The position numbers and the translations under genes are program-made. Under the pieces are notes generated by a model that was given only the letters and a program-made list of their open reading frames with translations, ran no database searches and was not told the DNA's origin. Shown here piece by piece: positions 1-64,000 of a stretch of 64,000 bases of DNA (position 1 is the first letter of the stretch; each line of letters opens with the position of its first letter). This stretch comes from Haloarcula marina (GTDB taxonomy: Archaea > Halobacteriota > Halobacteria > Halobacteriales > Haloarculaceae): contig NZ_CP100404.1 of assembly GCF_024218775.1 (NCBI RefSeq), positions 1,984,001 through 2,048,000 on the forward strand, in the 5' to 3' direction.

Positions 1-576
1 GCCGATGTGCTCGTTGGTGGCCTCGCGGAGTTCCAGCATCCCGTGCGGTTCGTAGACGAGCATGTTCGGGTGCATCTCGATAGCCACGTCGACGCCGTGG
101 TCGGCGGCGTGGTCGGCGAGGTCGCCCCAGTAGTCGACGGCGACCTCCCACTGGTACTCGTGGGCGTCGGCGTGTTCGCCGGGCCACGGCGCGGTCACCC
201 AGTTCGGCACCTCGTCGTTCGGACCGCCAGCGGGGAGTCCCGAGAAGCAGGTCACCGCGTCGACGCCGAGTTGGTCGGCGAGTTCGATTGCTTCCCGAAG
301 TTCCGTGTCGGCCTCGCTGGCCCGTTCCTCGTCGGGATGGAGCGGGTTGTTGTGGGTCGCCAGCGCGCTCACGGACATCCCGTACTCGTCGAGCAGGTCG
401 TGCAGTTCGGCCTGCGCATCGGCGTCGCCGAGGTACTCGTCGCGCGTGAGGTGGTCGTCGCCGGGGAAGCCGCCACAACCGAGTTCGACGGCTTCGACGC
501 CGATACCGTCCAGATACGCCAGTGCGTCTTCGAGTGGCTGGCCGCCGAGCGGCACAGTCAGGACACCGATTTCCAT
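1..576 (-). CDS. Sugar phosphate isomerase/epimerase family protein (partial, runs off left edge)
   Basis: The first 192 residues of a TIM-barrel protein of the xylose-isomerase-like / AP-endonuclease-2 fold are visible; the C-terminus lies outside the window. It starts MEIGVLTVPLGG and contains THNNPLHPD (about residues 73-81) and a metal-ligand-type strand VAIEMHPNMLVY (about 168-179), as in IolE/hydroxypyruvate-isomerase-like enzymes. A TATA-like box on the minus strand at 601-610 sits about 29 nt upstream of the ATG, so the mRNA is probably leaderless and the start is well placed. The substrate cannot be read. Neighbouring sugar-binding and sugar-acid genes suggest carbohydrate catabolism. 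Confident of the fold, not of the reaction. Confidence 0.8.
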   Translation of the reverse strand, partial: MEIGVLTVPLGGQPLEDALAYLDGIGVEAVELGCGGFPGDDHLTRDEYLGDADAQAELHDLLDEYGMSVSALATHNNPLHPDEERASEADTELREAIELADQLGVDAVTCFSGLPAGGPNDEVPNWVTAPWPGEHADAHEYQWEVAVDYWGDLADHAADHGVDVAIEMHPNMLVYEPHGMLELREATNEHIG

Positions 577-600
577 GCGGCGTCCTACAGATGGCGGCGC

Positions 601-610
601 GATAAAAATT
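601..610 (-). promoter_or_regulatory. TATA box of the sugar isomerase gene
   Basis: Read on the minus strand this is AATTTTTATC, centred about 29 nt before the ATG at 576. This is the spacing expected for a haloarchaeal leaderless promoter. Confidence 0.5.
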
Positions 611-699
611 CGGGACCACGGCGACACTGTCGCAAGTTAATTCAGTATTCCGCGGACAAACGGGTCCCCTACCACCGGAAGCAGTTGCGACAGCCTCGC

Positions 700-2187
700 T
701 CAGTCCTCGGTCTCGTAGCGCTCGAACAGCGTGCTCAACTGCTGGGCGCGCATCGTCAGCATCCGCACGTTGACGTACATCTCGCCCAGCGCGAGGTTCT
801 GTTCCTCGGCGATAGCGGCGACGTGTTCGGCTTCCTCGACGTTCTTCCGGGACGTCTCGGCCACGTCGTCGGCGATGGAGGCCACCTCCTCGGAGGTTGC
901 CGCCTGGTCGTCCGTCGCGTTGCTGATCTCCTTGACGCCGGAACTGGTCTCCTGGACGTGTTCCATGATGGATTCCAGCGCTTCGAGCCCTTCGCCGACG
1001 GCCTCCTGCCCGTCCTCGACGGACTCCTGCATCTCGATTATCTCGTCGACGGCGTCGTCGGTCTGGTCCTGAATGTCCTCGATGAGGTCCTCGATTTGGT
1101 TCGTCGCGTCTTTGGTCTCCTCGGCGAGTGATTTGACCTCGTCGGCGACGACGCCGAAGCCGTTGTTCTCGGCCCCAGAGGAGGCGTGTGCGGCCTCGAT
1201 AGAAGCGTTGAGCGCGAGGATGTTCGTCTGTTCGGCGATGTTGTCGATGAGGTCCACGATTTTACCGACCTCCGTCATCTGCTGGTTCAGCGTCTGGACC
1301 GTCTCGACCACGTCGTCCGTGCGGCCGACGGTCTGGACCATCGTCTCGTGGGCGTCCCGTCCGGCCTCGATACCCTCGACGGTACGCCGCTCGGTCTTGT
1401 CGGCCATCTCGGTGACCTCGTTCGAGGACGCCGCGATTTCCTCGATGGTCGCGGACATCTCGGACATCTCCTCGCTGATGGTCGAAATCTGCTGGTGCTG
1501 TTCGTGGAACACGTCGGCGATTTCCTGCACCGTGCCCGCGACGCTCTCGGAGGCCTCTTTGACCGCTTCCGTCGCGGCGGTGACCTGCTCCGAGGACCCG
1601 GCCACGTCGTCCGAGAACTCGGCGGCGGTGTCGATGGTCTGTTCGAAGGCGTCCGCCATCTCGTTGAACTCCGTCGCGAGGTCGTTCATCGCGTCGGAAG
1701 TCGTTCCCGCGTTCATTCGCTGTCGCAGGTCGCCCTCGCTCGCGGCGTCCAGCGTCGCACAGCAGTCTGCGAGATATTCGTTCAGTCGCTCGACGGTCAC
1801 GTCGGACTGCGCGGTGACGCCGCCGTCCGTCGTCGCGACCGGCGCATCGGGACGGCCGGTCCGCCCGTCGGCCCCCATCGGCGATGCCCGTGCGGTCCGC
1901 AAGTCCCCGACGAGTTCGTCCCGCATCGTCCGGGTGCGAGAGAGTTCCGTCCGGAGCGATTCGTTCTCAGTTTCGAGTGTGGCGAGGCGCGCCGACCGCC
2001 GTTTGGACGCGCCGCTGAACCGATGTAGTGAGTACGCCGCGCCAACCCCCGCGGCGACCAATCCCCCCACCGACAGAACCGGTGCCACCCCCGACGGTGC
2101 GAACCCGAGAACGAGTGCCTGATACAGGGCGTGGCCGAACTGCCCCAGTATAGATGCCACGACACCTCGCTCTATAGAGTGTACCAT
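700..2187 (-). CDS. Methyl-accepting chemotaxis protein (halobacterial transducer, Htr)
   Basis: A 495-residue chemoreceptor. Hydrophobic stretches near residues 12-55 could anchor it in the membrane, but no extracellular sensor domain is visible. A coiled-coil signalling domain follows, with the CheA/CheW-contacting hairpin tip near residues 319-345 ([15 protein letters not shown]). The tip differs from the canonical one: the usual AARAGE is AAHASSGAE, about two residues longer and without the Arg. I prefer the ATG at 2187 to a TTG at 2196 because a TATA-like stretch at about 2210-2220 lies 28 nt upstream. It is transcribed divergently from the signal-less sugar-binding protein at 2292, a possible sensing partner. 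Confidence 0.9.
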   Translation of the reverse strand: MVHSIERGVVASILGQFGHALYQALVLGFAPSGVAPVLSVGGLVAAGVGAAYSLHRFSGASKRRSARLATLETENESLRTELSRTRTMRDELVGDLRTARASPMGADGRTGRPDAPVATTDGGVTAQSDVTVERLNEYLADCCATLDAASEGDLRQRMNAGTTSDAMNDLATEFNEMADAFEQTIDTAAEFSDDVAGSSEQVTAATEAVKEASESVAGTVQEIADVFHEQHQQISTISEEMSEMSATIEEIAASSNEVTEMADKTERRTVEGIEAGRDAHETMVQTVGRTDDVVETVQTLNQQMTEVGKIVDLIDNIAEQTNILALNASIEAAHASSGAENNGFGVVADEVKSLAEETKDATNQIEDLIEDIQDQTDDAVDEIIEMQESVEDGQEAVGEGLEALESIMEHVQETSSGVKEISNATDDQAATSEEVASIADDVAETSRKNVEEAEHVAAIAEEQNLALGEMYVNVRMLTMRAQQLSTLFERYETED

Positions 2188-2291
2188 ACCCCACAATCAA
2201 TTAAGGGGGAATATAAATCATCAGGGCCGGATAATCACGAGTGAGAACCGGTGGGGTACTTTGATAACCACACGGCAGAGACGATGGCAGT

Positions 2292-3488
2292 ATGTCACGT
2301 GCTTCGTCGGTACGGAGTGGCGGCGACGGCGTCGAGTTGCTCCACCGACTGGTCGGTGGGGACGGCGGCGCGGCCTTGGACGCGCTGTTGGAGGGGTTCG
2401 AACGGCGACATCCCGACGTGTCGCTCGGCGACGTTACCGACGAGAACCTCAGCCTCGAAGTCAAGAGTCGCATCCTCAAGGAGAACCCCCCGGACGTGTG
2501 GATAGAGTGGCCCGGGAAGAACCTCCAACCGTACGACGACGCCAGCGTCCTCGGTGACGTCACGGAGGTTTGGGAGAGCGGCGACATGGAGCGGAACTAC
2601 CTCGACGGGCCGAAGACGGCCTCGAAATTCGACGGCGCGTACCGGGCCGTCCCGCTCAACATCCACCGCATCAACAACCTCTTTTTCAACGTGGACCTCG
2701 CCGACGAGGTCGGCGTCGACCCCGCGAGCATCGACAGCCCTCGCGCGTTCGCGGACGAACTACAACGTATCGACCGGGAGACGGACCACGTCGGGATGCT
2801 GTTCCCGATGAAGAACCCGTGGACCGTCTTGCAGGTGTGGGAAACGGTCCTGCTGGGCGAACACGGTCACGACACCTACGTCGGCATCACCGACGATTCG
2901 GCGTCGGCCCACCGCCGGGCCATCGTCGACGCGCTGGACATCGTCAAACAGTACAGCCAGGTGGCTACTGACGACAAACTCTACATGGCGCTGACCGACG
3001 CCAACGACCGCTTCATCGAGGGCGAGTCGGTGTTCTTCCATCAGGGCGACTGGGCCGCCGGGGCCTACAGCGAGTCCGACCGCTTCCGCTACCACGAAGA
3101 CTGGGACCACGTGCCGTTCCCCGGGACGGAGAACCTCTACGCGATGAACATGGACGCGGTCATCTCGGCCGCCGTCGTCGACGACCCCGAGGCCGTCTCG
3201 AAGTTCCTCGCGTACGCGGGGTCGCCCGACGGACAGAAGCTATTCAACCAGAAGAAAGGCTCCATCCCGCCGCGGACCGACGTGGACACCAGCACGTTCA
3301 CGCCGTTCCTGCAAGAACAGCAACAGGCCTTCCAGCACTCCCGCGCCCAACCGCTCTCGATTACCCACGGTATCGGGGTTCGCCCGGCCCAACTCATCGA
3401 ACTGAAGACGGCCATCTCGACGTTCGTCTCGACGTGGGACGTGGACGCGGTGGCCGACGACATCGTCGCCGCCTTCGACGCGACGTAA
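2292..3488 (+). CDS. Family 1 solute-binding protein, glucose-type, without signal peptide
   Basis: A 398-residue bacterial extracellular solute-binding-protein fold. It resembles glucose/mannose-binding proteins: VPLNIHRINNLFFN, GDWAAGAY, an SPDGQKLFNQKKGSIPPRTD segment and a C-terminal HGIGVRPAQ motif are all present. Unusually there is no Sec or Tat signal and no lipobox. The reading frame upstream is closed by a stop at 2265-2267, so a leader cannot have been missed. The protein is therefore predicted to stay in the cytoplasm. No ABC permease or ATPase adjoins it; instead a chemoreceptor gene diverges from it 104 bp away. Binding-protein family is confident; a sensory role is inference. 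Confidence 0.85.
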   Translation: MSRASSVRSGGDGVELLHRLVGGDGGAALDALLEGFERRHPDVSLGDVTDENLSLEVKSRILKENPPDVWIEWPGKNLQPYDDASVLGDVTEVWESGDMERNYLDGPKTASKFDGAYRAVPLNIHRINNLFFNVDLADEVGVDPASIDSPRAFADELQRIDRETDHVGMLFPMKNPWTVLQVWETVLLGEHGHDTYVGITDDSASAHRRAIVDALDIVKQYSQVATDDKLYMALTDANDRFIEGESVFFHQGDWAAGAYSESDRFRYHEDWDHVPFPGTENLYAMNMDAVISAAVVDDPEAVSKFLAYAGSPDGQKLFNQKKGSIPPRTDVDTSTFTPFLQEQQQAFQHSRAQPLSITHGIGVRPAQLIELKTAISTFVSTWDVDAVADDIVAAFDAT

Positions 3489-3507
3489 CCCGCGACGAAT
3501 TCCTCTA

Positions 3508-3517
3508 GACTTTTGTA
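3508..3517 (+). promoter_or_regulatory. TATA box of the sugar-acid dehydratase gene
   Basis: GACTTTTGTA is centred about 27 nt before the ATG at 3540, the usual position for a leaderless haloarchaeal promoter. Confidence 0.5.
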
Positions 3518-3539
3518 AGGGGCGTAGCAAGCCACTCGC

Positions 3540-4790
3540 ATGGGACTGGCGAACGACATCGACTACGCAGACCTGCACGACCCCAACGCCGAATACACGA
3601 TGCGAGAGCTCTCGTCGGAGACGATGGGAGTGACCGCGAAGCGCGGTGGGGGCCGCGACGTGGAAATTACCGACGTTCAGACGACGATGGTCGACGGGAA
3701 CTTCCCGTGGACTCTGGTCCGCATCTACACGGACGCGGGCATCGTCGGCACCGGTGAGGCCTACTGGGGGGCCGGCGTCCCGGAACTCATCGAGCGGATG
3801 AAGCCGTTCGTCATCGGCGAGAACCCGCTGGACATCGACCGCCTGTACGAACACCTCATCCAGAAGATGTCCGGCGAAGGGAGCGTCGAGGGCGTCACCG
3901 TCACCGCCATCTCCGGCATCGAAATCGCCCTGCACGACCTCGCGGGCAAGATTCTCGAAATCCCGGCCTACCAACTACTCGGCGGCAAGTACCGCGACAA
4001 GATGCGCGTCTACTGTGACTGCCACACCGAGGAAGAGGCAGACGCCGACGCCTGCGCCGCCGAGGCCCGCCGCGTCGTCGACGAACTCGGCTACGACGCC
4101 CTGAAGTTCGACCTCGACGTGCCGTCCGGGTTCGAGAAGGACCGCGCGAACCGTCACCTCCGCCCGGGCGAAATCCGCCACAAGGCCGAAATCGTCGAGA
4201 AGGTCACCGAGGAAGTCAAAGACGAGGCCGACGTGGCCTTCGACTGCCACTGGACCTTCTCCGGTGGCTCCGGCAAGCGACTCGCCGAAGCCATCGAGGA
4301 CTACGACGTGTGGTGGCTGGAAGACCCCGTCCCGCCGGAGAACCTCGAAGTCCAAGAGGAAGTCACGAAGTCCACGACCACGCCCATCACCGTCGGCGAG
4401 AACCGCTACCGCGTGACCGAGGAGCGACGCCTCATCGAGAACCAGGCGGTCGACCTCATCGCGCCCGACATGCCCAAGGTCGGCGGTATGCGCGAGACCC
4501 GGAAAATCGCGGACGTGGCGAACCAGTACTACATCCCCGTCGCGATGCACAACGTCTCCTCGCCCATCGCGACGATGGCGAGCGCACAGGTCGGCGCGGC
4601 CGTCCCGAACTCGCTGGCCGTCGAGTACCACTCCTACGAACTCGGCTGGTGGGACGACCTCGTCGAGGAGACGGTCATCGAGAACGGTTACATCGAGATT
4701 CCGGAGGAACCGGGTCTCGGCCTGACGCTCGACATGGACGCCGTCGAGGAGCACATGGTCGACGGCGACACGCTGTTCGACGAGGAGTGA
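3540..4790 (+). CDS. Enolase-superfamily sugar-acid dehydratase (mandelate racemase/muconate lactonizing family)
   Basis: A 416-residue member of the mandelate racemase branch of the enolase superfamily, likely dehydrating an aldonate such as gluconate or xylonate to its 2-keto-3-deoxy acid. The N-terminal capping domain spans about residues 40-150. The barrel carries the three metal ligands in order: Asp in FDCHWTF (about 239), Glu in WLEDPVPPE (about 262) and Glu in VGENRYR (about 286). The acid/base His is in AMHNVSSP (about 340). Haloarchaeal gluconate (GnaD) and xylonate (XacD) dehydratases belong to this group, but the substrate cannot be fixed from sequence. KDG kinase at 34.1 kb would use the product. 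The gene is monocistronic. Confidence 0.85.
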   Translation: MGLANDIDYADLHDPNAEYTMRELSSETMGVTAKRGGGRDVEITDVQTTMVDGNFPWTLVRIYTDAGIVGTGEAYWGAGVPELIERMKPFVIGENPLDIDRLYEHLIQKMSGEGSVEGVTVTAISGIEIALHDLAGKILEIPAYQLLGGKYRDKMRVYCDCHTEEEADADACAAEARRVVDELGYDALKFDLDVPSGFEKDRANRHLRPGEIRHKAEIVEKVTEEVKDEADVAFDCHWTFSGGSGKRLAEAIEDYDVWWLEDPVPPENLEVQEEVTKSTTTPITVGENRYRVTEERRLIENQAVDLIAPDMPKVGGMRETRKIADVANQYYIPVAMHNVSSPIATMASAQVGAAVPNSLAVEYHSYELGWWDDLVEETVIENGYIEIPEEPGLGLTLDMDAVEEHMVDGDTLFDEE

Positions 4791-5000
4791 AACGACTCGT
4801 CGAGCCAGCGAATCTCCGATTCGCGTTGTTCGACGAGGCGTAAGCTTCGGCAAGCACGAAAATCTCCGATTTTCGGCGTTCGACGAGAAATGAGACGAAT
4901 CATCGAGCCTGCCGAGCATTGCTCGGCGTCGTTTGACGAGGAGTGAGTCGACGGCGTGCCCGCTGAGCGAAACTCGGCTGCGTTCGCCGGAACGTGGTGA
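4775..5000. repeat. Tandem ~50-53 bp repeats, each with a different hairpin, copying the 3' end of the upstream gene
   Basis: The last codons of the dehydratase gene, GTTCGACGAGGAGTGA (4775-4790), recur as degraded copies at 4828-4843, 4878-4893, 4931-4946 and about 4982-5000, spaced 53, 50, 53 and 51 bp. Ahead of each copy sits an inverted repeat whose sequence differs but whose pairing is kept: 4809-4823 (CGAATC/GATTCG), 4857-4875 (CGAAAATC/GATTTTCG), 4911-4927 (GCCGAGC/GCTCGGC) and 4962-4978 (GCTGAG/CTCGGC, one G-U). This fills most of the 390-bp gap before the histidine kinase. No ORF with coding character is seen here. Confidence 0.75.
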
Positions 5001-5180
5001 AATGGAGCTTCGGGACGCAGGGTTCGTCGAGAAAAAAGAGACACGGATCGATATTTCACTGCCGAGGGAGTGACTCCGTTCGGTCAGTGGATGCCATTCG
5101 AACAGGAACGTGAAGTCACCCGGTTTTGACGAACCGAATGTCCGAGATAGAAACACGTATTTATTGACGCAGGTATCTAT

Positions 5181-6806
5181 GTGGTCACTAACGGAGTGGA
5201 TTTAGCGATTAGATTGGCTGCGATATTCGTCGGTCTACTTCTCTTTACCACAGCGGTGCTCGTCGGAACAGTCTACGTCGGTACGGAGAGTCACGAACGA
5301 GACATCTACGACCAGCAACAACAATCGGTCGACAGGACAGCGAACACGACGGCGATGATTCTGGACCAACGCGTCCGGACCGCGATATTGGACCTCCGAC
5401 TGCTCGCGACCGTCGCCGGCGATTCGGAGGTGGATACGGAGATGGCACGGGGCTTTCTCAGAGGGAGCCAGTACACTTCCGTCGTGGTCACTGACCCAGG
5501 AGAGACGCACCGAACCGTTGCTGGCCCGTATGGAAACCGCTTGAACGACAGGGTGCCGGGATTCAGAACCGAGTTCCAGTGGACATCGAAAAACCACACG
5601 CTCGAACAGTCGTCGGCGTTCGGATCGGAGGGTGTACTCATCCTTGCCGTCCCACTCCGCGACGGAAACGTGACCGTCGGCGTCGTCGCAGCTACCGTTC
5701 CGATGGACGCCGAGACACTCTTTCGGGACATCAGGAGATATCTCCCCGAACAGCAAACGGTCAGGATAGTCTCGGAGCGACAACTATTGTACAACCAACA
5801 GCGAGCGCTCCTGTACGAGCATTCTGAGACCATATCTGACCCAATCACGGCGACGACATCGATGGAGACGACGAACTGGGAAATAATCGTTCGAGACAGT
5901 CAGAGCGAATCGCTACGCGCGATTTCGCGCGCTCGACAACTCCAAACAGGGTCAGTCAGCGTCGTTGTTCTCGTCCTCAGCCTGTTCGGCATTTGGTGGT
6001 ACACGACGACCATCAGGCGGGTATCAGAGATACAAACTGGTCTGAAAGCCCTCGAACAAGGACGGTACGAAAGCCGTCTCTCCTTCGGAGGGAGCACCGA
6101 GATGACGAGAATCGCAGCCGAGTTCAACGAACTCGCACAACGATTGGAGGAGCGACGGACGCAACTACAGGTGCTTTCTCGCGTATTCCGTCACAACCTC
6201 CGGAACGACCTCACTGTCGCACTGGGCCGCATTGGTGTGTTGACCGAGCGAGTCGACGCCGAGACTGAATTAGAACAGCTCGATACGGTAGCGTCGACGC
6301 TGGAAGACCTCGCCGAGACGGGAGAGAAGGTACGGGTCGTCGAAGACGTATTAGACGGGGAGAAACTCATCGAACGCCCGGTAGATATCGTTGCGGTCGT
6401 CGACCGAGCAGTCTCTGCAGTCAACCACTCCGGAGAGATCACCCACGACGGACCTCCCGAGTGTCTCGTCGTCGGGAACGAACTACTCGGTCGCGCGGTC
6501 CGTGAGATACTTAAAAACACGTCTGAGCACGCCGGAGCAGCCCCACAGGTCGAAATCGAGGTCCGAACGCAAGGGTCGACAGTCGAACTCGTCGTTCGAG
6601 ACGACGGGCCGGGAATACCGGAGAACGAACTACGTGTCCTCGAAGAGCGGAAAGAAGACCCCCTCGACCATTCGAACGGGGTCGGGTTGTGGCTCGTGAC
6701 GTGGATTGTCGGCGAAGCAGGCGGTGACGTGACTGCCGAACGACTCCCCACAAATGGCACGGAAATTCGGCTCAGCCTCCGGCAGCACGACTCGGAAAGC
6801 GAGTGA
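5181..6806 (+). CDS. Membrane sensor histidine kinase
   Basis: A 541-residue kinase. TM1 is at about residues 8-30. An extracytoplasmic Cache-like sensor region spans about 31-252, TM2 is at about 256-275, and a HAMP-like linker follows. The dimerisation H-box is VFRHNLRND (about 336-344), the version typical of haloarchaea. The ATP-binding domain has an N-box EILKNTSEHA (about 443), G1 RDDGPGIPE and G2 GVGLWLVTWIV. The start is GTG; the overlapping ATG at 5179 is in a frame that closes at once. No response regulator adjoins it. The ligand is unknown. Confidence 0.88.
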   Translation: MVTNGVDLAIRLAAIFVGLLLFTTAVLVGTVYVGTESHERDIYDQQQQSVDRTANTTAMILDQRVRTAILDLRLLATVAGDSEVDTEMARGFLRGSQYTSVVVTDPGETHRTVAGPYGNRLNDRVPGFRTEFQWTSKNHTLEQSSAFGSEGVLILAVPLRDGNVTVGVVAATVPMDAETLFRDIRRYLPEQQTVRIVSERQLLYNQQRALLYEHSETISDPITATTSMETTNWEIIVRDSQSESLRAISRARQLQTGSVSVVVLVLSLFGIWWYTTTIRRVSEIQTGLKALEQGRYESRLSFGGSTEMTRIAAEFNELAQRLEERRTQLQVLSRVFRHNLRNDLTVALGRIGVLTERVDAETELEQLDTVASTLEDLAETGEKVRVVEDVLDGEKLIERPVDIVAVVDRAVSAVNHSGEITHDGPPECLVVGNELLGRAVREILKNTSEHAGAAPQVEIEVRTQGSTVELVVRDDGPGIPENELRVLEERKEDPLDHSNGVGLWLVTWIVGEAGGDVTAERLPTNGTEIRLSLRQHDSESE

Positions 6807-6861
6807 CGAGCGTGATTGAGACACGACTCTTCAGCCGGGGGAGAGACGTGCTGTCCGAGCT

Positions 6862-8430
6862 TTATCCGTCGAATCGCTCGGCGACGGCTTCGCGGTCTAT
6901 CTTCGACGGACCGCTCGTCGGAATCTCCTCGGCGAATGCGAGACGGCGAGGGTGTTTGAATCCGGCGAGGCGGCCGTCGAGGAACTCCCGGAGGTCCGTG
7001 AGGGCGAACTCCTCGGCGTCGGCAGCCAACTCCACGACGGCTTTGCCGACTTGCCCCCACTGCTCGTCGGAAACGGGGACGACGACGACTTCGGCGACGC
7101 CCGCGTAGTCGGCGATGGCGTCCTCTACTTCCGCGGGGTAGACGTTCTCGCCGCCGCTGACGAACATGTGCTTGGTGCGCCCCTCGATGTGGAAGTACCC
7201 GTCCGCGTCCACGCGCGCGAGGTCGCCCGTCGCCACCCACCCCTCGCCGAAGGTGGCGGCCGTCTCCGCGGCGTTGTCGAGATAGCCGTCGGCAGCGTGG
7301 GGGGAGCGCAGTTGGAGTTCCCCGACCGCGCCGTTTTCGACGACGTGGCCGTCGTCGGCCACGATTCGGGCGTCGACGTGCATGGCCGGTTTCCCCACCG
7401 AATCGGCTTTCTCTCGGGGCCATCCGTCGGGCATCACGAAGTTGTTGGGGCCGCACTCGGTGAGGCCGTAGCCCTGGGAGAGGTCGACCCCGCGGTCCCA
7501 CCACGCGTCCATGACGGCCTGACGGCAAGGACCGCCCCCCGATTTGACGAACCGGAGCGACGAGAGGTCCGTCCTCGCCCAGTCGTCGTGGTCGGCCATC
7601 ATGCGGAGGACGGCCGGAACCGCGACGAGGACGGTCCCGCCCTCCGTCTCGACGACTCGAAGGAGGTCACCGGGGTCGAACTCCCGCGCGATGACGACGG
7701 TCCCGCCCATGTGCCACAGCGGGACCGTGAGGACGTTCCAGCCGCCGGTGTGGAACATCGGGAACACCATCGGCGTCACGTCGTCGGCGCGCAGGCCCCA
7801 CCCCGTAATCGTGTTCATCGAGTTCCAGACGACGGCCCGATGCGTGATGACCGTCTCTTTCGGCGTCCCGGTCGACCCGCCGGTGTGCAAGAGGAGGTGA
7901 GGGTCCGACGGGGAGATGTCGGGCGTCTCGACGGCGCTGTCCTCGTCGGGAAGCGCGGACTCGTAGGTGTCGAAATCGGCGGGCGCGCCAGCCTCGTCTC
8001 CCGCTGTCCGGACGAGAAGGAGGGTCGCGTCCACGTCTTCCGCGTCGTCGAGGGCGGTCCGAACGTCGTCGACGAACGGTTGCTCGACGACGAGCAGTCC
8101 GGGGTCGACCCTGTCGAGGAGCGTCCCCAGTTCCGGGGGAGCGAGGCGGTGTGAGAGCGGGGCGAGGACGCCGCCGGTCTTCCCAGTGGCGAAAAAGAGG
8201 TCGACCAAGGCGGGTCGGTTGCGCGAGACGACGGCGACGCGGCCCCCGTCCGCGACGCCGTGGGCGGAGAGCAGGCGCGCCGCCCGATTCGCCCTGCGGT
8301 CCAACTCTCGGTAGGTGAACCGTTCGCCCGTCGTCGCGTCGACCAGGGCCTCGCGGTCCGGCGTCAGCGCCGCGCGCTTCTCGCTCCACGCACCGACCCA
8401 CGCCTGCGGGCCGTCGGCGAACTCAGACAT
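6862..8430 (-). CDS. Acyl-CoA synthetase (AMP-dependent ligase)
   Basis: A 522-residue ANL-superfamily enzyme that would activate a carboxylic acid to its CoA thioester through an acyl-adenylate. The P-loop is LLHTGGSTGTPKE (the residue after Lys is Glu rather than the usual Gly). The A5 motif is QGYGLTECGP, followed by GDLARVDADGYFHIEGR and a C-terminal PTSGPSKIDR with the catalytic Lys. It is the last gene of an eight-gene minus-strand operon, and its start overlaps the alpha/beta hydrolase by 8 nt. The acid is unknown; the upstream Liv-type transporter may import it. Confidence 0.88.
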   Translation of the reverse strand: MSEFADGPQAWVGAWSEKRAALTPDREALVDATTGERFTYRELDRRANRAARLLSAHGVADGGRVAVVSRNRPALVDLFFATGKTGGVLAPLSHRLAPPELGTLLDRVDPGLLVVEQPFVDDVRTALDDAEDVDATLLLVRTAGDEAGAPADFDTYESALPDEDSAVETPDISPSDPHLLLHTGGSTGTPKETVITHRAVVWNSMNTITGWGLRADDVTPMVFPMFHTGGWNVLTVPLWHMGGTVVIAREFDPGDLLRVVETEGGTVLVAVPAVLRMMADHDDWARTDLSSLRFVKSGGGPCRQAVMDAWWDRGVDLSQGYGLTECGPNNFVMPDGWPREKADSVGKPAMHVDARIVADDGHVVENGAVGELQLRSPHAADGYLDNAAETAATFGEGWVATGDLARVDADGYFHIEGRTKHMFVSGGENVYPAEVEDAIADYAGVAEVVVVPVSDEQWGQVGKAVVELAADAEEFALTDLREFLDGRLAGFKHPRRLAFAEEIPTSGPSKIDREAVAERFDG

Positions 8431-9226
8431 CGGCGAGGAACTCCGTGAGGTGGTCGTTCACGTCGTCGGCGCGTTCGATGAACAGGAGGTGCGGCGCGCC
8501 GTCGAGGCGGACGAGTTCGGCGTCGGGGAGGCCCGTCGCCAGCAGTTCGCCGTTCTCGACTGGGACGACGCGGTCTGCGGTCCCGTGGAGGACGAGCGCC
8601 GGAACGCGAATTTCGCCGAGGCGGTCGTGAACGTCGAACGCTTCGACCGCCGCGCCCTGCCACTGACGGGCCTGCTCGCTGGCGTCGGACGCCAGACGCC
8701 AGTCGACGATGCGCTCTATGAGGCCGGGATTGTCCCGCTGGAAGGCGTCGGTCATCGCGGGAGCCATCTTGTAGCGAATCGCCGCGCGCTCGTCGAGGTC
8801 GTCGGGGACGCCGTACATCCGTTCGAGGGTTTCCTCGGGGATGGGTTCCTCCTCGGGACCGCCCGGCGACGTGCACATGAGCGTCAGAGACCGAACCCGG
8901 TCGTCGGCCAGCGCGAACTGCTGAGCTATCATCCCGCCCATGCTCGCGCCGACGACGTGGGCCGCGTCGACGCCGGCGTCGTCGAGGACCGCCCCGAGGT
9001 CGTCGGCCATCTGTGCCATCGTGTAGGGTCCTTCAGGTTCGCCGGAGTCGCCGGTGCCGCGGTTGTCCCAGACGATGGTGTCGTAGGCGTCTTCGACGGC
9101 CCGGCGCTGCCAGCGCCACATCCAACGGCCGTAGCCGATTCCCTCGACGAACACCACCGTCTCGGCGTCCGACGGGCCGAACCGCTCGTACGCGAGTCGG
9201 ACCCCGTCGTTGTACGCGTTAGGCAT
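8423..9226 (-). CDS. Alpha/beta-fold hydrolase
   Basis: A 267-residue alpha/beta hydrolase with all catalytic elements: an oxyanion-type loop near FVEGIGYGRWMW, the nucleophile elbow GASMGGM (Ser about 96), Asp in LHGTADRVVP and His in GAPHLLF. It is preceded by a good Shine-Dalgarno, GGAGGT on the minus strand (plus-strand 9235-9240), 8 nt before the ATG, so it is leadered rather than leaderless, fitting an internal operon gene. It could be an esterase, thioesterase or enol-lactonase. The operon context suggests it acts on the imported substrate or its CoA ester. Confidence 0.85.
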   Translation of the reverse strand: MPNAYNDGVRLAYERFGPSDAETVVFVEGIGYGRWMWRWQRRAVEDAYDTIVWDNRGTGDSGEPEGPYTMAQMADDLGAVLDDAGVDAAHVVGASMGGMIAQQFALADDRVRSLTLMCTSPGGPEEEPIPEETLERMYGVPDDLDERAAIRYKMAPAMTDAFQRDNPGLIERIVDWRLASDASEQARQWQGAAVEAFDVHDRLGEIRVPALVLHGTADRVVPVENGELLATGLPDAELVRLDGAPHLLFIERADDVNDHLTEFLADV

Positions 9227-9288
9227 AGTGCGATACCTCCGAAGTCGGTCTCGAATGGCAAATCATTGTCTGAACCATCTGTCGCGTC

Positions 9289-10317
9289 TCAGCTACACCA
9301 CTCCAACACCGTCGCCGCCCACGTGTACCCGGTTCCGGCGGCGAGACAGAGCACTACGTCGCCGTCGGTCAGGTCGTGTCGGACGGTATCGAGAGCCAAA
9401 CCCTGGTCGCAACTCTGCACGTGGCCGAACTCGTCGAGATATCGCTGCTCGTCGTCGGTCAATCCGAGGTCGTCAGAGAGGGATTCGTGGAACGACCGTT
9501 TCATGTGGGTGATAGCGGCGAAGTCGATGTCGCCGCGGTCGTATCCGGACCGCGCCAGCGCGTCGTCGGCGACCCGGCGGAAATTCGGGAGGCTCACCTC
9601 GGCGAGGCGTCGTTTCATCCGCTCGTGGTCCCGTACCCGGAGTGAGTGGCCGCCGTCGGTCACCGTTTCCTCACTCGGCGGCCGCCGAGTCCCGCCGACG
9701 GGCACGACCACGTCTTCGGCGAAACTGCCGTCCGTCAGCGTCGCGCTCTCGCGAACTCGCGCCAGGGCGCGCCCGGGCGCATCACGTTCGAGAACGAACG
9801 CCGTCGCGCCGCTCCCGAAGGTGAACATGAACGAGGTGTCGGGGTCGTCGTAGTCGACCAGGTCTTCCTCGCGACTGGCGGCCACGAGGAGGAGGCTGTC
9901 GATGCCGGGGTCGGCGTCCAGCAGTGCCTTGGCCTCCCGCATCGCCACCGGAAGGCCCGCACAGAGCGCGTAGCTCTCGGTGGCGGCGGCGCCGTCGGCA
10001 CCCAGTTTGTGGGCGACGGCCGCGGCGGCGTTCCAGACCACGTAGTCCTTGAACTCGCTGCCGTGGTAGCGCACGGCATCGAGCGCAGTAGTGGGGAGGG
10101 CCGAATCGTCGGGACCGGCGTCGCGCAGGGCGGCCTCGGCGGCCGTGACGCACATCTCCGAGGGATGGTCGCCGTCGGGCGGGCAGACGTACTTCCGCCG
10201 GACCCCCATCTTCTCGGTGACGACGGCTTCCGGGATACCGCTACGCTCGGCGATTTCGGCCCCGGTCATCGTCGCCTCGGGGAGGTAGGTGCCGAGGCCG
10301 GTGACGTGGACCGTCAC
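9289..10317 (-). CDS. 3-oxoacyl-ACP synthase III-like thiolase-fold protein
   Basis: A 342-residue KAS III/HMG-CoA-synthase-type protein. The N-terminal VTGLGTYLPE and the first half match the family, and the nucleophilic Cys is in ESYALCAGLPVA (about 119). The second-half His is in ITHMKRSFH (about 268). The position that normally reads GN(T) reads FGHVQSCDQG (about 296-304), so the catalytic Asn is replaced by His. This indicates an acyltransferase or a specialised condensing role rather than standard fatty-acid initiation, which haloarchaea largely lack. The start overlaps the stop of the LivM-type permease by 4 nt. Confidence 0.8.
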   Translation of the reverse strand: MTVHVTGLGTYLPEATMTGAEIAERSGIPEAVVTEKMGVRRKYVCPPDGDHPSEMCVTAAEAALRDAGPDDSALPTTALDAVRYHGSEFKDYVVWNAAAAVAHKLGADGAAATESYALCAGLPVAMREAKALLDADPGIDSLLLVAASREEDLVDYDDPDTSFMFTFGSGATAFVLERDAPGRALARVRESATLTDGSFAEDVVVPVGGTRRPPSEETVTDGGHSLRVRDHERMKRRLAEVSLPNFRRVADDALARSGYDRGDIDFAAITHMKRSFHESLSDDLGLTDDEQRYLDEFGHVQSCDQGLALDTVRHDLTDGDVVLCLAAGTGYTWAATVLEWCS

Positions 10318-11534
10318 TCGTCGTCGCCCTCCGTGCGTTCGGGGGTCGAATGGTCGTCGCGGAATCGGTCGCGGGCGGCGTCCGCGAGCGTCCCGCCGAC
10401 GCGGGTCCGGACCGTCCCCAGTAAGCCGTCCGGGACGTAGAGAACGAACAGGACGAACACGATGCCGACGTAGAGGCTCGCGTGGCCGTTCAACAGGGTG
10501 TCGATGAGGACGCCGAGCGTCATGTCGCCTAAGATTGGCGTGGCGAGCGCTTGGTCGCCGAGACCGGCCCGGAGGTACGGCAGCAGACCGCCGCCCTGTC
10601 CGGACTTCGAGAGGAACTCACGAACGGTCTCGTCGAACAGGTGACCGTACAACGGCCCGGCCAGCGTGCCGAACCCGCCGATGATGCTCGCCAGCAGGGC
10701 GTCGCCGGTCGTCAGGAAGTAGAAGGAACTCTCCGGGGTCGCGGACCGCCGGAAGCCCGCGAACAGGCCGCCAGCGATGGCTCCGAAGAACCCGCTGATG
10801 GCGAACGCCCCCAGTTTGTACAGGTACGTGTTGTAGCCGATGGCGATGGCGCGCTCCTCGTTCTCGCGGATGGCGAGCATCACGCGGCCGAACGGCGAGT
10901 GGAGGATGCGCTGCATCGCGAAGTAGCACCCGAGAGCGACCAGTCCGACCATGTAGTAGGAGACTGCGGTACTACCGAGCGTGTGGCCCAACACCGTCGC
11001 CTCCTCACCGGCCAGCACGCCGATGGCGAGGTTCAACTGGTCGACGCCGGGGATGCCGATTTCGAAGCCAGCGGGGTGCGTGCCGCCGACGGAGGGGCCG
11101 TCGCGTGGATTCGCCGCCACGTAGTCCCAACCGCGGACGAAGATGTACAATACCTGCGCGAACCCAAGCGTAATCATCGCGAAGTAGACGCCCGAGAGGC
11201 GGAAGGAGACGAGTCCGATGACCACGGCCAGCACCACTGCGAACACGCCGCCGACGAGCAGCGAAATCATGAACGGCGTGCTCGTCGGGAACAGCGGAAC
11301 CAGACCGTTGGCGACGAGGATGACCGTGTACGCGCCGGTCCCGTAGAAGGCGGCGTGGCCGAACGAGAGGTAGCCGGTGTAGCCGCTGATGAAATCGAAC
11401 GACATCGCGAACAGGCCGAAGTACAGCACCGTAGTCATCGTATCGACGCTGGGGAGCAACACCTCCGCCTCGTACAGCGTCAGCGTCTCCGCGAGGAGGT
11501 GATACAGCGACGGGTACGCCGCCAGTAGTGCCAC
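10314..11534 (-). CDS. Branched-chain amino acid-type ABC transporter permease (LivM family)
   Basis: A polytopic permease of about 406 residues with the LivM-type SGYTGYLSFGHAAFYGTGAY segment and repeated hydrophobic helices. The GTG at 11534 is the first standard start. However, the frame stays open upstream to an ATT at 11619-11621 that overlaps the LivH stop, with GGAGG (plus-strand 11631-11635) 9 nt before it, so the true start may be 29 codons earlier. It forms a heterodimeric channel with the LivH-type permease. The substrate is uncertain: Liv-type systems also carry urea, amides and carboxylates, and the downstream genes are acyl-CoA enzymes. Confidence 0.88.
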   Translation of the reverse strand: MALLAAYPSLYHLLAETLTLYEAEVLLPSVDTMTTVLYFGLFAMSFDFISGYTGYLSFGHAAFYGTGAYTVILVANGLVPLFPTSTPFMISLLVGGVFAVVLAVVIGLVSFRLSGVYFAMITLGFAQVLYIFVRGWDYVAANPRDGPSVGGTHPAGFEIGIPGVDQLNLAIGVLAGEEATVLGHTLGSTAVSYYMVGLVALGCYFAMQRILHSPFGRVMLAIRENEERAIAIGYNTYLYKLGAFAISGFFGAIAGGLFAGFRRSATPESSFYFLTTGDALLASIIGGFGTLAGPLYGHLFDETVREFLSKSGQGGGLLPYLRAGLGDQALATPILGDMTLGVLIDTLLNGHASLYVGIVFVLFVLYVPDGLLGTVRTRVGGTLADAARDRFRDDHSTPERTEGDDE

Positions 11535-11616
11535 GACCGCGATATGCGGCAGGTGGGCGCGGATGTACCGCGTCGGCCACGCCGTCTCACCGGACGTGAC
11601 CGTGGCGGTGTCGGTG

Positions 11617-12606
11617 CTAATGGCCCCCCACCTCCTCGACGCCGAACAGTCCCTGTGGCCGGACGATGAGCGTCACGACCAGCACGAGGAACAGCATCAG
11701 TTCCGGCAGTCCGGTGAAGCGGACGTAGTTGACGAACCACCACGTCATCACCGCGTCGGTTAGCCCGACGACGAGCGACGCGGCGACGGTCCCGCGGAAC
11801 GTCCCGAGGCCGCCGACGATGACGACGATGAAGGCGGGCAGTAACGTCTCTGCCGCCAGCGGGACGCTCGCCCCCCAGACTTGGTCCCACATCAGCAACG
11901 TCCCGGCCGCGCCCGCGAGGCCGATACCCAGCGCGAACACGACGGTGAACACGCGGCGAACGTCGATGCCGAGCGCCGACGCCATCTCGGTGTCCTCGCT
12001 CCCGGCCCGGATGTAGAGGCCGTACCGGGTCTTCGTGAGGAACGCCCAGATTGCGACCACGGTCAGCGCACCCACGAAAATCTCGAAGACCGCGAGCCAC
12101 CGCACGTCGACCGGTCCCAGCGCCACCGGTTCCCGGAGGAACTGCGGCTTGGTCGCGAGCGCCGCCTGCCAGTCCGACAGCGGTTGCATCCCGTACAGCG
12201 AGAGGACGATGCGGACGAGTTCGTCGACGACCAGCGTCAGGCCGAACGTCAACAGTATCTGGTAGATGGGCGGGCGGTCGTACAGCGGGCGGATGATACT
12301 CGTCTCGATGGCCCCGCCCAACAGCGTGAGCGCGCCGAACACGGCGACGATGGCCACGAAGAACAGGGCGAGTCGAGCCACCGTGCCCGTCGCTTGGCTC
12401 ACGGTCAGTACCATGACGAGGCCGCCGAGGTACGCGCCGACCATCGTCAGCGACCCGTGAGCGAAGTTCAGGACGCCCATCAGCCCGAAGATGAGCGTCA
12501 GGCCGCTGGCGATCATCACGTACAGCGCGGCCTTCGCCAGCCCTTCGACGAGGACGCTGCCGAGTTCCGACACCGTCAGAAAGTCCAGCAGTGTTTCGAG
12601 TATCAT
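11617..12606 (-). CDS. Branched-chain amino acid-type ABC transporter permease (LivH family)
   Basis: A 329-residue membrane permease beginning MILETLLDFL, with LivH hallmarks GLTLIFGLMGVLNFAHGS near residues 35-55 and about eight hydrophobic helices. The frame is open further upstream over the LivF gene, but that stretch is low-quality antisense-like coding. The ATG at 12606 overlaps the LivF stop (ATGA) and is the sensible start. It is translationally coupled to the ATPase gene. Its C-terminus is followed by the LivM-type partner. Confidence 0.9.
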   Translation of the reverse strand: MILETLLDFLTVSELGSVLVEGLAKAALYVMIASGLTLIFGLMGVLNFAHGSLTMVGAYLGGLVMVLTVSQATGTVARLALFFVAIVAVFGALTLLGGAIETSIIRPLYDRPPIYQILLTFGLTLVVDELVRIVLSLYGMQPLSDWQAALATKPQFLREPVALGPVDVRWLAVFEIFVGALTVVAIWAFLTKTRYGLYIRAGSEDTEMASALGIDVRRVFTVVFALGIGLAGAAGTLLMWDQVWGASVPLAAETLLPAFIVVIVGGLGTFRGTVAASLVVGLTDAVMTWWFVNYVRFTGLPELMLFLVLVVTLIVRPQGLFGVEEVGGH

Positions 12607-13301
12607 GCGGAGAGATACCTCCGTAACCGTTCGTCGTCGGCCGACACCGCGCCCGCGTCCCCTTCGTCGACGACGCGGCCGTTGTCGACGACGTAGAACC
12701 GGTCCGCGAGGTCCAGCGCCAGCGGGAGGTTCTGCTCGACGAGCAGTAGGGTCGCCCCCTCGCTGGCGCGTGACAGTGCCTCGGCCACGTCCGCGACGAT
12801 TTGTGGGGCGAGTCCTTCGCTCGGTTCGTCGACCAACAGCAGGTCGTTGTCCCCGACGAGTCCGCGCGCGATGGCGAGCATCTGCTGTTGGCCGCCCGAG
12901 AGCGTGCCCGCTTCCTGCCGACGGCGTTCTTCGAGGATGGGGAACGACTCGAAGGCCAACTGCAGGCCCGCCTGTACGTCGTCGCGCTCCGGGACCGCGA
13001 CCCGGAGGTTCTCCTCGACGGTTAACTGTGCGAACACGCGGCGGTCCTCGGGAATCCATCCGAGGCCTCGCGCCGCGACTTCGTGGGTTTCCAGTCCGAC
13101 CAGCGACTCCCCCTGATAGCGGATGTCGCCCTCCCGCGGCGGGGTCAACTGGAGGACGGAGCGAAGCGTCGTCGTCTTACCGACGCCGTTGCGGCCCACG
13201 AGGGCGACGACTTCGCCCGATTCCACCGCGAGGTCGACGCCTTCGAGGACGTGGCTGTCCCCGTAGTAGGTGTGGACGCCCTCCAGTTCCAGCAGGCTCA
13301 C
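12603..13301 (-). CDS. ABC transporter ATP-binding protein (LivF family)
   Basis: A 232-residue ATPase. Walker A is GRNGVGKTT (about 37-45), the Q-loop is followed by a LivF-type RGLGWIPEDRRVF segment, the signature is LSGGQQQM, and Walker B LLLVDEPSEGL precedes the H-loop. It energises the Liv-type importer with LivG. The overlaps on both sides (4 nt with LivG, 4 nt with LivH) show tight operon coupling. Confidence 0.92.
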   Translation of the reverse strand: MSLLELEGVHTYYGDSHVLEGVDLAVESGEVVALVGRNGVGKTTTLRSVLQLTPPREGDIRYQGESLVGLETHEVAARGLGWIPEDRRVFAQLTVEENLRVAVPERDDVQAGLQLAFESFPILEERRRQEAGTLSGGQQQMLAIARGLVGDNDLLLVDEPSEGLAPQIVADVAEALSRASEGATLLLVEQNLPLALDLADRFYVVDNGRVVDEGDAGAVSADDERLRRYLSA

Positions 13302-14101
13302 GCGGCCCCCTCCCCGGCGTCAGTCTCGTCGGTCGCCGCGTCGTCGAGGTCACCGGGTTCGTAGCCGCCGAGGTACGCCGACTGCACGTCGGGGTCGGCC
13401 CGGACCGCCGCCGGTTCGCCGTCGGCGATGACGCGCCCCTGATGCAGGACGACGACGCGTTCGGAAACGTCCATCACGATGTCCATGTTGTGCTCGACCA
13501 GCAGGACCGCGTGGTCCGCGGCCACGTCCTCGACGAGCGAGCGAACCTCGTCGACGCTCTCCGAGGAGACGCCCGCGTTCGGTTCGTCCAACAGGAGTAC
13601 CGAGGGGTCGCCCGCCAGCGCGATGGCGACCTCCAATTTCCGCTTCGCGCCGTGGCTAAGGGTGCTCGCGTCGTCGGCCGCGCGGTCGGCAAGTCCCACT
13701 CGGTCGAGCCTCGAGTACGCGCGTTCGGTGTACTTTTCGAAGTAATCGACGTTGCGCCAAATCGCGTGCGAGTCTTCCCCGGCGGCCTGCTCTGCGATGC
13801 GGACGTTCTCCAGTACGCTGCTGTTCGGGAAGACGTTCGTCACCTGATACGACCGGTGGATGCCCCGCTGGGCCGTCTCGTGGGGGGCCGCGTCGGTGAT
13901 GTCGACCCAGTCGTCGCCCTCGCGCAGTTCCACGCTCCCAGCCGTCGGCTCTAAGACCCCCGTCAGGAGGTTGAAGAACGTCGTCTTGCCCGCGCCGTTG
14001 GGGCCGATGAGCGACGTGAGTTCCGACGCCAGTTCGAAGTCGACGCTGTCGACGGCTGTCAGGCCGCCGAAGTCCTTGGTCAACCCTCGCGTCCTGAGCA
14101 T
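13298..14101 (-). CDS. ABC transporter ATP-binding protein (LivG family)
   Basis: A 267-residue ATPase. Walker A is GPNGAGKTTFF (about 34-44), followed by a LivG-type GIHRSYQVTNVFPNSSVLEN region. The signature is degenerate: THGAKRKLEVAIAL in place of LSGGQ. Walker B is VLLLDEPNAGV with an H-loop VEHNMD. The C-terminal tail is acidic. It starts 1 nt after the binding-protein stop and overlaps LivF. It pairs with LivF as the nucleotide-binding heterodimer. Confidence 0.9.
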   Translation of the reverse strand: MLRTRGLTKDFGGLTAVDSVDFELASELTSLIGPNGAGKTTFFNLLTGVLEPTAGSVELREGDDWVDITDAAPHETAQRGIHRSYQVTNVFPNSSVLENVRIAEQAAGEDSHAIWRNVDYFEKYTERAYSRLDRVGLADRAADDASTLSHGAKRKLEVAIALAGDPSVLLLDEPNAGVSSESVDEVRSLVEDVAADHAVLLVEHNMDIVMDVSERVVVLHQGRVIADGEPAAVRADPDVQSAYLGGYEPGDLDDAATDETDAGEGAA

Positions 14102-14102
14102 G

Positions 14103-15536
14103 TTACAGCGAGCAGTTCATTTGGTCGCTGTCGGCGGGGATGGTCGCCTCGCTCCCGTCGATGCGGGCCAGCGGTTCGCTGGGCATGATCGGTGCGCCCC
14201 AGTTCTCGGCCCACTCGTCGGTGGTCGGGATGGGGTCGGCGACGGTCATGGCCGAGCGCGCCTGATTGTTGTACTCCTGGAACGTGTAGCCGCCCTCGCC
14301 TTTCGGCGTGTCCGTGACGGTCATCCCCTTCAGCGCGCTCGCGATGTCTGCGCCTTCGGTCGACCCGCCCTCGATGATAGCTTGTTGAATGGCCGAGGCG
14401 GCGGTAAACAGCCCGGACGTGAACAGGTCCGGGACGACGCCGTAGGCGCTGGTGTAACTGTCGACGAAACTGTTGTTGATCTCGTTGTCGTACTGATTCC
14501 AGTGATACCGGGTCGTGAACGGCCCGAGTTCCGCGTTCTGTATCTTCTCGCGGGTCAGCGGTTCGCCCAGCACGTTCTGGAGCGTCCCGCCGACGACGCT
14601 GTTGGTGATGCGGGTGGCGAACCCGCCGAACGCGCGGTACGGGTACTCGCCCGAGAGGAACGTGTTGAACATGGCCGGGAGCGTCGCGACGGTGAATCCG
14701 CCGACGATGCCCTCCGCCCCCGCCTCTTCGGCGTTGTCCAGCAGGCCCTCCCACTCCGCGTAGCCTCGTTCGACGAAGCGCTTACCGACGATTTCGACGC
14801 CCTCCGCCCGGAGGACGGCCTCGTAGTTGTTCACGACAGCGCGCCCGAAGGAGTAGTCCGCACCGAACAGGTACACCTTCGAAACGTCCGTCTCGTTGGC
14901 GACGTACTTCCCGCCGGACCGGGCGTCCATCGCGGTGTTCTCGCTCGCGCGAAACACCATGTCGCTGCACGTCTCGCTGCTCGACGTGATGCTGGCCGAG
15001 GCGGCCGGTCCCGCCATGTACGGGACGCCCGCCTGACTCACGACCGTCGAGATAACTCGGCTCGCCGCGCCCGAGGAGGAGCAGCCAGCGAGCATGTCCA
15101 CGTCCTGATTCTCGACGAGGTTCGTCGCGGCCGTCTGTGCGGCGTCGGCCGAGAACTCCGTGTCGCGGACGTAGATGGTGTACTCCACGTCGCCGACGGT
15201 CATCGATAGTTCCCCGGTTCCGGGGTCGGCGGGGGGGTCGGTGTCGCCCTTGTAGGCCAGCCCCGAGAGGAAGCCCCAGAGCGACTGTTGCCCGTAGTAC
15301 GCCAAGTCCCCGGAGAGGGGCTGAAGCATCCCGAGCGTCACCGATTGCGTGCTGTCCGACCCGCCGGTTGTGGTTCCCTCAGTCATGTCCGAGTTGCCGT
15401 CGTTTTCGCCACCTCCGCCGCCACCGTCGCTCCCACCGCCGCCATCGCCGCCGTCCTCACTGACACAACCGCTGAGTCCGGCGATGCCGACGCCGAGCGA
15501 CCCGAGTACGCGTCGCCGTGTGATACTTTCTCGCAT
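14103..15536 (-). CDS. Liv-type ABC transporter substrate-binding lipoprotein
   Basis: A 477-residue periplasmic-binding-protein type 6 (LivJ/amide) protein. It has a twin-arginine lipoprotein signal, TRRRVLGSLG to the lipobox LSGC (Cys about 24), then a long Gly/Asp/Ser-rich linker, as usual for haloarchaeal binding proteins anchored outside the cell. I take the ATG at 15536 rather than 15548 because a TATA-like CTATTGT (plus-strand 15561-15567) is then about 27 nt upstream. It heads the operon of transporter plus acyl-CoA enzymes. Ligand not predictable. Confidence 0.9.
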   Translation of the reverse strand: MRESITRRRVLGSLGVGIAGLSGCVSEDGGDGGGGSDGGGGGGENDGNSDMTEGTTTGGSDSTQSVTLGMLQPLSGDLAYYGQQSLWGFLSGLAYKGDTDPPADPGTGELSMTVGDVEYTIYVRDTEFSADAAQTAATNLVENQDVDMLAGCSSSGAASRVISTVVSQAGVPYMAGPAASASITSSSETCSDMVFRASENTAMDARSGGKYVANETDVSKVYLFGADYSFGRAVVNNYEAVLRAEGVEIVGKRFVERGYAEWEGLLDNAEEAGAEGIVGGFTVATLPAMFNTFLSGEYPYRAFGGFATRITNSVVGGTLQNVLGEPLTREKIQNAELGPFTTRYHWNQYDNEINNSFVDSYTSAYGVVPDLFTSGLFTAASAIQQAIIEGGSTEGADIASALKGMTVTDTPKGEGGYTFQEYNNQARSAMTVADPIPTTDEWAENWGAPIMPSEPLARIDGSEATIPADSDQMNCSL

Positions 15537-15575
15537 ACAGGATATCATACACGAACGACCACAATAGAACGGCGC

Positions 15576-15589
15576 GTTAACATGTTAAC
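15576..15589. promoter_or_regulatory. Perfect 14-bp palindrome, candidate operator of the liv/acyl-CoA operon
   Basis: GTTAACATGTTAAC is self-complementary over all 14 bases. It lies about 40-53 bp upstream of the binding-protein start, just upstream of the presumed TATA box, where an activator or repressor dimer would contact a haloarchaeal promoter. The HTH regulator encoded next door (15637-16341) is a candidate binder, but nothing in the sequence proves it. Confidence 0.5.
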
Positions 15590-15636
15590 CGCGAACGGCA
15601 GAACGGCAGAGCGGCGCGGACGGCGACGCGCGGCCG

Positions 15637-16341
15637 TCAGGAGTCGATGTCGTCGAGGGCCTGCACGACCCGTTCAATCATCTTGCGCTCGCCGCGTCGG
15701 AGGTTCTTCGAGACGGCCGGTTTCGAGATGCCGAAGTCGTCGGCCAGCGACCCCAGGGTCGCATCCCTGGGGCTCTCGAAGTAGCCAGACGAGACGGCCC
15801 GTTCGAGCGTCTCCCGCTCCCTGTCCGAGAGGTCACGACAGCCCTCGATGAGCGTCATCGCGGCCCCCGCGTTCTGGGCCACGTCGTTGAGTTCGGGCAG
15901 CGTCGTCGCCGAGCGTTCGATGATGTCGAACTCGTTGTCCCGGTCGAGTTCCGAGAGGGTGTCGTCGGCGTCACGGCCCCTGTCGAAGCCGACGTGCCAG
16001 ATCTCGCTGCCTTCAGCTATGTGGAACGGTCCCGTGATGTAGCCGCCGTTGTTCCGAATCGTCCGCATCGCCGCCGTTTCGGCTATCACCGTTCGTATCT
16101 GCGCCACGTCGTCCTGCCGTCGGACCAGCGTGACGTCGTTCATGTTACGGTGGTCCTGTAGCGTCTCCAGGCCCGAGTCGAGCGCCCCGGTACCGTCTGC
16201 CTCGACGACCATCCGAGTCTCCAGTTCCCGTTGGGCGGTATCGAAGTCCCAGTGGACTGCCGCGAACGCGACACCGTGGTCTGCCGTCGTGTCGATGAAC
16301 GGGCAGTCGTACTGCTCCATGTCCATTGCGATGTCGATCAT
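15637..16341 (-). CDS. Bacterio-opsin activator-type HTH transcriptional regulator
   Basis: A 234-residue regulator. The N-terminal ~170 residues form the ligand- or partner-sensing half common to Bat-like proteins. The C-terminus carries the HTH_10 domain: LSDRERETLERAVSSGYFE followed by LGSLADDFGISKPAVSKNLR (about residues 170-225). It lies 88 bp upstream of, and in the same direction as, the Liv operon, so it probably controls it. A TATA-like TTTATCAT (16381-16388, minus) lies 40-47 nt upstream; an in-frame GTG at 16353 is another possible start. Confidence 0.85.
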   Translation of the reverse strand: MIDIAMDMEQYDCPFIDTTADHGVAFAAVHWDFDTAQRELETRMVVEADGTGALDSGLETLQDHRNMNDVTLVRRQDDVAQIRTVIAETAAMRTIRNNGGYITGPFHIAEGSEIWHVGFDRGRDADDTLSELDRDNEFDIIERSATTLPELNDVAQNAGAAMTLIEGCRDLSDRERETLERAVSSGYFESPRDATLGSLADDFGISKPAVSKNLRRGERKMIERVVQALDDIDS

Positions 16342-16565
16342 AGGCAGTCCACGCTGTCATCCACTGCGTGTCTCCATAATGATAAATCATTCTGCCCACC
16401 ACGGAAATAGAATCCTACGAACGGTCGCACACTCATTCCACGATTCACGTATCCTGAACCGTTCAATTCGCTGTCTCTATTTTCACATGAACGTCCACAG
16501 GGGTCTACGGCGTCCTCTGCCCCCGATTCAATAGTGTTTTAGGGTTCGCCTTGGGATTGAATGGT

Positions 16566-19262
16566 ATGACTTTGCACGCCAGAGAGATTAACCAAGACGT
16601 ACGCGAGCTTGGTGAACTTCTCGGTGATGTTCTCGAAGCGCAGTCGTCGACGGAGGCGTTCGAGATTGTCGAACGCATTCGAACATCGTCTATCGAGTAC
16701 CGTCGAGGTGACGCAGAGACCCGCGAGGATGTCGGGCAGACGCTGGACCGACTGGACCCCGAGATGCAGGACATCGTCGCTCGTGCGTTCACGACGTACT
16801 TCGAACTCATCAACCTCGCCGAGGAGCGAAACCGCGTCCGCGAAATCCGCGAGGGCAGTCAGGCGGGCGTCTTAGAGGACAGCGTCCTCGACGCCGTCAA
16901 GAAGCTCTCGGACAACGGGGCCGACGCGGAGACGGTCGAGTCAGTCCTCGACGACGTCCTCATCCAGCCGACGTTCACGGCCCATCCCACGGAAGCGCGC
17001 CGCAAGACGGTGAAGGCGAAGCTCCGCTCGGTCGCCCGTGACCTCGAAACCTTAGACGAGGTTCGGCTGACCGACCGCGAAGAGGAGGTCGTCGGCCGCG
17101 ACCTCCAAGCCGAAGTGACGAGCCTCTGGCAGACCCCGCAGGTCCGCGACCGGCGGCCCGAAGTCACCGACGAGGCGCTCAACGTGCAGTGGTACTTGGA
17201 GAACGTACTCTTCGAGGTCATCGACGAGGTGTACGACGAACTGGAGCACGCACTCGACGGCGAGTACGACGGCGACATCGACGTGCCGAAGCTCTACGAG
17301 TTCCGCTCGTGGGCCGGGTCCGACCGCGACGGGAACCCCTTCGTCACGCCTGAAGTCACCGAGGAGACGCTGGAACGCCAGCGAGACACCATCCTCCCGC
17401 TATACCGGAACAAACTGAAGGAACTCTCCGGTGTCCTCAGTCAGGACGCGTCGAACATCACGACCGACGACACGTTCGACGAGCGACTCAGCGAACACAA
17501 GACGAAACTCCCCGGCGTCGCGAGCGAGGCCGAGGAGCGCTACCCGGACGAACCCTACCGTCAGAAGCTCAAACTGATGCGCGAGTCGGTCCTGCGCGTC
17601 AGCGACGTTCGGCAGGGCGGCTACGACGACTCGGGCGAACTGCTCAAGGACCTCCGTTCCATCGCCGAGAGCCTGCGCGACAACAACGCCGAGACCATCG
17701 CCGAGTCCCACGTCGACCCGCTGATTCGGAAGGTCGACACCTTCGGCTTCGCGCTCGCCAGCCTCGACCTGCGGGACCACCGCAAGATGCACACCGACGC
17801 CATCGCCGAGGCCGTGGAGCGCCAGGGCATCGACTACGCCTCGATGGACGAGGACGAACGCGTCGAGTTCCTCACCGAGGCGATTCTGCAAGAAGGACAG
17901 GTCATCGACATGGAAGACGCCGAGGGCCTCTCGGACGACTCGACCCGCGTCCTCCGTCGGTTCCGCGAGACGGCCAACTGGCAGGACGAGTTCGGCGTCG
18001 ACGCCATCGACACCTACGCCATCAGTTGGTGCGAGGAATCGAGCCACGTCCTCGAAGTGCTGTTCCTCGCCGACCAAGTCGGTATCGTCGACTTGCCCGG
18101 ATACTGCGGGTTGGACATCGTCCCGCTCCTCGAATCCGAGTACGCGCTTTCGGGTGCGCGCCGCATCATGGGGACGCTGTTCGAGAACGACGCCTACAGC
18201 CTCGCACTGGAGGCCCGCGGTGGCGTGCAGGAAATCATGCTCGGATACTCCGACTCCAACAAGGAGAACGGGTTCCTGGCCGCCAACTGGTCGCTGTACA
18301 ACAACCAGAAGCGACTGGCGAACATCACCGACGACTACGACGTGGAGATGCGCCTGTTCCACGGGCGCGGCGGCTCTATCTCCCGCGGCGGCGGCCCGAT
18401 GAACGACGCGATGCTCGCGCTCCCGAACGAGACGGTCACCGGCCAAATCAAGTTCACGGAGCAGGGCGAGGCCATCGCCGAGAAGTACGCCAACCACGAC
18501 ATCGCCGAGCGCAACTTAGAGCAGATGCTCAACGCGCAGATTCGCGCCCGGCACAACACGATGCACGACCCCGTCGAGGAGATTCCCGACGCGTGGCGCG
18601 ACGCCATGGAGACGGCCGCCCCCGCGGCTCGCGAGGAGTACCAGGACCTCCTCGGTACCGAAGGTTTCGTCGACTACTTCGAACAAGCGACGCCCATCAC
18701 GGTCATCGAGAACCTGAACATGGGGTCGCGTCCGGCCTCCCGGAGCGAGGACCGCAGCGTCGACGACCTGCGCGCGATTCCGTGGGTGTTCTCGTGGACG
18801 CAGGCCCGCTGTATCATCCCCGGGTGGTACTCCATCGCGACGGGGCTGAACGCCTATCTCGACGACGGCGGCGACATCGAGACACTCCAGGAGATGTACG
18901 CGGAGTGGCCGTTCTTCCGCACGAAAATCGACAACGCGTCGCTCGCCCTCGCCCGCACCGACTTCAACATCGCTCGGGAGTACGCCGACCTCGCCGACGA
19001 AGACCTGCGAGAGCGCATCTTCCCGCGTCTGGAGGCCGAGTACGAGGAGACGGTGGACCTCGTGCTGGAAATCGCTGGTCGCGACAGCCTCCTCTCGCGT
19101 GACTGGCTGGAACAGAACCTCGAACGTCGCAACCCGTACGTCGACCCGCTGAACCTCTTGCAGGTCCGACTGCTCCAGCAGTCGCACCTCACCGAGACCG
19201 AGAAGCAGACGCTCCGACTGACGGTCCAAGGTATCGCGGCCGGGATGAAAAACACCGGATAA
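16566..19262 (+). CDS. ppc: Phosphoenolpyruvate carboxylase
   Basis: An 898-residue bacterial-type PEP carboxylase that makes oxaloacetate from PEP and bicarbonate, an anaplerotic reaction in haloarchaea. Catalytic motifs are intact: FTAHPTEARRKTVK with the essential His (about 137-150), GYSDSNKENG (about 560) and FHGRGGSISRGGG (about 598). Full family length. I start at the ATG at 16566 because TTTTAGG at 16537-16543 lies about 27 nt upstream, a leaderless arrangement; an in-frame TTG at 16551 is less likely. It is monocistronic, divergent from the HTH regulator across 224 bp of otherwise featureless, AT-richer sequence. Confidence 0.95.
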   Translation: MTLHAREINQDVRELGELLGDVLEAQSSTEAFEIVERIRTSSIEYRRGDAETREDVGQTLDRLDPEMQDIVARAFTTYFELINLAEERNRVREIREGSQAGVLEDSVLDAVKKLSDNGADAETVESVLDDVLIQPTFTAHPTEARRKTVKAKLRSVARDLETLDEVRLTDREEEVVGRDLQAEVTSLWQTPQVRDRRPEVTDEALNVQWYLENVLFEVIDEVYDELEHALDGEYDGDIDVPKLYEFRSWAGSDRDGNPFVTPEVTEETLERQRDTILPLYRNKLKELSGVLSQDASNITTDDTFDERLSEHKTKLPGVASEAEERYPDEPYRQKLKLMRESVLRVSDVRQGGYDDSGELLKDLRSIAESLRDNNAETIAESHVDPLIRKVDTFGFALASLDLRDHRKMHTDAIAEAVERQGIDYASMDEDERVEFLTEAILQEGQVIDMEDAEGLSDDSTRVLRRFRETANWQDEFGVDAIDTYAISWCEESSHVLEVLFLADQVGIVDLPGYCGLDIVPLLESEYALSGARRIMGTLFENDAYSLALEARGGVQEIMLGYSDSNKENGFLAANWSLYNNQKRLANITDDYDVEMRLFHGRGGSISRGGGPMNDAMLALPNETVTGQIKFTEQGEAIAEKYANHDIAERNLEQMLNAQIRARHNTMHDPVEEIPDAWRDAMETAAPAAREEYQDLLGTEGFVDYFEQATPITVIENLNMGSRPASRSEDRSVDDLRAIPWVFSWTQARCIIPGWYSIATGLNAYLDDGGDIETLQEMYAEWPFFRTKIDNASLALARTDFNIAREYADLADEDLRERIFPRLEAEYEETVDLVLEIAGRDSLLSRDWLEQNLERRNPYVDPLNLLQVRLLQQSHLTETEKQTLRLTVQGIAAGMKNTG

Positions 19263-19327
19263 GCGACTTTCAGGCGCCTTCACGCCGTTCTAAACGATTA
19301 TTACCACAGCTGTAGTATCTACCGAAG

Positions 19328-19336
19328 CTTTTAGTG
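19328..19336 (+). promoter_or_regulatory. TATA box of the Usp gene
   Basis: CTTTTAGTG is centred 27 nt before the ATG at 19359. A leaderless start is expected. Confidence 0.45.
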
Positions 19337-19358
19337 TCACGCCGCGAGACGTGGCGCT

Positions 19359-19811
19359 ATGGCAATTCAGAAGATTCTCCTCGCAGTCGGGCCGAACGAT
19401 AAGGACCGCGTCGACGAACTCGCCGAGACGGTAACGGACATCGCGGGACCGACCGGTGCGGAGGTCATCGTCGCGCACGTGTTCACCGAAGACGAGTACG
19501 AGAACGTCGTCGACCGACTCGAGTTCACCTCCGTCGCGGAGGCAAACCCCGACGAAGTCGCCGACCGTCACACGACCGTCCGAGAACTTGAGAAGGTGTT
19601 CGACGGGGCCGACATCGACGTGAGCATCCGAGGGTCCGTCGGGAACCACGGCGAGCAAATCGTCGACCTCGCCGAGGAAACCGACGCCGACCTCGTGGTC
19701 GTCGGCGGCCGCAAGCGGTCCCCGACCGGCAAAGCCGTCTTCGGGTCCGTCGCCCAAGAGGTCATGCTCAACGCGCCCTGCCCGGTCACCTTCGTCCGCG
19801 GCGGCGAGTAA
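19359..19811 (+). CDS. Universal stress protein (UspA family)
   Basis: A 150-residue single-domain Usp protein of the nucleotide-binding type. The ATP-binding signature is VVGGRKRSPTGKAVFGSVAQ (about 116-135), followed by LNAPCPVTFVR. Very similar in length and core sequence to the second Usp in the window (55691-56149), including the KAVFGS.AQ and PCPVT segments, so they are paralogues. Cytosolic, function in stress response unknown. It is monocistronic and ends before a convergent glpC. Confidence 0.9.
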   Translation: MAIQKILLAVGPNDKDRVDELAETVTDIAGPTGAEVIVAHVFTEDEYENVVDRLEFTSVAEANPDEVADRHTTVRELEKVFDGADIDVSIRGSVGNHGEQIVDLAEETDADLVVVGGRKRSPTGKAVFGSVAQEVMLNAPCPVTFVRGGE

Positions 19812-19853
19812 GGCCTTCTCTCTTCCCGCGTCTCTCGTATTTCGCCCGGGTAG

Positions 19854-19869
19854 CGACAGCGCTGTCGCG
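19854..19869. terminator. Perfect 16-bp palindrome between convergent genes
   Basis: GCGACAGCGCTGTCGC is fully self-complementary and sits in the 103-bp gap between the Usp gene and glpC, which converge. It could act as a two-way transcript end structure. A T-run is not obvious on either side, so the terminator role is only a guess. Confidence 0.3.
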
Positions 19870-19914
19870 GGGATGGCTGAAACCGTCGGAAAAAGCGGGC
19901 TGTTCCCTCCGTCG

Positions 19915-21282
19915 TCACTCGACGAGTGCGGCTTGGAGCAGTTCCAGCGGGTGACGAATCTCGTAGCCCGTGCCGTGTTCCATCTGCATCGCGCAGGTGG
20001 GACACTCGGTCATGCCGGTGCTCCCCTCGGCGTGTTCCATGTGGTCGAACATCTCGTCGCCTATCTCCATGGACTTCTCGTACTTCTCTTCCTTCCAGCC
20101 GTAGGTCCCGGAGATACCTGAACAGGACTCGCCCACGTCCTCGATACCGACGCCCTCTAAGTCGCGGAACAGTTCGACGGCCTGTCGGTCGAGGCCCTGA
20201 TTCCGGGCGTGACACGGAGCGTGGTAGGCGAACTCGTCGGCGAGGTCCCCTGACACGTCGGCCGCGCGAATCTCGTCGCGAATGTCCTCGTGGATTCGGA
20301 GGTATTCGATTGCTTCGAACGTGTTCGCGGCCACGTCTTCGATGCCGTCGATGTCGAACAGTTCGGGGTACTCCTGTCGGAGCGCCATCGAACACGAGGT
20401 ACAGGAAGCGATGGCGTCGTACCCTTGGTCGACGAGGTCAGACATCGAGGAGACGTTCACCTCGGCGTGGCGGCGGGCGTCGTCCAACATCCCGTTGGCG
20501 AACATCGGCGTCCCCGAGCACTTCTGCTCGGGTGCGACGACTTCGTAGCCGAAGTGCTCGAAGACGTGGACCATCGCCTTGCCGACTTCCGGCGTGTTGT
20601 AGTTGGAGTAACACCCGTGGAAGTAGGCGACCTTCTTGTCGGCTTCGGCGGGTTCGCCTCGGCGCTCGCGGGCCTCGCGGGCGTTGCGTCGCGAGGCGTC
20701 GGCCCCGCCGCGGTCGGCCCACCACTCGCGGAAGGTCCGCTGGGCGAACTCGGGGAAGTCCCGTTCGCTGGTAATGCCCATCGTCTTCTCCATGACCCAG
20801 CGGGCCGGGCCGAAGTTCATCGCGAAGTTCGCGAGGCGCGGGACCTTGCTGGCGAACCACGCCGACGTGCGGTAGTTCGCGAGGATGCGGTTGCGGACGT
20901 ACTCCACGGAGAGTTTGTCCATCTGCTCGCTGACGTACTCGCCGCGGGCGGTGTTGTGCATCTGGCTGAGCGGGACGCCCGACGGACAGGCGTTGTCACA
21001 GCGCATGCAGTTCGAGCAGGACATGACCGAGTCGTCTATCTCGTAGTCGTCGTCGGTCTGTTTCAGCCGCCACTGCTCGGGGCCCTGGAACTTCGGCCCG
21101 GGGAACTCGTCGTCCACCTCCGCGACCGGGCAGTTCGTGTCGCAAGTGGAGCACTTGTAACACGAGTCCGCGCCGGGTCGCAGGTCGAAATCGTCGCTGT
21201 CGGGGAACACCTCGACCGGTTCGAAGTCCTCCCCAGTGTTCGGTTCAACTGGGTCGAAGTCTGGTGATTGTGCGTCGCTCAT
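19915..21282 (-). CDS. glpC: Anaerobic-type glycerol-3-phosphate dehydrogenase subunit C (iron-sulfur)
   Basis: A 455-residue iron-sulfur subunit passing electrons from GlpAB to the quinone pool. Two 4Fe-4S clusters are marked by CYKCSTCDTNCPV (about 41-53) and CSNCMRCDNACPSGV (about 89-103). The C-terminal half has two cysteine-rich CCG-type domains (HGCYSNYNTPEVG, PEQKCSGTP; YHAPCHARNQG, GESCSGISGT). Last gene of glpABC; its ATG overlaps the glpB stop by 4 nt. In haloarchaea this GlpABC type is used for aerobic glycerol growth (family knowledge). Confidence 0.93.
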   Translation of the reverse strand: MSDAQSPDFDPVEPNTGEDFEPVEVFPDSDDFDLRPGADSCYKCSTCDTNCPVAEVDDEFPGPKFQGPEQWRLKQTDDDYEIDDSVMSCSNCMRCDNACPSGVPLSQMHNTARGEYVSEQMDKLSVEYVRNRILANYRTSAWFASKVPRLANFAMNFGPARWVMEKTMGITSERDFPEFAQRTFREWWADRGGADASRRNAREARERRGEPAEADKKVAYFHGCYSNYNTPEVGKAMVHVFEHFGYEVVAPEQKCSGTPMFANGMLDDARRHAEVNVSSMSDLVDQGYDAIASCTSCSMALRQEYPELFDIDGIEDVAANTFEAIEYLRIHEDIRDEIRAADVSGDLADEFAYHAPCHARNQGLDRQAVELFRDLEGVGIEDVGESCSGISGTYGWKEEKYEKSMEIGDEMFDHMEHAEGSTGMTECPTCAMQMEHGTGYEIRHPLELLQAALVE

Positions 21283-22550
21283 TGTCCCTCCGCCGCGGCG
21301 CTCGTGCCCGCCGCATAGCCTGTCGCAATCGAAACGCCACTGCCCGACTTCTCGGCCGCGAAGTCGTACCCGCCCAACACGCCGCCCGCGGCACGGAGGT
21401 TATCGAACTCCACCGTGCCGTCGGCCGCCAGCGGTCGCAGGTCCGCGTCCGTCTCGACGCCGAACCCGGCGAACGGATGGTCGCCGAACACGTCGGTGTC
21501 GAACCAGTCGTATCTGTCGTCGCTGTGGGGGACGTGACACCCGAACACCGGTTCGACGACGCCTTCGCGGTCGGACTCGATGCCCTTCCCGACGAGGCCG
21601 CCCGTCGCGAGGACGTACTGGTCGGCCGACAGCGGGATTCGCGCACCGTTTTTCTCCATGAACACCCGCTCGATAACGTCCTCGCCCTCGTAGTCGACGA
21701 TTGGGTTGCCAGTCTCGAAACTGGCCCCGGACTCGTCGAGCGCTTCGAACAGCGCGTCCTCGAGTCTGAGGCCGGGGAGCGACGGCGGCCCCATCGGCAC
21801 CTCGAACACGTCGGCCCCCAGTCGCTCGCCGAGGTCACGGCGGACTTCATCGGCGTGGTCGTCCCCGAGAATCGACGGGAACCCGACGCGCGTCTCGTCG
21901 TCGATGAGCGGGTTCACGCGTGCAGCTAGCGCCTCGCGGGCGGGCCGTTTGCGTCCGCGAACGGCCACCTCGCCGTCGGTGTCCAGTAGCTTCGCGTACC
22001 GGGTCACTTTCGCGTCGGCCCGCAGGTCGCCGGGGAACCGAATCGTCTCGCCGCGCACGTCGAAGGGCACCCCCGCCGCATCGAGGTGGGCGGCGGCGTG
22101 GGGCGCGTCGAAGTCGGTCATCTCCTCGATGCCGACGAGGAGTACGTCGCGGTCGTCGCTGGCGATGCCCGCGGCGGCGCCGCGCGGGTATCGCGCTGTC
22201 GGCTTGACCGTCCCGCCGTGGGTCGGCAGCAGGGCGTTCGTGTCCGTGTGCCCGCCCTCGTAGTCGGTCACCTCGTCGAACATCGACATCGCCTCGCGGA
22301 CGGTGTCGACGCCGACCGTTCGGTACGGATGGGAGGCGGGGAGGTCCGCCATCGCCGCGTAGGGGTCGGTCAGCGGCCCCTCGCCGTCGGGCGTGTATCC
22401 CAGCAGGTCGACGAGGCCGGAGGCGTGCCGGAGCGTACTTTGCTTGTAGGAGACGAGGCGTACGTCCGCGCCCTCGCGGGCGGCGGCGATGGCGCTGGTC
22501 AGGCCCGCGAGGCCACCGCCGACGACGAGTACCTCCGACTCAATCGCCAT
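21279..22550 (-). CDS. glpB: Anaerobic-type glycerol-3-phosphate dehydrogenase subunit B
   Basis: A 423-residue flavoprotein subunit. The N-terminal Rossmann FAD/FMN motif is [16 protein letters not shown] (about 8-23) and there is a C-terminal FAD-contact stretch near [11 protein letters not shown] and [11 protein letters not shown]. It bridges GlpA and GlpC in the membrane-associated dehydrogenase that oxidises glycerol 3-phosphate to dihydroxyacetone phosphate. It overlaps glpA by 11 nt and glpC by 4 nt, so the three are cotranscribed. Confidence 0.92.
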
Positions 22551-24273
22551 GCGTCCCTCCGTCGGCGGCGACGTCTGCCGCGCCGGAGTGTCCGCCGCTG
22601 TCGACGCCGGTGTCGAACGCGCCGAAATCGACCGGTTCGCGCTCGCCGCTCGCCGGGTCGTGGTCGCGGTTCTGTGTCGTGGCGTGGAGCGCGTAGTTCA
22701 GCGCCGCCTGCGAGAGTTGTTCGCCCCAGAGGGCGTGTCGCTGGCCCTTCCAGCGCTCCTGCAGGAGTTCGTCCCACGCCTCACGGGCGATGGCCTCGTC
22801 GTACTCGCCGTGGAGTTCGTTGGCCATCCGGTGACAGCAAAAGCCGCCCTGACAGTTGCCCATCGAGGCGCGGGTGCGGATGCGGACGGCGTTCAGGTCC
22901 GACCCGGACTGGCTGATGGCGTCCTGAATCTCGGCGCGGGTGACGCCCTCGCACTCGCAGACCGTCGGATTCGGGGAGTCCGTCTTCAGCACTTCGTCGG
23001 CCCGAGAGCCGAGGCGTTCGACGCTCCGGCGGCCGATGGGGGACCGGAGGCCGAACTCGTCCATGTAGTCGCGGAGCACGGAGAAGTCCTCGCTCCCGGG
23101 GAGCGGTTCTTCCGCGGTGCGGCAGTCGGCGTCGATGCCGAACTTCCCGCAGACGTGGTCGGAAATCTTCTCGCCCATCATCCGGTAGGTGGTGAACTTC
23201 CCGCCGACGATGCTGGTCATGCCCGGCAGGTCGTCCCGTTCCTCGTGGTCCAAGAGGAAGAAGTCCCGCGTGATGTCAGTCGGGTCCTCACTGCCCACGT
23301 CCGGGGGTTCGTACAGCGGGCGGACGCCCCAGAACGACCGGATGGTCCGGGCCTCCTGAAGCATCGGGACGAGTTCCGACAGCGTCTCAATCATCAGGTC
23401 GACTTCCCACTGTTTCTCGGGGTAGTCCTCGGGGTCCTCCACTTCCTCGTCCGTCGTCCCGAGGATGGCCGTCGTCTCGTGGGGGACGACGATGTCGGCG
23501 TCGCCCTTCGGCCGACAGCGGTTGATGACGGTGTCGACCTGTCGGACGTTCATGATGGTCATGACGCCCTTCGACGGGCGGACGGCGATGTCGACACCCG
23601 CCATGTCGCCGATGCGCCCTGCCCACGCGCCCGTCGCGTTGACGACGTAATCCGCCCGAATCTCCTCGGTGCCGCCTGCCGTCCCGTGGACACGTTTGCC
23701 AGCGCCGGAGGCGTGTTCGACTTCCAGGCCGACTACCTCGCCGTCTTCGACGAGGAGGTCGGTCACCTTCGAGTGCGTCTCGATACGCGCGCCGTGTTCC
23801 TGTGCGCTGGCGGCGTTGGCGACGACGAGTCGGAACGGGTCGATTGCACCGTCGGGGACGGTAATCGCCTTGTCGATGTCCTTCGCGAGGTGGGGTTCCA
23901 TCTCGCGGGCCTCCTCGCCGGAGACGACTTCGGCGGGGATGCCACACTCTTTACAGCCCTCTAACTTCTTCTGGAAGTATTCCTCGTCGTCCTCCGGCCG
24001 TTTGACGAACATCCCGCCGGTCATCTCGACGCAGTGACTGGCGATGTCCCGCAGGACGCGGTTCTCCTCGATGCACTCCGTCGCGCTGGCCTGGTCCGAG
24101 ACGGCGTAACGGCCCCCGCTGTGGAGCAGGCCGTGCATCCGCCCCGTGGTCCCGTGGGTCAGGTTCCCCTGCTCGACGAGGGTCACGTCGAGGCCCCGCA
24201 TGGCGAGGTCACGGGCGATGCCGACGCCGGTCGAACCACCGCCGATGACGGCGATGTGTGGTGTCGATGCCAT
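22540..24273 (-). CDS. glpA: Anaerobic-type glycerol-3-phosphate dehydrogenase subunit A (catalytic)
   Basis: A 577-residue catalytic subunit. The FAD motif is [18 protein letters not shown] (about 6-23), followed by the GlpA/D segment [19 protein letters not shown]. The C-terminal BFD-like [2Fe-2S] region has VCECEGVT (about 437) and CQGGFCCHR (about 474). The tail is rich in Gly/His/Asp. First gene of the operon; a TAAAATAAA stretch about 30-40 nt upstream (near 24303-24314, minus strand) is the likely promoter core. It is divergent from the fused chemoreceptor gene across 338 bp. Confidence 0.94.
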
Positions 24274-24611
24274 CTGTTATACCTGCGCTTCGGAGTGCAT
24301 CCACTTTATTTTACCGTTGAACGGGGGTTCGCCAGTAAATTTTATCGGTAATCATGATTGTCAATGGACTGTCAGAGTCTTTTGAGGCGTCGTCTGCTAC
24401 ACGGTTTCACACTCGGACAGACGCGCATATTCGAGTTGTGGAGCTGTAGTACGGCCGAATTAGAGGTTATTCGAACGGTACAGAGAAGAGAAGAAGGATT
24501 TCGTATTGGTTACTAGTGGTGGCCAACCCCCAGTAACTACTATATATGATTGTGTATGACATTGCCTGTACGTGAGATAATGGTCAGCATCATGGGGAGT
24601 GTGCGGCAGGC
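24274..24611. promoter_or_regulatory. Divergent control region between glpA and the chemoreceptor-UgpB fusion
   Basis: This 338-bp gene-free stretch is much richer in A/T than its surroundings. On the glpA side it holds a 10-bp palindrome AATCATGATT (24350-24359). On the other side it holds an inverted repeat GTTACT/AGTAAC (24509-24514 and 24532-24537) immediately followed by a TATA-like CTATATATGAT (24539-24549). A 36-nt upstream ORF begins at 24580 and ends in an ATGA overlap with the fusion gene. No longer coding region is seen here. Confidence 0.55.
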
Positions 24612-24615
24612 ATGA
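24580..24615 (+). other. Possible 11-codon upstream ORF coupled to the fusion gene
   Basis: ATG at 24580 opens a reading frame for [11 protein letters not shown] that stops with TGA at 24613-24615, overlapping the ATG of the chemoreceptor fusion (ATGA at 24612-24615). With a TATA-like box at 24539-24549, translation of the main gene could be coupled to this small ORF. The length is short enough to be chance. Confidence 0.25.
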
Positions 24616-27188
24616 GCAGGTGGAATCCGTTTTCATCCGAGGTACCCGTCCGGTCGGACGGCGGCACGGCGGACAGCAGGGACCGCGGTGACGAGACGAC
24701 AGGAACCGACGAGCGAGACCCCTCGGCGTCATCGACGAACCGAAGAGACGACACCGGAGGCGACAGTGGTGGAGACAGCGGCGACGCGGATGTCGTCGAC
24801 GACGGCCCCTCACCCGACGAGGAGATAGCCCGACTCGAAGACGAACTCGCGGCCGAGCGCGCGCGGCGAGAGGAATTCCAGCGCGCCGTCGCGGACTTGG
24901 CCGAGGTGGTGGACGCGAACGCCGACGGCGATTTCACCGTCACGCCGGGGAAGCCAGCCACCGAACAGGCCCGCGTTCTCTACGATTCCTACGGTGAGTT
25001 ACTGGCGGAGTGGCGCGAGACGGTCGAGCGGATGGCGTCGTTCAGCGAGCAGGTATCGTCGGCCACCGAACGAGTCGACGACCGCCTCGACAGCGTGAAA
25101 GGCGCGAGCCGCGATGTCGGCGACGCGGTCGGCGAGATTTCGACCGGGTCGCAGACGCAGAGCGAGCGCATCGGGGACATCTCCGACGAAATGCGCAGTC
25201 TCTCGGCGACCATCGAGGAGATCGCCGCCTCGGCCAACCAGGTGGCAGAGACATCGAAGGAAGCCAGTTCGCGCGGGACGAGCGCACAGCGTGCCGCTGG
25301 CGACGCGATGGACGAACTCGACCAGTTGACCGACCACGCAGAGGAGACGGCGGAAAAGGTCGAACGGCTGAACGATCTGATGACCGACATCGAGGACATC
25401 GTGGAGTTCATCACCGACGTAGCGGACCAGACGAACATCCTCGCCCTGAACGCCAACATCGAGGCCGCCCGCGCTGGCGAGGAGGGCGACGGGTTCACCG
25501 TCGTCGCAAACGAGGTGAAGAACCTGGCCAGCGAGACGAAGCGCGCGACGGACGAAATCGAGTCCTCCATCGACAGGGTTCACGACCACGCCGAAGCGAC
25601 GGTCGAGGAGATGCACCATACCCAGACGACCGTCGAGAGCACCCACCAGGCCGTCGAGGAGGCTCTCGAGGAACTCGACGCCGTCGTCCAGCGCGTCGAG
25701 GACGTCGACGCGAGCGTTCAGGAGATAGACGACGCGACAGACACCCAAGCGAAATCGACCCAGGAAGTCGTCTCGATGGTCGACGAGGTGGGCGAGATAA
25801 GCGAACAGACCGCCACCGAAGCGGCGACGGCCGCCGACGCCGCACAGGAGCAAACGACGGAACTGGCGGAGGTATCGACTCGCGTCTCGACGCTGACCGA
25901 GCGCGCGGACACGCTCGAACGGACGCTCGACGAGTTCGAGTTGGACGGGGCGGCCGGGACGGCCCGGTCGGCGGACACCGTCGTCGAATTCTGGCACGCG
26001 ATGGGCGGGGAGAAGGCGCTCCTGTTGGAGTCGCTGGCCCGCGAGTTCGAGGAGTCACACGAGGATATCGCCATCTCGCTCACTTCGAAGGGGAGTTATC
26101 GCGGGACGCTGAACGCGACGCTCGACGCCGCGGCCGCCGGTACCGGCCCGGCCATCGCGCAGGTGTTCGAAATCGGGAGTACGCGCGCACGCGACAGTGG
26201 ATACTTCGTGCCGGTCGAGGACGTGCTTCCGGCCGACCACCTCGACTCCCTGTTGGACTCTGTCTCGAACTACTACCGCATGGACGGGAAGCTCCAATCG
26301 CTCCCGTTCAACGCGTCGAACCCGGTGCTTGCCTACAACCGCGACGCGTTCCGACAGGCGGGACTGGATCCCGACTCGCCGCCACGAACCCTCGCGGACG
26401 TTCGCTCGGCCGCACAGCGGCTCGTCTCCCGGAACGTCACGGACTACGGCATCACGTTCGCGAACTACTCGTGGTTCGTCGAGCAGTGGTTCGCCGAGGC
26501 AGACGAACTGCTCGTCGACAACGACAACGGTCGGTCGGGAACCCCACGGACCGCGAACCTCGACGGCGAGTTCGCACGGGAGTTGGTCGGCTGGCTGACA
26601 GAGATGGAATCCGAGGGCCTGTATCTCGACCCCGGTATCGAGGCCCGCGGGAAGGCCCGCAACGCCTTCCACGACGGGCAGGCGGCGATGCTCATCGGGT
26701 CGACCTCGTCGCTTCGGGCCATCGAATCCAGCGGCGACTTCGAGGTCGAAACCGGGATGTTCCCGGTACTTGGCGACCGAACGGGCGTCCTCGTCGGCGG
26801 GGCGTCACTGTGGCTGAGCGACGACCTCCCGGCCTCGACGCGGTCGGCCGTCGGCGAGTTCCTGACGTGGCTCTCGGAACCGGCCCAACAGAAGCGGTGG
26901 CACCAGGAGACGGGGTACTTCCCGGTCCACGAAGACGCGATACCCGAACTTCGGTCGGAAGGCTGGTTCGAAGCGAACCCCCACTATGCCACGGCGTTCG
27001 ACCAGTTGGTCGGGACGACGGACACCACCGCGACCCGGGGCGCGCAAATCGGGCCGTTCGACACCGTCCGGACCATCGTCGAGGAAGGCATCGACAACGT
27101 CCAATCTGTCGACGAGGTGTCCGAACGGTTGACGAGAGTCAACTCGCAGGTCGAGAAACAACTCGAATCGTACGCATCAAAGCGTTAG
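24612..27188 (+). CDS. Cytosolic methyl-accepting chemotaxis protein fused to a UgpB-like glycerol-3-phosphate-binding domain
   Basis: An 858-residue protein with no signal peptide and no transmembrane helix. Residues 1-75 are an acidic, low-complexity leader. Residues about 80-445 are a chemoreceptor coiled coil with a canonical tip ([20 protein letters not shown], about 274-293). Residues about 455-858 are a full family 1 binding-protein fold closely resembling Ugp[71 protein letters not shown] and [11 protein letters not shown]. Positions known to hold glycerol 3-phosphate in E. coli UgpB (Tyr, Glu, two Ser, Gly, Tyr, Arg) all appear conserved. Flanked by glpABC and glpK, it is best read as an intracellular glycerol-3-phosphate sensor for taxis. 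Confidence 0.9.
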
Positions 27189-27190
27189 AA

Positions 27191-27249
27191 GAATCATTTC
27201 GTATTTTTTATCCCTACTATGGAAGCAGTAGTAATCTTTATAATGATTC
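27191..27249. promoter_or_regulatory. Inverted-repeat region upstream of glpK
   Basis: An 8-bp perfect inverted repeat, GAATCATT (27191-27198) and AATGATTC (27242-27249), brackets a smaller one, CTACT/AGTAG (27214-27218 and 27227-27231). The 128-bp gap is A/T-rich and must hold the end of the fusion transcript and the glpK promoter. The half-site AATCAT is shared with the palindrome at 24350 in front of glpA, which hints at a common regulator. A GGAGAG ribosome-binding site lies 9-14 nt before glpK. Confidence 0.45.
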
Positions 27250-27316
27250 ACTATATTGTTTACTCATAAGGCGGGGTCTTGGATAAACAAGGTCCGCCCA
27301 TACGGAGAGAACACCA

Positions 27317-28849
27317 ATGGCAGACACATACGTCGGTTCGATCGACCAGGGGACGACTGGAACGCGTTTCATGGTCTTCGACCACAGCGGGCAAGTCGTA
27401 GCGAACGCATACGAAAAACACGAGCAGATTTATCCGAATCCGGGGTGGGTCGAGCACGACCCTATCGAGATTTGGGAGAACACCAAGAAAGTCGTCCAGC
27501 GCGGATTGGAGGACGCAGACCTCGACGCCAGCCAACTCGAAGCGCTCGGTATCACAAATCAGCGCGAGACGACTATCGTGTGGGACAAGGAGAGTGGCAA
27601 GCCGGTCCACAACGCGCTCGTCTGGCAGGACCGCCGGACGACGGACCGCGTCGAGGAGATTCAGGAGGCGGACAAAGTCGAGTGGATTCGTGAGAAGACC
27701 GGGCTGGAAGCCGACGCGTACTTCTCGGCCACCAAGACCGAGTGGATTCTCGACAACGCCGAACCGCTGAAGATGGAGGCCTCGCGCGGCGAGGACCTTC
27801 ACGACCGTGCGGAAGCGGGCGAACTCATGATGGGGACCATCGACGCGTGGCTCATCTACAACCTCACCGGCAACCACATCACTGACGTGACCAACGCGTC
27901 CCGGACGATGCTGTACAACATCCGGGACCTCGAATGGGACGACGAACTCCTCGAAGAGTTCAACGTCCCCCGTTCGATGGTGCCGGAGGTCCGACCGTCC
28001 TCCGACGAGGACTACTACGGCCACACGGACGCCGACGGCTTCCTCGGCGAGGAGATTCCCGTCGCTGGCGCGCTGGGCGACCAGCAGGCCGCGATGTTCG
28101 GCCAGACCTGTTTCGACGAGGGAGACGCGAAGAACACCTACGGGACCGGTTCGTTCTACCTGATGAACACCGGGAACGAGGCCGTCGAGTCCGACCACGG
28201 ACTCCTGACCACTATCGGCTTCCAGATGTCCGGTGAACCCGTCCAGTACGCGCTGGAAGGGTCCATCTTCATCACCGGCGCGGCAATCGAGTGGCTCGAA
28301 GACGTCGACCTCATCAACAACGCCGCACAGACCGCGGAACTCGCCCGGTCCGTCGACTCGACGGACGGGGTCTACATGGTTCCGGCCTTCACCGGCCTCG
28401 GCGCGCCGCACTGGGACGGCCGCGCACGCGGCACCATCGTCGGCATGACGCGCGGCACGCGCAAAGAACACATCGTCCGTGCGACGCTCGAATCCATCGC
28501 CTACCAGACCCGCGACGTGGCCGAGGCGATGGAGGCCGACTCCGGCGTCGAACTGACCTCGCTTCGCGTCGACGGCGGGGCCGTCAAGAACAACTTCCTC
28601 TGCCAACTCCAGTCCGACATCATCCAGACGGACATCGCCCGTCCGGAAGTCGACGAGACGACGGCGCTCGGGTCCGCGTACGCCGCGGGTCTGGCCGTCG
28701 GCTACTGGGACACCGTGGACGAACTCCGCGACAACTGGCAGATCGACCGCGAGTTCAGTCCCGAGAAGAGCGCCGACGAAGTCGACAAACTCTACAGCCG
28801 CTGGGACGACGCCGTCGAGCGCTCGCTGGACTGGGCACAGGAGGAATAA
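27317..28849 (+). CDS. glpK: Glycerol kinase
   Basis: A 510-residue FGGY-family kinase that phosphorylates glycerol to sn-glycerol 3-phosphate, the entry step of glycerol use. The phosphate-binding start GSIDQGTTGTRFMVFD (about 6-21), the family signature region YFSATKTEWILDN (about 135-147) and the C-terminal DGGAVKNNFLCQLQSD (about 418-433) are present. Full length for the family. The membrane protein follows 3 nt after its stop, so the two are cotranscribed. The product is the substrate of GlpABC and the presumed ligand of the adjacent chemoreceptor. Confidence 0.96.
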   Translation: MADTYVGSIDQGTTGTRFMVFDHSGQVVANAYEKHEQIYPNPGWVEHDPIEIWENTKKVVQRGLEDADLDASQLEALGITNQRETTIVWDKESGKPVHNALVWQDRRTTDRVEEIQEADKVEWIREKTGLEADAYFSATKTEWILDNAEPLKMEASRGEDLHDRAEAGELMMGTIDAWLIYNLTGNHITDVTNASRTMLYNIRDLEWDDELLEEFNVPRSMVPEVRPSSDEDYYGHTDADGFLGEEIPVAGALGDQQAAMFGQTCFDEGDAKNTYGTGSFYLMNTGNEAVESDHGLLTTIGFQMSGEPVQYALEGSIFITGAAIEWLEDVDLINNAAQTAELARSVDSTDGVYMVPAFTGLGAPHWDGRARGTIVGMTRGTRKEHIVRATLESIAYQTRDVAEAMEADSGVELTSLRVDGGAVKNNFLCQLQSDIIQTDIARPEVDETTALGSAYAAGLAVGYWDTVDELRDNWQIDREFSPEKSADEVDKLYSRWDDAVERSLDWAQEE

Positions 28850-28852
28850 CGG

Positions 28853-29929
28853 ATGGTTTCCGGTCTGCTCCTTCAGATTCCGATATTCGGCGTCGAGGTG
28901 CCGCGGTTCATCGCGCTCCTCCTCGCCGCGTTCGCGGGCGGTGCGTTCGGGGCCGCAATCGGCGCGCTCCCGGCGTTCTGTTTCACCGGGTTCATGGTCA
29001 TCGCCGGTGAGGCGGTGAACATCCTCGTCGCCGAACTCGGTTCGGTACTCGACATCGCTGGCGGCGAAATCGGCGTCGGCGTCACCGGTTCCATCGCGTT
29101 CGGTCCGGTCTTCGGGCCGCACATCTCCTTCGCCGCCGGTGCCGCTGCGGCAGCCTACGCCGCGAAAAACGACGGCCTCCCGGAACCGAGCGACGGAGAC
29201 TATCACCCTGCGAAGGACATCGCCTACGCGCTGGGTACCCGCCCGGACATCCTCGCCGTCGGCGGCGTCTTCGGTATCCTCGGTCTGCTGATTACCCGCG
29301 TCTCCGCGGGTATCGGCGCGCCGTGGGACCCCATCGCCATCGCCGTCGTCCTCTCGGCTGTCGTCCACCGCCTCGTCTTCGGCTACCCCATCATCGGGGC
29401 TGGCAGCAACAACCTGCTGGACATGACGCCGTTCGAGAAGGGCGAAGAACGCGTCGCCGCCGACGGCGGCACGGTCCAAGCGACCCGCCTCGCGGTCGAA
29501 CCGTGGCTCCCCCACCAGTACAAGTGGGCTAACGTCGCCATGATCGGCCTCGTCGCCGGTCTGCTCGGCGGCTGGATAGCTATCGTCACCGGCAGTGCGT
29601 TCCTCGGGTTCGGTATCTCCGCGGCGTCGCTGACGTTCCTCAACCTCGGCGTCGAGAAGATTCCGGTCACGCACCACATGACCCTCCCGGCGAGTACGGC
29701 CGCACTGGCCGTCGCGCCGATGGCTGGCGAACCGACGATGATCATCGCCGCGGCCGTCTTCGGTATCCTCGGCGCACTGGTCGGCGAAGTCGTCCAGCGC
29801 ATCTTCTACGCGCACTCGGACACTCACTTCGACCCGCCCGCAGCGGCCATCGTCGTCTGCACGTTCATCATCGCCGTGCTGTTCCTGGTGGGCGTGTTCC
29901 CGACGGCGGTCTGGATTCCGCTGCCCTGA
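28853..29929 (+). CDS. Polytopic membrane protein of the glycerol operon, candidate glycerol channel
   Basis: A 358-residue very hydrophobic protein with about eight to ten helices rich in Gly/Ala, a central cytosolic or external loop (about 187-225) and a terminal hydrophobic helix. It does not show the paired NPA motifs of aquaporin-type GlpF. A similar gene follows glpK in other haloarchaea and has been proposed as a glycerol facilitator (my recollection; no direct evidence here). It starts 3 nt after glpK. A CTTTTT run at 29937-29942 just after the stop may end transcription. Confidence 0.7.
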   Translation: MVSGLLLQIPIFGVEVPRFIALLLAAFAGGAFGAAIGALPAFCFTGFMVIAGEAVNILVAELGSVLDIAGGEIGVGVTGSIAFGPVFGPHISFAAGAAAAAYAAKNDGLPEPSDGDYHPAKDIAYALGTRPDILAVGGVFGILGLLITRVSAGIGAPWDPIAIAVVLSAVVHRLVFGYPIIGAGSNNLLDMTPFEKGEERVAADGGTVQATRLAVEPWLPHQYKWANVAMIGLVAGLLGGWIAIVTGSAFLGFGISAASLTFLNLGVEKIPVTHHMTLPASTAALAVAPMAGEPTMIIAAAVFGILGALVGEVVQRIFYAHSDTHFDPPAAAIVVCTFIIAVLFLVGVFPTAVWIPLP

Positions 29930-29985
29930 CAACAGCCTTTTTACTACCAACTTCCCATCTCGGGTAGACACTATTCGCACAGGCT

Positions 29986-31161
29986 ATGGATCTCGAAGCG
30001 CGAATCAAACGACGCAGACGCCGGAACGGGGCACCGCGACTCGTTCAGGACTACGACTCGCTGTCGCCGGTGACCCACATCGACGAACCGGCCGACCGCG
30101 GGCCAGTGCTCGAGCAGTTGCTGGACCACTTGGACCCGGTGTTCGACGGAAACCTCCCGCCGAACGCGTACGTCCACGGCCCGATGGGGGCGGGGAAATC
30201 CGCCGTCGTCACGGCGCTGTTCTCCCACCTGAACCAGTTACCCAACGAGACGCGGGCCGTCATTCACACGACGACCCGCGCACACTCACCCACGTCCCCG
30301 GCGTTCGTGTACGTCGACGCGAGGAAGACGACCAGCGAGTTCGCGTTCTACCACGCCGTCTTGGACGCACTCGTCGAGGAGGCGGTCCCGGAACACGGCA
30401 TCGGTACGTCGACGCTCCGCCAACAGTTGCACGAGCGACTGGGGCATTCCCGTGCCGGTGTCGTCGTGGCCGTCGACCACGTCGGCGAATCACGTAGTAC
30501 AGACGAAGAAACACTCGTAGAGCTGTTCGCGGGCCTCCCGAGTAACGTCAGTTGGCTCGCTATCGGTCGGACGCCGCCACCGGAGACGACGCTGACGGAG
30601 TACACTGCCGACTCGATTCACGTCGACCGCTACCAGCGGCAGATGCTCGTCGACGTGCTGATGACGCGGGCATCCGTCGGCCTCGCACAGCAGGCGTTGG
30701 ACCACGGCCTCGCCCGCCGTATCGCTGAATGGGCGGAGGGCAACGCCCACGACGCCCTCGTGGCGCTGTTCATCGCGACGGAGTTCGCCAGCGACGCGGG
30801 ACGAAACCAGTTGACCGAGGGCGACGTGGAGGCCGCAATCGACGAGATTCCGGCCCCCTGTGTCTCGCTCGGCATCGTCCTGTCGCTGCCAGCCAACAGG
30901 CAGTCGGTGTTACGCGCACTCATCGACCTCGGGCCGGACGAACGCTCGTCGGTCACCGCGACCACGGAGGCAATCGGCGGTCGCTCCTCGGTGGACCTCT
31001 CGCCGGGGACGGTCAAACGCTTCCTCTACGAGATGGCCGAAGCGGGCGTCGTAGAGCGCGTGCAATCGACCGCACAGAAGGGACAGGGACGGCCCCCGAG
31101 CCGGGTCGTCCCGCGCTTCCCGCCGACGGCGTTCCGTCGGCTCTACGACCTTCGGCAGTAG
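29986..31161 (+). CDS. Orc1/Cdc6-like AAA+ ATPase with degenerate Walker B
   Basis: A 391-residue protein of Orc1/Cdc6 architecture: basic N-terminus (IKRRRRRNG), the HIDEPADRGPVLEQLLDHL segment, Walker A GPMGAGKSA (about 65-73), AAA+ lid domain and a C-terminal winged helix (about 300-385). Walker B reads VVVAVDHVGES, so the catalytic Glu is His, and the sensor-1 region LAIGRTPPPE lacks the usual Asn/Asp. No ORB-like origin repeats are visible in the short gaps on either side. It may be an orphan regulator or DNA-binding protein rather than a replication initiator. Confidence 0.8.
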   Translation: MDLEARIKRRRRRNGAPRLVQDYDSLSPVTHIDEPADRGPVLEQLLDHLDPVFDGNLPPNAYVHGPMGAGKSAVVTALFSHLNQLPNETRAVIHTTTRAHSPTSPAFVYVDARKTTSEFAFYHAVLDALVEEAVPEHGIGTSTLRQQLHERLGHSRAGVVVAVDHVGESRSTDEETLVELFAGLPSNVSWLAIGRTPPPETTLTEYTADSIHVDRYQRQMLVDVLMTRASVGLAQQALDHGLARRIAEWAEGNAHDALVALFIATEFASDAGRNQLTEGDVEAAIDEIPAPCVSLGIVLSLPANRQSVLRALIDLGPDERSSVTATTEAIGGRSSVDLSPGTVKRFLYEMAEAGVVERVQSTAQKGQGRPPSRVVPRFPPTAFRRLYDLRQ

Positions 31162-31201
31162 CGACGCGTCGTCGCTTTTCAGAACGGTACCCAGCGACCG
31201 C

Positions 31202-32173
31202 TCAGCGTGCCTTCGCGGGGTCGCCGGTCCCCTCGGTGAGCGCCGAAGCGAGTGCGCCGCGAACCACCACGTCGTCGCCGAGGTTCGTCAACTGGATGTC
31301 GGGGATGTTCGACATCACCATGTCGTCTAAGCGCTCGCGTATCGGGTCGAGTACTTGCTCGGGGTTGTTGATGGCGACGGCGCCGCCGACGTAGACGACC
31401 AGCGGCGCGTAGGAGTGGACGATGTTGGCAACGCCGATGGCGTTCCAGTGACAAATCTGTTCGAGGACGTGGGAAGCGAACTCGTCTTCGCCAGCGTACT
31501 CGAACACGTCGGCCGCGTCGAACCCTTCGGTGTTGATGGGCAGGGCCGTGTCGACGGGGTCCTCGCGGTGGAGTTGGGTCGCGTAGCGCGGGATGTTCTC
31601 GCCCGAGCAGTACGCCTCCCAGTGGCCGTCGTGTCCACATCCACAGGTCATGAAGCCGTGCGGGTCGATGGTGAGGTGGCCCACTTCGCCAGCGTTACCG
31701 TCCCACCCGCTGAGGATGTTTCCGTCGACGGCGACGCCAGCACCGACGCCCGAGGAGATGGTGAGATACACCATGTCGTCGGGGTTTCGGTCCGAGTAGT
31801 AGCGTTCGCCGATGACCCCGGCGTTGGCGTCGTTGTGGAGATACACCTCGCCGGTCCCGAGCAAGTTCTCGACGGGACCGGTCAGCGGAATCCGGTCGAT
31901 AGTGTCGGGGAGGTTCGCGGGGTTCTCGACGATACCCTCGGCGAGGTCCAACGGGCCGAACGAACCGATGCCCGCCGCCAGAACGTCGGTCGGTTCGATG
32001 TTCGCGGCGTCACAGGCCTCGCGAAGCGCATCGAGGACTGCTTCGGTCACCGCGATGCCGTTGGGCCCGCGTGGTGTCTCGCGTTTGTACGACGCAATCG
32101 GCGTTCCTGACGCGTCGCCGATGACGGCGCGGATGTGTGTCGCACCGAGGTCGACCCCAGCGTATGCGGCCAT
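31202..32173 (-). CDS. ROK-family glucokinase
   Basis: A 323-residue sugar kinase of the ROK family, most likely ATP-dependent glucokinase. The phosphate-1 motif is GVDLGATHIRAVIGD (about 6-20); HNDANAG and the glycine-rich SSGVGAGVAVDG follow. The ROK zinc motif reads CGCGHDGHWE, with the third Cys replaced by His, still a possible zinc ligand. TTAAT-type TATA sequence (about 32201-32208, minus) lies about 30 nt before the ATG, suggesting a leaderless transcript. It is next to pyruvate kinase and KDG kinase, fitting sugar breakdown. Exact sugar not proven. Confidence 0.85.
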   Translation of the reverse strand: MAAYAGVDLGATHIRAVIGDASGTPIASYKRETPRGPNGIAVTEAVLDALREACDAANIEPTDVLAAGIGSFGPLDLAEGIVENPANLPDTIDRIPLTGPVENLLGTGEVYLHNDANAGVIGERYYSDRNPDDMVYLTISSGVGAGVAVDGNILSGWDGNAGEVGHLTIDPHGFMTCGCGHDGHWEAYCSGENIPRYATQLHREDPVDTALPINTEGFDAADVFEYAGEDEFASHVLEQICHWNAIGVANIVHSYAPLVVYVGGAVAINNPEQVLDPIRERLDDMVMSNIPDIQLTNLGDDVVVRGALASALTEGTGDPAKAR

Positions 32174-32230
32174 GTTGATGGGAAGGTCGCTCTTCCGCTA
32201 CTTAATTGCACATATTCGACGCCAGCCGTG

Positions 32231-33988
32231 TTACCGTTCGTCGCTCAACTGCTCGCGACCGACGGCCTCCTCGTAGATGACGCCGCGTTCGGCGTCGAGC
32301 GTGATAATCGAGCCGTCTTCGACGCCGTCGAGGCGCGCGTCGGAGACCATCGGTATCGACAGTTCGCGCGCGATGATGGCGGCGTAACTCGTCAAACCTT
32401 CGTGGGCGTCGACGATGCCGCCAGCGCGACTCGTGTCGCCGATGAACTCGCCATCGAAGTTCTCGGGGACCGCGAGAATCGCGCCATCTGGCGCGTCGGT
32501 GATGTCCCCGTCCTCGACGTGGAACACCGGACCGGTGACGAGGCCCTCGACGACCGACCGCCCGTTCGCGACCGTTTCGGCGGCGACGTGGACCTTCAGC
32601 ATGTTCGCCGTGTTCATGCCTTCCAGTTCGGTCATCATCCCCGAGAGGACGACGACGGTGTCGCCGCCCTCGGCAGCCTCCGTCTCCAAGGCCGACTGCA
32701 CAGCGTTCTGGATGATGGCGTCGGCCCCGTCGGTAGTGTAATCGGTCGTGACGGGCGTGATGCCCCACGAGAGCGCGAGTCGACGACGGACGCGCTCACT
32801 GGGCGTCGACGCGACGATGGGGATAGACGGACGGTACTTCGCGGCCTTGAGCGCCGTGTAGCCGGATTCGGAGGCGGCCACGACGGCCGACGCACCGATG
32901 TCCCGAGCGAGGAAGCGAGCGGAACGCGCCAAGGCGTCGGTCCGCGTCCCACCGGCAGTGGGGACCCGTTGTTCGCGCGACTCGGCGTACTCTTCGCTCT
33001 GTTCCACGTCGCGGACGATGCGGTCCATCGTCTCGACGACGCGAGTCGGATGGTCGCCGATAGCCGTCTCACCGGATAGCATCACGGCGTCGGTGCCGTC
33101 CAGGACGGCGTTCGCCACGTCCGAGGCCTCCGCGCGAGTCGGCCGCCGGGAGTGAATCATCGAGTCGAGCATCTCCGTCGCGGTGATGACCGGCACGCCC
33201 GCCTGGTGGCACTTGCGGATGATGCGCTTCTGGATGATGGGCACATCTTCCAGGGGACATTCCACGCCGAGGTCGCCGCGGGCGACCATCACGCCGTAGG
33301 CGGCCTCGATGATGGAGTCGAGGTTCTCGACGGCCCCGGCGCGTTCTATTTTCGCGATAACGGGGATGTCGACGCCGCGGTCCTCTAAGGCCTGATTTAT
33401 CTCGTAGATGGCGTCGCCGTCGCGGACGAAGGAGGCGGCCACGAAATCAGGTTCCATCTCGGCGGCCACGTCGAGTTCCTGTTCGTCGTTCTCGGTGATA
33501 GTCGGCAGCCCCAGTTCGACGCCGGGGACGTTGACGCCCTTCCGCGCCCCGAGTTCGCCGCCGTTCTCGACGTGAGCGAACACCACGTCGTCCTCGACGC
33601 GTTCGACCGTCGTCTCGATGCGACCGTCGTCTAAGAGGACCCGGTCGCCCGACTCGACGCTCGTAATCGACTTCGAGAGGCCGACTTCCTCGGGCGTCGC
33701 CTCGTCGCCGACGACGAAGCGAACCGTCGTCCCCTCTTCGAGTTCGATTGGCTTTCGGATGGGGGCGGTGCGGACTTCGGGACCGGGCATGTCGAGCATC
33801 GACGCCACGGGCGAGTCGACGGCCTCGTCGACCTCTCGAATCCGTTCTATCATGGTCCGGCGGTGTTCGGGCGAACCGTGGCTCGCGTTGAGTCGCGCGA
33901 CTGACATACCGGCCTCCGCGAGCGAGGCGATATCCTCGACTGACTCGGAGGCCGGGCCGAGGGTACAGACTATTTTCGCGCTACGCAT
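32231..33988 (-). CDS. pyk: Pyruvate kinase with C-terminal PEP-utiliser-like domain
   Basis: A 585-residue pyruvate kinase converting PEP and ADP to pyruvate and ATP. It starts MRSAKIVCTLGPAS, the family N-terminus. KIERAGAVENLDSI (K and E ligands), ARGDLGVECPLEDVP and TATEMLDSMIHSRRPTRAE follow. The extra C-terminal ~100 residues resemble the phosphohistidine domain of PEP synthase, but the active His is Tyr in GLTSYAAIIAREL (about 525-537), so it is structural or regulatory. I chose the ATG at 33988; GGAGG (plus-strand 33997-34001) is 8 nt upstream. Confidence 0.94.
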   Translation of the reverse strand: MRSAKIVCTLGPASESVEDIASLAEAGMSVARLNASHGSPEHRRTMIERIREVDEAVDSPVASMLDMPGPEVRTAPIRKPIELEEGTTVRFVVGDEATPEEVGLSKSITSVESGDRVLLDDGRIETTVERVEDDVVFAHVENGGELGARKGVNVPGVELGLPTITENDEQELDVAAEMEPDFVAASFVRDGDAIYEINQALEDRGVDIPVIAKIERAGAVENLDSIIEAAYGVMVARGDLGVECPLEDVPIIQKRIIRKCHQAGVPVITATEMLDSMIHSRRPTRAEASDVANAVLDGTDAVMLSGETAIGDHPTRVVETMDRIVRDVEQSEEYAESREQRVPTAGGTRTDALARSARFLARDIGASAVVAASESGYTALKAAKYRPSIPIVASTPSERVRRRLALSWGITPVTTDYTTDGADAIIQNAVQSALETEAAEGGDTVVVLSGMMTELEGMNTANMLKVHVAAETVANGRSVVEGLVTGPVFHVEDGDITDAPDGAILAVPENFDGEFIGDTSRAGGIVDAHEGLTSYAAIIARELSIPMVSDARLDGVEDGSIITLDAERGVIYEEAVGREQLSDER

Positions 33989-34109
33989 CGGCCTGTCCTC
34001 CGGGGAAAAACGATAGTGAACTCGCACTTCGGTGAATCATACTGAAGCGTACTAAGCCGGGGGATAAGAATCTTGTCGGATGTCGCAGAATTATCCCGCG
34101 GTTCGGCGA

Positions 34110-35069
34110 TTATCGGGATATCGCTTCGGTGTCGCCTTCGATGACTTCGCGGACTTCCGCTGGTGAGACGACGGCGATGTCGCCCGGGACCGAACGTTTC
34201 AGCGCGGCCGTCGCCGCGCCCCACGCCAGCGCTTCGGGAACGGACTCGCCCGCGAGGTACTGCGAGAGGAAACCGCCCACGAAGGAATCTCCCGTGCCGA
34301 CCGGGTAGGCGTTCGACGCCTCGAAGGTCGGTTGCTCGTAGACGGTGTCGTCTTCGAGCGCGAGAGCGCCCTTCGAACCCCGGGTGACGACGGTCACGTC
34401 GAAGCCGTAGTCGTCCGCAAGTCCGCGGGCGACGGACTCGGCGTCACCGGTTCGGCCGAGTACCGTCTCGGCGTCGCGGCGGGCGGCGACGAGCACGTCG
34501 ATGTCGGGGAACAGCTCGGTCAGGACCGACTTCGCCGTCGCGGGGTCCCACAGTTTCGACCGGTAGTTGAGGTCGAAACTCGTCACGGTGTCGGCGTCCT
34601 GCGCCATCGAGAGGACCTCCGCGGTCGTCGTTTCGAGGGTGTCGGAGAGCGCGGGAGTGATACCGGTGGTGTGGAACCCGGTGGCGTCCGCTATCGTTTC
34701 GGTCGGGAGTTCTCCCGTCTCGGCGGTGGTCACGCTGGCGTCGGCCCGGTCGTAGATGACCTCGTTGCCGCGGGGCTTCTGTCCCTGTTCGAGGTAGTAG
34801 GTCCCCTGTCGGCCCGCTTCGGGGTCGTCCCAGACGATGTCGGTGTCCACGCCGTGGTTCCGGAGTTCGCCGACGACCCGACGGCCGACGGGCGAATCGG
34901 GCAGTTTCGAGGTCCAGACGGCGTCGAGGCCGAGTCGCTGGGCGGCGACGGCGACGTTCGACTCCGCTCCGGCGGCCCGAACGATGTACTGGTCGGCGGT
35001 CTCTAATCGCTCCTCGTCGGGTGGAGAGAGCCTGAGCATCGTCTCTCCGAATGTGACCAGGTCTGTCAT
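34110..35069 (-). CDS. kdgK: 2-keto-3-deoxygluconate kinase (PfkB family)
   Basis: A 319-residue PfkB sugar kinase. The N-terminal [12 protein letters not shown] and the Gly-rich [16 protein letters not shown] are typical of KDG kinases. The C-terminal catalytic motif is [17 protein letters not shown] with the base Asp. In haloarchaea KDG kinase feeds the semi-phosphorylative Entner-Doudoroff pathway and takes the products of aldonate and uronate dehydratases, several of which are in this window. A TATA-like ATTTATACC (35092-35100, minus) is 27 nt before the ATG. KDG versus another 2-keto-3-deoxy acid cannot be separated. Confidence 0.88.
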
Positions 35070-35148
35070 GTGCCCACCTCGTCGCCCGCTCGGTATAAAT
35101 CCCTGAGAGACGCGTCGGCCGCCGGATTCGAAACGGTGACCGCGGCGA

Positions 35149-38100
35149 TTAGGCCGGTCCCCCGCCGAACATCGCGTCGAACACCTTCCGCTGGCTCTTT
35201 CTGAGGTGCTGGTGGAACGTCGGCGGGGCGATATTCAGCGCGTCTGCCACGTCCTCCCCGGTGGCATCTCGGGGCCAACCGAAGAATCCAGCGTGGTAGG
35301 CCGTCTCCAGGGCGGTGTACTGCCGCTCGGTGAGGTCGGTTGTCAACAGATTCACCTCCGCGCTCTCGTCCTGGTCCGGAAGAGTCAGTTGCTGTCGTTT
35401 GAGCAGCGTCACGTCCGGTTCGGCGTCGGTGACCGCGTCGATGACCCGACCCACGTCCACGCTCGGCGGTAGGTGGACCGTGAACTGGTACTCGCCGTTC
35501 TCGACGACGGCACCCTCGATGGACCCGCCCATCGACGCGACCACCGAGAGTATCGGCGGCTTCGAGACGGACAGTTCGAACCGCGGTTCGTCGCCCTCGC
35601 CCCGGACGGTCACGTCCTCGTAGAACGGGAGTTCGTCGGCCATCGACCGGACGGTGTCGAGGCCCTCCGGCGTCGTGTGGCCGAAGATGAGGTACTCGTC
35701 GTCGCCCACCGGGACGGTGTGGTCGAGGTAGATGGACTCCTCGTCGGACTGTTCGAACTCGTACGCCGAGAGGAAGTTCGGTATCAGAAGTTCGAGTTCG
35801 ACGACTTCGTCGCTCAACAGCGCCTGCTTTCGGTCCACGGCCGCGATTGCGTGACCGACTACCTCGCCGAGTTGACTGATGACGCGTCGCTCGCTGCGTT
35901 CGAAGGCCTCCGGCCGGTCGGAATAGACGTTCAACACCCCGTAGGTCGTGCTCTCGTGCGTAATCGGGACGGCCGCCGAGGACCGGAATCCGTACTCCGA
36001 CGTGATGTCCCACCACGGTTCGTACTGCGGGTCCGCGTCGGCGTGCTGTATCGTCTGCGTCTCGCCGGTTCTGAGCGCGCGACCAGTCGGTCCCTCGCTC
36101 TTCTCGTCGTCCGGGTCGACGGAGATAGTGAGGTCGTCGAGGTAGCCCTCGACCCCCGATTCGGTCCGCAAGCGCACCGTCTCCGAGGCGCTGTCTACCT
36201 CGCCGGTCCACGCGAAGAGGTAGGAGTCTGTCGCGGCGAGGTGGTCGCAGACGGTCCGCTCTATCTCCTCGCGCGTCGATTTCTCGATAATCGCTTCGGT
36301 CGTCTCCCGAACGACTTCGTTGAGGCTGTTCAACGCGGTGAGTTGCTCGCGGCGGCGGGCGGACTTTCGCTCGTGTCGGTGCCGTCCAATCGCGGACGCG
36401 AGGATGTTCGCGACCGACTGGACGAAGTTCGCGTCGTACAGGGAGAACTCCTTCACCTCGGTATCGTGGGTTCCGAGAATCCCCCACGGGTTCTCTGTCG
36501 GGCCGATGGTCGTGCTGATACCGCTCCGAACGTCGTGGTCACGGAGCAGGTCGGGGCCGCTGAACCGCGTCTCCGTTTCGAGGTTCTCGACGACGACCGC
36601 CGCCTCCGTCGACAGCGTGTAGGAGGCCTGTGACTCGTTCTCTATGGCCGACACCGTCGCGGACCCGACCACGCCGTCGTTCCAGCCGACACCCGCCCGG
36701 AGGAAGAGTTCATCCGCCTGGGCGTCCAAATCGAGGACCTTACAGTAATCGTTGCCGAGCGTTTCGGCGACGATAGCGGACGCCTCGTCGAACAGCGCGT
36801 CGAGGTCCGAGGCTTCGAGCGCCCGTTGGCCGAACTCCGCGACCACCTCTTGTTGTTGTACCCTATCTCTGAGTTCGCGCTCTCGGCTGACCCGGTCACG
36901 CACGTCGCGGACGACGCCCACCTTGTGTGCGTGGCCACCAGTTCCCGACAGCGCACTGAACCGACTCTCCGCTCGAATCGTCGTCCCGTCCGCACATTGG
37001 ATGTCGGCTTCGATGACTGCACTGCCCCCTTCGGACGCGAGTTCCCCCATCCGGTCTCGCGAATCGTTCGAAACGTCTTCCGAGACGACCAGCGAACAGT
37101 GGCTCCCGAGCAACTCCGCCCGGTCGTAGCCGGTCATCTCCACGTAGGCGTCGTTGACTTCGGTGAAGCAAAAGTCCTCGTCGAGGACGTACACGCCGTC
37201 CTCTATCGTCTCGACGATAGTCTCGTACAGTTCCAGTTCCCGCTCTCGCTCGACCCGTTCGGTCACGTCCCGCATGTAGACGACGACGCCCTCGACGGCC
37301 GGGTCGTCGAGGAGGTTCCGGCCCGCCGCTTCGACGATGACCCGGTCACCGTCGTGCCGTTCCAGGCGGAGTTGCACCTGCGGTTCGCGGGACGGGTCGT
37401 CGAGGAGACGGGTGAACTGTTCCCGTGCCGTCTCCCGGTCGTCGGGATGAACGACCGAAAGCATGGACTCACCGGTGAGGTCGTCGGGGTCATAGCCGAG
37501 GAGGCGCGCCGCGGTCGGAGTGACTTCGCTGAACCGACCGTCGGCGTCGACGACCATATTGGCGTCCTTGGACTCTCGGTACAGCGTCTCGTAGCGGGAG
37601 AGGTCGCGCTCTCGTTCCTTGCGCTCGGTGATGTCTCGGAAGTACATCGACAGCCCGCTTTCGGACGGATACAGGTTCACCTCGAACCACGTCTCTTCCT
37701 CCGGCGCGTACGTCTCGAAGGAGGCGGAGTCCTGCGTCTCGACGGCGCGCTTACAGGCCGTCTCGACCGCTGCGTCGAACACGTCGTCGAACGTCGCCCA
37801 GGCGTCTCGGCCGACGAGCGACTCCGGCGACCGGTCGAACACGGCCGCCGCGCGCTCGTTCGCGTGGACGAACCGCCCCTCGTCGACCGCGAGGAACGCG
37901 TCGTCGATACGAGTGAACACGTCTTCCAGTTCGCGCTGGAGTTCCGCTCGCTGGCGTTTGAGCCGTCGTTCCTTCAGTTTCCGTTCGGTCACGTCGCGAC
38001 CGACGCCGGTCAGGCCGACGACGCGCCCGTCGCGGTCGGTTATCGGCGTGCCGCTGAACTCGTAGGGAATCGTCTCGCCGTCGCTCGTCGCGATGTCCGC

Positions 38101-38385
38101 CTCCACCGTCGTGCTCTCACCGGCGAAGACGCGGTCGATAGCCTCGGCGACCGCCGGAACGTCGCCGTCGGCGATGAACTCGGTCGGTCCCATCGTGGCG
38201 ATCTCGGCGTCCGTGTAGCCCGTCACCGCCTGCAACTGGTCGTTCCATCGGAGGAACTGACCGCTCGTGTCGAACGCGTAAACCATGTCGCGCTGGGAGT
38301 TGAGGACGCTCTCGCTGAAGGAGACTTCCTCGCGCAGTCGGTCCTCGTAGCGCTGATAGTCGGTGTCGTCGCGGACGACCACCAC
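35149..38385 (-). pseudogene. Multi-PAS/GAF Bat-type regulator, downstream part of a gene broken by an in-frame stop
   Basis: This 1078-codon stretch continues the same frame as the piece at 38461-39327 beyond a single TGA (38461-38463). In order it has four PAS domains (about residues 20-135, 150-255, 260-375, 380-500), two GAF domains (about 505-675 and 690-845), the Bat-associated domain (about 850-1000) and a C-terminal HTH_10 (LTERQYTALETAYHAGFFGW and the following helices). The first internal Met is mid-PAS and there is no promoter-like sequence at that point, so independent expression is doubtful. Cytosolic light/redox- or ligand-sensing transcription regulators have this plan. The sensed signal is unknown. 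Confidence 0.7.
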
Positions 38386-38460
38386 GAACTCGCTCTCGTG
38401 GGTATCGGGTCCGACGCGTTCGACGGTGACCGTCGCCGGGAATCGGGTTCCGTCGGCGGT

Positions 38461-39327
38461 TCAGCCCTCGGCGTCCGCCGCGAGTGCGTCGTCGGCCGCG
38501 GCCGAGAGGTCGTCGACCACGTCCCGACCGCGCTCCGGGTAGTCGTACAGCGTCGAGAGCGGTTCGCCCGTGATTTCGTCGGCCCCGTAGCCGAACAGAC
38601 GGGCGGCGCTGTCGGTCCACCGCTCGACAGCGCCCGCGTCGTCGACGTCGACCACCGCGTGCCGGTCGGTCGCACGGTCCAGCGCCTCGAACCGTCCCTC
38701 GACCGCGGCGAGTTCCCGCGTCGCGTCTCTCGCGTCGGTAATGTCGATGACGACGCCGAGGAGGCGGTCGTCCTCGCCATCCGGCCCCGAGACGACAGTG
38801 GTCCGCTCTCGAACCCACCGGTCGGCCCCGTCGGCGGTCCGAATACGATAGTCGGTGCGACCGCCGTCTCCCTCGGTTCGCACCGTCTGTACGTGGCGCT
38901 CCACGGAGTCCCGGTCCTCCGGGTGAACGATGTCGGCCGACCAACTGACCGCATCGGATTCGATAACCGCCGCGTCGTACCCCGTGAGCGCCGCGGCCTC
39001 GTCGTCGATAGCGCCGACCACCCACTCGCCGTCGTCCCGGTGGCGACAGACGGCACCGGGGAGGGTTTGCGCGAGGTCCGAGAACGTCCGGGCACGGTCA
39101 CTGCTCGTGTCAGGCACGGTCGACGGCCGCCACCAGACTCGGCCGCCCGCGCCGACCTTCTTCGTCTCCAGTACGTCGTTGTCTGCGAGTCTGTCGAGAC
39201 GCGCGTACGTGCTCCGGCGGCCGAGTTCGAGCGCATCCGCCACTTCGGGCGTCGTCCACGGTTCGCCCGAGCGTTCGAACACCGAGAGCGTCTCCCGGAG
39301 GGGGCCGGTCAACGAATCGAGTGTCAT
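38461..39327 (-). pseudogene. N-terminal part of the interrupted Bat/PAS regulator
   Basis: A 288-residue piece. Residues about 1-65 are a winged helix (PWTTPEVADALELGRRSTYARL). A PAS domain follows at about 75-170, and a second PAS is cut at ...ALAADAEG by TGA. Read through the TGA, the protein continues directly TADGTRFPATVTVERVG, the expected rest of the PAS domain, in the same frame (the two Met codons are 942 nt apart). The TGA could derive from CGA or TGG by one base change. The full product would be about 1,390 residues. Either a recent nonsense mutation, a sequence error, or a truncated but working protein. Confidence 0.7.
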
Positions 39328-39491
39328 CGGAACCCTTACTCAGCAAACATATATCAACATTCCGCCGGTGGAGTCTCCGGGTTCAGGGTGGGAATTCGGG
39401 ACGAGAAATCGTTTCGGTCGAAAGCGCGTAATTCCAACCACGTTACAGGACGCGAACCAACGACGGCGAAACGACCGCTACCTAATTGTTA

Positions 39492-39505
39492 TTAGGTCAG
39501 CCTTA
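39492..39505. promoter_or_regulatory. DtxR/Idr-like metal-regulator box candidate
   Basis: TTAGGTCAGCCTTA resembles the known DtxR-family half-site consensus (TTAGGTTAGCCTAA). It overlaps another inverted repeat, CCTAAT-TGTT-ATTAGG (39481-39496). Both lie in the 240-280 bp gap between the broken regulator and the small HTH-like gene. The rest of this gap shows no coding region. Confidence 0.35.
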
Positions 39506-39606
39506 GGGGCGAGACGTGCTTCGTTACGAACACTCCGGGGCAGCGAATACCCCCTGAATCACCACCGATGTCACCGATAAACTTGGACGTCATCGAAGAA
39601 TTTCCG

Positions 39607-39906
39607 ATGACGAACGGACTGTCGCGAACTGAACAGTACTCGCTCCTGTCCTCGCCGGAGCGACGGGCGACGATGCACGCCCTCGCTGGCCGGACGAGTT
39701 CCCTGGCGCTGGCGGACCTCGCGGCGACCCTCGTCGAGGACGACAGATGGCCATCCGACGACGATGGTGACCGTCGAATCGCCGCGACACTCCATCACAT
39801 CCACCTCCCCAAGATGGACGCCGTCGATATCATCGACTACGACGCCGACGCCAACGTCGTCGACCCGGTTCCCGAGGCCGCGAGGGCCACCGATAGCCCC
39901 CGATAG
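39607..39906 (+). CDS. Small winged-helix-like haloarchaeal protein (DUF7344-like)
   Basis: A 99-residue protein starting MTNGLSRTEQYSLLSSPERR. The pattern LLSSPERRATMHAL...LALADLAATLV...ATLHHIHLPKMDAVDIIDYD is that of the small haloarchaeal DUF7344 family, a predicted winged-helix DNA-binding fold. I chose the ATG at 39607 because GATAAACTT (39576-39584) is about 28 nt upstream; an in-frame ATG at 39568 would add 13 residues. It is near a possible metal-regulator box, but about 100 bp away. No partner gene is obvious. Confidence 0.65.
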   Translation: MTNGLSRTEQYSLLSSPERRATMHALAGRTSSLALADLAATLVEDDRWPSDDDGDRRIAATLHHIHLPKMDAVDIIDYDADANVVDPVPEAARATDSPR

Positions 39907-40069
39907 CGGGATTCGGCCGGATTTTCGTACAGTCACCCGTTCTCGGCGTTATCTGACGCCCGACCCACACTGGATGGGTCGAGTATAGTTCAGCTCTGAC
40001 GACATTAATCTGAGGGATGATACTTCATATCTCCAAAGGCTTTTGTACCCATATTTTGCACACAGTTCT

Positions 40070-41431
40070 ATGGATAGTAGGGCAACGAGTGAGACGGCGA
40101 CGCTGTCTCGGCGGACGTTTCTCAGAGCGACTGGTGCGTCGGGGCTCGCCGGACTCGCCGGATGTGGTGGGGGGAGCGGCAGTGGCTCGGGGACATCGAC
40201 AGCGGAACGCATCGGCAATTATCCCGTCTCAGGGGATACCGTCACGTTCGGATTCAACGTCGCCCAGTCGGGGCCGTTCTCGACGACGGGCGACGAGGGA
40301 CTTCGCGGTCACGAACTCGCGGTCAAACACATCAACGAGGGTGGGGGATGGGTCAACAACAAGTTCTTTCCGCGACTGAGTGGCGAGGGCCTCCTCGGAA
40401 AGACGGTCGAAACGGTCGTCAGAGACACGCAGAGCGACCCCGAGACGGCGCGGGACTCCGCGGCGTCGATGATAGAGAACGACGACATCATCATGCTGTC
40501 GGGCGGGTCGACCAGCGACACCGGCCTCGCCCATCAGGAGTTGGCGGCCGAACACGAGGTCATCTACATGTCGACGATGACCCACATCGACTCGATGACC
40601 GGCCAGAAGTGCAACCGGTTCACGTTCCGGGAGATGTTCAACAGTTACATGACGGCGAAGGCGCTCACGCCCGTCCTCGTCGAGGAGTTCGGTTCGGACG
40701 TGAACTTCTTCCAGTTGTACTCCGAGGACCAATGGGGGTACGCACAGCGCTCACAGATGAAGGAGTTCCTGACCGACGCCGGGTGGCAACCGGTCGGGAG
40801 TCTGGGGGCCCAGTTGGGAACGCGGGACTTCACGCAGTACACGGCGGACATCGAGAACGCCGACGAAGACGTTCTCGTCCTGAACTTCCGGGGACTCGAC
40901 GCGGCGAACGCCGTCCGCGCGGTCCGCGAGGCGTTCCCCGAGGAGAACGTCGTCATCCCGCTCTACACCCGGGCGGTCGCGCAGACGGCCGCGGGTGCAA
41001 TCGAAGACGTTCTCGGGACCATCGCGTGGGACACGTCCATCGTGACGCCGCTGTCGGGCCAGTTCATGGACTCGTTCAGTAACGAGTACAAGGGCGGCAC
41101 GAACTCCACGTCGTCGTGGATACCCTCCGGCCCGGCCCACGTCGCCTACACGCAGACGCTGCAGTACGCCCACGCCGTCGCTCGCGCCGAGACGTTCGAC
41201 CCGAACGAGGTCATCTCGGCTCTGGAGGGGTGGGAGTACGGTGCGGGGATGGGCGCACAGACGATGCGGGCATGCGACCACCAGTCGATGCGTCCCGTCC
41301 CAATCGTCAGGGGACGGCCGCGCGAACAGCAGAGTCTCGGTCGGTACTACGACTTGGTCGAGACCACACGGGAGGCGACGTACCCGTGCACCGAGGGACC
41401 GGCGACCGACTGCTCGCTGGACGGTAACTAA
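40070..41431 (+). CDS. Secreted Liv/amide-type binding lipoprotein paired with a transducer
   Basis: A 453-residue type 6 periplasmic-binding protein. Twin-arginine lipoprotein signal: LSRRTFLRATGASG to LAGLAGCGGG, then a Gly/Ser linker. The body VTFGFNVAQSGPFSTTGDEGLRG is the amide/urea/branched-chain type. I take the ATG at 40070; CTTTTGTA (40040-40047) is 26-29 nt upstream. There is no ABC permease; instead a HAMP transducer starts 3 nt after its stop. That resembles the known H. salinarum BasB-BasT and CosB-CosT pairs, in which a lipoprotein presents its ligand to a transducer. Ligand unknown. Confidence 0.88.
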   Translation: MDSRATSETATLSRRTFLRATGASGLAGLAGCGGGSGSGSGTSTAERIGNYPVSGDTVTFGFNVAQSGPFSTTGDEGLRGHELAVKHINEGGGWVNNKFFPRLSGEGLLGKTVETVVRDTQSDPETARDSAASMIENDDIIMLSGGSTSDTGLAHQELAAEHEVIYMSTMTHIDSMTGQKCNRFTFREMFNSYMTAKALTPVLVEEFGSDVNFFQLYSEDQWGYAQRSQMKEFLTDAGWQPVGSLGAQLGTRDFTQYTADIENADEDVLVLNFRGLDAANAVRAVREAFPEENVVIPLYTRAVAQTAAGAIEDVLGTIAWDTSIVTPLSGQFMDSFSNEYKGGTNSTSSWIPSGPAHVAYTQTLQYAHAVARAETFDPNEVISALEGWEYGAGMGAQTMRACDHQSMRPVPIVRGRPREQQSLGRYYDLVETTREATYPCTEGPATDCSLDGN

Positions 41432-41433
41432 CT

Positions 41434-43338
41434 ATGAGTGGACAGGACACACCTCTGGATGGGGAATCGAGCGGCGACGATGCGAGCGGCGGTCTCCTCG
41501 CGACGATTACGCCGGACCCGATTCGGCGTAACTTCGCGCTGAAGTTCGGTATCGTGCTGGTGGTGATGGCGCTGTCCGTCGGCGTCGTCGGCATCGCCGC
41601 CACGGAACAGGTCCGTACCTACACCGAGACACAGGTCACCGACGAGTACAGGGGCGTCGCCGCACAGGAGGGGGACATCATCGAGCAGTGGTTCGAACGC
41701 AACCGCCTGTCGGTGCAGTTCGTCTCCTCGAGTGACGGGTGGACCACCGACGATACCGAAGACCTGCGGGCGGAACTCCGCAATCGGGAAGCGGGGCTAT
41801 CGGCCGACGTGTCGAGCGTCCACCTGGTCGAACGGCAGATAACCGGCACGAACGTCGTCGCGAGTACGTCGCTGAGTGCCGACACGAACGTCTCGACCGT
41901 CGGTCGGGGATGGACGGCCGACACGTCGTTCGACCGGGCGGGAGAGGTGACCCACTCCGGCGTCTACGAGACACAGACCGGTCCCGTCGTCGGGTTCATG
42001 AGTCCCGTCGACGCCTCCCAGAACCGGTATATCGTCATCGAGTACTCCGTCGACAGCATCACCGAGTCCCTGCAAGGCTCAGAGCGCGCAGAGGGTGGAT
42101 TCACGCAGGTCGTGAACGGTTCGAACGTCGTCATGTTCGACGAGAGCGCCGAGGGCGGCGTCGGCGACGAGATGCTCCAGCAGTACGCGTCGGGCGGTGA
42201 AGCGACCCAGCCGATTTCGCAGGCCAACGACCTGCGCGGCGGCGACCAAGCGGCGGGCGTCATCGCCACCATGCCCGCGGGCGACGTGGTCGCCGAGCAG
42301 TACACCGTCGGCTTCTCGCCCATCGAGGGCACCGACTGGGTCGTGCTGGTCCACGCCCCGTATTCGGCGGTGTTCGGATTCGTCCAGAACGTCCAGTTGT
42401 ACGGTATCGTCGGGACCGTCGTGATGGTCCTGCTCATCGGCGGCGTCGGCGCGGTACTCGGCTACAACACCGCGACAGCCATCGACCGCCTCACCCGAAA
42501 GACCGAGCAGATGCGCGAGGGTGACCTCGACGTGGACATCTCCTCGTCCCGCATCGACAACATCGGTCGCCTGTACGACGGGTTCGCCGACATGCGCGAC
42601 GCGCTCAAACAGCAAATTAACGAGGCTCAGCGCGCACAGAAGGAGGCGGAAGTCTCCCGCGCCGAGGCGATGGAGGTCAACAAGTACCTCCAAACGAAGG
42701 CCGAGGAGTTCTCGGAAGTGATGGAGGCGACGGCCGCCGGGAACCTCACCAGGCGGATGGAGACGGACGGCGAGAATCAGGCCATGGACCGCATCGCGAG
42801 CGAGTTCAACGGCATGATAGACGAACTGGAGAAGACCATCGGCCAACTCGACAGTTTCGCCGACGAAGTGGCCGACTCCGGTGACGTGGTGCTGACCAGC
42901 GCCGAGTCCGTGCGCGACGCCTCCGAACAGGTCGCCGAGTCCGTCCAGAAGATTTCCGACGACGCCTACGACCAGAAAGAACGGCTCCAGACGCTCTCGG
43001 AGGACTTGGACGAACTCGTCGAGCAGTTACAGCGGTTCCAAGACGAGAACCCCGAAGTCGAGATGGCCGACTCGCTCGCGGCGTTCCAGACGACGGCGAC
43101 GACGCTACAGGAGGCCGCGGATACCAGCGAGAACATGATGGCCGAATCCGAGACGGTCGCCGGGGCCGCCGAGGAACAGGCCGCAGAACTGAACGAAGTG
43201 TCGTCGCGCGCCGAACGACTCAAGCGCTACGCGCAACCGCTCGGCGACATCCTCGGCCGGTTCCAGACCGAGGCCGAACACGAGTTCGTCTTCTCGGGCG
43301 GCCCCTCGCAGGGCCTCGCGGAGAACGACGACAACTGA
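41434..43338 (+). CDS. Two-TM HAMP transducer lacking the canonical chemoreceptor tip
   Basis: A 634-residue membrane sensor. TM1 is at about residues 35-58 (FGIVLVVMALSVGVVGIAA), the extracellular region at 59-315, TM2 at about 318-342, then a HAMP (EQMREGDLDVDISSS) and a second HAMP-like helix pair (EVMEATAAGNLTRRMETDG). The C-terminal coiled coil (about 480-605) looks like a receptor cytoplasmic domain, but the [10 protein letters not shown]...EAARAGE...VVADEV hairpin for CheA/CheW binding is absent; the helix turns through a short EQLQRFQDENPEVEM segment instead. It ends with the acidic tail SQGLAENDDN. It is coupled to the binding lipoprotein, so it senses, but how it signals is unclear. 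Confidence 0.82.
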   Translation: MSGQDTPLDGESSGDDASGGLLATITPDPIRRNFALKFGIVLVVMALSVGVVGIAATEQVRTYTETQVTDEYRGVAAQEGDIIEQWFERNRLSVQFVSSSDGWTTDDTEDLRAELRNREAGLSADVSSVHLVERQITGTNVVASTSLSADTNVSTVGRGWTADTSFDRAGEVTHSGVYETQTGPVVGFMSPVDASQNRYIVIEYSVDSITESLQGSERAEGGFTQVVNGSNVVMFDESAEGGVGDEMLQQYASGGEATQPISQANDLRGGDQAAGVIATMPAGDVVAEQYTVGFSPIEGTDWVVLVHAPYSAVFGFVQNVQLYGIVGTVVMVLLIGGVGAVLGYNTATAIDRLTRKTEQMREGDLDVDISSSRIDNIGRLYDGFADMRDALKQQINEAQRAQKEAEVSRAEAMEVNKYLQTKAEEFSEVMEATAAGNLTRRMETDGENQAMDRIASEFNGMIDELEKTIGQLDSFADEVADSGDVVLTSAESVRDASEQVAESVQKISDDAYDQKERLQTLSEDLDELVEQLQRFQDENPEVEMADSLAAFQTTATTLQEAADTSENMMAESETVAGAAEEQAAELNEVSSRAERLKRYAQPLGDILGRFQTEAEHEFVFSGGPSQGLAENDDN

Positions 43339-43350
43339 CCGGCGAGAGGA

Positions 43351-43357
43351 GTTTTTC
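43351..43357. terminator. T-run between convergent genes
   Basis: GTTTTTC lies in the 30-bp gap between the transducer and the DUF7260-like gene, which converge. Archaeal terminators are often short T-runs like this. No strong hairpin accompanies it. Confidence 0.35.
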
Positions 43358-43368
43358 GATTCGCCGAC

Positions 43369-44115
43369 TCAGGGCGATTCGTCCTCGCCGAGAATTTCGC
43401 GGGTCCGCGCGGCGGCGGTCAACACCGGGAACGTCCACTGTTGGTCGTCGTACAGGAGCGTACACAGGCTCACCCTGTTCTCCCCGGGCAGTGCCACCTG
43501 TCGGTCTAAGTGCCGTTGCCGGGTTTCGACGACGCCTTCGAGCGTCTCGGCGAACGTCGACTCGTACCAGTGTGGGATGGTGATGCCGTCGAGGCCGACG
43601 ACGAGTTCCATCAGGGAGTCGCGCGCCGTCTCCAGCGACGACTCCTCGCGGTCGAGCGTCTCCAGAAACCGCTCCCGTTCGGTCGCCGCGTCTTTGGCTG
43701 CCGTGACGAGCGCCTGTTTGTACGGCGCAGTGAACTGCCCGCCGTTGGGGCGAAACCGTTCGGCGAGTGCCTCGCCGAGTTCCAACATCACGTTCTCGAC
43801 CAGCGACTCGTCGTACACCGCCTCGTAGTGCGGGACGCTCATCACTGTCTCTCGGTACGCCTCGCGGACACGTTCGAGTTGTGAGCATCGGTCCTGCCGA
43901 GTCTGCAGGGTCTGTGACTGCGCCATCGGTAGCCACTGTGGTTCGGCGGCATCGACGTCGGCGACCCGCGACGCGAAGGCTTCGAAGGCGTCGGCTTCCG
44001 CGGCGACTTCAGACTGCTCTGCCTCGACGATATCGAGCGCCGTCGTGACGGGGCCGAGGACGTGCCGCCGAAAGGATTGGAGGTATCGGGTCCCAGAGAC
44101 GTTGGTGTCAATCAT
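43369..44115 (-). CDS. Helical haloarchaeal protein of DUF7260 type
   Basis: A 248-residue, soluble, mostly helical protein rich in Glu, Arg and Ala, with the FRRHVLGPVTTALDIVEAEQ start and FEAFASRVADVD pattern of the haloarchaeal DUF7260 family. It has no enzyme motif or membrane helix. I use the ATG at 44115; a TATA-like TTAGTTATAG (about 44136-44145, minus) is about 26 nt upstream, and a GTG at 44121 is an alternative. It converges on the transducer gene. Members of this family are often found beside regulators, so a regulatory role is possible but unproven. Confidence 0.65.
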   Translation of the reverse strand: MIDTNVSGTRYLQSFRRHVLGPVTTALDIVEAEQSEVAAEADAFEAFASRVADVDAAEPQWLPMAQSQTLQTRQDRCSQLERVREAYRETVMSVPHYEAVYDESLVENVMLELGEALAERFRPNGGQFTAPYKQALVTAAKDAATERERFLETLDREESSLETARDSLMELVVGLDGITIPHWYESTFAETLEGVVETRQRHLDRQVALPGENRVSLCTLLYDDQQWTFPVLTAAARTREILGEDESP

Positions 44116-44359
44116 TATCACGACTTCGTGCGACTATAACTAAAATGTTTGTTTCACCTATATCTTGCCGAGCGGTCGTTATCACTGTCCAAATCGGGTG
44201 ATTGGATTCATTACATTGGATATCCAATTTTTGAGCATATACCTATTTCAGCACTATTCTATATTATTGCGCCTCACAAGTCGAAACACACTAAAACCAA
44301 CTAATAATCATATTTCGCTCGATGAGAACACCGAAGTCACTGCGCCCCGTCGTTCACGT

Positions 44360-45007
44360 ATGTCTCGGGGCGGCCCACTCGTCGTACTGCTGCTCGCCGC
44401 CGCCCTGCTACTCGCAGGGTGTGGGGAGCTATTGGGGACCGGCGGGTCCGCCGACGAACCGGCGGTGACGCCCGCACCCGTACCGGAGACGGCGGTGACC
44501 CCCACCCCCACCCCGACGCCGACACCGGAACCGAACGGTCGGTCGCTCGCGGGCGGCGCGTCACAGCGCGGACACTGGGTCGGGGTCGTGAGCGATGCGA
44601 ACCGAACAGCATCCGCGCAGGGACGATACCTGTCGCTCCGGCCGACCTGCGACCGGCCGCCGGGCCTCGTCGTCCACATACAGGTGAACGCGCTCCAGAA
44701 CGACGACCCGGTCACGCACGCTGGCGTCAACGCGACGTGGCGGTTCATGGCCCTTTCGTACCGATCCGCGTTCGGGTCGTACGAGGACTTCGTCGACGTA
44801 GTCACGTCAGAGTATCGCCCGCTCCTCTCCCCCGCGACGGTGACCTACGAACCGCTGGTCCGCGACGGCGCGTTCGCGTCTCAGCGAGTCAAAGTCACCG
44901 ATGGGAACGAGACGAGCGTCTACACGTGGCGACTGGAACTCCAAATGATACAGACCATAGAACCCTACGGCGGGTGCTGGATGACGACGAGCATCACCGC
45001 GTCGTAA
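44360..45007 (+). CDS. Sec-type lipoprotein of unknown function
   Basis: A 215-residue predicted lipoprotein: MSRGG, a hydrophobic LVVLLLAAALLLAGC lipobox (Cys about 20), then a Pro/Thr linker with a TPTPTPTP run and a C-terminal domain of about 140 residues containing two or three Cys and Trp-rich ends. No family is recognised. I reject an upstream extension of 65 codons in the same frame because it covers A/T-rich promoter-like sequence (44122-44359) and would bury the signal peptide. The 238-bp upstream gap carries several TATA-like stretches and no other gene. Confidence 0.7.
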   Translation: MSRGGPLVVLLLAAALLLAGCGELLGTGGSADEPAVTPAPVPETAVTPTPTPTPTPEPNGRSLAGGASQRGHWVGVVSDANRTASAQGRYLSLRPTCDRPPGLVVHIQVNALQNDDPVTHAGVNATWRFMALSYRSAFGSYEDFVDVVTSEYRPLLSPATVTYEPLVRDGAFASQRVKVTDGNETSVYTWRLELQMIQTIEPYGGCWMTTSITAS

Positions 45008-45018
45008 TCGCAGGGGGG

Positions 45019-46680
45019 TCACGCCCCCTCGCCGTCGTCGAGCGCGCCCGACCGGTCGGTCTTGCCCGTCCGCGTCGTCGGCAACTCCTCCACGAACGCG
45101 ATTCGCCGCGGGCGCTTGTGCGGCCCGAGGTGGTCAGCGACCGTCGACCGCAACGCCGCCGCGAGGTCGTCGGTGGCCGTCGCGTCCGCCGCGGGGACGA
45201 CGAACGCGACGACTCGCTGCCCGCGCTCCGGGTCCGGTTCGCCCTCGACGCGGACGGCGGCGACGGCGGGATGGTCCGAGAGCACGCCCTCCACTTCGAG
45301 CGGGCTAACTCGATAGCCCGAGGTGATGATGACGCTGTCCTTCCGTCCGAGGTGCGTGAGTGTCCCGTCGTCGTCGAACCGGCCTAAGTCACCGGTCCGG
45401 AGGAACTCGTCCGACAGCACCGCATCGGTGGCCGCCGGGTCGCCGACGTACTCTCTCATCACGACTGGGTCCGGGCAAACGACCGCTATCTCGCCGGTTT
45501 CGCCCGTGGGCACCGCCGCGCCGTCGTCGTCGACGAGGACGATATCGTGCCCGGGATACGCCCGTCCGAGCGCCTCGTCGGTGCGATAGACGCCCGCCAC
45601 CTCGCCGACCAGCGCGTTCGCCTCCGTCTGTCCGTACGATTCGCTGACCGTCACGCCGAGGGTGGCTTCCGCCCACGACGAGACCGCCGCCGGGAGCGGT
45701 TCGCCGCCGCACATCACCGCTTCGAGGTCGGGCACGGCCGTCGGCGCGGGGTCTGCCTCGTTGCGAATCGTCCGGAGCGCCGTCGGCGGCAGGAAGGCGT
45801 GCGTGACGCCCTGTGCCTCGGCGAGTGTCAGGGCTCGCTCGGCGTCGAATCCCCGTCGCCGAACCGAGGAGACGACGGTGCCGCCGACGGCGAGCGTCGG
45901 GAACACCACGTCGAACAGTGCCCCGGCCCACGCCCACTCCGACGGCGTCCACGCTCGCGCCCGACGGGCGGCCGCCTCGTCGAACAAGCCGAACCAGCAG
46001 TGATAGCCGGGCAGTGACCCCAGCAGGTACTGGTGACTCTGGAGGACGCCCTTCGGGTCGCTCGTCGACCCCGACGTGTACAGAATCATCGCCGGGTCCG
46101 ACGGCGACGTGGCGACCATCGGCGGGTCAGCGGGGGCCTCGACGTTCTCCGTGTGGGCCGCAAGCCCTCCGAGCGCGTCGTTTCCACTGTCGACGGTGAC
46201 GGAGAGGACCGTCGACGGGCCGGGGAGACCGTCCTCCGCGCTCTCCCACCGTACGGCGTCGACGATGAGCGCCGTCGCGTCGCTGTGGGCGAGCAGATGG
46301 GCGAACGAGTCGTCCCCGACGAGCATCGAGACGGGGACGACGACGCCGCCGAGGCGGAGGACGGCGAGGTGTGCGACCACCAGTTCCGGACACTGGGGGA
46401 GACAGACGGCGACCCGGTCGCCGCGGCCGACGCCCGATTCGGCGAGTCGTGCGGCGAGCGTCGCCGAGGCGCTGTCGAGGTCGCCGTACGTCAGCGTCCG
46501 GGTGCGGTCCGGTGCGTCGACCGCGCCTTCGGGGACGTGCGAGAGGGCGAGGCGGTCGGCCGGACCCGAGAGCGCGTGGTCGGCGAGGTTGTACGTCGCC
46601 GGAACCCGCCACGCGAACCCGTCTCGCAGGTCCTCGTAGCTATCCGGGTCGCTCGGCAGGTCGTAGCCGGTCCACGTCAT
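45019..46680 (-). CDS. AMP-dependent acyl-CoA ligase
   Basis: A 553-residue ANL-superfamily ligase of the acetyl/acyl-CoA synthetase branch. Motifs: MILYTSGSTSDPKGV, VSESYGQTEANAL, RTGDLGRFDDDGTLTHLGRKD and the catalytic-Lys region LPTTRTGKTDRSG. The frame remains open far upstream through GH88 antisense sequence, but the ATG at 46680 overlaps the GH88 stop (ATGA) and gives the expected N-terminus. It is the last gene of the operon CoA-transferase, GH88, ligase. Substrate unknown. Confidence 0.88.
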   Translation of the reverse strand: MTWTGYDLPSDPDSYEDLRDGFAWRVPATYNLADHALSGPADRLALSHVPEGAVDAPDRTRTLTYGDLDSASATLAARLAESGVGRGDRVAVCLPQCPELVVAHLAVLRLGGVVVPVSMLVGDDSFAHLLAHSDATALIVDAVRWESAEDGLPGPSTVLSVTVDSGNDALGGLAAHTENVEAPADPPMVATSPSDPAMILYTSGSTSDPKGVLQSHQYLLGSLPGYHCWFGLFDEAAARRARAWTPSEWAWAGALFDVVFPTLAVGGTVVSSVRRRGFDAERALTLAEAQGVTHAFLPPTALRTIRNEADPAPTAVPDLEAVMCGGEPLPAAVSSWAEATLGVTVSESYGQTEANALVGEVAGVYRTDEALGRAYPGHDIVLVDDDGAAVPTGETGEIAVVCPDPVVMREYVGDPAATDAVLSDEFLRTGDLGRFDDDGTLTHLGRKDSVIITSGYRVSPLEVEGVLSDHPAVAAVRVEGEPDPERGQRVVAFVVPAADATATDDLAAALRSTVADHLGPHKRPRRIAFVEELPTTRTGKTDRSGALDDGEGA

Positions 46681-47834
46681 CGGTCGCCAAGCACCGTCGA
46701 GAGGGCTTCGGCGACGTAGTACTGCGTCCAGACCAGTTCCGTGTCGACGGCGTACTCGCCGGGCCGGTTGAAACACCCCTGTTCGACCCGCCCGTACGAG
46801 GGGTCCTGCGCGTCCGTGACGAGGTAGTTCCCTATCAACGAGTCCAGTATCTCCCACCCGATGTCTCGGAGGTCGGTGACGGCCGGACGGTCCGGGAGCA
46901 GGGTCAGCAGGCCGTAGGCGGTAATGGCCGCGGCGCTCGTGTCCCGCGGTTCCGAGGCCGCGTCCGGAACCTCGAAGTCCCAGTGTGGGACCCTGTCGGT
47001 CGGCGCGTGTTCTCGGTAGTACGCCACCGACCGTTCGAGGGCTTCTCGATACCGGTCTGCGTCCGTCGCTCGATAGGCCGCCGCGAGTCCCGCGATGTTC
47101 CACGCCTGTCCGCGCGCCCAACAGGTGTCCGCCCCGTGGGCCAGTTCGTTGTACTGTCGCTCCAGCGCGCCCCTCTCGTCGAAGACGGCGTGATGCCACG
47201 TCCGGCCGTCCCCCCGGAGGTACCAGTCGAGGTGGCGGTCCGCGTGGGAGACGGCCACGTCCCGAAACCGGGGGTTCTGCGTCTCCTCGTAGGCACGCCA
47301 CAGCACCGGGACGGCGGTGTAGAGGTTGTCGACGGCCCCGAGGCGTTCGCCCGGTGGGCCGTGGTCGGAGTCGGGACCCCGGAACTGCTCCGGACCCTTG
47401 ATCGCCAGTTTGCCGAGCGGAATCTGTCGGGCGCGTTCGTCGAACGCGTCGGCCATCGCGTCCGCGCCTTCGAGTCCGATACCGAACAGCGTCCGGTCGC
47501 CACAGGCATCGTAGGCGCGGAATCCGGCGTAGAGAAAGTTCATCCCGCAGAACATCGAGTCGCGCGGCATGTACTCGTACATCGCGTCGGTGTGTTCTCG
47601 GGCGGCTTGCTCGAACCGGTCGCGCGTCTGCTCGTCGTCCGCGTGGCTCGCGGCGGTCCAGAGCAGTCCGATCCAGTGGCCGCCGCACCAGTTGCCGTTC
47701 GCCGTCGTCTCCCACGCATCGCCCTCCCGGTCGTACACGTACGGAAACCTGTCTCCCGTCTCGTCGAGCGTCGTCTCGACCCGCGTGAGCACCGCGTCAA
47801 GCGCGGCTCGGTACGGGCCGCCAGCATTTGACAT
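46677..47834 (-). CDS. Unsaturated glucuronyl hydrolase (GH88 family)
   Basis: A 385-residue alpha/alpha6-barrel glycoside hydrolase of family 88/105 type, releasing unsaturated uronic acid from oligosaccharides made by polysaccharide lyases. Features: NGNWCGGHWIGLLW (about 49-62), DNLYTAVPVLWRAY, WARGQAWNIAGLA and DTSAAAITAYGLL with the likely catalytic Asp. No signal peptide, so it is cytosolic and works on imported oligosaccharides. The start at 47834 follows the reading frame MSNAGGPYRAAL. It fits the uronate genes at 50-60 kb, but sits between a CoA-transferase and a ligase. Confidence 0.85.
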   Translation of the reverse strand: MSNAGGPYRAALDAVLTRVETTLDETGDRFPYVYDREGDAWETTANGNWCGGHWIGLLWTAASHADDEQTRDRFEQAAREHTDAMYEYMPRDSMFCGMNFLYAGFRAYDACGDRTLFGIGLEGADAMADAFDERARQIPLGKLAIKGPEQFRGPDSDHGPPGERLGAVDNLYTAVPVLWRAYEETQNPRFRDVAVSHADRHLDWYLRGDGRTWHHAVFDERGALERQYNELAHGADTCWARGQAWNIAGLAAAYRATDADRYREALERSVAYYREHAPTDRVPHWDFEVPDAASEPRDTSAAAITAYGLLTLLPDRPAVTDLRDIGWEILDSLIGNYLVTDAQDPSYGRVEQGCFNRPGEYAVDTELVWTQYYVAEALSTVLGDR

Positions 47835-47875
47835 ACCTTCTCTTACCGGTCGCGAATATTGAAGTTGTGGGCCGG

Positions 47876-49072
47876 TCAGTCGACCGTTCCGCCCACGATT
47901 CCCTCGTCGGCGAGACGCGTCCGCTCGTCGGCGTCGTATCCGAGTTCCGCGAGGACTTCGCCCGTGTGTTGGCCGGGAAGCGGCGGCGGCGACCGGGTCT
48001 CGGCGGGCGTCTCGGACATTTCGACCGGGTGCCCGACAGTCTCGAAGGTTCCGTCCGTGGGGTGGTCGAGTTCGACCAGAATCTCGTTGTGCTCGACCTG
48101 CGGGTCCGCCGCAAGGTCCGCGAAGTCGTTGACCTCGGCCGCCCACACGTCCGCCTCAAGCAGCGTCGCCAGCAACTCGTCGCTCTCCTGTTCGCGAGTG
48201 TACGCTTCGAGCGTCCGCTTTATCTCGTCGCGGTGTTCGTACGTCTCGGCGGCCGTCTCGTAGTCTGCGAGCGCGGGGAGGTCGAGCGTTTCAGCGAGGG
48301 CCGCCATCGGAGCCATCGCGATTGCCACGTAGCCGTCCGCCGTCTCGTAGATGCCGTACGGACCGCCGAGCCACGCCTGCGCGACGCCTTCCTCGCTGCG
48401 CTCGAACTCCGTGTCCATGTTCAGCGCGGCGGTAATCTCCTGACACTGGAAATCGATGGCGGCGTTCAGGAGGTTCACCTCGACGCGTTGGCCCTCGCCG
48501 GTTCGTTCCTTGTGGAACAGCGCGAACATCGTGTGCAGGGCGATGAGCATCGCCGCGTGTTCGTCGACGACGGCGGTTCCGGCGGGCGTCGGCGGGTCGT
48601 CCTTCCGCCCGGTGTAGTTCGCCAGTCCGCTCATCGACTGCAAGAGGAGGTCCTGTCCGGGCCGCTCGGCGTAAGGGCCGTCGCGGCCGAATCCCGAGGC
48701 CGAGACGTAGACGACGTCGGGGTTCACCTCGGTCACGTCGTCGTAGCCGATGCCGAACTTCTCCATCACACCGGGTCGGAAGTTCTCCACCACCACGTCC
48801 GCATCGCTCGCGATGTCGAGGGCGAGTTCGCGGCCCTCGTCGGATTTGAGGTCGAGCGTGACCGACCGCTTGTTGCGGTTCATGGCGAGGAAGAAGGGGC
48901 TGACGCCGTCCAGCAGTTCGCCGCCCGCCTCCAAATCTCGCTCCCACTCCCCGCCGAGTCGCTCTATCTTGATTACGTCGGCCCCCATGTCACCGAGTTT
49001 CTGGGTGGCCCACGGCCCCTGCATCATCTGCGTGAAATCGGCGATTTTCACGCCGTCGAGTGCCCGCTCCAT
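47876..49072 (-). CDS. CoA-transferase family III (CaiB/BaiF type)
   Basis: A 398-residue family III CoA-transferase that moves CoA between carboxylates. N-terminal ALDGVKIADFTQMMQGPWAT, then IKIERLGGEWERD, NRNKRSVTLDLKSDEGREL and the region TPAGTAVVDEHAAMLIALH holding the nucleophile-type Asp. A CGTTTATG TATA-like box (plus-strand 49098-49105) is about 29 nt before the ATG at 49072, supporting this start over the further upstream one at 49153. It is the first gene of a minus-strand group with GH88 and an acyl-CoA ligase. Donor and acceptor are not known. Confidence 0.88.
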   Translation of the reverse strand: MERALDGVKIADFTQMMQGPWATQKLGDMGADVIKIERLGGEWERDLEAGGELLDGVSPFFLAMNRNKRSVTLDLKSDEGRELALDIASDADVVVENFRPGVMEKFGIGYDDVTEVNPDVVYVSASGFGRDGPYAERPGQDLLLQSMSGLANYTGRKDDPPTPAGTAVVDEHAAMLIALHTMFALFHKERTGEGQRVEVNLLNAAIDFQCQEITAALNMDTEFERSEEGVAQAWLGGPYGIYETADGYVAIAMAPMAALAETLDLPALADYETAAETYEHRDEIKRTLEAYTREQESDELLATLLEADVWAAEVNDFADLAADPQVEHNEILVELDHPTDGTFETVGHPVEMSETPAETRSPPPLPGQHTGEVLAELGYDADERTRLADEGIVGGTVD

Positions 49073-49151
49073 ATCCGTTACACGTCGTGGCTCGGGCATA
49101 AACGTTGGTTTCGACGGTACACTTAATGTCGACTCCGCTGTCGGTTCGGAC
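49073..49151. promoter_or_regulatory. Divergent leaderless promoters of the CoA-transferase and binding-protein genes
   Basis: In this 79-bp gap CATAAACG (49098-49105) serves the minus-strand CoA-transferase (ATG at 49072, about 29 nt away) and ACTTAATG (49121-49128) serves the plus-strand binding protein (ATG at 49152, about 28 nt away). The two TATA-like boxes sit back to back with about 15 bp between them. Confidence 0.55.
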
Positions 49152-50387
49152 ATGCCAACGCTTCGATTGGTCGGGCGGCCGTTCGAGGGGTTCGAGAACG
49201 CGCTCCAGCGACAGATGGACTCGTTCGCCGCGTCTGTCGACGCCGACGTTACCTTCGAACGCGACCATCGCCCGCTTCCCGAGATTCACGAGGAGTTGCT
49301 CGATACCGGCGACATCGCCGACGGCCGGTACGACCTGTTCCTCTGCCTGAGCGACTGGCTGCCGATGGCCGCCGACGCGGGCTACCTCGAACCGCTGGAC
49401 GACCGGATGGCGGCAGACCCGCCCGAAGACTGGCCCGAAGGCTGGGCCGAGAGCCTGCGCGGCCTGATGGCCTACGACGGCACGACCTACGGCGTCCCGT
49501 ACCACGACGGCCCGGAGATATTCCACTACCGCGAGGACTGCTTCGAGAGCGTCGACGAGCAACGGGCGTTCCGCGAGGCGTACGGTCGCCCCCTCTCTGT
49601 GCCGCGGACGTGGGACGAGTTTCTGGAGGTAGCGTCGTTCTTCACGCGACCCGACGAGGACATGTGGGGGACCGTCGTCGCCGCGAAACCGGACGGCCAC
49701 AACGACGTGTACGACTTCGCCATCCACCTGTGGAGTCGCGGCGGACAGTTGCTCGACGACGAGGGCACCCCGGCTTTCGACAGCCCCGAAGGTCGAGAGG
49801 CGCTCCAGTACTACCACGACCTGATTCACGAACACGAGGTGGCGCCGCCGGAATCCGTCGAGATGGAGAGCGTCGAGACGGGGCAGTTCTACGCCGACGG
49901 GAAGGCCGCGATGATGTGGAACTGGTCGGGTTTTGGCGCGATGGCCGAGGACCCCGACTCGGCGGCGTTCGGCCGGACGAACTACGGCCTCATCCCGCGG
50001 GCGGACGCCGCCGCGGGCGAGCACACCTCGCTGACGGTGTGTTACGGCCTGACCGTCCCCGCCGGGGCCGAGCATCCGGACCTCGCCTACGACTTCATCC
50101 GCCACGCCGCCTCGCCGGAGAACGACCGCATCACGACACAAGAGGGAGCGTCGGGGACGCGGTTCTCGACGTGGCGCGACCCCGAAATCCTGCGGTCGAA
50201 CACGTTCTACTCGATATTGGAAGAGGTGAACACCGGCCCGGTGAACACGCTCCCACGCATCCCCGAGTACACGGAGTTGAACGAGATTCTGAACGAGATG
50301 GTCGAGGCCGTCGTCGTCGACCGGTCGATGTCGGTCGAGGACGGCCTCGCCGAGGCCGACGAGCGAGCGCGAGCGTTGCTGGAGTGA
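49152..50387 (+). CDS. Family 1 solute-binding protein without signal peptide
   Basis: A 411-residue carbohydrate-type binding-protein fold: MPTLRLVGRPFEGFENALQR, then YDLFLCLSDWLPMAADAGYLE, GVPYHDGPEIFHYRED, DVYDFAIHLWSRGGQL, DGKAAMMWNWSGFGAMA and the C-terminal RIPEYTELNEILNEM. It has no hydrophobic leader, no twin arginine and no lipobox. ACTTAATG lies about 28 nt before this ATG, so a longer secreted form is unlikely. Family 1 members normally sit outside the cell with an ABC transporter, but no permease is adjacent. It is in the uronate island; ligand perhaps a sugar acid or oligosaccharide, which is inference. Confidence 0.83.
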   Translation: MPTLRLVGRPFEGFENALQRQMDSFAASVDADVTFERDHRPLPEIHEELLDTGDIADGRYDLFLCLSDWLPMAADAGYLEPLDDRMAADPPEDWPEGWAESLRGLMAYDGTTYGVPYHDGPEIFHYREDCFESVDEQRAFREAYGRPLSVPRTWDEFLEVASFFTRPDEDMWGTVVAAKPDGHNDVYDFAIHLWSRGGQLLDDEGTPAFDSPEGREALQYYHDLIHEHEVAPPESVEMESVETGQFYADGKAAMMWNWSGFGAMAEDPDSAAFGRTNYGLIPRADAAAGEHTSLTVCYGLTVPAGAEHPDLAYDFIRHAASPENDRITTQEGASGTRFSTWRDPEILRSNTFYSILEEVNTGPVNTLPRIPEYTELNEILNEMVEAVVVDRSMSVEDGLAEADERARALLE

Positions 50388-50433
50388 GCGGTCGGGGCGG
50401 TCGTCGACCGTCCGCAGAGCGTGCGACCGAGTA

Positions 50434-50442
50434 ACACTTATC
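50434..50442 (+). promoter_or_regulatory. TATA box of the first UxuA-like gene
   Basis: ACACTTATC is centred about 29 nt before the ATG at 50467. This supports a leaderless start there. Confidence 0.45.
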
Positions 50443-50466
50443 GCCGTCCGCCGGGTTTCCTCCACT

Positions 50467-51528
50467 ATGAGCGAGACAACGGCCAGCGATAGCGACGCCG
50501 AGACGGTCGATTTCGACGGGCTCCCGATGCGTATCGGCCTCGGTCAGTTCATGGACCCAACGCCGGAGAAACTCCGCTTCTGCAAGCAGTTGGGCGTCGA
50601 CGACATCCTCCTGAACATGTATCGGTACTCGCCGGACTACCCGCACATGCCCGACAACGAGCGGATTCCGTTAGAGGGCGACGAGGAGTGGTCGTACGAG
50701 AACCTCGTCGAACTGCGCGAACGCGTCGAGTCGGCGGGCCTCCGCCTGAACGCCATCGAGAACATCCCCATCTCCTTTTACGACAAAATCATGCTCGGTC
50801 GGGAGGGGAGGGAGAGGCAGATGGAACACGTCAAGACGACCATCAGGAACATCGGCCGGGCGGGCATCCCGATGTTCGGCTACCACTGGATGCCCGGCGG
50901 CGTCTGGCGCAACACCGACGTGACAGTTCGAGGCGGCGCGGGCGCGTCCGGGTTCGACCTCGATGCCGTCCCAGACGACTTCACCCACGGCCGGGAGTAC
51001 ACCGAGGAAGAACTGTGGGACAACTACGAGTACTTCCTCTCGGAACTGCTCCCCGTCGCCGAGGAGGCGGGCGTGCAGATGTGTCTGCACCCCAACGACC
51101 CGCCCGTGCGGTCGCTCGGCGGCGTTCCACAACTGTTCCGCAACTTCGAGAACTTCAAGCGGGCTATGGAACTGGTGCCGAGCGAGAACCACGGACTGGA
51201 GTTCTGTCTGGGCTGTTGGTCCGAGATGGGCGAGGATTTGCCCGAGGTCATCCGCTACTTCGGCGAGCGCGACAAACTGTTCTACGTCCACTTCCGCGAC
51301 GTGGACGGGACGGTCCCGCGGTTCAACGAGACGTTCGTCGACCAGGGGAACTACGACGCCTACGAGATTCTGTCGCTGCTGGACGAGGTGGGATTCTCGG
51401 GCCTCGTCATCCCGGACCACGTCCCCCACGTCGAGGGCGACACCGACTGGGAACACCGCGGGCGCGCCCACGCCGTCGGCTACCTGAACGGGATGCTGAA
51501 CGCGATTCGCCACGAGCGCGGGCGCTGA
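50467..51528 (+). CDS. Mannonate dehydratase-like protein (UxuA family)
   Basis: A 353-residue TIM-barrel enzyme of the UxuA family, which dehydrates D-mannonate to 2-keto-3-deoxygluconate. Motifs: the N-terminal LGQFMDPTPEKL, FGYHWMPGGVWRNT, CLHPNDPPVRSLGGVPQLF, GLEFCLGCWSEMG and VHFRDVDGTVPRFNETF, then IPDHVPHVEGD. The second UxuA-like gene (56680) is closer to E. coli UxuA in its PMRPDHVP and LHPDDPP motifs, so this paralogue may have a different substrate such as another aldonate. An SDR gene follows 50 bp downstream with its own promoter. Confidence 0.85.
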   Translation: MSETTASDSDAETVDFDGLPMRIGLGQFMDPTPEKLRFCKQLGVDDILLNMYRYSPDYPHMPDNERIPLEGDEEWSYENLVELRERVESAGLRLNAIENIPISFYDKIMLGREGRERQMEHVKTTIRNIGRAGIPMFGYHWMPGGVWRNTDVTVRGGAGASGFDLDAVPDDFTHGREYTEEELWDNYEYFLSELLPVAEEAGVQMCLHPNDPPVRSLGGVPQLFRNFENFKRAMELVPSENHGLEFCLGCWSEMGEDLPEVIRYFGERDKLFYVHFRDVDGTVPRFNETFVDQGNYDAYEILSLLDEVGFSGLVIPDHVPHVEGDTDWEHRGRAHAVGYLNGMLNAIRHERGR

Positions 51529-51547
51529 CTCGACGCACCGGGACCTA

Positions 51548-51556
51548 CCCTTAAGT
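51548..51556 (+). promoter_or_regulatory. TATA box of the SDR gene
   Basis: CCCTTAAGT is centred 28 nt before the ATG at 51579; leaderless transcript expected. Confidence 0.45.
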
Positions 51557-51578
51557 CGGTCGCCCCTGATTTCTGACT

Positions 51579-52367
51579 ATGGCGGCAGAGCGACACACAG
51601 ACCGGACAGTGATAGTGACCGGCGCGGCAAGCGGTATCGGCCGCGGCATCGCGAACCGATTCGGCGAGGAGGGCGCGAACGTCGTCGTCGCCGACGTGCG
51701 ACGCGAACCGAAACAGGGCGAGAAGTACGACACCGACGTGACGACGCCGACGGACGAACTCGTCAGCGAGGAGACGGCGGGCGACGGAACGTTCGTCGAG
51801 ACGGACGTGGGCGACCCCGACAGCGTCGAGGCGATGGTCGAGGCGGCCGTCGACACCTACGGCGGCGTCGACGTGTTGGTGAACAACGCGGGCATCCAAA
51901 TCGTCGGGGACTCACAGACCACGAGCGTCGAGGAGTGGCAGCGGTCCATCGACATCGACCTGAGCGGCGTCTTCTACTGCGTGAAGTTCGCCGTCCCGCA
52001 CCTCGTCGAGAGCGAGGGCCAAATCGTCAACATCGGGTCGGTGCGCGGGTTCGAGGGCGGCGGCGGCCCGCCATACGCCGCGGCGAAGGGCGGCGTCGTC
52101 AACATGACGCGGGACCTGGCGATGGAACTGGGCGATGAGAACGTCCGCGTCAACTGCATCAACCCGGGCTACGTCGAGACGCCGCTACAAGACATCGTCA
52201 CCGAGGAAGACATGGCGAAATCGCGCGAACAGACGCTGCTCCCGCGGTTCGGCAAGCCCGAGGACGTGGGCGACGCCGCCGTCTTCCTCGCGAGCGACGA
52301 AGCGGGATTCATCACCGGCGCGAACCTCCCCGTCGACGGGGGATGGTTGGCCCACAGCGGTCTCTGA
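51579..52367 (+). CDS. Short-chain dehydrogenase/reductase
   Basis: A 262-residue SDR with the cofactor motif VIVTGAASGIGRGIANRF (about 9-26), VNNAGIQI and the catalytic region IGSVRGFEGGGGPPYAAAKGG with Ser, Tyr and Lys. The C-terminal FITGANLPVDGGW is standard for the family. In this neighbourhood it could oxidise or reduce a keto-sugar acid, for example as a fructuronate/tagaturonate reductase or 2-keto-3-deoxy acid dehydrogenase, but the specific substrate cannot be read. It ends 9 nt before the convergent RraA-like gene. Confidence 0.87.
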   Translation: MAAERHTDRTVIVTGAASGIGRGIANRFGEEGANVVVADVRREPKQGEKYDTDVTTPTDELVSEETAGDGTFVETDVGDPDSVEAMVEAAVDTYGGVDVLVNNAGIQIVGDSQTTSVEEWQRSIDIDLSGVFYCVKFAVPHLVESEGQIVNIGSVRGFEGGGGPPYAAAKGGVVNMTRDLAMELGDENVRVNCINPGYVETPLQDIVTEEDMAKSREQTLLPRFGKPEDVGDAAVFLASDEAGFITGANLPVDGGWLAHSGL

Positions 52368-52376
52368 ACCAACCGC

Positions 52377-53039
52377 TCAAAACACGCCGTACTCGTCGTA
52401 GGCGTCGAGCGGGGCCCGTCCGGCACGCACAGCGTCCCGGACCTCGTTTTCCGTCTCGGCGAGTTCTTCTGCGGCTTCCAGAACCGAGACGCGGATTGCT
52501 TCCGGAACGACGACGACGCCGTCCTCGTCGCCGAGGACGATGTCACCGGCCGACACTTCGACGCCGCCGACGACGGCGTCCGTTCCCCACTCCAGAATCT
52601 CCCAGCGGGGCACGGCGTCGGCGGGCGTGCGGTAGCGGGCGAAGACCGGGAACTCCTCGTCGAGGATGTAGGATACGTCCCGAACGCCGCCGTCTAACAC
52701 CGCGCCGCGCGCGCCCTGTTCCTGCAGCGAGACGACCGACAGTTCCCCGAGGTGGGCCGCCCTGTCGTCGTTCGTCTGGTACGTGAGGACGGCGTGTTCC
52801 GGGGCGTCGCCGAGCATTTGGAGGATGTTGCGCATGTTCTCCTCGGGGTCGACGCTTCGGTTCGGGCGGCCGACGACGGGGTAGGCGACGCCCGCCGCGG
52901 TCATCCCGTCCCGTAGCGGCGCGATGTCGGGCGAGAGCGTCTGGTCTTCCAACCCCTCGTCGTCCAGTACGTCGACGACCGCACCGGGGTACAACTGCTC
53001 GTAGCGCTCACACAGGTCGCCGACTGACGGGTCGCTCAT
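52377..53039 (-). CDS. RraA family protein (aldolase/demethylmenaquinone methyltransferase-like fold)
   Basis: A 220-residue RraA-like protein: AVVDVLDDEGLEDQTLSPDIAPL, then GDAPEHAVLTYQTNDDRAAHLGELSVVSLQEQG, GARGAVLDGGVRDVSYIL with the metal/substrate GGxRD motif, and FPVFARYRTPAD. Many stand-alone members outside proteobacteria act as oxo-acid aldolases (4-hydroxy-4-methyl-2-oxoglutarate type) rather than RNase inhibitors. Start at 53039 (MSDPSVGDL); an ATG 24 nt further up is also in frame. Divergent from the LLM oxidoreductase. In a sugar-acid island an aldolase role is plausible. Confidence 0.82.
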   Translation of the reverse strand: MSDPSVGDLCERYEQLYPGAVVDVLDDEGLEDQTLSPDIAPLRDGMTAAGVAYPVVGRPNRSVDPEENMRNILQMLGDAPEHAVLTYQTNDDRAAHLGELSVVSLQEQGARGAVLDGGVRDVSYILDEEFPVFARYRTPADAVPRWEILEWGTDAVVGGVEVSAGDIVLGDEDGVVVVPEAIRVSVLEAAEELAETENEVRDAVRAGRAPLDAYDEYGVF

Positions 53040-53091
53040 ACCGGATACGGGCGCGGCGGTCACAAGAATCTATCTGCGAGGAACCCCCAAC

Positions 53092-53099
53092 AATTATTC
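53092..53099 (+). promoter_or_regulatory. TATA box of the LLM oxidoreductase gene
   Basis: AATTATTC lies about 27 nt before the ATG at 53122, supporting that start over the upstream GTG. Confidence 0.45.
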
Positions 53100-53121
53100 T
53101 GGTCGGAACCGCAGAGTGGGT

Positions 53122-54123
53122 ATGCAATTCGACTGGATGGTCCAGTGTTACGCAGGTGCGGGTGTCCACCGGGACACGCCGATGCTCGAAACCGTCGAGC
53201 GAGAGACGATTATGGGCGGCGTCGACGCCGCCGTCGACGTGGGCCTCGAAGGGTTGTGGGCACCGGACCACTTCATGCTCGGGCCGAAGGCCGAGGAGTA
53301 CGAGGTGTGGACGCTCCTGTCGGCGCTCGCGGAACGCACCGACGACGTGGACATCGGCCCGCTCGTGGGGTCTATCACCTACCGCAATCCCGCGCTGCTG
53401 GCGAAGATGGCGACGACGGTGGACATCCTCTCAGAGGGCCGCCTCCGCCTCGGTCTGGGGGCGGGGTGGCACGAGGAGGAGCACCACGCCTACGGCTTCG
53501 ACTTCCCCGACATCGGGACCCGAATCGAGATGCTCGAAGAAAGCGTGCAGGTGGCGAAAGCGATGTTCACCGAGGACCATCCGACGTTCGAGGGAGACCA
53601 CTTCGCCATCGACGACGCGCTGAACAACCCGAAACCGGTCAGCGACCCGCACCCGCCCATCGTCATCGGCGGCGCGGGACCGAAGATGCTCAGGCTCATC
53701 GCCCGCCACGCCGACGAGTGGAACGTCGAGATAAGCGCCCGAGCGCGGGGCAAACCCATCGACTTCAAAGTCCGGAAGTTCGACGAGTACCTCGAAAACG
53801 AGGGCCGCGACCCCGACGACGTGGAGCGGTCGTGGCTCGCACACGTCCTCGTCAGAGAGGACGAGGAAGCCGTCGAGGCGGCCGTCGACGACATCTTCCC
53901 GCTCCCGTGGGGCGAGGAGTCGGACATGGACGAGACGCTCGACGACGCCGAGGACGCCCGCGAGAAGGGGAGTATGCTCATCGGGACGCCCTCGCAGGTG
54001 GCGACCCAGATAGAGCGGATTCGGGACCTCGGCTTCGGAAAGCTCCAGTTGATGTTTCTGGACTTCCCCGACACGACGGGGATGGAACTGTTCGGCGACG
54101 AGGTCATGCCGGAGTTCCAGTAG
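53122..54123 (+). CDS. LLM class flavin-dependent oxidoreductase
   Basis: A 333-residue luciferase-like monooxygenase-fold protein: MQFDWMVQCYAGAG, GLWAPDHFML, the family GPLVGSITYRNPALLAKMATTVDILS and RLRLGLGAGWHEEEHHAYGF segments, then HPPIVIGGAGPKML. In archaea many of these use coenzyme F420. It is a plausible oxidoreductase for a hydroxy or keto acid, but no substrate can be named. I take the ATG at 53122 because of the TATA position; GTG at 53116 is in frame. The aldose-epimerase-like gene follows 40 bp later. Confidence 0.87.
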   Translation: MQFDWMVQCYAGAGVHRDTPMLETVERETIMGGVDAAVDVGLEGLWAPDHFMLGPKAEEYEVWTLLSALAERTDDVDIGPLVGSITYRNPALLAKMATTVDILSEGRLRLGLGAGWHEEEHHAYGFDFPDIGTRIEMLEESVQVAKAMFTEDHPTFEGDHFAIDDALNNPKPVSDPHPPIVIGGAGPKMLRLIARHADEWNVEISARARGKPIDFKVRKFDEYLENEGRDPDDVERSWLAHVLVREDEEAVEAAVDDIFPLPWGEESDMDETLDDAEDAREKGSMLIGTPSQVATQIERIRDLGFGKLQLMFLDFPDTTGMELFGDEVMPEFQ

Positions 54124-54163
54124 CGGCCCCGACGGTTATGTGACACAGCGGCGAATCGGGTGC

Positions 54164-55174
54164 ATGGCCTGCACCCTCACCGACGAGTACACCCGGCGCG
54201 GCATCGACGCCCTGTTTCTGGAGAACGACCACCTCCGCGTGGAGATACTGCCCGGGAAGGGCGGCGACGTGACGGAGATACGCGACAAGCGGACGGACGT
54301 GAACGTGCTGTTCGAGGCCCCCCACGAGTGGCGCGCTCCGGCGAGTGGGACGGTGGGCGCACCCGACGGCGCGTTCTCGTTTCTGGACCACTATCCCGGC
54401 GGGTGGCAGAGCGTGCTCCCCGGCGCGGGCGGGCCGTCGTCGGCCCACGGCGCACCGCTGGCGCTCCACGGCGAGTCGAGTCTGGTCCCGTTCGAGACGA
54501 CGGTGCTGACTGACACGCCCGACGAAGTCGGTGTCAGGCTTTCGGCCTCGCTCACACGCTACCCGTTCGACATCGAACGGGACGTGACGCTCGCGGCGGG
54601 CGAGTCGGCCGTCGAGGTGAGCGAGCGGGTGACGAACACCGGCGCGGTCGAAGTCGATTACTCGTGGCTCCAGCACATCGCGCTCGGCGAACCCCTGGTG
54701 GCCCCGGAGGCACGGCTCTCGGTCCCCTGCGAGACGGTCCACGTCGACCCGGACCAGACGGCCGACACCGCCCGCCTCCCGCCCGGAGAGACGTTCGAGT
54801 GGCCAGTCTGTGAGACTGACGACGGCCCCGTCGACCTGCGTGAATTCCCGGCCGCGGGCGAACGGGTCCACGACCTCGTCGCGTTGGCGGACTTCTCCGA
54901 GGGCCGGTACACCCTCTCGAACCCCGACCTCGAGTTGGGCGTCACCGTCGAGTATCCCGATTCGTTCTACGAGTACCTCTGGTACTGGCAACCGCTCGGC
55001 GGGTTCGAGGCGGCACCGTTCTTCGGCCGGAACTACAACGTCGGCCTCGAACCCTGCACGTCGATTCCGAACTCGGGTGTCGCCGACGCCGTCGAGAACG
55101 GGACGGCCGAGTCACTCGGTCCGGGAGAGACGCAGTCGTCGACAGTCCGGTTAGCGACGCACACCGTCAAATAA
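54164..55174 (+). CDS. Aldose 1-epimerase-like/DUF4432 protein
   Basis: A 336-residue galactose-mutarotase-fold protein. It starts MACTLTDEYTRRG and has LRVEILPGKGGDVTEIRDKRTDVNVL, then ALHGESSLVPF, an acidic middle region and SFYEYLWYWQPLGGF and FGRNYNVGLEPCTSIPN. The DUF4432-like arrangement suggests sugar or sugar-acid epimerisation or binding rather than a classical mutarotase. A weak TATA-like GGTTATGT (54133-54140) lies about 27 nt upstream; a GTG at 54140 is a less likely start. The MaoC-like gene follows 41 bp later. Confidence 0.75.
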   Translation: MACTLTDEYTRRGIDALFLENDHLRVEILPGKGGDVTEIRDKRTDVNVLFEAPHEWRAPASGTVGAPDGAFSFLDHYPGGWQSVLPGAGGPSSAHGAPLALHGESSLVPFETTVLTDTPDEVGVRLSASLTRYPFDIERDVTLAAGESAVEVSERVTNTGAVEVDYSWLQHIALGEPLVAPEARLSVPCETVHVDPDQTADTARLPPGETFEWPVCETDDGPVDLREFPAAGERVHDLVALADFSEGRYTLSNPDLELGVTVEYPDSFYEYLWYWQPLGGFEAAPFFGRNYNVGLEPCTSIPNSGVADAVENGTAESLGPGETQSSTVRLATHTVK

Positions 55175-55184
55175 CGGTATGTGG

Positions 55185-55193
55185 CTTTATACC
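55185..55193 (+). promoter_or_regulatory. TATA box of the MaoC-like gene
   Basis: CTTTATACC is centred about 28 nt before the ATG at 55216; a clear leaderless-type promoter core. Confidence 0.5.
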
Positions 55194-55215
55194 CTCCGTC
55201 GGCGTAGATTCGGCG

Positions 55216-55677
55216 ATGACAGCTCCGTCGAAAGACACCGACCGGTACTTCGAGGACATCGACGAAGGCGAGACGTACAGCGTCGAGGCCGCCCGCACGA
55301 TAACCGAAGCGGACGTGGTCAACTTCGCTGGCCTCTCCGGTGATTTTCACCCGCTCCACATGAGCGTCGAGCGCAGCGAGGAATCCGACTTCGGCGAGCG
55401 CATCGCCCACGGGAACCTCGTCTTCTCCGTGGCCGAAGCGCTGATAGCCGACATGAACCCACGCTCCTTTTCGTACGGCTACGATTCCCTGCGGTTCGTC
55501 AAGCCCGTCGGTATCGGGACGACGCTCAGCGTCCACCGAGAAGTCGTCGAGACGGAGGAGTACAACGATTCCCTCGGCCGCGTCGTCTACCGGTACGAAG
55601 TGACCGACCAAGCAGAGACGACGCTGCTCGTCTGCGAACACATCACGCTGGTCGAGCGACGAGAGGGCGACGAATAG
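55216..55677 (+). CDS. MaoC-like hotdog-fold dehydratase
   Basis: A 153-residue hotdog protein of the MaoC/(R)-specific enoyl-CoA hydratase type. The motif FAGLSGDFHPLHMSVERSEE with Asp and His, then GERIAHGNLVFSVAEALI and TLSVHREVVETEEYNDSLG. It would hydrate or dehydrate an acyl-CoA and may work with the CoA-transferase and acyl-CoA ligases in this window; that link is by context only. Converges on the second Usp gene with a 13-bp gap. Confidence 0.85.
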   Translation: MTAPSKDTDRYFEDIDEGETYSVEAARTITEADVVNFAGLSGDFHPLHMSVERSEESDFGERIAHGNLVFSVAEALIADMNPRSFSYGYDSLRFVKPVGIGTTLSVHREVVETEEYNDSLGRVVYRYEVTDQAETTLLVCEHITLVERREGDE

Positions 55678-55690
55678 GGTTTCCCGGGCC

Positions 55691-56149
55691 TCAGTCGCGC
55701 GGCCGGACGTAGGTCACGGGGCAGGGCGAGTTGATGAGGACGGTCTGTGCGGTACTCCCGAACACGGCCTTGCCGACGGGCGACCGAGAGCCACCGGAGA
55801 TGATGACGCGGTCGGCGTCCGTCTTCTCGGCCGCTTTCACGATGCCGCCGCTGATGTTGCCGACGACGCCGCGAATCTCGTGTTCCACACCGTTCTCGTC
55901 GAACAGGCCTTCCAGATACCGGACCGACTGATGCCGTTCGAGAATCTCGTCTAAGTCCTCCTCCGTGGCGCTCGGGTAGTCGAGTTCTTCCGCGACTTCC
56001 TCGAACTCCTCGGGGGTGAAGACGTGCGTGAGGACTACCGTCGCGCCGGTGGGCTTGGCCACTTGCAGGGCGACCCGGGCGAGTTCGTCCAGTCTGTCGT
56101 CGTCCTGTGGCCCGATTGCGAGCAGGATTGTGTCGAGTGACGTGTCCAT
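55691..56149 (-). CDS. Universal stress protein (UspA family)
   Basis: A 152-residue Usp with the ATP-binding signature VIISGGSRSPVGKAVFGSTA and a following INSPCPVTYVR. It differs from the paralogue at 19359 mainly in the N-terminal half. GAAAAAATAG at 56171-56180 (minus TATA) is about 27 nt before the ATG, so the mRNA is probably leaderless. No partner is evident. Confidence 0.88.
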   Translation of the reverse strand: MDTSLDTILLAIGPQDDDRLDELARVALQVAKPTGATVVLTHVFTPEEFEEVAEELDYPSATEEDLDEILERHQSVRYLEGLFDENGVEHEIRGVVGNISGGIVKAAEKTDADRVIISGGSRSPVGKAVFGSTAQTVLINSPCPVTYVRPRD

Positions 56150-56242
56150 ACCCGGCTTTCGACGGCATCCGAAAAAATAGCTCCGGTCACTGCGGTCGTA
56201 ACGGACCGGTACTCGTAGCGGTCCGACGCTCGCTGCGAGTGC

Positions 56243-56587
56243 CTACTCCTCGGGTTCGAACCGCCAGATGCAGTCCATGAACGGGATTCCCGACTCCGGG
56301 TCGGCGTCTGCGTCGACGCCCTCTTTCTTGAACTGGCCCGTGTACCGCTCCCACTCGGCCACCTCCTCGTCGCCGTCGACGGCCGCCAAGTACGCGTCGA
56401 GGTCCGCACATTCGAGGATGCAGACGGCGATGTCGTCGCGGAGGTACAGTTCGAACTCCTCGACGCCGCCGCGGTCCATCGCGTCGGTAACGGCTTCGGG
56501 CACGTCGTCGTGTGCGTCGACGTACGCCTCGCGCTGGTCCGGGTCGATTCGCTGGACGTAGACGGCCCGCTCTGTGTCGTCTGCCAT
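56243..56587 (-). CDS. L-rhamnose mutarotase-like protein
   Basis: A 114-residue small alpha/beta barrel of the RhaM family: MADDTERAVYVQRIDPDQRE, then YVDAHDDVPEAVTDAMDRGG and FELYLRDDIAVCILECAD, VAEWERYTGQF. Family members interconvert anomers of rhamnose or related sugars. I use the ATG at 56587; frame open upstream is non-coding in character. Divergent from the second UxuA-like gene by 92 bp. In this island it may act on uronates. Confidence 0.78.
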   Translation of the reverse strand: MADDTERAVYVQRIDPDQREAYVDAHDDVPEAVTDAMDRGGVEEFELYLRDDIAVCILECADLDAYLAAVDGDEEVAEWERYTGQFKKEGVDADADPESGIPFMDCIWRFEPEE

Positions 56588-56679
56588 AGAGGCCGAGACT
56601 CCCGCGGGGCAAATGAGTGTTACGCCGACGGGCCTGCCGACTCCGGGAGTATTAGTAGCGTGGCGACTGGAGGAGATGC

Positions 56680-57645
56680 ATGGTCGCACCAGCACTCATT
56701 CTCCCCCCGAAACCCGACGAGCGGTGGCAACTCGCCAAACAGATGGGCGTCGAGAAGACGGTCATTCACCCGATAGAAATCGGCGACGGGCGGACACAGT
56801 GGACCTACGACGACCTGCAAGGACTGGACAACTGGCTCACGGACGCGGGGCTGGAGTTCTCGGTCCTCGAAGGCTCCGTCCCCATTTCGGACCGCGTTCG
56901 CGTCGGGGCCGAGGGCCGCGACGAGGACATCGAAGTGTTCAAACAGTTCCTCAGGAACTGCGGTGAAATCGGCATCCCGGTCGTCTGCTACGACTGGATG
57001 GCCGGCGTCCGGTGGGCGCGGACGGCCGCGCACGTCGAGTCGCGCGGTGGCTCTTACGTCACGGAGTTCGACATCGAGAAGACCCAGGGCGGCCCGCAAT
57101 CGTTCGCCGACGTGACCCACGAGGACGTGTGGGAAGCGCTCGAATACTTCTTGCAGGAAGTGACCCCCGTCGCCGAGGAGGCGGGCGTGAAACTCGGCCT
57201 GCACCCCGACGACCCGCCCCGCGAATCGCTCCGCGGGACCCCCCGAATCGTCACCAGCGTCGAGGCATACGACCGCGTGCTCGACGCCTACGACAGCGAG
57301 TACAACGGCGTCACGTTCTGTCAGGGGAACTTCGCGGCGATGGGCGCGGACATCCCCGCGGCCATCGAGCGCTTCGGCGACCGTATCAACTTCGTCCACT
57401 TCCGCGACATCGAGGGCGACGCCGACCGCTTCGTCGAGACGTGGCACGACGACGGCCCGACGGACATGCTCGCGGCGATGCGCGCCTACGAAGACCACGT
57501 CGGCGACGACGTGCCGATGCGACCCGACCACGTCCCGACGATGGCGGGCGAAGACAACTCTAACCCAGGGTACCACACGAAGGGGCGACTGTTCGCAATC
57601 GGCTACATGCGAGGCCTGCGCGAGCAGGCACTGGCCGACGAGTAA
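56680..57645 (+). CDS. uxuA: Mannonate dehydratase (UxuA family)
   Basis: A 321-residue TIM-barrel enzyme that converts D-mannonate to 2-keto-3-deoxygluconate. It has the UxuA motifs: VCYDWMAGVRW, GLHPDDPPRESLRGTPRIV, VTFCQGNFAAMGAD, NFVHFRDIEGDADRFVE and MRPDHVPTMAGEDN followed by NPGYHTKGRLFAIGYMRGL. The length is shorter than the E. coli enzyme, but the C-terminal metal and substrate residues match. A TATA-like GTATTAGTA (56649-56657) is about 28 nt upstream and an AGGAG sits near the start. The product would be used by KDG kinase at 34.1 kb. Confidence 0.88.
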   Translation: MVAPALILPPKPDERWQLAKQMGVEKTVIHPIEIGDGRTQWTYDDLQGLDNWLTDAGLEFSVLEGSVPISDRVRVGAEGRDEDIEVFKQFLRNCGEIGIPVVCYDWMAGVRWARTAAHVESRGGSYVTEFDIEKTQGGPQSFADVTHEDVWEALEYFLQEVTPVAEEAGVKLGLHPDDPPRESLRGTPRIVTSVEAYDRVLDAYDSEYNGVTFCQGNFAAMGADIPAAIERFGDRINFVHFRDIEGDADRFVETWHDDGPTDMLAAMRAYEDHVGDDVPMRPDHVPTMAGEDNSNPGYHTKGRLFAIGYMRGLREQALADE

Positions 57646-57657
57646 CGACCGGCTGCC

Positions 57658-57670
57658 AAAATCGGATTTT
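57658..57670. terminator. Inverted repeat between convergent genes
   Basis: AAAATC-G-GATTTT lies in the 33-bp gap between convergent uxuA and the UxaA-like gene, with T/A-rich flanks, so it may end transcripts in both directions. The one-base loop means a true hairpin would lose some pairs. Confidence 0.35.
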
Positions 57671-57678
57671 TCGACGGC

Positions 57679-58830
57679 TTACAGCGAGGGACCGACGCGG
57701 TTTATCGCGAACTTCGTGAGGCCGTGGCGCTCCGTGGCCGTTTCGCCACCGTCGGCGACACGGTGCAGTTCGTCGAGGACAGTCTCCGCCGACGCCGAGC
57801 GTGCGTCCACGTCGATGTCGTCGGCGAGTAACTCCGCCGTCCCTTCGTCACCCGTCACTTTGAGAACCGGCACGACCGGGTGTCCCGTCGGGATTCCCTC
57901 GGCCGTGACGTGGACGATGACCGACGCGCCAGCGGCGGCGAGGGCCGTCGCGGCTTCCTCGAAGCGCGAGGGCGAATCGACGACGGCGAGGCCGCTGTCG
58001 ATAGTGAGTCGTTCGCCGTAGGTGACGAACTCGTCGACCGACGCGTCGCCCCACGACCCGACGACGGCGTCGAACGGACTGTCGGCGGCGCGGCGGACGA
58101 GTCCGCGGACGTTCCCCGGTCGGTCGGCGCTTCGCTCGGCGGCCGCGCGGATGTCGTCTGCGACGGCCTCGCTGGCGGCCCGGTCGGCGGCGGCGTCGGC
58201 GTGCGGTGCCAGTCGCTCGCTCCCGGCGACGGCGACGCGAGCGCCGGCGTCGAGTAGCGCGTCGACCGTCTCGCCGACGAGGGGGTCGGCGGTGTCTCGG
58301 GTCGAGTCGTCGAGGTCGGAACTCACGACGCCGATTGTGAGGTCGCCGAGCGACGCGTCGGTGGCGTCGACGGTCGCCGCGTCGGCGGCGAGTTCGTTCG
58401 TCGCTTCGATGCCCTCCTCGGTACACGGGTCAGAGCCACCGGCGTCCTGAATCGACGTTTCGCGGACCGGGACCCCGTGGTCTTCGATACGCGCCGCGAA
58501 CGGCGCGCTCTGGAGGTGTTCACAGCCGAGTCCGACGACCGTCGCGCCCGCCACGTTCGGGTTCTGTGCGAGGTTCAACAGCGTCCGCTCGGTCTGTTCG
58601 TGGTCGGCGCCGATTTGCGCACAGCCGTGGTCGTGCGGCGCGCTCACGGCGTTGTCGGCGGCGTCGGCGATTCGCTCTGCGACGATGTGCGAACAGATGA
58701 CCGACGGGGCGACGAGGACGCGGTTTCGGACGCCGACGCCACCGTCGGGGCGGCGATAGCCCGTCAGCCGTCGCTCTCGGGGGTCGGTCTCGTGCTCGGA
58801 CCGCGTCTCGTTCGTCTCTGCTGTCGACAT
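57679..58830 (-). CDS. UxaA/altronate dehydratase-like large subunit keeping the N-terminal motif set
   Basis: A 383-residue paralogue of the UxaA/GarD catalytic domain. The N-terminal half is intact: YRRPDGGVGVRN, VAPSVICSHIVAERI, HDHGCAQIGADHEQTERTLL (Cys about 69), HLQS after GLGCE (about 97-101). The C-terminal half has lost the family motifs: the GGSD position is SSDLDD, GAE is GSE, the SPGN...GITT segment is reduced to RPGN and TGRG is TAEG. The partner subunit at 59139 shows the opposite pattern. It starts one base after the small SAF subunit ends, so the three genes make one operon. Predicted to be part of a mixed dehydratase. Confidence 0.83.
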   Translation of the reverse strand: MSTAETNETRSEHETDPRERRLTGYRRPDGGVGVRNRVLVAPSVICSHIVAERIADAADNAVSAPHDHGCAQIGADHEQTERTLLNLAQNPNVAGATVVGLGCEHLQSAPFAARIEDHGVPVRETSIQDAGGSDPCTEEGIEATNELAADAATVDATDASLGDLTIGVVSSDLDDSTRDTADPLVGETVDALLDAGARVAVAGSERLAPHADAAADRAASEAVADDIRAAAERSADRPGNVRGLVRRAADSPFDAVVGSWGDASVDEFVTYGERLTIDSGLAVVDSPSRFEEAATALAAAGASVIVHVTAEGIPTGHPVVPVLKVTGDEGTAELLADDIDVDARSASAETVLDELHRVADGGETATERHGLTKFAINRVGPSL

Positions 58831-59142
58831 TCAGTTCGCCTCCGCCTGGGCGGCGATGTCGCCGCGGCCGCGCTTGCTCTCCATGTTGTGCGTGTGGACC
58901 CACTCGCCGGGTGCGACCGTCTCGGTCGCCTGTCCGATGACTTCGCCGTACTTGAGGACGTCGTCCCCGGGTTCGAGCGGAACGAGCGCAATCTTGTGTC
59001 CGAACTGCACGTCGTCGGGGAGTTCGACGGTGGTTCCCTCGTACGGGAGCGTCGCCCCCGCCTCCGCGTCGACGATGGCGGTGACGACGTTGTCGTCGGC
59101 GGCCATGTGCAACCCGAGGTCACCGAGCACTTTGCCCTTCAT
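58831..59142 (-). CDS. UxaA-family SAF-domain small subunit
   Basis: A 103-residue SAF domain equal to the N-terminal part of E. coli UxaA. Features: MKGKVLGDLGLHMAADDNVV, GHKIALVPLEPGDDVLKYGEVIG and VAPGEWVHTHNMES. It lacks the large catalytic domain, which is on the two neighbouring genes. It overlaps the upstream large subunit by 4 nt (ATGA-type) and abuts the downstream one directly. It probably closes the active site of a hydro-lyase complex; the substrate is probably an altronate-type aldonate. Confidence 0.88.
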   Translation of the reverse strand: MKGKVLGDLGLHMAADDNVVTAIVDAEAGATLPYEGTTVELPDDVQFGHKIALVPLEPGDDVLKYGEVIGQATETVAPGEWVHTHNMESKRGRGDIAAQAEAN

Positions 59143-60326
59143 ACGCCACCTCGCAGTTTCTCCAGTTCGTTCGGCTGGAGTTCGTTGATGGCGAACTCTT
59201 CGAGTCGCCGTTGCTCCGCGGCGGTTCGCTCGCCACTCGCGACCGACAGGAGTTTCTCGTAGATGCGGTCACCGACGGATTCGAGCGATTCGCCCTCAAT
59301 GACGGTGCTCGCATCCACGTCCATGTTGTTCGCGAGGCGCTCGGCCGTCTTCGGATTCCCAGTCACCTTGATGACCGGTGCCAGCGGGTTCCCCGTAGTC
59401 GACCCGCGGCCGGTCGTAAAGGCGATTACCTGCGCGCCGCCGGCGACTTTGCCGACGACGCTCTCCACGTCGTACCCCGGCGTGTCCATCAGGACCAGGC
59501 CGCCGCCGACGGGGAGTTCCTCGGCGTAGTCGACGATGCCTCGGACCGGCGTCGTCCCGCCCTTGGATATCGCACCGAGGCTCTTTTCCTCGATAGTGGT
59601 CAGGCCGCCCTCCTGGTTGCCGGGACTCGGTTGCGCGCCCCGCAGGTCGACGCCCATCAGTTCGGCCGTCGCCTCTCGGAGGTCGACGCGGTCCAGCAGT
59701 CGCTCGCGGACCTCCTCGTCGACACAGCGGTCGGCGAGGATGTGTTCGGCCCCGATGAACTCCGGCGTCTCGGAGAAGGTGGCGGTGCCGCCGTCCTCGA
59801 CCAGTCGGTCACAGGCCGCCCCGACCCCCGGATTCGAGGCGATACCGCTGGTCGCGTCGGACCCGCCACACTCGACGCCGAAGCGGAGTTCGCTGGCGTC
59901 GCACTCGACGCGACTGCGGTCCGAAATCTCGTCCCAGAGGTCGCTGGCGAGGGCGGCCCCGGCGTCGACTGTCGCCACCGTCCCGCCCTCCTCGCGGAGC
60001 GTGAGCGTTTCGACCGTCCGCTCGGCGTCGGCAATCCCCTCGGCGATGTCGGCCGCGGCGATTCGTTCCGTCCCCAGACCGACGACGAGTGCCGCCCCGA
60101 CGTTCGGGTTCGTGCCCACGCCGACGAGCGTGCGCTCTATCTGTTCTCTCGCCGCTGCTGGCGGGTCGCTCCCCATCTGGTGTGGCGTCGACCGGACGTT
60201 TTCGCCCGTCTGCGCGGCGATTTCGTCAGCAATCGGCGACGTGGCGACCGACGTCGGTATCACGGCGACGTAGTTCCGGACACCGGGCGGTCCATCTGCC
60301 CGTGGATAGCCCTCGAAAGTTGGCAT
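59139..60326 (-). CDS. UxaA/altronate dehydratase-like large subunit keeping the C-terminal motif set
   Basis: A 395-residue UxaA/GarD catalytic-domain paralogue. The C-terminal half is intact: FGVECGGSDATSGIASNPG (GGSD about 150), FIGAEHIL, SPGNQEGGLTTIEEKSLGA, AFTTGRGSTTGNPLAP. The N-terminal cysteine motifs are lost: GCxQ is MGSDPP, GLGCE is GLGTE and the SVxCS strand is SVATS. TAAAACG (60352-60358 on the plus strand; minus TATA CGTTTTA) lies 27 nt before the ATG, so this is the first gene of the three-gene operon, followed by the SAF subunit and the second large subunit. Predicted to contribute the other half of the site. Confidence 0.85.
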   Translation of the reverse strand: MPTFEGYPRADGPPGVRNYVAVIPTSVATSPIADEIAAQTGENVRSTPHQMGSDPPAAAREQIERTLVGVGTNPNVGAALVVGLGTERIAAADIAEGIADAERTVETLTLREEGGTVATVDAGAALASDLWDEISDRSRVECDASELRFGVECGGSDATSGIASNPGVGAACDRLVEDGGTATFSETPEFIGAEHILADRCVDEEVRERLLDRVDLREATAELMGVDLRGAQPSPGNQEGGLTTIEEKSLGAISKGGTTPVRGIVDYAEELPVGGGLVLMDTPGYDVESVVGKVAGGAQVIAFTTGRGSTTGNPLAPVIKVTGNPKTAERLANNMDVDASTVIEGESLESVGDRIYEKLLSVASGERTAAEQRRLEEFAINELQPNELEKLRGGV

Positions 60327-60393
60327 GGCTAAACTTCACCACTCCCGGACTAAAACGTTTCCGTGGTGCCGATTTGGGCGGTGGCGACGAGGA

Positions 60394-61296
60394 CTACACG
60401 TCGATATCGGACCGGAACTCCTCGCGCCCGCTCACACCCAGGTCGACGCGGTAGAGGCTCCCCGCGCCCGCGCCCTCTTCCGCCCGCGTCTCGACGCACG
60501 CGGTTGTAACGTACGCCGTCTCGTAGCCCTCGCCAGCGAACGTGAGCGACGACACCTTCCGCGGGTCGAACTCCACGGTCCGCTCGCGGGTCCCGTCCGG
60601 CGCGAAGCGAATCAGTTTGTGGCCGTCCCAGAACGCCGACCAGACGTGGTCCTCGTCGTCGACGGTCATGCCGTCGGGCATTCCCTCGATGTCGCTGGCG
60701 TCCAGAAACGTCTCCGGGTTCGAGATGTCCCCCGTCGCTCGGTCGTAGTCGTAGCGGTAGATGTAGCCCGGACAGTCCGGGTCGACTTCGCCGGTGTCGG
60801 TGAAGTAGAACTTCGAGAGGTCCTCGGTAAATCCCATCCCGTTCGGGAGGACGCACTCCTCCCGGACGAGCGTGAACGTCCCGTCGGTGTCGAGACGGTA
60901 CAGTTGGCCCGACAGGTCGCGCTCGGTATCGGGCATCACGCCAGCGTAGACCCTCCCCTCGGGGTCGGCGATGACGTCGTTGAACCGCTCGTGGAAGCGG
61001 TCGGGGTCCGGGTCGGTGACGGTGTCGACCGTCCCAGAGTCTTGGTCGAGACGACGGACCGCACCGGCCTCTTGAAAGAGGAGGAGCGACCCGTCGGTCT
61101 GGAACGTGAAGCCCCCGATGCGCTCGTCGGCGTCCTCGTAGACGAGTTCGTGGTCGTCCGCCGTCGGGTCGTACCGATAGATGCGACCGTTCGGGATGTC
61201 ACACCAGTAGAGCAGTTCCTCGTCGGGGTGCCACAGCGGTCCTTCGCCTGTCTCACACTCGATGTCGACGACTATTTCCGGAATTGCGTCGGCCAT
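60394..61296 (-). CDS. SMP-30/gluconolactonase family protein
   Basis: A 300-residue six-bladed beta-propeller lactonase: ECETGEGPLWHPDEELLYWC, RYDPTADDHELVY, the Asn ligand in VLPNGMGFTEDLSKFYFTD and the Asp in DGMTVDDEDHVWSAFWDG. Such enzymes hydrolyse aldonolactones to aldonates, the step before the dehydratases around it. TTTACG-type TATA (61321-61330, minus strand) lies about 29 nt before the ATG. Cytosolic, no signal peptide. Confidence 0.88.
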   Translation of the reverse strand: MADAIPEIVVDIECETGEGPLWHPDEELLYWCDIPNGRIYRYDPTADDHELVYEDADERIGGFTFQTDGSLLLFQEAGAVRRLDQDSGTVDTVTDPDPDRFHERFNDVIADPEGRVYAGVMPDTERDLSGQLYRLDTDGTFTLVREECVLPNGMGFTEDLSKFYFTDTGEVDPDCPGYIYRYDYDRATGDISNPETFLDASDIEGMPDGMTVDDEDHVWSAFWDGHKLIRFAPDGTRERTVEFDPRKVSSLTFAGEGYETAYVTTACVETRAEEGAGAGSLYRVDLGVSGREEFRSDIDV

Positions 61297-61349
61297 GCAC
61301 TCAGTATCGACCCGGCGGACCGTAAACGTAACTGCGAGAAGGAGGGGAG

Positions 61350-62180
61350 TTAGTCGTCGTCCAGCAGTCCGGCGTTGAGCGTCCCCGTGGTCATCAGTTC
61401 GTTCAGCTCTTCGAGGTCCGTTTCCTCTGGCTGTTTGATGTCCACGAGATTACCCTGATACAGGACGCCGATGCGGTCGGCGTGGGCCAAGACGGACTCG
61501 ATGTTGTGGCTCACGATGACGATAGTGATACCGTCCTCCGCCAGTTTATCGAGGGTGTTCTGGACGAGTCGCGTCGCGTCGACTGACAGCGCGCTCGTCG
61601 GTTCGTCTAAGATGATGACGTCCGGGTCGAACGCGAGCGCTCGACCGACCGCGACGAGTTGGCGCTGACCGCCGGAGAAGAACTCCACCTCGGTCTTGAT
61701 GTCGACGTCGCGACCCAACCGCTCCATCATTATCTCCTCGGAGCGCGCGTACGTCTCTTCCCAGTCGATGATCGACAGCGGCCCGATACCGCGTCGGGGG
61801 AACTGCCCCATGAAGATGTTCGTCGCGATGTCCAGGTCGTCCATGAGCGCGAGGTCCTGGTACACGGTCTCGATGCCGTTGGCTCGCGCGTCCGACGGAT
61901 TCGAGAAGTGGACTTCTCGCCCGTCTTTGTAGATGGTCCCCTTGGTGGGTGCGTGGACGCCGCTGAGGACGTTCATCAGCGTCGACTTCCCGGCCCCGTT
62001 GTCACCGACGAGGGCGAAGATTTCACCCTCCTGGATGTCGAGCGTGACGTCGTCGACGGCGATGATGCGACCGAACTGCTTGGTGACGTTCTCGACGCGA
62101 AGTTTCGGCGCGGAGCCATCGCTGGTGTCCTGCCCGCTCGCGCTCTCTTGTGCGGTTTCGGCGGCGTCTTCGACGCTCAT
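61350..62180 (-). CDS. Sugar ABC transporter ATP-binding protein (RbsA-like, single ATPase domain)
   Basis: A 276-residue ATPase. Walker A GDNGAGKSTLM (about 47-57), Q-loop YQDLAL, signature FFSGGQRQLVAVGRAL and Walker B VIILDEPTSAL with H-loop VSHNIESV. The family normally has two ATPase halves in RbsA, but this protein has only one, the version found in many FrcA/XylG-type transporters. A Ser/Thr/Glu-rich stretch precedes the domain. It follows the permease with a 4-nt overlap. Confidence 0.9.
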   Translation of the reverse strand: MSVEDAAETAQESASGQDTSDGSAPKLRVENVTKQFGRIIAVDDVTLDIQEGEIFALVGDNGAGKSTLMNVLSGVHAPTKGTIYKDGREVHFSNPSDARANGIETVYQDLALMDDLDIATNIFMGQFPRRGIGPLSIIDWEETYARSEEIMMERLGRDVDIKTEVEFFSGGQRQLVAVGRALAFDPDVIILDEPTSALSVDATRLVQNTLDKLAEDGITIVIVSHNIESVLAHADRIGVLYQGNLVDIKQPEETDLEELNELMTTGTLNAGLLDDD

Positions 62181-63193
62181 GCCGCACCACTCGCGAGGAT
62201 GCGAGCCCGAATCTTCGCCTGCGTGCTGTACAGCAGTATCGCCACCAGTAACACGATTCCGTTAATCATCTGAATTTGGGTCGCCCCGACTGCGGGGCTG
62301 TTGTTGAGTGCCGATTGGACGAGTTGGATGAGGATGACGCCGCCGAGCGCGCCGGTAATCTTCCCGCGCCCGCCGAACAGGCTGATGCCGCCGATGACCG
62401 CCCCGGCGAATGCCTGAAACACCAGTCCTTCACCGATGAGCGGTGGGACGACGCCGACGAAGCCGGTCAGCATCAGTCCGGCGATAGCCGCCAGCGTCCC
62501 GCTGATGGTGTAGACGAGGATGATGAGCCGTTCGGTGTCGATACCGACCTCTCGCGCCGACTTCTCTGAACTGCCGAGCGCGTACACGGACTGACCGAAC
62601 GTGGTAAAGTGCATCAGGAGGCCGAACACGAGGAACGCAACCAGTAACACACCGATAGCGAACTCGGGGTTCCCACCGACGTCGACGTACAGGCGCGGCA
62701 GTCCCGTCACCGGTTGGGTCTGCATCGCCGTCTTCGCGCCCTCGAAGATGATGAGGAACGCGAGCGTCTGCAGGAACGGGTTCAGTCCGACTTTCGCGAT
62801 CATGATACCGTTGACGAGGCCGATGAGCGACCCGGTCAGCAGGATGATGACGAAGCCAGCCCACGGGCTCGTGGTGATGCCCCAGCAACTCGGGCAGGTC
62901 CCGAGAATCATGCCGGTGAACATCGCCGAGAACCCGGCAATTGAGCCGATAGACAGGTCGAAGTGCCCGGACAGCAGACACAGACTCTCCGCGAGGACGA
63001 GCAGTCCGATGGGGACAGACGCCCAGAGCACGAGGCGGATGGCGTTGACGTTTCTGAGCGTCTGCGGGACGAACACGAGGACGCCGAGGATGACGATGGC
63101 CAGAATCGGCCAGATCATGTTGTCCAGCAGCGTGAGTATTACGTCGTCTCTGTCGCCGAATGTCCGTCCGATGAATCCTTGTTCCGTAGACAT
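62177..63193 (-). CDS. Sugar ABC transporter permease (RbsC-like)
   Basis: A 338-residue permease with about eight to ten hydrophobic helices. The family segments SLCLLSGHFDLSIGSIAGFS, GSLIGLVNGIMIAKVGLNPF and ALGSSEKSAREVGIDTERL are present. It acts as a homodimer with the single-ATPase subunit and the binding protein just upstream. No signal peptide other than the first helix (about residues 27-48). Confidence 0.9.
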   Translation of the reverse strand: MSTEQGFIGRTFGDRDDVILTLLDNMIWPILAIVILGVLVFVPQTLRNVNAIRLVLWASVPIGLLVLAESLCLLSGHFDLSIGSIAGFSAMFTGMILGTCPSCWGITTSPWAGFVIILLTGSLIGLVNGIMIAKVGLNPFLQTLAFLIIFEGAKTAMQTQPVTGLPRLYVDVGGNPEFAIGVLLVAFLVFGLLMHFTTFGQSVYALGSSEKSAREVGIDTERLIILVYTISGTLAAIAGLMLTGFVGVVPPLIGEGLVFQAFAGAVIGGISLFGGRGKITGALGGVILIQLVQSALNNSPAVGATQIQMINGIVLLVAILLYSTQAKIRARILASGAA

Positions 63194-63227
63194 ATTTGAA
63201 GGGATATGGTGTCGTTAGATGCCGCGT

Positions 63228-64000
63228 TCAGCCCCAGACGTTGCCCCAGAGGAATGGCTGGTCGTAGTTCTCGTCCGTGATGACGACGCTGTTGGTGCGG
63301 AACCACGGGTGACCGTTCTGTTCGCGCATGACTCCGGGTTCCCAGATGGGTTCGGACCACATCTCGACGCCCTTGTGCTGGCCGGGCTGGATGTTGAGTT
63401 GGTCGGCAGTGACCTCGGACCCGACTTCGGGGATGACGCTCGGGTCGTTGCCAGCCTCGACGTACTCCTTCATGTACTGCATCGCGATGGGGTTGTAGAA
63501 GTAGTTGGGCTGGTCGACGGCGGCGTCGATGGTGCCATCGCCGACGAGCGGGTTCACTTCTGGGCTACCGTCCATCTGCGTCAGACAGATGTGGCCCTCT
63601 TCGCCTTTCGGAACGAGCATGTCGAGGTTCCGAAGCGCCTGCACGACGCCGAGACCCATCGAGAGGTTGCCGGAGTAGATACCGTCGACGCGACCGTTCG
63701 CGTTGATCCACTCCTGCACTGTCGACTGGGCCTGGTCGCGGGCGTACTCGCCGTTGAGGGTCTGGACGACTTCGATGCTGTCGTTCTCGGCCAGAACGTC
63801 GAGGTACCCCTGCGAGCGCTGGTTCGCGGACTGGTTCCCTTGCGGGCCGCGGACGTTCAGCACGCGGTAGTTGTCCTTATCGGGGTACTGCGCTTCGAGC
63901 GCCGTGACCATCTCCTCTGCCGAACTCGCGCCGCCGTCGTAGTTGCTGAACCCGACGTACAGCGGAATCTGCGAACTCGACGTGTCGGCGTTCGTCGCGA
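63228..64000 (-). CDS. Sugar ABC transporter substrate-binding protein (partial, runs off right edge)
   Basis: The last 257 residues of a type 4 (LacI/ribose-type) periplasmic-binding protein are seen; the N-terminus and signal peptide lie outside the window. Features: PLYVGFSNYDGGASSAEEMV, VRGPQGNQSANQRSQGYLDV, VQEWINANGRVDGIYSGNLSMG, ICLTQMDGSPEVNPL and IDAAVDQPNYFYNPI. The permease and ATPase of the same operon follow downstream, so this is the first subunit. Its ligand is probably a sugar or sugar acid. Confidence 0.9.
   Translation of the reverse strand, partial: ATNADTSSSQIPLYVGFSNYDGGASSAEEMVTALEAQYPDKDNYRVLNVRGPQGNQSANQRSQGYLDVLAENDSIEVVQTLNGEYARDQAQSTVQEWINANGRVDGIYSGNLSMGLGVVQALRNLDMLVPKGEEGHICLTQMDGSPEVNPLVGDGTIDAAVDQPNYFYNPIAMQYMKEYVEAGNDPSVIPEVGSEVTADQLNIQPGQHKGVEMWSEPIWEPGVMREQNGHPWFRTNSVVITDENYDQPFLWGNVWG

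Follow-up and report, generated by a model that had tools for sequence, protein, structure and literature searches.

What does a substrate-binding domain sense when it is joined to a chemoreceptor that has no membrane anchor? This question is raised by a gene of Haloarcula marina located within a 64,000-nucleotide stretch of contig NZ_CP100404.1 (hereafter the window). An initial annotation, made from the sequence, described its product as a cytosolic chemoreceptor fused to a domain resembling UgpB, the glycerol 3-phosphate (G3P) binding protein, and proposed that it acts as a taxis sensor of internal G3P. In brines, algal glycerol, for instance from Dunaliella, is regarded as a main carbon source, and no haloarchaeal receptor for glycerol was described in the literature we searched.

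One Open Reading Frame Joins a Chemoreceptor to a UgpB-Fold Domain

The gene is an intact open reading frame with an ATG start and encodes 858 residues without interruption (Table 1). MCPsignal (PF00015) matches residues 226–396 with 140 bits (Pfam cut-off 34.6) and SBP_bac_8 matches residues 475–794 with 136 bits (cut-off 27); SBP_bac_1 also scores far above its cut-off, the two binding-protein models together spanning about residues 473–794, confirming that a chemoreceptor and a binding-protein domain share a single frame. In an AlphaFold2 model calculated from an alignment of 39 fused homologues, helices are predicted at residues 68–104, 118–287 and 289–445. The last two form a long antiparallel hairpin with a largely invariant tip, which, together with the MCP domain above cut-off, places the N-terminal part in the chemoreceptor class. 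Two 10-residue stretches of the receptor, one at residues 198–207, resemble the methylation consensus by pattern matching. From residue 456 the chain is predicted to fold into a two-lobed domain, with pLDDT mostly between 85 and 98.

The resemblance of this domain of about 400 residues to UgpB, first read from the sequence, agrees with the structure prediction. The closest Foldseek match is UgpB 6x84 (rmsd 2.2 Å; TM 0.90 when normalised to the target), and the top ranks are UgpB structures, with 9lff and 4aq4 following; in a sequence search, E. coli UgpB (4aq4, E=6e-57) is the nearest solved structure. Against the NCBIfam equivalog model of UgpB, the domain nevertheless scores 218 bits, short of the 411 required, and is thus a relative of UgpB and not a certified UgpB. 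It has the SBP_bac_8 match and the fold of that protein, but not the equivalog score, both clamp tryptophans, the export signal or the ugpA/ugpE/ugpC operon.

Table 1. Coordinates in the window of the fused gene, its parts and its neighbours
Feature	Residues	Position	Strand	Evidence
Fused chemoreceptor/UgpB-fold gene		24612..27188	+	ORF; Pfam; homologues with identical two-domain build at named loci
N-terminal tail, acidic, disordered, without signal peptide or TM helix	1-66	24612..24809	+	pLDDT <50 for residues 1-65; hydropathy
Chemoreceptor helical hairpin, arms 118-287 and 289-445	118-445	24963..25946	+	Pfam MCPsignal; predicted helices
Signalling tip, 20 residues	273-292	25428..25487	+	Sequence; most residues invariant in 39 homologues
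Short linker, receptor C-terminal helix to binding domain	446-455	25947..25976	+	Predicted structure, low confidence
UgpB-fold binding domain	456-858	25977..27185	+	Pfam; sequence search; predicted structure; pocket alignment
Conserved CAGTAACTACTATATA block, ~65 nt 5' of start codon		24531..24546	+	Alignment of glpA/receptor intergenic region, 12 loci
glpA, anaerobic G3P dehydrogenase subunit A, divergent neighbour		22540..24273	-	TIGR03377, 778.6 bits vs cut-off 552.8
glpB		21279..22550	-	NF003722, 739 bits vs cut-off 349
glpC		19915..21282	-	NF008369, 593.5 bits vs cut-off 278
glpK, glycerol kinase, directly downstream		27317..28849	+	TIGR01311, 721.6 bits vs cut-off 590
Membrane protein 3' of glpK		28853..29929	+	Order glpK-membrane gene-AAA kept in Haloarcula, Halonotius, Halohasta

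Both Domains Lie on the Cytoplasmic Side

The fused protein appears to be cytosolic throughout. The maximum Kyte-Doolittle mean over 19 residues is 0.99 across the whole 858-residue protein, with no segment at the transmembrane threshold, and Tat, Sec and lipobox motifs are absent from it. The receptor is therefore, as annotated, free of a secretion signal and of a transmembrane helix, as in the soluble class of chemoreceptors. Since no membrane span lies between the signalling tip and the binding domain, the two must be on the same side, in the cytoplasm. The standalone haloarchaeal relatives of UgpB that we inspected differ in having both a twin-arginine signal and a lipobox cysteine. Within the same genome, 11 of the 15 SBP_bac_8 matches have Tat/lipobox signals, the exceptions being the fused gene and three others.

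The nearest homologues by fold and by sequence are exported proteins, and a single N-terminal hydrophobic helix is predicted for some homologues from Halonotius and Halohasta; both facts could be taken to mean that the domain is turned to the outside and detects glycerol phosphate there, as an ordinary binding protein does. However, the protein in the window has no Tat, Sec or lipobox motif and no transmembrane segment, and its tip has to meet CheA and CheW inside the cell, with no span to separate it from the binding domain. We reject an outward-facing domain on this topology and regard it as barely credible. The homologues with the N-terminal helix come from Halonotius, Halohasta and one related MAG (L056, L057, L059-L062 and L064, with assumed starts), and the receptors of this subclade may be membrane-tethered; in them, too, no span divides the tip from the binding domain, which leaves both in the cytoplasm.

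The Ligand Pocket Is Conserved except for One Clamp Residue

In Phaeobacter UgpB, the phosphate is contacted by Tyr64, Ser143, Ser266 and Tyr342 and the hydroxyls by Glu88, Gly303 and Arg393, with Trp188 and Trp191 forming a clamp (PMC12718374). The fused protein has the corresponding residues Y496, S569, S697 and Y769 at the phosphate and E520, G730 and R820 at the hydroxyls. Of the clamp, W621 (E. coli Trp172) is kept, whereas N618 replaces E. coli mature Trp169 (Phaeobacter Trp188). All eight core contacts are invariant in the 39 fused proteins, compared with 75 of 399 domain positions overall (P about 1e-6). Judged from this alignment, the pocket is intact and strongly constrained. The initial annotation held that the residues gripping G3P are conserved, which stands for eight of nine positions and fails at the Trp169 clamp (Asn618). 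The Trp169 position is Asn in 34 and Thr in five of the 39 fused homologues; Asn is also found there in secreted haloarchaeal UgpB relatives, so that loss of the tryptophan is not specific to the fusion.

How much this substitution matters for the ligand can be gauged from UgpB proteins of known specificity. E. coli Trp169 is reported to be essential for G3P, and its counterpart in mycobacterial UgpB is Leu205 (reviewed in PMC7034087). The mycobacterial protein, in which the Trp169 position is thus substituted (PMC7034087, PMC4929945), is specific for glycerophosphocholine (GPC), and its binding of G3P is undetectable (PMC7034087). Putting the tryptophan back failed to restore G3P binding (PMC4929945), indicating that this residue alone does not decide specificity. 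Furthermore, Phaeobacter UgpB does not discriminate between G3P (Kd 0.80 uM) and sn-glycerol-1-phosphate (G1P; Kd 2.36 uM) (PMC12718374).

The ligand of the fused domain is probably a glycerol phosphate. G3P is the most likely candidate, and we would give a mechanism with strictly G3P as the ligand an even chance. As the Trp169 clamp is lost and UgpB also binds G1P, the domain may have relaxed affinity or may read the summed glycerol-phosphate pool. The archaeal cytoplasm makes G1P as a lipid precursor.

The Receptor Gene Is Flanked by Glycerol Catabolism Genes in Part of Its Range

The position of the gene between glpABC and glpK, as initially annotated, is borne out, with all four neighbours scoring above curated cut-offs (Table 1). 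The gap between the receptor gene and glpK is 128 nt and contains a separate conserved TATA-like block, while the CAGTAACTACTATATA block on the other side may also be BRE/TATA-like. A regulatory motif shared by the upstream regions of glpA, the receptor gene and glpK was considered and discarded, as only BRE/TATA-like blocks and no common operator were found. The membrane protein encoded 3' of glpK has no match in Pfam or NCBIfam; conceivably it is a candidate for glycerol entry. A gene for an AAA/Cdc6-lid ATPase (29986-31161, +) adjoins glpK and the membrane gene in several genera.

At the Haloarcula, Halomicroarcula and Halomicrobium loci, glpC-glpB-glpA diverges from receptor-glpK-membrane protein-AAA, although at a few loci one gene is undetected or the contig stops short. 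In Halohasta (L062, L057), glpCBA diverges from glpK-membrane protein-AAA-receptor-HPr-enzyme I, followed by DhaM-DhaL-DhaK, an order that places the receptor between glycerol and dihydroxyacetone catabolism. In a survey of the fusion in other haloarchaea, as the initial annotation had suggested, the receptor gene was found close to glp genes in Halomicrobium, Halonotius and Halohasta as well as in Haloarcula, whereas the Haloferax and Halorubrum receptor loci showed no link to glp. The neighbours in Haloferax, Halorubrum and Haloarcula rara are unrelated (a tRNA amidotransferase subunit, FtsJ, ornithine cyclodeaminase and ribosomal proteins), and the glp synteny is therefore clade-specific. 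Another genome of the same genus has an apparently broken copy of the fused receptor, matching part of the domain only (G233:C4:76335-77078, -), which adjoins glpK at C4:74360-75865.

The same architecture could serve another cytosolic ligand, such as a glycerophosphodiester (for example, a glycerophosphocholine-like product of lipid breakdown), G1P, DHAP or another small phosphate. The Asn at the Trp169 position, present in all haloarchaeal relatives, would fit such a ligand, as would the binding of glycerophosphocholine by mycobacterial UgpB, which lacks this tryptophan (PMC7034087, PMC4929945), the glycerophosphodiesterase genes in some sister ugp loci and the dihydroxyacetone kinase in the Halohasta synteny. 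On the other hand, glpCBA and glpK are the immediate flanks in the clade of the window, and the four phosphate contacts, the Glu/Gly/Arg hydroxyl contacts and the second clamp residue, Trp172, are all kept. We consider a ligand of this kind unlikely, although more probable than the other alternatives.

The Fusion Arose Once within Halobacteriales

A match to the binding domain was found in 117 of 392 Halobacteriales genomes. By open-frame length, 63 of the 392 genomes have the fusion, the remaining matches being standalone or partial. A phylum-wide sample gave no match from genomes outside Halobacteriales, and a scan of genome contigs turned up only unfused bacterial relatives. The fused domains form one clade (99/95), with a single change in 99% of bootstrap trees; the sister group is a clade of secreted haloarchaeal UgpB (97/87), and bacterial UgpB falls outside. 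On this phylogeny, the fusion is of single origin. That origin and the 63 fused genomes rule out a recent or chance fusion in one genome. Two other candidates were set aside: an apparent in-frame TAG in three relatives, where the match had overrun into the ordinary stop of the gene, and an 813-residue frame in G307 (42% identity), which is a standalone, signal-bearing protein and not a fusion.

CheA was matched in every one of the 63 fused genomes, compared with 237 of the 329 others (Fisher P about 1.5e-8, uncorrected for relatedness), and glycerol kinase is present in 62 of the 63. The sister standalone genes that we examined adjoin ugpA/ugpC-type transporter genes, some together with glycerophosphodiesterase genes, and their location beside the transporter genes supports glycerol phosphate as the ligand class of the wider family. 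In the H. marina genome itself, a search for a standalone UgpB gave no match, which argues against a part for the domain in an importer of the UgpB type. A role as a ugp importer component is rejected on this ground and because importer genes are not adjacent.

Other Binding Proteins without Export Signals

The window holds a second association of a binding protein with a chemoreceptor. The gene for a signal-less SBP_bac_8 protein (2292-3488, +) diverges from that for a chemoreceptor (700-2196, -), which has a hydrophobic segment near its N-terminus but, by Pfam, no ligand domain of its own. The five closest relatives of this binding protein (68–77% identity) are likewise signal-less, each with a chemoreceptor tip within ~1.5 kb, and all six closest genomes (L139-L144) retain the pair. 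This suggests that the protein is an unfused cytosolic binding-protein sensor paired with the chemoreceptor, and internal binding proteins as partners of chemoreceptors may not be a single oddity. An enolase-superfamily gene resembling sugar-acid dehydratases (3540-4790) follows. A second standalone signal-less SBP_bac_8 protein is encoded at about 49152-50387 (+; start approximate), just before a gene at 50467-51528 that we take to be UxuA-like, and a third signal-less homologue of the 2292-3488 protein (38% identity) is located outside the window (G000:C1:2072419-2073573, L136).

A wider, tentative conjecture, which we find possible but would not call probable, is that haloarchaea have repeatedly moved binding proteins of ABC importers into the cell and turned them into metabolite sensors for taxis. 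The fused receptor and the unfused protein at 2292-3488 would be two such cases, the fused one reading the catabolic glycerol-phosphate pool in a cytoplasm where G1P is also present.

A Model for Metabolism-Dependent Taxis

The best explanation of the fused protein, and one that we hold to be reasonably probable, is a cytosolic, metabolism-dependent taxis receptor reading the glycerol-phosphate pool. In this model, glycerol would enter the cell and be converted by GlpK to sn-glycerol 3-phosphate, raising the cytosolic pool. The C-terminal UgpB-fold domain would then clamp glycerol phosphate between its two lobes, and closure of the lobes would act on the C-terminal helix of the receptor and alter the hairpin tip. 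The change at the tip would shift the activity of the single CheA of the cell, biasing the archaellum, and GlpABC would drain the G3P pool and end the signal. The identity of the ligand, the direction of the signal, methylation-based adaptation and the taxis output are what we infer in this scheme.

Evidence for the model comprises the TM score of 0.90, the invariant contacts, the single clade, the signal-bearing sisters, the glp synteny and the co-occurrence with CheA. Counting against it are the replacement of Trp169 by Asn or Thr, the indifference of UgpB to G1P and G3P, and the Haloferax and Halorubrum loci away from glp. Of the taxis sensor initially proposed, the fusion, the location in the cytosol, the fold of UgpB, the glp neighbours and a constrained pocket are upheld, but full conservation of the ligand residues is not. 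The H. marina genome has one CheA dimerisation-domain match and five archaellin-family matches. It is improbable that the domain is ligand-free, with a structural or protein-contact role only, or that the output is something other than taxis: none of the eight core residues of the pocket varies, even between deeply diverged haloarchaea, and beside the single CheA match a separate output pathway is not evident.

If the taxis model is true, cells steer by their processing of glycerol and not by the external supply, and a class of proteins defined by extracellular work gains a sensing role in the cytosol. It also raises the question of whether such a sensor distinguishes catabolic G3P from G1P, the precursor of archaeal lipids.

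Comparison with Known Systems

A survey of archaeal chemoreceptors from 2022 names SBP_bac as one of their ligand domains and also reports cytoplasmic receptors in which the ligand domain is C-terminal (PMC9680633). Its SBP_bac receptors probably include relatives of the fused architecture, so the initial remark that no haloarchaeal case of the fusion was known needs qualifying. In the text that we could read, the survey connects these receptors with neither UgpB nor glp genes and assigns them neither a ligand nor a mechanism (PMC9680633). Our literature search yielded nothing direct on a UgpB-type or glycerol-phosphate chemoreceptor. Soluble chemoreceptors whose sensor is C-terminal are an already known class; we came across no description, however, of one with the identity of UgpB, an intact pocket and glp/dha synteny, or of a binding protein re-used in the cytosol for taxis.

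With the UgpB proteins of the UgpBAEC importer (E. coli, 4AQ4/6X84; Phaeobacter, 9LFF), the binding domain shares the fold, ~30% identity, eight of nine ligand contacts and the C-terminal Arg segment. Unlike them, the fused protein is not exported, has no evident importer role, carries a chemoreceptor and has Asn in place of Trp169. M. tuberculosis UgpB (4MFI/6R1B) has the same fold and likewise lacks the Trp169 clamp, but it has Leu and not Asn at that position, is more distant in sequence, is exported and binds glycerophosphocholine.

Among chemoreceptors, the H. pylori protein TlpD is soluble and has a C-terminal CZB domain. Receptors of this class share with the fused protein the membrane-free build and the position of the sensor after the signalling hairpin, but their sensors are CZB or PAS domains, whereas the fused receptor has a two-lobed binding-protein domain. 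The BasT/BasB and CosT/CosB systems of Halobacterium each consist of a membrane receptor and a separate exported lipoprotein binding protein. They likewise are chemoreceptors that use a binding protein; there, however, the binding protein is separate and exported and the receptor lies in the membrane, while in the fused protein the two are joined in one chain inside the cell.
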